This document shows, piece by piece, positions 1 through 25,338 of a stretch of DNA of 25,338 nucleotides (the first letter of the stretch is position 1; every line of letters starts with the position of its first letter). The DNA lies in assembly GCA_018897155.1 (NCBI GenBank), contig JAHILE010000015.1:1-25338 (forward strand). Direction: 5' to 3'. This DNA is from Nanoarchaeota archaeon. Its GTDB lineage: Archaea; EX4484-52; LFW-46. The position numbers and the translations under genes are program-made. Under the pieces are notes generated by a model, which did not search any database, was not told where the DNA came from, and saw only the letters and a list, made by a program, of their open reading frames with translations.

Positions 1-348
1 AGTTAGCACAGCAAATTTAATTTTTCTGTGGTATGCGTATGAAACCGCTTGCCTTCCCTCTTCGTCGCCAAGATCTACGCCAGCCCTCTTTGCCTCGACT
101 ACAAGGACTTCTTGATTTCCTAACTTCAAAATGTAATCCGCTCTGCCTTTTAGGACTCTTTGCTCTTTTTCTATATCTTCTTTTTGCCACCCCAGCGCCT
201 CAAGTAGCGGCTCTATAAACTGAAACTTTATCTGCTCTTCGGATTTTTTGTCAAGATCATTTGCAGGAGTGTTAGAAAAAGAATTTGCTAATCGCCTTAT
301 TTTATCTTTAGCCTCGTCCTTCGCAATCGCGCGCCCTTCTTCGACCAT
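1..348 (-). CDS. Restriction-type N-terminal domain protein (HSDR_N-like), 5' part only
   Basis: Partial minus-strand gene: the first 116 codons are present and it continues past base 1. I translated it directly. Residues about 30-116 read as the nuclease-like N-terminal domain of type I restriction R subunits and related stand-alone proteins. There is a 'FIEPLLEALGW' helix, a 'GRADYIL' strand carrying the catalytic-type Asp, then 'VLVVEAKRAGVDLG' with the E-x-K pair, followed by 'QAVSYAYHRKIKFAVLT'. This is the PD-(D/E)xK arrangement. The ATG at 346-348 is preceded by an in-frame stop further upstream and by an AT box (TTTATTAA, 370-377) about 25 nt away, as expected for a leaderless mRNA. 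It could be the R subunit of a restriction system or one of the many short HSDR_N-only proteins; the window does not show which. No methylase or specificity subunit is visible. Confidence 0.75.
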   Translation of the reverse strand, partial: MVEEGRAIAKDEAKDKIRRLANSFSNTPANDLDKKSEEQIKFQFIEPLLEALGWQKEDIEKEQRVLKGRADYILKLGNQEVLVVEAKRAGVDLGDEEGRQAVSYAYHRKIKFAVLT

Positions 349-369
349 AACACCTACTTCCCCACTCTC

Positions 370-377
370 TTTTATTA
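370..377 (-). promoter_or_regulatory. TATA-like box for the HSDR_N gene
   Basis: TTTATTAA on the plus strand (TTAATAAA read on minus), centred about 25 nt upstream of the minus-strand ATG at 348. This is the distance expected if transcription begins at the start codon. Confidence 0.35.
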
Positions 378-453
378 ACCTTTTGCGTATGATTTGCCGA
401 TATAATTTACCCGACTACGACATCCAACGTACGTTTAAGCAGGCGTATTGCGG

Positions 454-491
454 AATTTATATGCCTGCACTAGAAATATATTCTTGTGATT
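454..491 (+). promoter_or_regulatory. Promoter and ribosome binding site of sod
   Basis: AATTTATATG (454-463) is a TATA-like box about 36 nt before the ATG. GTGAT (487-491) matches the archaeal anti-Shine-Dalgarno with 2 nt left before the ATG. Together they imply a short leader of about 10 nt. Confidence 0.4.
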
Positions 492-493
492 TT

Positions 494-1087
494 ATGGTGT
501 TTGAAGCAAAAAATTTCGACAATCTGATTGGAATAAAAGGATTCAGTGAAATAATGCTGAAGAATCATTTTGCACTTTATCGGGGTTATGTCGCGAACAT
601 AAACAAGCTTGACGAAGCACTTCGCGACCTCCTAAAAGAAGGAAAAACTGCAACCCCTGAATTTGCAGAACTCAAGCGCAGGCTCGGCTGGGAATTCAAC
701 GGAATGCGCCTGCATGAACTGTATTTTGGCAGCCTCATAAAAGAACTCAGAATACCTTCCACGGACAGCGCGCTTACAAAACAAATTACCAAAGATTTCG
801 GAATTTATGGAAACTGGGAAAAAGATTTCAGGGCTGTCGGAGCAATGCGCGGCATAGGCTGGGTTGTGCTTTATTACGACGTTTCTGCAAAACGGCTTTT
901 CAACTGCTGGATTAACGAGCACGACGCAGGGCATCTGGCCGGCGCGGCGCCGCTCCTTGTAATGGATGTTTTCGAGCACGCATACATAACAGATTATGAA
1001 TTGAGGCGCGCGGATTATATCGAAGCGTTCTTTAAGGCGATTGACTGGAAAACTGTGGAGAAAAGGTTTGAATACACTTCAAAATAA
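494..1087 (+). CDS. sod: Superoxide dismutase, Fe/Mn family
   Basis: A 197-residue protein that fits the Fe/Mn superoxide dismutase family, which converts superoxide to oxygen and peroxide in the cytoplasm. The C-terminal signature 'DVFEHAY' gives ligands D158 and H162. H74 in 'RLHELYF' matches the second-helix ligand, and H25 in 'KNHFALYRGYV' matches the first, with Y32 as the gateway tyrosine. The N-terminal hairpin is one residue shorter than in E. coli SodB. 'NEHDAGH' just before the signature resembles archaeal enzymes, which use His near the metal. The open frame extends upstream to base 248, but it would then run into the divergent gene. I chose ATG 494 because GTGAT sits at 487-491 and the protein then begins with the usual 'FEAKNF' start. 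Metal preference cannot be told from sequence alone. Confidence 0.93.
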   Translation: MVFEAKNFDNLIGIKGFSEIMLKNHFALYRGYVANINKLDEALRDLLKEGKTATPEFAELKRRLGWEFNGMRLHELYFGSLIKELRIPSTDSALTKQITKDFGIYGNWEKDFRAVGAMRGIGWVVLYYDVSAKRLFNCWINEHDAGHLAGAAPLLVMDVFEHAYITDYELRRADYIEAFFKAIDWKTVEKRFEYTSK

Positions 1088-1090
1088 TTT

Positions 1091-2605
1091 CTATTTCATC
1101 AAATCCACAACCCAATGCGAGCGCGTCTTCAAATCAACTACAGATATCTTTCCCGGATTTGCAGTATGCCCCACGCGGTCCATAAACGCGGTCTGGCCCT
1201 GGAATGTGCTTGAGCAAATCATTGTGACGCCGCGATAATTTTCTATTGCATGGGAATGCAAATGTCCTGTAAGAAATATATCCGGAATAGTATCAATCAC
1301 AAAATAATCCCTTTCTTCCGGCGAAAGCGTTATCGAACCGTAAATCGGCGCAAGATGCCTCTTTCTGAGCATTTCCTTCATCACATGCTGCGGCTCTTTC
1401 ATAGTTTTCATGCGAAGGTAGGGTATATCATTAACAATATCCGTAATGCTTGAGCCGTGATAGATGAGGATGTCTATCCCTTCATTTCCATCACTGGCGC
1501 CTATGCTGACAAGCGCGGGATTCGAGACAAGATGAATATTTTTATTATGGTATATATTTGGCAGAAACTCCATTCCAATAGGATATTGCGGTTCAGCACT
1601 CCTTACTGCATCATGATTTCCGGGAGATATGATTATGTCGATATGCTCGGGTATTTTGCACACAAACTTCTCAAAAAGCGCGTATTGCTCATAAATATCC
1701 TTAACTGCAAGGTCTTTTTCCTGGCTCGGATAGATCCCTACGCCGTCAACAACATCTCCTGCAATGATAAGGTATTTTATGTTCTTTGCTTTAGGATCGT
1801 TGTTTATCCAATATATGAACTTTTTTTCTGCATCCGGTAAAAACTCTTTGCTTCCAAAATGAAGGTCGGATATAAATGCCGCGCATATAGGTTCTGGAAG
1901 CGTCTTTATCTTCTGCGGAAACGGAACATCAGGAAAAGTTATGGTATCCGTAAAAAGATAGTTCTTTGAAATGCTTCCTTTGACGCCGATTACTTCATCC
2001 TTTACTATGCGGTCCTCGCCTATGTTTTTGTCTTTTTTTATAAACGCGTTTATCTTTCCCGTAGGGTCTTCAAGCTCAATAATTGTATTTCCGTGCTTTG
2101 ACTGGAAAATCCCGGTTACCATACCTATTACAGAAACATTTTTCTCGGTTTTCTGGTCATTTGGCCTAAAGCGGTTCATCGAAACCGAGCCTGAAAGCTC
2201 AGGCCTCTGCATAAGAATCGATTTAAGGCGCGCATATTTGTTTGCATAATAGTCAAAAAACGAGTCGATATTTTTTTCGCGCATCTTTTCATTGAATTCA
2301 TTTTTTATGCGAACTGAAGAAACAATGTCTTTTGCTGTCTTATGCCCTTGCGCCGCAGCTGCGAGTTCCTTTGCAACAGAATTCGGCAACTGTTTCTCAA
2401 ACTCTCTGCCAACATCCTCGAAAAACACATTAATCTTTTCCTTGTTGATTATCGGAAAGCCGTTTGAGATATCCTTTATTTTGCAAGACCGCTCCTTTGC
2501 GAATTTTACAAAGTCCTCACTCATATCCTTGGCTCTGATAAAGCTAAGCGCGCCCTCATCCAAAAGAACGCCCTGCTCAAGAATATTGTTTACAAGCGAG
2601 TTCAT
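1091..2605 (-). CDS. polB: DNA polymerase D small subunit DP1 (3'-5' exonuclease)
   Basis: 504 residues. This is the exonuclease subunit of the euryarchaeal/DPANN D-family replicative polymerase; its partner is the large subunit DP2. The N-terminal 130 residues are helical. An OB fold (about 155-225, 'VIGMVTGIF...TIIELEDPTGKINAFI') is followed by a metallophosphoesterase domain with D247-x-H249 ('ISDLHFGS'), 'AGDVVDG' near 284, 'GNHD' at 329-332, 'YHGSS' near 378 and 'TGHLHSH' near 450. All metal-binding motifs look intact, so proofreading activity is expected. DP2 is not in this window. The gene is divergent from alba across 53 bp and convergent with sod, with a 3 bp gap. No Shine-Dalgarno is evident, and an AT box lies about 29 nt upstream, consistent with a leaderless mRNA. 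Confidence 0.95.
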   Translation of the reverse strand: MNSLVNNILEQGVLLDEGALSFIRAKDMSEDFVKFAKERSCKIKDISNGFPIINKEKINVFFEDVGREFEKQLPNSVAKELAAAAQGHKTAKDIVSSVRIKNEFNEKMREKNIDSFFDYYANKYARLKSILMQRPELSGSVSMNRFRPNDQKTEKNVSVIGMVTGIFQSKHGNTIIELEDPTGKINAFIKKDKNIGEDRIVKDEVIGVKGSISKNYLFTDTITFPDVPFPQKIKTLPEPICAAFISDLHFGSKEFLPDAEKKFIYWINNDPKAKNIKYLIIAGDVVDGVGIYPSQEKDLAVKDIYEQYALFEKFVCKIPEHIDIIISPGNHDAVRSAEPQYPIGMEFLPNIYHNKNIHLVSNPALVSIGASDGNEGIDILIYHGSSITDIVNDIPYLRMKTMKEPQHVMKEMLRKRHLAPIYGSITLSPEERDYFVIDTIPDIFLTGHLHSHAIENYRGVTMICSSTFQGQTAFMDRVGHTANPGKISVVDLKTRSHWVVDLMK

Positions 2606-2630
2606 GCTAAATTATTGTCATTTCAAAGAA

Positions 2631-2637
2631 TTAATAT
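2631..2637. promoter_or_regulatory. Central AT box shared by polB (minus) and alba (plus)
   Basis: TTAATAT, roughly mid-way in the 53 bp gap. Its centre is about 25 nt from the alba ATG and 29 nt from the DP1 ATG, so one element could direct leaderless transcripts both ways. Confidence 0.35.
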
Positions 2638-2658
2638 CTATGTATGCATAAATAATAT

Positions 2659-3000
2659 ATGGTCGATAATCCCAAAAAGGATCCTACGGAACTTCAGAAG
2701 CCCCACCATAATCCGGAAAACGCAATACTCATAGGCACAAAACCGTTTATGTCCTATGTTCTTGCAGTAATAACACAGTTTGGCGGAGGAAAAAAAGAGG
2801 TTTTGATAAAGGCGCGCGGAAATTCAATCTCAAAAGCAGTCGATGTTGCAGAGCTCGTGAAAAACAAATTCGCTCCAGGCACCACGATAGAGAGCATAAA
2901 AACCGCAACAGAAACCCTGAAATCACATGACGGAAAGGAAATAGGCGTTTCTACAATCGCGATTTTGATGAAAAAGCCACAAGTTCATCCAAAAGCCTAA
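2659..3000 (+). CDS. albA: Alba-family DNA/RNA-binding chromatin protein
   Basis: 113 residues. Alba is a dimeric, basic archaeal protein that coats DNA and also binds RNA. The core begins at about residue 23 with 'AILIGTKPFMSYVLAVITQF' and continues with 'EVLIKARGNSISKAVDVAELV', which matches the family's first strand-helix and the nucleic-acid-binding 'KARG.SISKAVD' segment. The basic, Pro- and His-rich first 20 residues precede the fold and are a little longer than in crenarchaeal Alba. The start is ATG 2659; no Shine-Dalgarno is present, which suits a leaderless mRNA. It is divergent from the polymerase subunit gene. Confidence 0.93.
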   Translation: MVDNPKKDPTELQKPHHNPENAILIGTKPFMSYVLAVITQFGGGKKEVLIKARGNSISKAVDVAELVKNKFAPGTTIESIKTATETLKSHDGKEIGVSTIAILMKKPQVHPKA

Positions 3001-3026
3001 AATAAAGTTTAAAAAACAGCCAGTCC

Positions 3027-3067
3027 AATATATTTTGTTTATTGCATACCTGCCCAAATAAAGTGAT
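3027..3067 (+). promoter_or_regulatory. Promoter and Shine-Dalgarno of the cysS operon
   Basis: TATA-like AATATATTTTG (3027-3037) lies about 39 nt before the ATG, and GTGAT (3063-3067) lies 3 nt before it. This is the same short-leader arrangement seen at sod and at 23559. Confidence 0.4.
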
Positions 3068-3070
3068 TAC

Positions 3071-4477
3071 ATGTCCCTTAAATTCTTCAACACAATGACG
3101 CGCAAAAAGGAAGCGTTCAAGCCGATAAAAGCAGGATTCGCAGGATTCTACACATGCGGCCCGACAGTCTATAACTTTGCTCACATCGGAAATTTCCGCA
3201 CTTATGTTTTTGAGGATATTCTTCGAAGGACTCTTAAAATGTCGGGGCTTGCGGTAAAGCAGGTCATGAACATCACCGATGTCGAGGACAAAATAATTAA
3301 AGCATGCCGCGAGCAGAAAGTTGGCCTAAAGGAATTCACGGAAAAATACACGAACGCGTTCTTTGAGGACTTAAAAACGCTTGGCATAGAGCCTGCTGAA
3401 GTTTATCCGAAAGCAACAGAAACAATTCCGGAAATGGTTGCGATGATTAAAACATTGATGGAAAAAGGCATAGCATATCGCGGAGATGACGGCAGCATAT
3501 ATTACAGCATATTGAAATTCAAGGATTATGGAAATCTCGCGCATATTGATGTAAAATCGCTAAAAGCCGGAGCCCGTGTAAAACAAGATGAATACAGCAA
3601 AGACGATGCTCAGGATTTCGCGCTCTGGAAAGCATGGGATGCAAACGACGGAGATATTTTCTGGGAAACCGAACTTGGGAAAGGGCGACCTGGCTGGCAC
3701 ATTGAATGCTCTGCAATGAGCATTAAGAATCTTGGCGAAACTTTTGACATACATACAGGAGCAGTCGACAACATTTTCCCGCACCACCAGAATGAAATCG
3801 CGCAAAGCGAAGGCGCGACCGGAAAAAAATTCGTCAATTATTGGGTTCATTCAGAGCATTTGCTTGTCGAAAACAAAAAGATGTCAAAATCTCTTGGCAA
3901 TTTTTTCACATTGAGAGATGTGCTTGCAAAAGGATACAACCCGCGCGGATTGCGCTACCTGCTTTTGAGTTCGCATTATCGCCAGAAGCTGAACTTCACG
4001 TTCGGTTCCCTTGATGCTGCGGAAAATACCGTATCCGGGCTTATTGATTTTGTCGACAAGCTTGATGGTTTCAAGTCGGATGCAACTGACAATAAAACGA
4101 TAAGTGAATCTGCAAAAAAATCACTTGAAACTTTCAAAGAAGCTATGCAGGACGACCTTGATACGCCAAAGGCATTGCAGGCTATGTTTGATCTCGTGTC
4201 CGTTGCAAACAAGGCAATCGAAGAAAAGAACCTTAGCACTGCAAATGCGGCTGAAGTTCTTGAGGCAATGAATGAATTTGATAAAATTCTTGGCGTTCTT
4301 GCGCATGAAAAAGTCGCGCTCACGGATGCGCAGAAAGCGCTTGTCGAGAAAAGGCAGGAAGCGCGAAAAAACAAGGACTGGAAAACCGCTGACGAGATAC
4401 GAAAAGAATTGGGCGCGCAAGGAATACTTCTTGAAGACGCGCAAGGCGGCGGAGTCAGGATGAAGAAAAAGCAGTAA
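3071..4477 (+). CDS. cysS: Cysteinyl-tRNA synthetase
   Basis: 468 residues, the usual length for this class I aminoacyl-tRNA synthetase, which charges tRNA-Cys with cysteine. The zinc ligands are visible as C29 ('TCGPTVY'), C213 ('WHIECSAMS'), H238 and E242 ('HHQNE'). 'HIGN' (38-41) is the ATP-binding HIGH variant and 'KMSKS' lies at 270-274. After about residue 290 comes the helical DALR-type anticodon-binding region, ending in a basic tail. GTGAT at 3063-3067 serves as Shine-Dalgarno for ATG 3071, and AATATATTTTG (3027-3037) is a possible TATA box giving a short leader. Only 3 bases separate its stop from the GTG of the methyltransferase gene, so the two are probably co-transcribed and translationally coupled. 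Confidence 0.97.
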   Translation: MSLKFFNTMTRKKEAFKPIKAGFAGFYTCGPTVYNFAHIGNFRTYVFEDILRRTLKMSGLAVKQVMNITDVEDKIIKACREQKVGLKEFTEKYTNAFFEDLKTLGIEPAEVYPKATETIPEMVAMIKTLMEKGIAYRGDDGSIYYSILKFKDYGNLAHIDVKSLKAGARVKQDEYSKDDAQDFALWKAWDANDGDIFWETELGKGRPGWHIECSAMSIKNLGETFDIHTGAVDNIFPHHQNEIAQSEGATGKKFVNYWVHSEHLLVENKKMSKSLGNFFTLRDVLAKGYNPRGLRYLLLSSHYRQKLNFTFGSLDAAENTVSGLIDFVDKLDGFKSDATDNKTISESAKKSLETFKEAMQDDLDTPKALQAMFDLVSVANKAIEEKNLSTANAAEVLEAMNEFDKILGVLAHEKVALTDAQKALVEKRQEARKNKDWKTADEIRKELGAQGILLEDAQGGGVRMKKKQ

Positions 4478-4480
4478 ATA

Positions 4481-5326
4481 GTGATTTTTCTGAAAACAAC
4501 AGACATTCTTGAAAAATACGGCATCGCGCCAAATCCCGACGCAGACCAGCATTTTATGATTGACGAAAAAATGCTGAAAAAGATAGTGTCTGCCGCGAAA
4601 CTAAAAAAAGGCGATGTTGTTCTTGAAATCGGCGCAGGCGTAGGAAACCTTACGAAACTGCTTGCAGAAAAAGCGAAGAAAGTCTATGCGATTGAAAAAG
4701 ACAATGCGCTTTCCAGCACGCTAAAGAAAGAAACCGCAGAATTTGGCAATATTGAAATCATCATTGCAGACGCGTTGAAAGTGAAGCTTCCGCAGTTTGA
4801 CAAGCTCGTCTCAAACCTGCCATATCAAATATGTGAAGCACTATTGCAAAGGCTTATTTTTACGGATTTTGCGCTCGCGGTTATCTGCGTTCCGGAAAAG
4901 TTTGCCGAACGGATTCTTGCAAAGAGCAACGATAAAAATTATTCGATCCTATCCATCAAATCACAGATATTCTTTGACATCAAATTGATTGCAGAGGTTC
5001 CGCGCAATTGCTTCTTTCCAGTGCCGCGCGTGAACTCTAAAGTCGTTTCGATAGCACCTAAAAAAAAGCCCGGTTTCTTTGGATATTTCCTCCAGGAATT
5101 CTTACGAGAGGATGACAAAATTGCAAAAAACGCAATGCGAGAAGCAGTGATATTCGCATCTAAAAGAACCGGCGCAAAGGAGATTCTGACAAAAAGAAGC
5201 GCAAAAGAGATTGTAGAAAAACTAAAACTGGTTCCGGAGACTCTTGAAAAAAGAGTTTCATCGCTAAATAGGAATGACGTTTCGTCAATAATCGAATGTG
5301 TAAAAAAGGCTTGCAACAATTATTAA
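4481..5326 (+). CDS. rsmA: 16S rRNA dimethyladenosine transferase (Dim1/KsgA)
   Basis: 281 residues. The enzyme dimethylates two adjacent adenines in the 3' helix of 16S rRNA during small-subunit assembly. The family N-terminal motif appears as 'QHFMID' (23-28), although the preceding Gly of the usual 'LGQ' is Asp here. SAM motif I is 'VLEIGAGVGNLT' (47-58), with acidic E72 and D97. The catalytic motif 'SNLPY' ends at residue 115. The start is uncertain. GTG 4481 keeps the frame open, but GTGAT at that very place looks exactly like the Shine-Dalgarno used by other genes here, which would put initiation a few codons later, where only CTG is available. The gene follows cysS after 3 bases. Confidence 0.94.
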   Translation: MIFLKTTDILEKYGIAPNPDADQHFMIDEKMLKKIVSAAKLKKGDVVLEIGAGVGNLTKLLAEKAKKVYAIEKDNALSSTLKKETAEFGNIEIIIADALKVKLPQFDKLVSNLPYQICEALLQRLIFTDFALAVICVPEKFAERILAKSNDKNYSILSIKSQIFFDIKLIAEVPRNCFFPVPRVNSKVVSIAPKKKPGFFGYFLQEFLREDDKIAKNAMREAVIFASKRTGAKEILTKRSAKEIVEKLKLVPETLEKRVSSLNRNDVSSIIECVKKACNNY

Positions 5327-5392
5327 AGATAACTAGCGAATTATTTGCAGGATAATTGCACAAAATTCAAATCATTTATTCTGGTGAGCGTA

Positions 5393-6637
5393 ATGAAAAA
5401 ATCCATTAATGAATTAACGGCAAGAGATGTGATGAGTTCTGAGATAATCTCGGTAAATATAAATGACACGCTGAAAACAGTTCTTCCGATTCTGATTAAT
5501 AAGAAAATACATAATGTGCCCGTATTTGATGAAAAAACCTTTGTAGGATTCTTTGGATACAAGCAGCTTGCAAGGCTTTACAGGCGCCCTATAATTCAGA
5601 CGCAGATTGGAAAGTACATAGTGAAGCCACCTGAAATAACACCTGAAACAAGCATAATCGATATATCGGATTATATGTACCGCCTTAACCAAAAGGTGCT
5701 TCCGGTTGTTGAAAATGGAAAGTTAGTAGGCATTGTTTCAGAAAAAGACGTGCTAAAAAGTGCGATTGAGAGCGGTGTGCTAAAGGGTAAAAAAGTGGAA
5801 GATTTCATGACTCCGGAGCCTCTTTCTGTTGCTGAAACAGACATGCTTGGAACTGCATTTTCAATGATACGCGAATCAAACATAAGCAGGCTGCCTGTGG
5901 TAAATCGCGACGGCAAACTTGTCGGAATACTGAAGTCGTTTGACCTTATGAAGGAAATATTCAGCAAGGAAGAAAACCGTGGTAAGGGAGATATAAATCG
6001 CGGTACGCGAGCAAAAGACAACAGCAATGCGGCATATGTCTATGCGCCGGAAATTATGACTGAAGGCAAGATGCCTGTAAAAGCTTTGATGAACGACAAG
6101 CCGGCAACAGCAATCATCGGAGACCCTATTGAATTCGCTTTTAAAGACGCACTTGTTAGGGACATCATCAGCGTAGTAATTATAGACAATAATTCAATGC
6201 CCATAGGCATTGTTGTCCCAAAAGATATTGTCGCACACCTGGCAAAACAGAAAAAAGTAGACACCATAAACATACAAATATCCGGCCTTGATGATGAAAA
6301 CGGAATCAATACTTTTGAAAAGGACCAGATTCATCGGATGATTAACGAAGCAGTGCATAAACTTTCTGCAATCGAAAAAATCCAGTTATTCACAATACAC
6401 TACAAATCATACCATACGGACAATCCAAAAAATCAGAAACACAGTATAAGGATAAAGGTAAATACTGACAACGGCCTTTTTGTAGTCAGGGACTATGGCC
6501 GAGATATTATTGATGTCACAAGCAAGCTTCTTGAATCTCTTGAAGATATGGTTATCAGCAAGAAGCAGAAGATAAAGACAAAAATAATGGAAAAGCATAG
6601 GTATGGCAAATGGATGAAGAATGAATTTGCTGCTTAA
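5393..6637 (+). CDS. Four-CBS protein with C-terminal HPF/S30AE-like domain (putative ribosome hibernation factor)
   Basis: 414 residues from ATG 5393, chosen because GGTGA at 5382-5386 precedes it; the frame is open to 5345. Four CBS repeats are visible at about residues 7-63, 68-120, 130-190 and 225-285, each with the strand-helix pattern '(V/L)PVV..G.LVGI'. CBS pairs usually bind adenine nucleotides. The last 120 residues ('INIQISGLDDEN...') contain a two-helix/four-strand pattern with 'FTIHYKSYH', 'HSIRIKVNTDNGLFVV' and a long basic helix, which resembles the ribosome-binding fold of bacterial hibernation-promoting factor. Archaeal CBS proteins with such a tail have been linked to ribosome hibernation; I state this from memory. 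The assignment here is by motif only. It lies downstream of dim1 on the same strand, and its stop overlaps the convergent gene by 4 bases. Confidence 0.7.
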   Translation: MKKSINELTARDVMSSEIISVNINDTLKTVLPILINKKIHNVPVFDEKTFVGFFGYKQLARLYRRPIIQTQIGKYIVKPPEITPETSIIDISDYMYRLNQKVLPVVENGKLVGIVSEKDVLKSAIESGVLKGKKVEDFMTPEPLSVAETDMLGTAFSMIRESNISRLPVVNRDGKLVGILKSFDLMKEIFSKEENRGKGDINRGTRAKDNSNAAYVYAPEIMTEGKMPVKALMNDKPATAIIGDPIEFAFKDALVRDIISVVIIDNNSMPIGIVVPKDIVAHLAKQKKVDTINIQISGLDDENGINTFEKDQIHRMINEAVHKLSAIEKIQLFTIHYKSYHTDNPKNQKHSIRIKVNTDNGLFVVRDYGRDIIDVTSKLLESLEDMVISKKQKIKTKIMEKHRYGKWMKNEFAA

Positions 6638-7539
6638 GCATATTCCTTCAAAGAGCCGCACACGCTTAAATGCCCGTATGCAGGCATAAAATCGGATTTA
6701 AGCTCAATTCCGCCAAGCAAATCATCTGTTGTTTCCTTATCCAAAAGCCCTTTTGCAAGAGCTTCGTAGAATCCTCTGGCTCCGCGATAGATCCTTTCGC
6801 CATCACTATAATTGAATTCGTTTTCAATTCTTTCGACAATTCGCAGCTGTTCTTTGTACGGGCTTTCGTTTTGAACTTTTTCGGCAAATCCATATTCTCC
6901 GGCATCCTTGAAAGACTGCAGAGTCTCAATCTCGGCAATGCCTTCAAGAAGCCCGTTGAAAACATCTTCAGAATAATTCATTTCGCCAAGATTTCTTACG
7001 GCACGATATGCATCCGGACTTCCAAGCATTTCTTCATGGACTCGCTCATGCTTCAAAGTGCGCGCCTGTATGTATTTTATAGCCTGGCTGATAACCGGGT
7101 CTCTAACATCTTTATATGATTTATTGAATATTTCTGGTCGGTATGCTACAGTAACGTTATCCGAATATTCGTCAAACTCCGTCCTGCCAAGAACATTTTT
7201 CGGCAAGTGTTTATCAAGATAAATAGAATCGATCTCCCCGCTTTTCAATATGCCGTTTGACATCATATATTCAAGAATGTCTTCAGCCGCCTCTTTACGT
7301 GCTTCGCTAAAAGCTCCTGAAACTTCGACAGGATAATTTAAAAATTCGTTGTTCATGAGTTCTTGGTTAAATGAATCAATGTAGAGCTTATTGAAACTAA
7401 ACACATCTATTTGCCGCATTTTAGGCTGCATAAATGAATAAAAATTAGAGGAATCGAATTCCTGCGTTTCTTCGCGTATTTCTGAATAAGATAAAAATTC
7501 CGGTTCCTGTGCGTTCAACAACATAACAACTGAATTCAT
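6634..7539 (-). CDS. Putative HExxH zinc metalloprotease, unknown family
   Basis: 301 residues that I cannot place in a named family. 'LKHERVHEEML' gives a complete HExxH motif (H164, E165, H168). Thirty-one residues later 'LLEGIAEIE' offers a Glu (E199) in the 'EG.AE' setting typical of the third zinc ligand in gluzincin-type enzymes. The rest is acidic and mostly helical, with no signal peptide or membrane segment, so a cytoplasmic location is likely. The start at 7539 fits an AT box at 7558-7568, about 24 nt upstream. The four-base overlap of its stop with the convergent CBS-HPF-like gene is structural only. Peptidase activity is inferred from the motif. Confidence 0.6.
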   Translation of the reverse strand: MNSVVMLLNAQEPEFLSYSEIREETQEFDSSNFYSFMQPKMRQIDVFSFNKLYIDSFNQELMNNEFLNYPVEVSGAFSEARKEAAEDILEYMMSNGILKSGEIDSIYLDKHLPKNVLGRTEFDEYSDNVTVAYRPEIFNKSYKDVRDPVISQAIKYIQARTLKHERVHEEMLGSPDAYRAVRNLGEMNYSEDVFNGLLEGIAEIETLQSFKDAGEYGFAEKVQNESPYKEQLRIVERIENEFNYSDGERIYRGARGFYEALAKGLLDKETTDDLLGGIELKSDFMPAYGHLSVCGSLKEYA

Positions 7540-7557
7540 ACATATCTTTTGCCAAAC

Positions 7558-7568
7558 ATATTTTTAAA
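7558..7568 (-). promoter_or_regulatory. TATA box of the putative metalloprotease gene
   Basis: ATATTTTTAAA on the plus strand (TTTAAAAATAT on minus), centred about 24 nt upstream of the minus-strand ATG. Confidence 0.4.
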
Positions 7569-7730
7569 TCTTGGCTCATATGATTTTTGCCTGCAAATCA
7601 GAAGACTTTTGCGCATCAATAGTCAATTCACTAGAACTACACGCACTCAGTTACCGTATCTTTTCGCAGGTATTTTGTAAGATATCTGCTCAAAGCGCAA
7701 ACAAATACATAAAATACCTCTGAATAAAGC

Positions 7731-7738
7731 TTAAATTA
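7731..7738 (+). promoter_or_regulatory. TATA-like box of the CDP-alcohol phosphotransferase gene
   Basis: TTAAATTA, centred about 24 nt upstream of ATG 7759, consistent with a leaderless mRNA. The rest of the 219-base gap (7540-7758) shows nothing else I can name. Confidence 0.4.
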
Positions 7739-7758
7739 CTTAATTCAAAACATAATGT

Positions 7759-8370
7759 ATGTTAAGCAAAATGGTCCACACCAGAAATAATGATATTCTT
7801 GTAAAAATAAGCAAAATAATAAGCAAAACGAAAATAGATCCGAATATCGTTACACTCTCTGCAATAATCTTCGCAGCAATCTCTGCATATTACATCATCC
7901 AAATCAAATATTTATATGCAATTTTTTTCATGGCTCTTTCCGGCATAGTCGATATAATCGACGGAAATATTGCAAGAGTCCAGAACAAAGTCACTCCGTT
8001 TGGAAATTATCTTGATGCAATGGTGGATAAGTATGTTGAAATAATAATTTATTCAGGTTTTGCGCTGGCAGGCTATGCAGTGCCTGCATTCTTCGCAATA
8101 ACCGGAAGCCTGATTATCAGCTACGCAAAGCCTCGGCTTGCAATAGTTATACCTGCAGACAACCACGACTGGCCGGCAATAGGCGAACGCGCAGACAGAT
8201 TTACAATATTAATTGCAGGATTAGTGCTTTCAATGATATATCCAGCAATCTATGGATACGATGCTATCAGTGTCACACTATGGACGGTTGCTTTGATAAC
8301 TAATGTAGGGGCCATACAAAGAATCAAGTATGCAAACAATCTGATAAAGACGCATTTATCCAAAAGATAG
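7759..8370 (+). CDS. CDP-alcohol phosphotransferase (archaetidylinositol phosphate synthase-like)
   Basis: 203 residues, an integral membrane enzyme of phospholipid head-group synthesis. The complete family signature D-x2-D-G-x2-A-R-x8-G-x3-D-x3-D is present from D65 to D90 ('DIIDGNIARVQ' then 'FGNYLDAMVDK'). Hydrophobic segments near residues 30-50, 52-70, 94-125 and 150-180 fit the six-helix fold. In archaea the donor is normally CDP-archaeol, with inositol phosphate, serine or glycerol phosphate as acceptor; the sequence alone does not decide which. The start is ATG 7759, placed by the upstream TATA-like box. Its 3' end overlaps the convergent PHP gene by 15 bases. Confidence 0.88.
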   Translation: MLSKMVHTRNNDILVKISKIISKTKIDPNIVTLSAIIFAAISAYYIIQIKYLYAIFFMALSGIVDIIDGNIARVQNKVTPFGNYLDAMVDKYVEIIIYSGFALAGYAVPAFFAITGSLIISYAKPRLAIVIPADNHDWPAIGERADRFTILIAGLVLSMIYPAIYGYDAISVTLWTVALITNVGAIQRIKYANNLIKTHLSKR

Positions 8371-9006
8371 CCGCCGCTTAAACTTCATACAATACCAATT
8401 AAAAACAGAAACAAAAGACACATTTTTGCAGTACATTCTTGTTTTTCCTTTTTTAATCTGCTTCAGAGCACCCTCCACAGTATCTGCATAAACTTCAGTA
8501 TATGCGTTGCCTATTTCTGAAAGCGTATGTGCGTCGCTTCCTGCAACCATGGACAATTTATGCTTAAGTGCAGTATTCTGGGTAATGCCGTTTCCTATCA
8601 GCGTCCTTGCATTGAAAGCTTCAACAGCATCTATTTTTAAAGAAGTTATTTTTCTTCCGATTCCTTGGTGATAAAGTAAAAAAGAAAATGGGTGTGATGC
8701 AATGGCAATTCCGCCCATGCTGTGTATTGCATCTATTGTTTCTTCTGCGCTCATTTTGGGCTTTACAGACTCATTAATCCCCAATGCCAGAATTTCGCCG
8801 GAAACAGTCTTTACTTCAGAACCCAAAATTATCGGAAAATCATGTTGCTTGCTTATTGATTTTGCAAAGGCATGACACTTGATATTGTTGTGATCAGTGA
8901 CTGCAAAACAATCAATTCCTGTTTGTTTCGCGCGCAATACGGCCTGTTTCAAATTAATGAATCCGTCCCGCGAAAAAACCGTATGTATATGCACATCAAT
9001 TTTCAT
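8356..9006 (-). CDS. PHP-domain metal-dependent phosphoesterase
   Basis: 216 residues. PHP enzymes hydrolyse phosphoesters with a cluster of two or three metals. All the usual ligand motifs are seen: 'DVHIHT' (H6, H8), 'SRDG' (D14), 'TDHNN' (D38, H39), 'GSEV' (E64), 'ASHP' (H105), 'EAFN' (E129) and 'GSDAHTLSEIG' (D158, H160). The length fits the small stand-alone PHP proteins related to TrpH-type nucleases and histidinol phosphatases. There is no polymerase or other fused domain, and the substrate is unknown. A basic tail with several aromatic residues follows the fold from about residue 188. The gene is divergent from the radical SAM gene across 52 bases and overlaps the CDP-alcohol phosphotransferase gene at its 3' end. 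Confidence 0.88.
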   Translation of the reverse strand: MKIDVHIHTVFSRDGFINLKQAVLRAKQTGIDCFAVTDHNNIKCHAFAKSISKQHDFPIILGSEVKTVSGEILALGINESVKPKMSAEETIDAIHSMGGIAIASHPFSFLLYHQGIGRKITSLKIDAVEAFNARTLIGNGITQNTALKHKLSMVAGSDAHTLSEIGNAYTEVYADTVEGALKQIKKGKTRMYCKNVSFVSVFNWYCMKFKRRLSFG

Positions 9007-9058
9007 TAAAATCCACGAATATATTAATCTTTAGTAGTTTATTAATGTCTGCGATGTT

Positions 9059-10015
9059 ATGAGCCCGGTTCTTTGTAATTACTACGTAACTTTGAGATGC
9101 AACTCAAGGTGTGTGTTCTGCAATATCTGGAAAGACAAAAGCAAGTTCTATTTAAAAGAACAGAATTTGGAGCAAATAAAAAACAATTTAATGGCTCTAA
9201 AGAGGCTGGGGGTTAAAGTTATCGATTTTACCGGCGGCGAGCCGCTATTATATCCGCATCTCATTGGCGCACTCAGGGAAGCAAAAAAACAAGGATTCTA
9301 TACAACAATTACAACAAATTGCCTGCTTTATCCAAAATATGCATCCGAGTTGAAAGGGTTTGTTGACAAACTGCAGTTTTCCTTAGAATCCGCAGATGAA
9401 AAGGAGTATAACAAAATCCGCGGTGTCGCATCCTACGCAGATGTAATTAAAAGCATTGAAATTGCAAAAGAAAAAAAACAGAGAATATATTTGATTCACA
9501 CAGTTACAGATGAGAATTTCAAGAGTTTGCCGTCATTAATAAAATTCGCGCAGGATAAAAAATGCACACTAATACTAAATCCTTGTTTTGAATATTTTGA
9601 AAATGATGCAATTTCGAAAAGCGCGGCAACCGACATCAAGAAATATTTCAGCCAGCCGTTCGTTGTATCCGATCTTGCAAATATTGAATTAATTCTTGAC
9701 GGCGGAAATAATGTCCAAAATCCAGTATGCAAAGCAATAAGTTCAACAATTGTGATTTCTCCGGATAATTTTCTGCTTCTTCCATGTTATCATCACACCA
9801 CTAAAAAAATCAAAATCAATAACAATCTATTTGAAATATACAATTCAGAAGAAATCAAAAAGCTAAAGGCTAGCGAAGGCAAGTTTCAATTTTGCAAGAA
9901 CTGTACAATTCATTGTTATATGAGGGCGTCATTTTACAACAATCCATTCAGCAAATATTTTTTATTGACTGCAAAGACATATTGTAAATATCTGAGAGAA
10001 TATTTTAGAAAATGA
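9059..10015 (+). CDS. Radical SAM protein with SPASM-like C-terminal cysteines
   Basis: 318 residues. The radical SAM cluster motif is C14-x3-C18-x2-C21 ('LRCNSRCVFCNIW'), with the family 'TGGEPLLYP' SAM-binding motif near residue 60 and 'FSLES' strand further on. The C-terminal third adds seven or more cysteines ('PVCKA', 'LLPCYHH', 'FCKNCTIHCYM'), which suggests an auxiliary iron-sulphur cluster as in SPASM or Twitch enzymes that modify peptides or carry out cofactor chemistry. The substrate cannot be named. It is divergent from the PHP gene; the 52-base gap holds two AT boxes (9021-9028 and 9037-9046), one plausible for each direction. No precursor peptide gene is obvious beside it. Confidence 0.85.
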   Translation: MSPVLCNYYVTLRCNSRCVFCNIWKDKSKFYLKEQNLEQIKNNLMALKRLGVKVIDFTGGEPLLYPHLIGALREAKKQGFYTTITTNCLLYPKYASELKGFVDKLQFSLESADEKEYNKIRGVASYADVIKSIEIAKEKKQRIYLIHTVTDENFKSLPSLIKFAQDKKCTLILNPCFEYFENDAISKSAATDIKKYFSQPFVVSDLANIELILDGGNNVQNPVCKAISSTIVISPDNFLLLPCYHHTTKKIKINNNLFEIYNSEEIKKLKASEGKFQFCKNCTIHCYMRASFYNNPFSKYFLLTAKTYCKYLREYFRK

Positions 10016-10111
10016 CAACTGCATCATACTCTGCTCTATCGGCAACCTCAAACAATTAGCCTTTAAAAACTTCGCGTACAATTCTTGCCTGCGCCCTTAA
10101 GAAGTGCATAA

Positions 10112-10258
10112 GATTATACAAAACACTTTCAATAGTTTAGGTCGCGCTTCAGCGCGGAGCAAACCTTGAAATGGCTTGAAACTCAAACAGGCCGCGGTAC
10201 GCAAGAGTTTCATGACTTTTTCTTTGAAAGAACGCGTGAAACTTATGGAGTGCCTAAT
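10112..10258 (+). promoter_or_regulatory. uvrA leader: TATA-like box, 5' hairpin, three alternating complementary arms, Shine-Dalgarno
   Basis: GATTATACA near 10112 could be the TATA box, giving a start near 10140. The RNA would begin with a GC hairpin: CGCGC (10143-10147), loop TTCA, GCGCG (10152-10156). Then come arm A TGAAACTC (10177-10184), arm B GAGTTTCA (10205-10212) and arm C TGAAACT (10237-10243). B is fully complementary to both A and C, so two exclusive hairpins are possible. The B-C hairpin ends 3 nt before GGAGTG (10247-10252), the ribosome binding site for ATG 10259. The frame is also open back to 10166, so part of this could instead be coding. Regulation is an inference. Confidence 0.35.
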
Positions 10259-13246
10259 ATGCAAGACGATAAAATCATAATTCGCGGAGCGCGAGAGCAC
10301 AACCTGAAAAACATAGACGTAGCCATACCGCGCAACAAATTGGTTGTGATAACCGGAGTCTCAGGCTCAGGAAAATCAACTCTTGCATTCGATACGCTTT
10401 ATGCTGAAGGCCAGCGCAGATATGTTGAATCTTTGTCGCCTTATGCAAGACAGTTTCTAGGCCTTATGAACAAACCGGATGTCGATTCTATCGACGGATT
10501 ATCGCCGGCAATATCTATTGATCAAAAAACCACAAGCAAGAACCCGCGCTCAACTGTGGGGACTGTAACTGAAATTTATGATTATTTGCGCCTTCTTTTT
10601 GCAAGAATCGGCCATCCTCACTGCCCTGTCTGCGGCGATGAAATCAGGCCGCAAAGCGTGGATGAAATCGTTGAGCAAATCATGAAAATGCCCGAAGGCA
10701 CAAAGGTCCAGATACTGTCGCCGGTCATTCGCCAGAGAAAGGGCGAATACACAACGCTTGTCAAAGAATTCTTAAAAAAAGGATTCACAAAAATCCGTGT
10801 GAATGGAGTGCCCGAGAATTCAAATGAAGAAATAAGGCTTGACAAACAGAAAAAGCACAGCATTGAAATCATTGTTGACCGGCTCGTCATCGGCCCCGAA
10901 ATAAAGACACGGCTTTCTGATTCGGTAGAAACCGCGCTGCGCGAGGCAGAAGGGCTTGTTCTTATTGTTGAAGGTCGTGAAAATCCTTCGGATTTTCAAG
11001 CCATTTCAAAGTTGAAGCGCGAAGCTTCAACATTTGAAAGAAAAAACGAGACGCTTTACAGCCAGAAATTCGCATGCCCAAAAGACAACGTATCCTTGCC
11101 TGAATTCACTCCGCGAATGTTCTCGTTTAACAGCCCTTTCGGCGCTTGCCCCGAATGCCAGGGACTTGGAGTGAAGCTGGAATTTGATGTCGACCTGATA
11201 ATCCCTGACAAAAATATTACAATCCGCGAAGGCGCGATTAAGCCCTGGAGCGGAAGCTTCAAATCATTCTATATGCAAAGGCTCGAAGCTGTTGCAGAGC
11301 AATATGGCTTCAGAGCAGACACGCCGATAAAAGACCTCAAAAAGGAAGAGCTAAACATTATTCTTTATGGCTCGGGCGGCGAGAAAGTAAGAACCGAATA
11401 CCTGCAAGAGTCCGGAAGCAGCTGGGTAACAAATACTGTCTTTGAAGGTGTGGTGAACAATCTCAAGCGGCTCTATTCCGAGACAAAATCAGAAGCGCGC
11501 AAAGAAGAAATAATGGAATACATGCGCGAGAATCCGTGCATGATGTGCCGCGGAAAAAGGCTGAAAAAAGAAGTGCTTGCAGTGACTGTTGCTGAAAAGT
11601 CCATAATGGAAATAACTGGCATGCCGATCAAAAACTGCCTTGAATTTTTCGACAGCCTTAGCAACAAGCTGACTGAACGCGAAAGGACAATTGCAAAGCT
11701 CATATTGAAAGAGATAAACGCGCGCCTTGAATTCATGATGAATGTGGGCCTGGATTATTTGACTCTATCGCGCGCGTCGGGAACATTATCCGGCGGCGAG
11801 GCGCAGCGGATAAGGCTTGCAACGCAGATTGGCTCAAACCTTGTCGGCGTGATGTATGTCCTGGATGAGCCAAGTATCGGGCTGCACCAGCGCGACAATA
11901 CAAAACTAATAGGCACGCTAAAGCGCCTGCGCGACTTGGGAAATACCGTAATAGTTGTAGAGCATGACGAAGAAACCATGATTGCTTCGGATCATTTGAT
12001 TGACATGGGTCCGGGCGCAGGAGTGCACGGCGGACATGTTGTCGCAGAGGGAACGCCTGAAGAAATTATGCGAAACGAAAAATCGCTGACAGGACAGTAT
12101 CTTGTCGGGAAAAAATCAATACCTTTGCCTGAAAGAAGGCGCGCCTTCAGCAAGTGCCTGATAATAAATGGCGCATCAGAAAACAACCTGAAAAATATTG
12201 ATGTTCGAATTCCGCTTGGAGTCCTTGTGTGCATCACAGGCGTGTCAGGCTCTGGAAAATCAACGCTGATTACAGACACGCTGTACGCTGCATTGATGCA
12301 TAGATTGTATGGCTCGCGCGAAACTGTCGGAAGATACAAATCGCTTGAAGGCATCCACAATATTGACAAAGTTATTGCAGTAGACCAATCCCCGATTGGA
12401 AGAACGCCAAGGTCTAATCCTGCGACATACACCAAATTATTCGGAGACATCAGGGATTTGTTCGCAATAACTCCGGATGCACGGCAGCGCGGCTATGGCC
12501 CCGGACGCTTCAGCTTTAATGTTCCTGTCGGCAGATGCAGCGCGTGCGAAGGTGAAGGTGTGATAAAAATCGAGATGCATTTTCTGGCAGATATATACAT
12601 GCCCTGCGAAGTGTGCAAGGGAAAGCGCTATTCATCAGAAACCCTTGAAGTGAAATACAAGGGAAAATCAATTGCAGATGTGCTTGATATGACTGTAGAT
12701 GAGGCATTTACGTTCTTTGAAGCAGTGCCTAATATCTCGAGAAAGTTAGAGACTTTGCGCGATGTTGGCCTTGGCTACATGAAACTCGGACAGCCTGCGA
12801 CAACTTTATCAGGAGGCGAGGCGCAAAGAATTAAACTGACATCAGAGCTTTCAAAAAGAGGAACCGGAAGAACTATGTATATACTGGATGAGCCGACAAC
12901 AGGATTGCATTTTGACGACGTGAAAAAGCTTCTTTCTGTGCTAAACAGGCTTGCAGAACGCGGGAACACTGTTGTTGTAATCGAGCACAATCTTGATGTC
13001 ATAAAAACCGCAGACTGGGTGATTGATTTGGGGCCTGATGGCGGCGACGCCGGAGGGCGCGTGATTGCCGCCGGTACGCCGGAGGAAGTTGCGGGATTCG
13101 CGCAGTCCTACACAGGGCATTTTTTGAAAAAGGTTTTGAACCATTCACCAACGTCTTTGGGTTCAAAAGCTTCGAGCGATAGCGAGATGATTTTGAAAGC
13201 GACTCAGGCGCGGGAAAGCGATGAGGAAGTGGATGAGTTGGAATGA
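10259..13246 (+). CDS. uvrA: Excinuclease ABC subunit A
   Basis: 995 residues from ATG 10259 (Shine-Dalgarno GGAGTG at 10247); bacterial UvrA is about 940. UvrA finds bulky DNA lesions and loads UvrB. Two ABC modules are complete: Walker A 'GVSGSGKST' at 33-41 and again in the second half, signatures '[10 protein letters not shown]' twice, and '[12 protein letters not shown]' and '[12 protein letters not shown]' Walker B regions. Zinc sites include 'CPVC', 'CMMC', 'CSAC' and 'CEVC', but in the pair 'FACPKD...ACPEC' one Cys is Asp. Two stretches look inserted. One is about 17 residues near 240-260, ahead of 'KFACP', built on strong palindromes. The other is a 37-residue tail after the natural end '[11 protein letters not shown]', built on a repeat shared with uvrC. 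uvrC and uvrB lie 6-11 kb downstream. Confidence 0.97.
10978..11039 (+). repeat. Palindromic element inside uvrA (internal)
   Basis: Two adjacent hairpins within the coding sequence. The first has arms GAAAATCC and GGATTTTC around a 3-nt loop (about 10979-10997). The second has arms TTTCAAA-GTTGAAGC (11004-11018) and GCTTCAAC-A-TTTGAAA (11024-11039) around loop GCGAA: 15 base pairs with one bulged A. The encoded residues ('[17 protein letters not shown]') fall where bacterial UvrA is about 17 residues shorter, from memory of E. coli UvrA. Confidence 0.6.
13132..13197 (+). repeat. Palindromic repeat element at the 3' end of uvrA
   Basis: One full unit. Outer arms TTTTGAACC (13134-13142) and GGTTCAAAA (13160-13168) are perfectly complementary across 17 nt. 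They are followed by GCTTCGAGCGATAGC, an imperfect hairpin, and then GAGATGATTTTGAA. The same order of blocks occurs in uvrC at 20637-20712, with identical 14-base starts and the same spacing to the central block. It encodes the C-terminal extension of UvrA. Confidence 0.7.
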
Positions 13247-13273
13247 GGCGCGCAACGATAGAAGAGGAAGTAA

Positions 13274-13741
13274 ATGTTAAAGAAATTAACGATTGAAAAA
13301 ATGAAAAAGATTGCAGTATCTCGTGGGGGATTGTGTCTTTCTGATAGCTATATTACTGCTAAAACAAAAATCCGTTGGCGTTGTAAGGGAGGACATGAAT
13401 GGACTGCAAGTCCAGATAGTGTAAAACATGGCGCATGGTGTCCAAAATGTGCCGTTAAAGCAAATGGAATAAAAAAACGATTAACTATTGAAGAACTGAA
13501 AAAAATAGCAATCTCTCGTGGCGGGTTATGCCTTTCTGAAACATATGTAAATGCAAAAACTAAACTTCATTGGAGATGTAAAGAGAATCATGAGCGGGTT
13601 AGTACACCGCTAAGTGTGAAATATGCGGGTACTTGGTGCCCTATTTGCGCTATTGAAGTTAGAACGAATAAAAAAGTGTATGCGCGCGCACCAGAAACTG
13701 CTAAAAAACCTTTTAAACATTCTAGTCAACACATACACTGA
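13274..13741 (+). CDS. Tandem treble-clef/zinc-ribbon repeat protein
   Basis: 155 residues made of two near-identical units of about 55 residues. Each unit reads L-T-I-E-x-(L/M)-K-K-I-A-(V/I)-S-R-G-G-L-C-L-S, then 'AKTK..WRC', a His, and ends in 'WCP.CA'. The W-x-C...H...W-C-P-x-C pattern is a zinc-binding treble-clef-like module of a kind found in phage, plasmid and homing-endonuclease-linked proteins; I do not recall a proven function. The second unit has lost the Gly-His-Trp of 'GGHEW' ('ENHERV'). A basic 27-residue tail follows. No nuclease domain is visible, so this may be a DNA-binding remnant. GAGGAAG at 13264 is a good Shine-Dalgarno. Its codons are more AT-rich than those of uvrA just upstream, which suggests transfer. 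Confidence 0.7.
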   Translation: MLKKLTIEKMKKIAVSRGGLCLSDSYITAKTKIRWRCKGGHEWTASPDSVKHGAWCPKCAVKANGIKKRLTIEELKKIAISRGGLCLSETYVNAKTKLHWRCKENHERVSTPLSVKYAGTWCPICAIEVRTNKKVYARAPETAKKPFKHSSQHIH

Positions 13742-13764
13742 AACGATACGTAATGGGCTTTCAT

Positions 13765-13914
13765 ATGAAAAGAAATTACATCTTCTGGATTCTTTGCCTG
13801 ACCGCGCTGTTTCTATTTTCAGCATTGCGGGATTCGCGCTTACAATTACATAGTCATAGGATGCACTTTAAACGCGATCATTTAAACATCTATAAATTCA
13901 TTCTCTCCAAATAA
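13765..13914 (+). CDS. Possible small secreted or membrane peptide, 49 aa
   Basis: ATG 13765 opens a 49-codon frame. It starts 'MKRNYIFWILCLTALFLFS', a positively charged end followed by a hydrophobic stretch like a signal peptide or single membrane helix, and then a His/Arg-rich tail. No convincing Shine-Dalgarno or TATA box precedes it, and other frames are open here too, so it may be chance. It ends 5 bases before the Fic gene. Confidence 0.2.
   Translation: MKRNYIFWILCLTALFLFSALRDSRLQLHSHRMHFKRDHLNIYKFILSK
13891..13898 (+). promoter_or_regulatory. TATA box of the Fic gene
   Basis: TATAAATT, centred about 26 nt upstream of ATG 13920. It is one of the clearest leaderless promoter arrangements in the window. 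Confidence 0.55.
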
Positions 13915-13919
13915 TTCTT

Positions 13920-14369
13920 ATGGAAAAAATCTCAAAAGAAATCATTAAACAAGTAATAGAAATAATCAAAGATCTGCACAAAACTGCAACAGGATATGAA
14001 CCGGAAAAGAATTTGAGGAGCGAAAGCGATTTGGAGCACATAGTGTACGAGGCAATAAAACTGGGGCAAAAGATATCTCACGGAAACGATCGGAATCCAA
14101 ATAATGCGGAAGTCGGAACATTTTTAATGCATGAAATCACCACAAGGCACCCTTTCTTTGATGGCAATAAAAGAACTGCATTAATGACTTTTTTGTATTT
14201 TAGGTACATTGAATTAAGTATAAATTTAACTTTTGAAAAAATTGATGTTCATTTCCCGAAGTCTTGGGATAACAAAGACGATAAAGTCGTCAATTTTATG
14301 CTTGAGCTTGCTCAAAGAAAGTATACGTACGACGAAGCATTAAAATTCGTTAGAGAAACATTTAAATAA
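13920..14369 (+). CDS. Fic/Doc-family protein (putative toxin)
   Basis: 149 residues. The Fic motif 'HPFFDGNKRTA' (77-87) gives catalytic H77 and the phosphate-binding 'DGNKR'. The Lys in place of the second Gly is the Doc-type variant, whereas true Doc has Ala at the first Gly position. Fic enzymes transfer AMP to target hydroxyls; Doc phosphorylates EF-Tu. The compact length fits death-on-curing toxins rather than large Fic proteins. I see no inhibitory (S/T)xxxE(G/N) motif in the chain, so an external antitoxin might be expected. The only candidate partners are tiny ORFs on either side (13765-13914, 14381-14512); no Phd-like gene precedes it. It lies in a patch of lower coding density next to the zinc-repeat gene, which suggests accessory DNA. 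Confidence 0.85.
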   Translation: MEKISKEIIKQVIEIIKDLHKTATGYEPEKNLRSESDLEHIVYEAIKLGQKISHGNDRNPNNAEVGTFLMHEITTRHPFFDGNKRTALMTFLYFRYIELSINLTFEKIDVHFPKSWDNKDDKVVNFMLELAQRKYTYDEALKFVRETFK

Positions 14370-14380
14370 TCGGGCAACTA

Positions 14381-14512
14381 ATGATGTGTATGGAAAAGAA
14401 AGCAAATACGAATAATGTCTTTGATAAGATTTCCGTAGCAGACGCGCATAAACGTGGCACCATTCTTAAACATAAGTATAAAAACGTCTTTGATAAGCTT
14501 GCTAAGATGTAA
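14381..14512 (+). CDS. Small ORF after Fic, 43 aa, candidate partner
   Basis: Begins 11 bases after the Fic stop and encodes 43 residues rich in Lys. An internal repeat is visible: 'NVFDKI' near residue 12 and 'NVFDKL' near residue 35, from 18-base stretches that differ at two positions. The proximity to a Fic-type toxin suggests a possible antitoxin or regulator. There is no recognisable antitoxin domain, no clear Shine-Dalgarno, and coding status is unproven. Confidence 0.3.
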   Translation: MMCMEKKANTNNVFDKISVADAHKRGTILKHKYKNVFDKLAKM

Positions 14513-14640
14513 TTCTTTAATCGATTAGGCGCCATAAATTCCTTTCTCTCAAATATACTGTTTGTACAACGCAGAATCCTCCATCCACACTGCAATAGAT
14601 TATGTCCACTTTTAAACCGATATTTCGATATATCAATACG

Positions 14641-14649
14641 TATATAAAG
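14641..14649 (+). promoter_or_regulatory. TATA box of the oapA-oapB operon
   Basis: TATATAAAG, centred about 25 nt before ATG 14670. The 157 bases between the small ORF and this gene (14513-14669) show no other gene I can support. Confidence 0.55.
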
Positions 14650-14669
14650 AATAATGAGGAATATAATTA

Positions 14670-15299
14670 ATGCTCTCAAGATTAAGAAAAATGCTCAATT
14701 CTTTTATTTCAAAAATCTTCGGCAAAAAGAAAGATATAAAAATCGGCCTCTACGGTCCTGTCAATGCCGGAAAGACAACGCTTGCAAACAGAATATGCAT
14801 GGACTGGCTTGGCGAAGAGCTTGGCACTGCGTCTGCAATCCCTCATGAAACGCGCGAAATCCAGATGAAAGAAAAGGTCACAATCGAGCACAATGGAAAA
14901 TCAATGACATTTAATCTTGTTGACACGCCAGGAATCGCAACAAAAATCGATTTCGAAGACTTTTTAAAATTCGGAATGAAGGCAAAAGAAGCGAAACAGC
15001 GCGCAAAAGAAGCTACAAAAGGCGTTATAGAAGCGATAAAGTGGCTCGATAATATGGACCTTGTTCTTGTGGTCATTGATTCAACTCAGGATCCGATGAA
15101 CCAGGTGAACATCACACTTCTTGGCAACCTTGACGCAAGAAAAATTCCTGTGCTTGTTGTCGGAAACAAGATTGACCTGAAAAAGGCAAGTATAGAAACT
15201 GTAAAGGAAGCATTCCCGAACTATGAAACAATAGGCATAAGCGCAAAGGAAGGCATCAACATAAAGGAATTCTACGCAAAGCTATTCGACATGATTTAA
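14670..15299 (+). CDS. Era-like small GTPase (OapA-type)
   Basis: 209 residues of the TRAFAC/Era-like GTPase class. Motifs: G1 'GPVNAGKTT' (29-37), probable G2 Thr in 'PHETREIQ', G3 'DTPG' (85-88), G4 'NKID' (166-169) and G5 'SAK' (191-193). A Lys/Ala-rich helical stretch (about 92-128) after switch II is longer than in Ras-like proteins. There is no KH domain, so it is not Era itself. In archaea this GTPase is commonly found with DUF2073 and a DUF2072 Zn-ribbon, as here; as I recall, that set carries the name Oap (origin-associated proteins). The cellular role is not established. GAGGA at 14656 is a weak Shine-Dalgarno, although the TATA box position suggests a leaderless message. The next gene starts within 10 bases. 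Confidence 0.85.
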   Translation: MLSRLRKMLNSFISKIFGKKKDIKIGLYGPVNAGKTTLANRICMDWLGEELGTASAIPHETREIQMKEKVTIEHNGKSMTFNLVDTPGIATKIDFEDFLKFGMKAKEAKQRAKEATKGVIEAIKWLDNMDLVLVVIDSTQDPMNQVNITLLGNLDARKIPVLVVGNKIDLKKASIETVKEAFPNYETIGISAKEGINIKEFYAKLFDMI

Positions 15300-15307
15300 A
15301 GGTGATT

Positions 15308-15661
15308 ATGATTAATCTCAAGATAAAGTTCATACCGTATGAAAAGACAACGGGCGATAATTTCGGAAAGCTGATAAAAGATCTGAAAAAAGACACCATA
15401 ATACTAATTGATGCAAAACTATCGCCCGCACATGAGGCAGAACTCATAAAAATAACAATGGAGCACATTTCTGAAAAATTTGCAGGCATTGAATTAAGCT
15501 CTATTGAAGTAATGCCTGAAAAGGGCAGTGCATCTAGCAAAATAAGGGATTTCCTGTTTCAGATAACCACTGGAAAAAAGCGAGGCATGACCGTTATAGG
15601 CCCTGCCAGAATAATACGTAAAATCGAAAAGAATCCGCAAGAGCTGCTAGTATATGTCTGA
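15308..15661 (+). CDS. DUF2073 protein (OapB-type)
   Basis: 117 residues from ATG 15308, with GGTGAT at 15301-15306 immediately before it; a GTG at 15302 is the alternative. The protein is a compact alpha/beta domain: 'KIKFIPYEK', 'TIILIDAKLSPAHEAELIK', a helix ending in 'GIELSSIEV', 'SKIRDFLFQI' and 'RGMTVIGPARIIRKI'. This matches what I remember of archaeal DUF2073, which is almost always beside the Era-like GTPase. It starts 8 bases after the GTPase stop, so the pair is one operon. No catalytic residues are evident. It ends 13 bases before the convergent Zn-ribbon gene that completes the usual trio. Confidence 0.78.
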   Translation: MINLKIKFIPYEKTTGDNFGKLIKDLKKDTIILIDAKLSPAHEAELIKITMEHISEKFAGIELSSIEVMPEKGSASSKIRDFLFQITTGKKRGMTVIGPARIIRKIEKNPQELLVYV

Positions 15662-15674
15662 TAGGTTTGATAAT

Positions 15675-16136
15675 TCATTTTTTAGTTGCCCCGAATTTCT
15701 CCGCAATAACTGAGAAGTCTATCTCGTATTTGCCCGCGCCCACTTTAACAACAATGGGCTTCTGATTGAATAGGGTTTCAACATTTATCCGGTATTTTCC
15801 GGGCTTTATGACTCTTATTGCTTCGATATCAAGCACAACTGTTTCTTCTTCTTGTTCTCCTTTTTCTTGTTTATTTTTACGTTCTTTTATTTTCCCATCT
15901 TTTATTTCTATGCTTTTTCTCTCCCACACCCTTATTGGCAGTATGCTTCGAATATCTCGTTCTATCTCTTTCATTTCCTTTTTAGTTATGCGCGACACTT
16001 CCTCTTCGACTTCAGGAACATAACCCTCTCTCACAAAGAAAAAGAACCGCCCGCCGCATGAATCACACCCTGTAGTGAGAAGATAATTGGCATCGTCATC
16101 ATGCAGTTTCCCGCATTTTGTGCATTTGTTGGGCAT
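15675..16136 (-). CDS. DUF2072 Zn-ribbon protein (OapC-type)
   Basis: 153 residues from ATG 16136. I prefer this start to the more upstream one because it begins right at the ribbon ('MPNKCTKCGK') and has an AT box about 24 nt away. The zinc ribbon uses C5, C8, C24 and C27. It is followed by 'GGRFFFFVREGYV', an acidic and basic helix (45-70), a charged low-complexity linker (80-100, Lys/Glu/Gln) and a C-terminal beta-rich domain ending in 'GKYEIDFSVIAEKFG'. This matches the archaeal Zn-ribbon family grouped with the neighbouring GTPase and DUF2073 protein. Here it is convergent with those two genes rather than in the same operon. The molecular function is unknown. Confidence 0.78.
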   Translation of the reverse strand: MPNKCTKCGKLHDDDANYLLTTGCDSCGGRFFFFVREGYVPEVEEEVSRITKKEMKEIERDIRSILPIRVWERKSIEIKDGKIKERKNKQEKGEQEEETVVLDIEAIRVIKPGKYRINVETLFNQKPIVVKVGAGKYEIDFSVIAEKFGATKK

Positions 16137-16154
16137 GGTTAATATTGGTGAACA

Positions 16155-16166
16155 CATATTAAAATA
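16155..16166. promoter_or_regulatory. Central AT box shared by oapC (minus) and the U32 gene (plus)
   Basis: CATATTAAAATA in a 50-base divergent gap, centred about 24 nt from the oapC ATG and 27 nt from the U32 ATG. It is suitable for leaderless transcripts in both directions. Confidence 0.45.
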
Positions 16167-16186
16167 CATGCGGACAATCAAATCCT

Positions 16187-18112
16187 ATGACTAAAGTCGA
16201 GCTCCTGCTGCCGGCAGGAAACGAGAACAGCCTTCGAGCGGCAGTAAACAACGGCGCAGACGCGGTATATCTTGGCATGAACCGGTTTAACGCGCGGCAG
16301 TCCGCAGGCAATTTTAATGAAAGAAACATAGCATCCGCCATCGATTATTGCCATAAAAGAAATGTCAGAGTATATGTAACATTCAATACACTCGTAAAAA
16401 ACGACGAACTTCCCGAATATTTCCGGTTAATGAATGTGGCCCATTCTGCAAAAGCAGATGCATTAATAATACAAGATCCATGCTTTGTTCAGATAATAAA
16501 ACAGAACTTTCCAGGCATGAAAATCCATCTTTCAACACAGACAACAACCACGAACAGCGCATCAATTCCTGATGGCATCAACCGCGTAGTGCTTGCGCGC
16601 GAGATTTCAATCGCAGAAATTGCAGAAATCTCGAAAAAATATGAAACAGAATGTTTTGTGCACGGAGCGCTTTGTTTTTCATACAGCGGCCAGTGCCTGT
16701 TCTCATCCATTGCCGGCGGAAGAAGCGGAAACCGCGGAATGTGCGCCCAGCCATGCAGGATGAAGTACAATAACAAATATGCCTTGAGCACAATGGATTT
16801 GTGCCTGCTTGAAAAGATTCCGGAATTAATCAATGCAGGCTTCTCATCATTAAAGGTAGAAGGCAGGATGCGCAGCCCGCTTTATGTGGCTACAGTTGCG
16901 CGGATTTACAGAAAATATATTGAAGCATATTATGGCGGAGCTTTTTCAGTTAATAATAAAACAATTGATAAAAAAGATCTCGAAGAACTAATGCTTGCGT
17001 TCAACCGCGAATTCACAACAGGATTTAGCTTTTGCGACAGCATTCTTGATTCCGGAAAGCCTATGAACCGCGGCATATTTCTTGGAACGCTCCAACAGGG
17101 CAAACTGAAACTGAGAACGAATCTAAAAGTTGGCGACGGCGTCGGCATCTGGATTAGCGATAAAGTTGTTGGTTGCACGCAGAACAAAATCACAAAAGAC
17201 GGCGCGAATGTACTGGAGGCAAACGATGGCGATATCATAGAACTCGATACACTGGGCGCGCCTGATGGCAGCCCGGTATACAAGACGTCTTCGGTTGATA
17301 TGAAATTCGCGCTTGGTGATGAAATAATGCCGATTAATGCGAATCTGCAAAAAACAAAAATTACCCTGCCACAGTTTGAAAATATTGCAAATAACGACGG
17401 CGTCAAAATCTTTGCAAAATGCTACAACAAAACATCCGCGCTTTTATCTGACAAATCAGGAGCTGATGTGGTATATTACGATGTTCAAAAAGCCGATTGC
17501 TCGGAAGTAAAAAAGCAATTGAAAAACTCCAAATTTTTTGTTTACACGCCGCGCATTCTTTCGGATACGCAGATTATTGAAATCGCAGAAAAAATAAAAG
17601 AGATAAAGCCGGAAGGCGTTCTTGTCGGAAACCGCGGACTTTTGAGATTTCTTGAAGGGTATGAACTGCATCTGGATTATTCGTTCAACTGTTTCAATGA
17701 TATTGACCTGAATTTCTATCGCGGCGTGCCCATAATTTCGCCGGAATTGAATTTCAAGGAAGTTTCTGCGCTCAAAAACAAGCGCATTATTGTCCTTGCG
17801 CATGGCGATATTGTGATTATGAACAGCAGGCAGAAATTGAAAGCGCCAGAGCTTGTTGATGAAGAAGGCAGGCATTTTCGAGTCAGAAATAACAATGGAA
17901 TAACAGAAATCATTAACTCAAAGCAATTGGGATTGTTCAATAAGGCGCGCAATTATCTCGATTCCGGCATAAACTATTTCTATATTGACACTGAGAATGA
18001 TGCGGATAAATTTGTGCGCATCTACCGCAAAATCCTTTCAGGCGAGCAGTTCGACGACAAAAAAATCAAAAAAGGATATACTACGGGGCATTTTGACAGG
18101 GGAGTGGCTTAA
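16187..18112 (+). CDS. U32-family protein (RlhA/TrhP-like RNA hydroxylation type)
   Basis: 641 residues. The U32 signature is present as 'ECFVHGALCFSYSGQCLFS' (155-173), and the four cysteines C163, C170, C186 and C190 fit the Fe-S site of the family. The N-terminal TIM-barrel part begins 'VELLLPAGNENSLRAAVNNGADAVYLG'. The long C-terminal region (about 280-640) makes the overall length close to E. coli RlhA, which hydroxylates 23S rRNA, rather than to the shorter tRNA-acting TrhP. The old 'peptidase' label is probably misleading. An RNA substrate is inference from the bacterial relatives. It is divergent from oapC and reads outwards from a shared AT box. Confidence 0.85.
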   Translation: MTKVELLLPAGNENSLRAAVNNGADAVYLGMNRFNARQSAGNFNERNIASAIDYCHKRNVRVYVTFNTLVKNDELPEYFRLMNVAHSAKADALIIQDPCFVQIIKQNFPGMKIHLSTQTTTTNSASIPDGINRVVLAREISIAEIAEISKKYETECFVHGALCFSYSGQCLFSSIAGGRSGNRGMCAQPCRMKYNNKYALSTMDLCLLEKIPELINAGFSSLKVEGRMRSPLYVATVARIYRKYIEAYYGGAFSVNNKTIDKKDLEELMLAFNREFTTGFSFCDSILDSGKPMNRGIFLGTLQQGKLKLRTNLKVGDGVGIWISDKVVGCTQNKITKDGANVLEANDGDIIELDTLGAPDGSPVYKTSSVDMKFALGDEIMPINANLQKTKITLPQFENIANNDGVKIFAKCYNKTSALLSDKSGADVVYYDVQKADCSEVKKQLKNSKFFVYTPRILSDTQIIEIAEKIKEIKPEGVLVGNRGLLRFLEGYELHLDYSFNCFNDIDLNFYRGVPIISPELNFKEVSALKNKRIIVLAHGDIVIMNSRQKLKAPELVDEEGRHFRVRNNNGITEIINSKQLGLFNKARNYLDSGINYFYIDTENDADKFVRIYRKILSGEQFDDKKIKKGYTTGHFDRGVA

Positions 18113-18127
18113 TCGCGCGTTTAAAAG

Positions 18128-18192
18128 ATTTATAAAGATTATGTTCTTAGTTAGGCGTATGTTTTACTCCTTAGTGGTGTAAAAAAGTGATC
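18128..18192 (+). promoter_or_regulatory. Promoter and Shine-Dalgarno of the small Zn-ribbon gene
   Basis: TTTATAAAG (18129-18137) is a good TATA box and GTGAT (18187-18191) lies 4 nt before ATG 18196. The implied leader is about 35-40 nt, longer than elsewhere in the window. Confidence 0.4.
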
Positions 18193-18195
18193 TCT

Positions 18196-18474
18196 ATGAA
18201 AATTCGCGAAGTAATTCAGGAATTCATGCCATGTGAAGTGTGTGGGAATAGAGACATACATAAATTCTATTTTCATGTTTTTGTGCACAAAGGCTCCCAA
18301 CCATATGTGAAATGCTGCGAATGCGAAGAGGAATATTATTCTACACGAGCAAGAAAGATTATAACGAAAATAGAAGATGTAAGAACTGTACAAAAGGATA
18401 GCTACAAAAATATCTTTGAAAAAGATAATAGTGAACCTTCACGTTCTGTTGTGGATATATTGCGCGGGCTTTAA
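18196..18474 (+). CDS. Small Zn-ribbon protein, unknown function
   Basis: 92 residues from ATG 18196, chosen because GTGAT sits 4 nt upstream. The GTG at 18187 that would add three residues is part of that Shine-Dalgarno. Two cysteine knuckles, 'PCEVCG' and 'CCECE' about 30 residues apart, form a zinc ribbon. The region between them has 'HKFYFHVFVHKG', alternating hydrophobic and charged. The C-terminal half is charged and helical. I do not recognise a named family. It could be a nucleic-acid-binding or transcription-related protein, but nothing in the sequence proves it. It is convergent with the DUF4349 gene, 13 bases apart. Confidence 0.65.
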   Translation: MKIREVIQEFMPCEVCGNRDIHKFYFHVFVHKGSQPYVKCCECEEEYYSTRARKIITKIEDVRTVQKDSYKNIFEKDNSEPSRSVVDILRGL

Positions 18475-18487
18475 CAGCAGATACAAA

Positions 18488-19465
18488 TTATACTTTGCCA
18501 GATACTTTACCATACACACCCATTAGAATCCTATATCCAAAAATCACCGGTATCACAAAAAGTATTATGTAAATCACGTATTTCACTGCGCTAACAAACA
18601 CCGCGATGCTGCCGGTAAATATATCCATCAAAGAGTTTGAGATGTCGGACAATGCATTTTTCGCTTTCATGCGCAATTGGTTTCCAATATTTTCAGGCAT
18701 TATTTTAACTGTCTTTTTCTCAACAAGCGCGATAGTTATTGTCGCATATTCGCTTCTTGCCTGTTTGTCAGAAAGTGATGACGTGTATTGCCTCTCAAGG
18801 CGCTTAAGCTCAAGCTCATTTTGTGTGATTTTAAAAAGAAGATTTATTTGGTTTTCATCAAGCTTTATTTGCATAGTTCTATTTCTGATTTCGGCGTAAT
18901 TGCCATAAGCAGTATTTATTATGCTCAATTCATCTATTTCTCTTTGCGTAGATACTCTGTAAAATGAAACTGTAAAGTCCTTCTCATCATAGCGATTTTT
19001 CAAAGAATCAACAAAGCTCTGGAATTTCGCTTCTGGGACTCTTGCGCGCAAATTGATATTCGTGCTGTAGTCATTGTCGGATTTGCGCGTGTCTTCTATA
19101 TATCCGCCAGAAGATTCCGCAAGCGAACGGATTGCTGTTGAGTCGCTTTCTGCATTTTTTGTGTCAATGGTCATCGAGCCTTCCTTGACTTCTACATAAG
19201 AACCTGAAGACGATGAGGGTGCGGAATTTGATTGATAATTAGTGCCAAAGCCTCCGGCAGCGTTTTTATACGATGCAGATTCTTGTGCAATAGATGAAGA
19301 AACGCCAAGAGACATGCCATCCGATCGCATACTAGTCCCTGATTTTGTCAAAGATCCTGATGTAGCAGACAAGAACCATAAAAAAATAACAATCAATAAA
19401 AGCGCGCCTAAAATCGCGGCAAGTTTGTTCGCCTTTAGAAACGCCATAGTTTTTTCAGAAAGCAT
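18488..19465 (-). CDS. DUF4349-type membrane-anchored protein
   Basis: 325 residues. There is a membrane helix at about 15-34 ('LAAILGALLLIVIFLWFLSA'), then a Ser/Gly-rich linker to about residue 90. A folded region follows ('VEVKEGSMTIDTKNAESDS... ESSGGYIEDTRK... LRARVPEAKFQSFVDSL'), then a long coiled coil (about 180-240, Glu/Lys/Leu-rich), and a second membrane helix near residues 290-315. This is the layout of the DUF4349 family, an envelope protein of unknown role found in bacteria and archaea. The coiled-coil hairpin is probably extracytoplasmic, with both ends in the membrane. The TATA run at 19484-19497, 26 nt upstream, supports the start. It follows uvrC on the same strand but has its own promoter. 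Confidence 0.82.
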   Translation of the reverse strand: MLSEKTMAFLKANKLAAILGALLLIVIFLWFLSATSGSLTKSGTSMRSDGMSLGVSSSIAQESASYKNAAGGFGTNYQSNSAPSSSSGSYVEVKEGSMTIDTKNAESDSTAIRSLAESSGGYIEDTRKSDNDYSTNINLRARVPEAKFQSFVDSLKNRYDEKDFTVSFYRVSTQREIDELSIINTAYGNYAEIRNRTMQIKLDENQINLLFKITQNELELKRLERQYTSSLSDKQARSEYATITIALVEKKTVKIMPENIGNQLRMKAKNALSDISNSLMDIFTGSIAVFVSAVKYVIYIILFVIPVIFGYRILMGVYGKVSGKV

Positions 19466-19483
19466 AGATATTATTGTGATGAA

Positions 19484-19497
19484 TATGTATATATATA
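19484..19497 (-). promoter_or_regulatory. TATA box of the DUF4349 gene
   Basis: An alternating AT run (TATGTATATATATA on plus) centred about 26 nt upstream of the minus-strand ATG at 19465. It lies in the 48-base gap after uvrC. Confidence 0.5.
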
Positions 19498-19513
19498 CTC
19501 GAATAATTTTGAA

Positions 19514-21196
19514 TCATTTAATGTTCTTTCTTCTCAAAAGTTTATGGTATGATATCGCAAACCTGTGCGCTTCATCCCTCATTCTTTGCATCAGCCGGAG
19601 CGCCGCGCTTCTTCGCTCGAGAATAAGCGGCTTTGCTCGCCCGGGAAGATATATTTCCTCCTCGCGCTTTGCAAGAGCAGCCAAAGGAATATCAACGCCT
19701 ACGTCAGCCATTGCAGAGATTGCTGCGCTTAGTTGCGGCGCGCCTCCGTCAACAACAACCAAATTCGGCAATGGCTTGTTTTCGCGCACAAGACGGGAGT
19801 ACCTTCGCCAGACAATTTCCTGCATTGAAGCGAAATCGTCCTGCCCTGGAACACCCAATATCCTGAAGCGGCGGTAATTGGATTTATCCGGCTCAGCATT
19901 CCTGAACTGCACCATGGCGCCGACAAGCCATTTTCCAGATATATTTGACACGTCAAAGAATTCAATAACAATTGGCACTGACGAAAGTCCGAGAGCATCT
20001 TTTAACTCTATGAGTTCTGCGGCGCATTTCGCGCCAATGTCGTGAGTTATGTTTTTCAAGAGCATCTCAAGAATCTTCTTTTTGGTTCCTGCCTTTGGCA
20101 CAGAAAGCTCAACCATTTTTCCTGAAATCGTTCCAAAATAATCCGCAAGAACTCTAATATCTTTTGGCTCCTCGGGCAGAATTATTTTTTCCGGCATCGG
20201 AGCGCTGTAATAATGCAGCTTCAAAAAATCAGCCAAAAATTTGCGCGGCTCGTCCTGAGATTTTGCCTCATGCTTTGTCCGGCCCAAAAGAATGCCTCGC
20301 CGGATGTTGAAAACCTGCACAAAATATATGCCGTCTGCGCGCACGTAATTGATAACATCCTCATTATATTCCCGCTCGCGATCAATTTTCTGGCGCACTG
20401 AAAGGATTTCAACAGACGCGATTTCATCGCGGTAAATTTTTGCTGCTTCGTAATTCTGTGCGCTTGATGCCCCTCGCATTTTTTCGCGCAAATCAAGAAT
20501 CACATCATCAACATTTCCGCGCAAAAATGAAACCGCTTTCTCGACATTTTTTCTATAATCCTCTTTTGTTATATTTTCTATGCATGGCTCGCTGCATTTT
20601 CCTGTGAAGCAGGAAAAGCTTCGAGCGAAGCGAGATGATTTTGAACCATTCATAATTTGCATTGGGTTCGAAAGCTTCGAGTGAAGCGCAGCGGAACGAG
20701 ATGATAATTTTGTGTCGTGCTTGAGGCATCTGTATTTTGGCAGTGCCCTACAAATCCGGATGCCAAATATCTCAATAGCCAATTTCACGGCTCTGCGCGC
20801 TGATTTTACATCCGTATATGGACCAAGATATAAAGACACCTTACTCTTTTTCTCGCGCGTAATAAAAATTCTCGGAAACTCTTCCTCAAGCGTAATTCTG
20901 ATATGCGGATAGCCCGAGCTGTCCTTCAAATCTATGTTATATTTGGGCTTGTGCTCCCAAATAAGCTTTGCCTCAAGAATTAAGGCCTCGACTTCGTTGT
21001 CGGTAATTATATATTCAATGCTTTCTGCTTCCTGAATGAGCTGGCTGGTTTTCATATCATGCGGCCGTGATGGAGTATATGATGCTACGCGCTTTCTTAT
21101 GTTCTTTGCCTTGCCGACGTAGATGATAACCGCTTCAGAATTGCGCATGATATAAATGCCCGGTTCATTTGGGGCTTTGTTCGTATTTTTGAGCAT
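19514..21196 (-). CDS. uvrC: Excinuclease ABC subunit C, no HhH domain, with in-frame insertion
   Basis: 560 residues; UvrC makes both incisions in nucleotide excision repair. The N-terminal GIY-YIG nuclease domain (about 9-90) shows 'PGIYIMRN', 'IIYVGKAKNIRKRV' and the Glu near 'NEVEALILEAKLI'. The Cys cluster is 'RCL' plus 'GKCSEPC'. A UVR motif lies near 240-265. The RNase H-like second nuclease shows 'FFDVSNISG', 'LVVVDGG' and 'RDEAHRFA'. The chain ends soon after that last motif, so the C-terminal helix-hairpin-helix pair of typical UvrC is missing and there is no room for it before the next gene. Residues about 160-195 are an extra Ser/Lys-rich stretch between the Cys motifs, encoded by the palindromic repeat. 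It is divergent from DUF1232 and next to uvrB. Confidence 0.96.
   Translation of the reverse strand: MLKNTNKAPNEPGIYIMRNSEAVIIYVGKAKNIRKRVASYTPSRPHDMKTSQLIQEAESIEYIITDNEVEALILEAKLIWEHKPKYNIDLKDSSGYPHIRITLEEEFPRIFITREKKSKVSLYLGPYTDVKSARRAVKLAIEIFGIRICRALPKYRCLKHDTKLSSRSAALHSKLSNPMQIMNGSKSSRFARSFSCFTGKCSEPCIENITKEDYRKNVEKAVSFLRGNVDDVILDLREKMRGASSAQNYEAAKIYRDEIASVEILSVRQKIDREREYNEDVINYVRADGIYFVQVFNIRRGILLGRTKHEAKSQDEPRKFLADFLKLHYYSAPMPEKIILPEEPKDIRVLADYFGTISGKMVELSVPKAGTKKKILEMLLKNITHDIGAKCAAELIELKDALGLSSVPIVIEFFDVSNISGKWLVGAMVQFRNAEPDKSNYRRFRILGVPGQDDFASMQEIVWRRYSRLVRENKPLPNLVVVDGGAPQLSAAISAMADVGVDIPLAALAKREEEIYLPGRAKPLILERRSAALRLMQRMRDEAHRFAISYHKLLRRKNIK
20612..20719. repeat. Double palindromic repeat element inside uvrC
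   Basis: A 108-base stretch holding a partial unit followed by a full unit. Unit A: AAAGCTTCGAGCGAAGC (from 20615), with a perfect GCTTCG/CGAAGC hairpin, then GAGATGA. Unit B: TTTTGAACC (20639-20647) paired with GGTTCGAAA (20665-20673, one mismatch), then GCTTCGAGTGAAGC and, after a 9-base insertion, GAGATGAT. The unit matches the one at the end of uvrA block by block. Here it lies in the opposite orientation relative to the coding strand, yet keeps the frame open and encodes the extra UvrC residues. Confidence 0.75.
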
Positions 21197-21217
21197 GTGC
21201 TATATTGGATACGCAGC

Positions 21218-21229
21218 AATTAAAAATAA
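21218..21229. promoter_or_regulatory. Central AT box shared by uvrC (minus) and DUF1232 (plus)
   Basis: AATTAAAAATAA in a 51-base divergent gap, centred about 28 nt from the uvrC ATG and 24 nt from the DUF1232 ATG. Confidence 0.45.
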
Positions 21230-21247
21230 TCTCTCCAATAATTAGTC

Positions 21248-21532
21248 ATGGGCAAGTTCAACGGATTCAAGGCAAATATCAAAAATTATCTCAAATTATA
21301 CAACGCGCTATATCGCGACAAAAGAACCCCGCGCATTTCAAAAATTTTCCTGTTTATTGCCTTGGCGTATCTTGCAACGCCATTTGACATAATTCCTGAC
21401 TTTATTCCTGTGCTCGGGCAGCTTGATGATTTGATAATTATTCCTTTGTGCATTTACCTTTCTGTGAAATCAATACCCAAGCCGCTGTATAATGAGCACT
21501 ACAAAAGAATTTTTGGAAAACGAAGCGCATAA
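21248..21532 (+). CDS. DUF1232 small membrane protein
   Basis: 94 residues. 'LAYLATPFDIIPDFIPVLGQ' followed by 'LDDLIIIPLCIYL' is the characteristic DUF1232 core (Y-x-x-x-P-x-D-I-I-P-D-x-I-P-x-x-G-x-x-D-D). The hydrophobic stretch suggests one or two membrane-embedded helices after a basic N-terminus. The family is widespread and of unknown function. It is divergent from uvrC and 49 bases ahead of uvrB. Confidence 0.9.
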   Translation: MGKFNGFKANIKNYLKLYNALYRDKRTPRISKIFLFIALAYLATPFDIIPDFIPVLGQLDDLIIIPLCIYLSVKSIPKPLYNEHYKRIFGKRSA

Positions 21533-21551
21533 TTTTATTCGAATCATAGTC

Positions 21552-21559
21552 TTTTTATT
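21552..21559 (+). promoter_or_regulatory. TATA-like box of uvrB
   Basis: TTTTTATT, centred about 26 nt upstream of ATG 21582. With no Shine-Dalgarno present, it suggests a leaderless message. Confidence 0.35.
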
Positions 21560-21581
21560 CTTCTTCACATATCATTAATTC

Positions 21582-23513
21582 ATGGACTTCAAGCTCATCG
21601 CAGATATGAAGCCAAAAGGCGACCAGCCAAAGGCAATTGATGCGCTTGTTGAATGCGCGAAAAAACCGGGACTCAATACACTTCTTGGCGTTACGGGCTC
21701 GGGCAAGACTTTTTCCATAGCTAATGTAATCGAACGGCTCCGGATGCCGACACTCATAATATCCCACAACAAAACGCTTGCAGCACAGCTTTTCAGCGAG
21801 TTCAAAGGATTCTTTCCAAAAAATGCTGTTGAGTATTTTGTCAGCTATTATGACTACTACCAGCCCGAAAGCTACATTCCCCAGACAGATACTTACATTG
21901 AAAAAGACGCCTCAATCAACGAGAAAATCGAGCGCATGCGCCTGTCCGCAACAACATCGATAATGACGCGAAAAGACGTAATTGTTGTCGCAAGCGTCTC
22001 GTGCATCTACGGATTGGGCTCGCCAATTGAGTACCGGAAATTTACGATTCAAATAAATGCCAAAAAATTAATGGCGCAGAAAGCGCTCGTCTCCAGGCTT
22101 GTTGAAATGCAATATGAGCGAAACGACATAGAGCTTCTGCCGGGCAGATTCCGGGTGCGAGGAGATACTGTTGACATTATCGGAGGATATGACACAAAAA
22201 TTACGCGCGTGGAATTCTTCGGCAACGAGATAGAAAAAATCAGCTATGTAAATCCCGAAGACGGCAAAATTCTCGGGAACCTTGAAGGCACGCTCATATT
22301 TCCTGCAAAGCATTTTATCGCAGGAGAAGAATCCATAAATCGTGCAATCGGAACAATTCAGGAAGAATTAAAAGAATGGGCTGCGTCTCTCCCTCCGCTT
22401 TACGAAGAGCGCCTGCGGACGCGCGTAAAATACGACCTTGAAATGATAAAGGAAATGGGTTATTGCAGCGGGATAGAAAATTATTCGCGCCACTTTGACG
22501 CAAGGTTACCAGGCGAAGCGCCAAACTGCCTGATTGACTTTTTCAGGGAGGCTTACGGGGATGATTTTTTGATAGTGATTGATGAATCGCACGCAACAAT
22601 CCCCCAGATTCACGGGATGTTCGGAGGGGACTGGTCGCGGAAAAAAAATCTTGTGGAGTACGGATTCCGCCTGCCAAGCGCGTTTGACAACAGGCCGCTG
22701 AAATTCGATGAGTTCAAGAAATTTATGAACCGCGTTATTTTTGTCTCTGCAACTCCTGCTGACTACGAATTAAAGGAAAGTACTTGCATTGCCGAACAGA
22801 TTATTCGCCCAACAGGGCTTATAGACCCTATAATTGAGGTGCGCAAAACAAGCGGCCAGATTCCGGATCTGCTTTGCGAAATCAAAAAAACCAAAGAAGC
22901 AGGCAACAAAGTATTTGTGACCACGCTTACAAAGCGCCTTGCAGAAGACTTGACAGAATACCTTCTAAAAGAAGGAATCAGAGCGCGCTACCTGCACTCA
23001 GAAATCGCAACGCTTGACCGCACGGAGATAATACGCGGATTGCGCGCAAACGAATTTGACGTGCTTGTTGGCATAAATCTCTTGAGGGAGGGACTGGATG
23101 TGCCCGAGGTCGCGCTTGTAGCTATACTTGACGCAGACAAAGAGGGCTTTTTGAGAAATGCACGCTCACTTATTCAGACAATCGGCAGAGCATCTCGAAA
23201 CGTCAATGGACGCATCATACTTTATGCAGACGTAATGACTAGGTCAATGAAAGAAGCAATTGATGAAACAGATCGCAGGCGAAAAATTCAGATGGCTTAT
23301 AATAATGAGCACGGCATAACGCCAAAAACGATTGTCAAGGCAGTTGAATCTGCAGAAGCAGGCATTTCTGCCATAGCGCCGACAAATAAAATCAAGCTTC
23401 ACGACGAGCTTGTCTCACTTGATGCCGAAATGAAAGTGGCGGCAGAGAGCCTTGATTTTGAGCGCGCGATATTCTTGAGGGACAGGATAAGGGAACTGCG
23501 AAAAAAACTTTAA
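21582..23513 (+). CDS. uvrB: Excinuclease ABC subunit B
   Basis: 643 residues, close to the usual 660-670. UvrB is the damage-verifying helicase-like subunit that receives the lesion from UvrA and recruits UvrC. Walker A 'GVTGSGKT' lies at 36-43. The damage-probing beta-hairpin region is 'SYYDYYQPESYIP' with following 'TDTYIEKDASINEKIERMR'. Also visible are 'IDESHATIPQ' Walker B, 'FVSATPADYE', the helicase motif near 'VFVTTLTKRLAEDL', and 'QTIGRASRN' motif VI. The C-terminal UVR domain ('ESLDFERAIFLRDRIRELRKKL') that contacts UvrC is complete. No palindromic insertion is visible here, in contrast to uvrA and uvrC. It is transcribed alongside DUF1232 but appears to have its own promoter. Confidence 0.97.
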   Translation: MDFKLIADMKPKGDQPKAIDALVECAKKPGLNTLLGVTGSGKTFSIANVIERLRMPTLIISHNKTLAAQLFSEFKGFFPKNAVEYFVSYYDYYQPESYIPQTDTYIEKDASINEKIERMRLSATTSIMTRKDVIVVASVSCIYGLGSPIEYRKFTIQINAKKLMAQKALVSRLVEMQYERNDIELLPGRFRVRGDTVDIIGGYDTKITRVEFFGNEIEKISYVNPEDGKILGNLEGTLIFPAKHFIAGEESINRAIGTIQEELKEWAASLPPLYEERLRTRVKYDLEMIKEMGYCSGIENYSRHFDARLPGEAPNCLIDFFREAYGDDFLIVIDESHATIPQIHGMFGGDWSRKKNLVEYGFRLPSAFDNRPLKFDEFKKFMNRVIFVSATPADYELKESTCIAEQIIRPTGLIDPIIEVRKTSGQIPDLLCEIKKTKEAGNKVFVTTLTKRLAEDLTEYLLKEGIRARYLHSEIATLDRTEIIRGLRANEFDVLVGINLLREGLDVPEVALVAILDADKEGFLRNARSLIQTIGRASRNVNGRIILYADVMTRSMKEAIDETDRRRKIQMAYNNEHGITPKTIVKAVESAEAGISAIAPTNKIKLHDELVSLDAEMKVAAESLDFERAIFLRDRIRELRKKL

Positions 23514-23518
23514 GCCTA

Positions 23519-23556
23519 TTTATAAAATAGACCTTATGTAATATTATTCGGTGAGG
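23519..23556 (+). promoter_or_regulatory. Promoter and Shine-Dalgarno of the 23559 gene
   Basis: TTTATAAAAT (23519-23528) is a strong TATA box about 36 nt before the ATG, and GGTGAGG (23550-23556) is a strong Shine-Dalgarno 2 nt before it. Confidence 0.5.
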
Positions 23557-23558
23557 AA

Positions 23559-23876
23559 ATGAATAACTGCACGGATTATGCGATTGCTTTTGACAAACGT
23601 ATGAATAAATGCGAGCGCGATATAAAAACTCACCTCATTGAATTTATGAATTGTGAACCAAGCAGCACGATAAAAAATGGAATGAATAATGACTTTGTCG
23701 AGCGCTGGGCTAACTTTGTAAAAACCCACCCGCGCGCAGTCTGGAAAAAGCAGGTCGGGCCGCTAATAGACGCGCAGATAATCCTAGCTGAGAGGTTTTA
23801 CGCGCGCCTTTCGAAAACGCCTGGCGGCGCAGCGAAACTTAGGAAATTGAGGGTGATTAGAAGACGAACAGTATAG
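23559..23876 (+). CDS. Conserved-looking hypothetical protein, 105 aa
   Basis: I do not recognise the family. The protein is basic and mostly helical, with no membrane segment. Its middle contains 'DFVERWANFVKTHPRAVWKK' and 'LIDAQIILAERFYARL'; the tail is strongly basic ('KLRKLRVIRRR'), which could bind nucleic acid. A strong TATA box and Shine-Dalgarno argue that it is really expressed. It lies between uvrB and scpB on the same strand. Confidence 0.7.
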   Translation: MNNCTDYAIAFDKRMNKCERDIKTHLIEFMNCEPSSTIKNGMNNDFVERWANFVKTHPRAVWKKQVGPLIDAQIILAERFYARLSKTPGGAAKLRKLRVIRRRTV

Positions 23877-23931
23877 CGATTTTAAAGCATAAATACATTC
23901 AAAGATATTATTATGTTATATAGGGATATTC

Positions 23932-24603
23932 ATGCAGCACTTAAAAAACCTGGTTGAGGCAGCGCTTTTCATAGCGGCAAAGCCCCTGACTCTCGAAGAA
24001 CTAAAAAAAGTAAAGGGCATTGACATAGTCCCTGACGAAGAGTTGCTTGGCGTCCTAAAATCAATGGAAGTGGATTATGACAGCCACGGAATCAAAGTGT
24101 CTGAGGACTCGGGCCGCTTTGAGCTGCGGATAAAAGACGAATTTATAAAGCACGTCGAGCATCTTGCGCCAAACAGGGATTTTTCAAGAGCAACGCTTCA
24201 GACACTTTCCCTTATTGCATACAAAAGCCCTGTAAAGCAAAGCGAAATAATCGAAATCAGAGGGAATCGCGCATACGACCATATAAAAGATCTTATTGAA
24301 AAAAGCTTCATAAAATCAGAGGCTCACGGACATACAAATATTCTTTCCATAACGCAAAAATTTCTCGATTACTTCAGCCTGAAAAATCACGAAGAAGTGA
24401 AGTCTTATTTCGCAAAAAAAATTGAAAAAGAAGATAAGAAAGCCGCGAAAAAAAATGAGGAAAATCAGCCTGTTGAAGAAAACAATGAAGAAAAGAAAAA
24501 CAATAACTCCGAATCAAATGAACCGCAGAAAACGCCTGAATCGGAAAAGTTTAATAAAGAAGAGCATATGGTTGAAGAATTCAATAAAAATGTTGCAGAA
24601 TGA
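23932..24603 (+). CDS. scpB: ScpB-like SMC-associated winged-helix protein
   Basis: 223 residues. ScpB is the winged-helix partner of the SMC-kleisin (ScpA) chromosome-organising complex. The tandem winged-helix region occupies about 1-155: 'LVEAALFIAAKPLTLEELKK', 'ATLQTLSLIAYKSPVKQSEI' and 'IRGNRAYDHIKDLIEKSFI' are the family's characteristic segments. From about residue 165 the chain becomes a Glu/Lys/Asn-rich low-complexity tail of nearly 60 residues, likely disordered. Neither scpA nor smc lies in the window, whereas in many genomes scpA is adjacent. An AT box at 23904-23915 could serve as promoter. Confidence 0.88.
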   Translation: MQHLKNLVEAALFIAAKPLTLEELKKVKGIDIVPDEELLGVLKSMEVDYDSHGIKVSEDSGRFELRIKDEFIKHVEHLAPNRDFSRATLQTLSLIAYKSPVKQSEIIEIRGNRAYDHIKDLIEKSFIKSEAHGHTNILSITQKFLDYFSLKNHEEVKSYFAKKIEKEDKKAAKKNEENQPVEENNEEKKNNNSESNEPQKTPESEKFNKEEHMVEEFNKNVAE

Positions 24604-24643
24604 TGCGACAATTGACGAAGTTTCTATTTTCTGATGCAGAAAA

Positions 24644-24652
24644 TTTTTATAG
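24644..24652 (+). promoter_or_regulatory. TATA box of the two-CBS gene
   Basis: TTTTTATAG, centred about 26 nt upstream of ATG 24674; leaderless arrangement. Confidence 0.45.
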
Positions 24653-24673
24653 CCGCATCAACATTGTAATTGT

Positions 24674-25105
24674 ATGAGCCTAAAAGAGATAATGCACAAA
24701 CCCACATTTGTCGATAAAGACATGACAATAAGAGAAGTCGCGAAAATCATGGCAAAAAAATCAATAGGCTCTGTTCTTGTAGGGAGCGCAAAAAATGTTC
24801 TCGGAATTTTTTCAGAAAGGGATATGCTTGTAAAGGTTGTCGCAAAAGAGATAGTCTGCAGCAAAGCAAAGGTCGGAGATTATATGACGTCGCCCATAAA
24901 AACTGTTAACGTAAATATGTCTGTTTTTGACGCGCAGAATGTAATGATTGAAAATCACATTCGAAGAGTGCCGATTAAGGATAATGGAGAAGTTATCGGA
25001 ATCGTGTCCGCAAGAAATATAATGGAGAATCTCAAATACGAGTATCTTAAAAAAAGATATGACTCCGACTCATCTGCAAGGGAACTGTATTCGACTTTCT
25101 GGTGA
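24674..25105 (+). CDS. Two-CBS-domain protein
   Basis: 143 residues forming a single CBS pair (Bateman module). CBS1 covers about 5-60 ('DMTIREVAKIMAKKSIGSVLV', 'LGIFSERDML') and CBS2 about 72-125 ('YMTSPIKTVNVNMSVFDAQNVM', 'RRVPIKDNGEVIGIVSARNI'). Both carry the G-I-x-(S/T)-x-R-(D/N) segment that usually contacts an adenine nucleotide. There is no fused enzyme or DNA-binding domain. Stand-alone CBS pairs act as nucleotide sensors or regulators of partner proteins; the partner here is unknown. A short charged tail follows. Confidence 0.88.
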   Translation: MSLKEIMHKPTFVDKDMTIREVAKIMAKKSIGSVLVGSAKNVLGIFSERDMLVKVVAKEIVCSKAKVGDYMTSPIKTVNVNMSVFDAQNVMIENHIRRVPIKDNGEVIGIVSARNIMENLKYEYLKKRYDSDSSARELYSTFW

Positions 25106-25259
25106 TACGTAACTGTCTTTAAATACAGCTCGCATCAGACCATTTTCAAATCATCATCAAGCTTCTTTCCGGCTGCTTTTTCCCAATCAGCTATAGAAAC
25201 TTAACCTCGCCACTTCTGCATAGCTTCCGCTAAATTTCTTCCATTTCATAGTTTGCCAC

Positions 25260-25295
25260 TTGCGGTTACCACCGCAAATTAAGGGGTTTATCCCC
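25260..25295. other. Two adjacent hairpins near the window end
   Basis: TTGCGGT (25260-25266) pairs perfectly with ACCGCAA (25271-25277) around loop TACC. Five bases on, GGGG (25283-25286) pairs with CCCC (25292-25295) around TTTAT. No long T run follows on either strand, so a simple terminator is not obvious. The function is unknown: an RNA element, an intergenic structure, or part of the decayed coding sequence described next are all possible. Confidence 0.45.
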
Positions 25296-25338
25296 GCAGT
25301 TTCGTACAAAATCTCCAAGAATTGACCTTATTTCTTCG
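25266..25338 (-). CDS. Possible C-terminal end of a gene entering from the right
   Basis: On the minus strand a frame open to the window edge reads 'EEIRSILGDFVRNCGDKPL' and stops at 25266. Only 23 codons are visible, so no product can be named. Further downstream on the same strand, short stretches in two other frames ('WKKFSGSYAEVARLSFY' and 'ADWEKAAGKKLDDDLKMV', ending at 25135) also look protein-like, as if a gene had been broken by frameshifts. Confidence 0.2.
   Translation of the reverse strand, partial: EEIRSILGDFVRNCGDKPLNLRW

Follow-up and report, generated by a model that had tools for sequence, protein, structure and literature searches.

How did the uvrC gene of a DPANN archaeon come to be 36 codons longer than the same gene in its relatives? 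The extra segment keeps the reading frame, is free of stop codons, and contains sequence that is also found at the end of uvrA. The segment may serve UvrC as a protein, or it may be a repeat that has settled in the gene. Here, we describe the insert, the family of repeats to which it belongs, and possible ways in which such a repeat could spread.

The window, i.e., the whole 25,338-nt stretch of DNA that was analysed, comes from a draft assembly of 1.43 Mb in 62 contigs, which we refer to as G000. The principal comparison is with LFW-46 (G001), a genome of the same genus. LFW-46 has been placed in p__EX4484-52, a DPANN lineage that is sister to Nanohaloarchaeota, and its genome has been described as reduced and host-dependent (PMC8561730). 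The assignment of G000 to this lineage is based solely on its kinship with LFW-46. We consider it highly probable that a non-coding mobile element of ~40–66 bp, present as two copies arranged head to tail, makes up the uvrC insert, an explanation that takes in both the selfishness of the element and the steps of its spread given below. The best reading is of a selfish element that is recognised by its structure and tolerated when frame-neutral, making it an archaeal analogue of Rickettsia palindromic elements (RPEs) and intragenic REPs.

The uvrC insert and the uvrA tail

The uvrC gene (19514–21196, (−) strand) has Pfam matches for the GIY-YIG, UVR and RNase H domains, and domains are found on both sides of the insert. 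Alignment with uvrC of G001 leaves a DNA gap of exactly 108 bp, at 20600–20707. Protein alignment gives one extra block of exactly 36 residues, which is missing from all 18 relatives (G001 and 17 other archaeal UvrCs). The initial annotation had proposed about 36 added residues, a preserved frame, and a position between two cysteine motifs. All three proposals are borne out: 108 bp is 36 codons, and the insert lies between the pairs C149, C157 and C201, C205 (that is, between the second and third cysteine), which are invariant in 18 UvrCs. The insert had been placed at 20612–20719, a shift of ~12 nt; 20708–20719 is ordinary uvrC sequence outside the insert. In the predicted UvrC protein, the segment includes KLSSRSAALHSKLSNPMQIMNGSKSSRFARSFSCFTG. 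Residues 151–207, which include the insert, have pLDDT values below 50 in an AlphaFold model, and the insert is modelled as a disordered loop.

The core strand of the insert is the (+) strand, antisense to uvrC. Read on this strand, the insert consists of two tandem units, each with one variable perfect hairpin (hp1) followed by one core hairpin (AAAAGCTTCGAG..CGAGATGATTTT). By hairpin parsing, unit 1 (42 nt, 20597–20638) has the variable hairpin TTTTCCTGT-gaa-GCAGGAAAA (20597–20617, also found by DNA folding) and then the core AGCTTCGAGCGAAGCGAGATGA, which is matched by pattern as AGCTTCGAGCGAAGCGAGATGAT at 20617–20639. Unit 2 (66 nt, 20639–20704) has a variable hairpin of the long class with an internal loop, TTTTGAACC-17 nt-GGTTCGAAA (20639–20673), and then a 32-nt core, matched as AGCTTCGAGTGAAGCGCAGCGGAACGAGATGAT at 20673–20705. 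Neither core match is expected by chance. The insert had been described as a partial unit plus a full one, but both units are complete, at 42 bp and 66 bp. Unit 1 is short but entire and forms a hairpin of its own, TTTTCCTGTGAAGCAGGAAAA; the DNA fold of 20596–20641 has a z score of −4.15.

The strict core pattern, AGCTTCGAGN{4,30}CGAGATGAT, matches three times in the window (at 13168, 20617 and 20673), with 0.00 matches expected in shuffles, in agreement with the original observation that repeated units occur in both uvrC and uvrA. The third match (13168–13191) falls in uvrA (10166–13246, (+) strand, identified by Pfam), in a 57-nt, in-frame tail unit at 13134–13190 that comprises TTTTGAACC-17 nt-GGTTCAAAA and a 23-nt core on the (+) strand. 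As first noted, orientation differs between the two genes: all cores are on the (+) strand, sense to uvrA and antisense to uvrC. The uvrA copy is a C-terminal extension rather than an internal insertion, with orthologues stopping before the unit, at FLRKVLGKPNR or similar. The units are indeed stop-free in both genes; this is not noteworthy in itself, since copies of the element, including intergenic ones, are typically open in three to five of the six frames. The window also encodes homologues of OapB and OapC, which mark the genome as archaeal. A Zn-ribbon repeat ORF at 13274–13741 adjoins an ORF at 13920–14369, in which the motif HPFFDGNKRTA, typical of Fic/Doc proteins, was recognised by eye.

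Copy number and anatomy of the element

The strict core occurs 34 times in G000 and 21 times in G001, with no match to the reversed pattern. A broader grammar, AAAGCTT-[free stem]-ATGATTT, occurs 70 times in G000 and 76 times in G001, and its reversed pattern has no match in either genome. Genomes of family f7 have 6–40 copies of this AAAGCTT..ATGATTT type, and the rest of the order has few. Only in the genus itself is there a sister type, AAAGCC..GGATTT (29 copies in G000 and 42 in G001). When genome contigs were scanned with the strict pattern, the matches listed were mostly from scattered unrelated bacteria and from the archaea LFW-46 and CSMAG_334. We judge the bacterial matches to be chance, from their scattered taxonomy, and gave no weight to 49 single matches in viral contigs. 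The window and nine copy-bearing loci had no Rfam match at the gathering threshold.

The hp1 hairpin is perfect and has the form TTTT-arm-loop-arm-AAAA, with a loop that is either short (3–5 nt) or longer. The core is laid out as AGCTTCGAG-stem/loop-CGAGATGA. It folds into four A-T pairs, a G.A mismatch, C-G, T.T, T-A and C-G, followed by tandem G.A/A.G and G-C, and then a variable stem, which is TTCGC/GCGAA, TTTGC/GCAAA, or one pair (C-G, T-A or T.G). The G.A mismatch is conserved in the core hairpin, AAAAGCTT-[stem]-ATGATTTT, and the strict subtype adds tandem G.A pairs (CGAG/CGAG). The AAAGC/GATTT ends belong to the search patterns, meaning that their invariance is partly by construction. 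Chains of hp1-core-hp1-core are frequent, the uvrC pair among them, and a tandem array with 57-bp spacing is found on contig C59 of G000. This array (positions 2170–2317) has three tandem units, ~57 bp apart, and opens a gene for a putative membrane protein, in which it gives the N-terminal peptide repeat KSSRSAIASLEAFEGSLTS.

Structure, rather than sequence, is maintained

We gathered 64 strict copies from G000, G001 and three other genomes. Because the A/T feet are fixed in the search pattern, only the free stem counts as evidence. In 63 copies, 287 of 313 variable stem cells form Watson-Crick pairs, as compared with a mean of 157 and a maximum of 176 in column shuffles. With 31 distinct copies aligned, 94.1% of cells pair, and there are 47 doubly changed paired cells versus 17 in shuffles. 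None of 500 shuffles reaches 47, and the optimum at register 0 is sharp, with every slid register far worse. Similarly, 45 different left arms occur among the hp1 hairpins of 63 copies; the median pairing score of hp1 is 8, as compared with a mean of 3.7 after shuffling of the upstream sequence. The arms of the element are held by base pairing, not by sequence. The early suggestion that structure is what is maintained, and not protein sequence, therefore holds at the level of the family: the arms covary, the segment is conserved in no relative, and frames differ between genes. The opposite combination, a lack of covariation and a segment conserved as protein, was not found.

The wobble pairs are informative with regard to the strand. 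The pair that comes first within the CGAG/CGAG motif is T.G in five cases and C.A in none; in the order-wide set, there are eight cases of G.T and two of A.C. Since the wobble pairs sit on the AAAGC..GATTT strand, that strand is probably the one that folds, either as RNA or as single-stranded DNA. For unit 2 and the uvrA unit, each folded alone, single-sequence fold energies are weak, with z about −0.6 to −1.1 for most strands, and the (+) strand of the uvrA unit, folded as DNA, reaches a z score of −2.5. Given this general weakness, the argument is made from covariation instead.

Insertions in genes are frame-neutral

Empty sites in sister genomes, which the initial annotation proposed to look for, were found. 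Comparison of G000 and G001 yields 13 orthologous filled/empty pairs, and all 13 insert lengths are multiples of 3 (p = 6e-7). The inserts are stop-free, in both orientations and several frames. They are found in UvrC (108 bp, filled in G000), RlmH (66 bp), a methyltransferase (57 bp, locus L006, filled in G000), the same methyltransferase at another site (42 bp, locus L315, filled in G001), RsmA/KsgA (105 bp, a length taken from the 35-aa protein gap, as the DNA aligner split the gap), topoisomerase I (TopoI; 42 bp), a 4Fe-4S ferredoxin (57 bp, i.e., 19 aa; locus L069 on contig C3 of G000), a HerA-like ATPase (42 bp), PEP synthase (PpsA; 42 bp), a family-2 glycosyltransferase (90 bp), ValRS (42 bp), GluRS (57 bp, filled in G001), and an aminotransferase (57 bp). 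No intragenic site is common to G000 and G001. With 13 filled/empty pairs and none common to both species, the element is dispersed and recent.

Several of these genes have features of their own. The methyltransferase carries the element in both species, at different sites, with each site empty in the other species. The window contains a second RsmA/KsgA-like dimethyltransferase gene (4481–5326), without an insert; the 35-aa insert is in the other copy (locus L024). In the ferredoxin, the insert lies within the cysteine motifs and immediately precedes KCGICAEMCP, which is a surprisingly sensitive position for it.

Unit length is a multiple of 3 for 17 of 19 genic copies, versus 20 of 44 other copies (Fisher p = 0.0017), with the genic set chosen by hand from ORF context and homology; the two genic exceptions are compound inserts. 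Because genic but not other copies favour multiples of 3, length is not intrinsically tripled; rather, genes retain the units that are harmless. One core has many readings across genes (KSSR.., NHLA.., IIS.., KASS..), and the mixture of orientations and frames means that no peptide is conserved. The retention of frame suggests that genic copies are read through as a flexible loop.

Insertion is at T-rich (ATTT-like) sites, in either orientation. The flanks of empty sites are T-rich, typically with ATTT preceding the insert and GATG|ATTT following it, and are compatible with an ATTT-like duplication of 2–5 bp. Such a target duplication is likely, and may be strictly 4 bp, although it is inseparable from the element's own ends, which carry the same bases. 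Presence and absence were compared at ~70–80% nucleotide identity, which blurs the exact junctions and any target duplication. The pattern of presence and absence in orthologous genes points to mobility, and we infer that the element is selfish.

Possible mechanisms of mobilisation

The following steps probably account for the distribution of the element. First, an enzyme or host pathway would recognise a folded single strand, of DNA or RNA, that bears AAAGC..GATTT. Second, the recognised strand would be inserted at T-rich, ATTT-like sites. The T-rich motif that serves as the target is also the end of every unit, so that repeated insertion would build chains such as the uvrC pair. Third, purifying selection on host genes would leave only those insertions that are frame-neutral, stop-free and in permissive loops. 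A bolder proposal can be made, tentatively and with some doubt: mobilisation of this ~40-nt element may depend on the shape of its two hairpins and hardly on their sequence. Some archaeal enzyme, or a process of replication, would take the folded strand and insert it at ATTT-like sites, including the element's own end (hence the chains), and would thereby continually add random loops to essential proteins.

An alternative, which we regard as unlikely, is that the element is of the REP type and is moved by an IS200/IS605-like Y1 (HUH) tyrosine transposase, either RAYT or TnpA, that recognises single-stranded DNA hairpins. Imperfect hairpins, strand asymmetry, high copy number, intragenic copies and dimers are all REP-like traits (PMC3733652), and there are three Y1_Tnp genes in G000 and one in G001. 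However, six genomes with 18–37 copies each (G012, G017, G023, G025, G029 and G031) have no Y1_Tnp match; these genomes are 74–81% complete, which weakens this result but does not remove it. Conversely, G026 and G028 have Y1_Tnp and only 0–1 copies of the element. Four Y1 loci of G000 and G001 were inspected, and none has a REPtron-like flanking core, the nearest core being ~0.9–1 kb away, at one locus. Lastly, the hairpin feet are TTTT/AAAAGC and GATGATTTT, with no GTAG or CGTC tetranucleotide seen by eye in the listed copies.

A small, SINE-like retroelement, for which a reverse transcriptase would copy a structured RNA into DNA at T-rich targets, is much less probable again. Conservation of structure on one strand, T-rich targets, possible short target duplications and the lack of terminal inverted repeats would all be expected of such an element, but of 34 genomes in the order, 33 lack RVT_1, G000 and G001 among them, and the sole positive genome, G033, has 8% contamination. 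The idea that a transposase or reverse transcriptase acts on the element was thus not confirmed, as neither Y1 nor RT tracks it.

Slightly further down the scale, the inserts might be archaeal bulge-helix-bulge introns, or segments skipped by byp-like translational bypass, with the protein made without them. Some archaeal mRNAs are spliced, and strong hairpins do lie within the coding genes. Yet excision would require neither lengths in multiples of 3 nor an absence of stop codons, and all 13 inserts have both; the occurrence of both orientations gives transcripts with different structures; and most copies are intergenic. Least credible of all is a selected protein feature of UvrC, a functional added loop or domain: the frame is preserved in essential genes and REPs recur in bacterial nucleotide-excision genes (PMC3733652), but the segment is found in no relative and is predicted to be disordered, its variation is compensatory at the nucleotide level, and the frame in which this DNA is read changes from gene to gene.

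For the preferred reading, a selfish element recognised by its structure, the strong compensatory evolution makes the question of the mobiliser testable, since any candidate must recognise a structure with a fixed foot and free arms.

Relationship to known repeats

RPEs are ~150 bp in length and have conserved encoded peptides (Ogata et al. 2000, 2002, as reviewed in PMC10969869), with related palindromes in Wolbachia; some RPE families carry a CGTC end tag (PMC3733652). Like RPEs, the archaeal element is a short palindromic repeat in the reduced genome of a host-dependent prokaryote, and is in frame in many unrelated housekeeping genes. Two traits of the Rickettsia type were found: an in-frame repeat in unrelated genes with empty orthologues, and a maintained hairpin structure. 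RPEs have no known transposase, and neither Y1 nor RT follows the archaeal element. Unlike RPEs, it has an archaeal host, a two-hairpin unit of 42–66 bp, hypervariable covarying arms, and a conserved part limited to AAAAGCTT..ATGATTTT. The ~150-bp unit and conserved peptide of RPEs are absent, the same core being read in different frames. Judged from published descriptions of RPEs, the element appears unrelated to them in sequence.

REPs, BIMEs and REPINs, with RAYT, comprise GTAG- and CGTC-tagged families (PMC3733652, PMC2817692), and intragenic REPs recur in uvrA/uvrB and tRNA synthetase genes (PMC3733652). The archaeal element resembles REPs in having imperfect hairpins of 20–40 nt, many copies, dimers, clusters and some intragenic copies. 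It differs in being an alternating chain of hairpins rather than head-to-head dimers, in lacking the GTAG/CGTC tag, and in not being tracked by a Y1 transposase. Classical MITEs are likewise very short, non-autonomous and dispersed; unlike MITEs, the element has no terminal inverted repeats at its ends, by inspection, and no related autonomous transposon was found. The coding palindromes of nematomorph mitochondria (PMC6649704) are also inverted repeats inside protein genes and presumably translated, but they are perfect, up to 284 bp long, and each confined to its gene (PMC6649704), whereas the archaeal element is one dispersed family.

A survey of REPs reports archaeal examples in intergenic regions only (PMC12306157), and our literature search, which was incomplete, returned no report of in-frame palindromic elements in archaea. 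As far as we have found, it is the element family and its archaeal host that are new, the phenomenon being already known in bacteria. In-frame selfish palindromes have so far been a bacterial curiosity, seen in Rickettsia and some REP-rich bacteria. The archaeal case is clean, as a sister genome supplies empty sites in both directions. It indicates that a further lineage of reduced, host-dependent organisms has given rise to the phenomenon, and it offers material for comparison in the search for what moves elements this small. There is also a warning for annotators: insertions of 14–36 aa in DPANN housekeeping proteins may be repeat-derived, rather than lineage-specific domains.

Associated repeats in related genomes

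A second repeat, roughly CAACCGCGATTGAGCGACGATGA, is found 3′ of core copies at several G001 loci (L270, L083 and L274). At L270, it seems to extend a gene for a 2′-5′ RNA ligase/LigT-like protein through additional in-frame repeats, by ~68 aa in total relative to the G000 match. In family f7, the long hairpins (L288–L317, in genomes G012–G033) have a loop motif near CACCAATTG in common with the long hp1 class (TTCACCAA..) of the genus to which the window belongs, a hint that the loop may hold a conserved motif for recognition.
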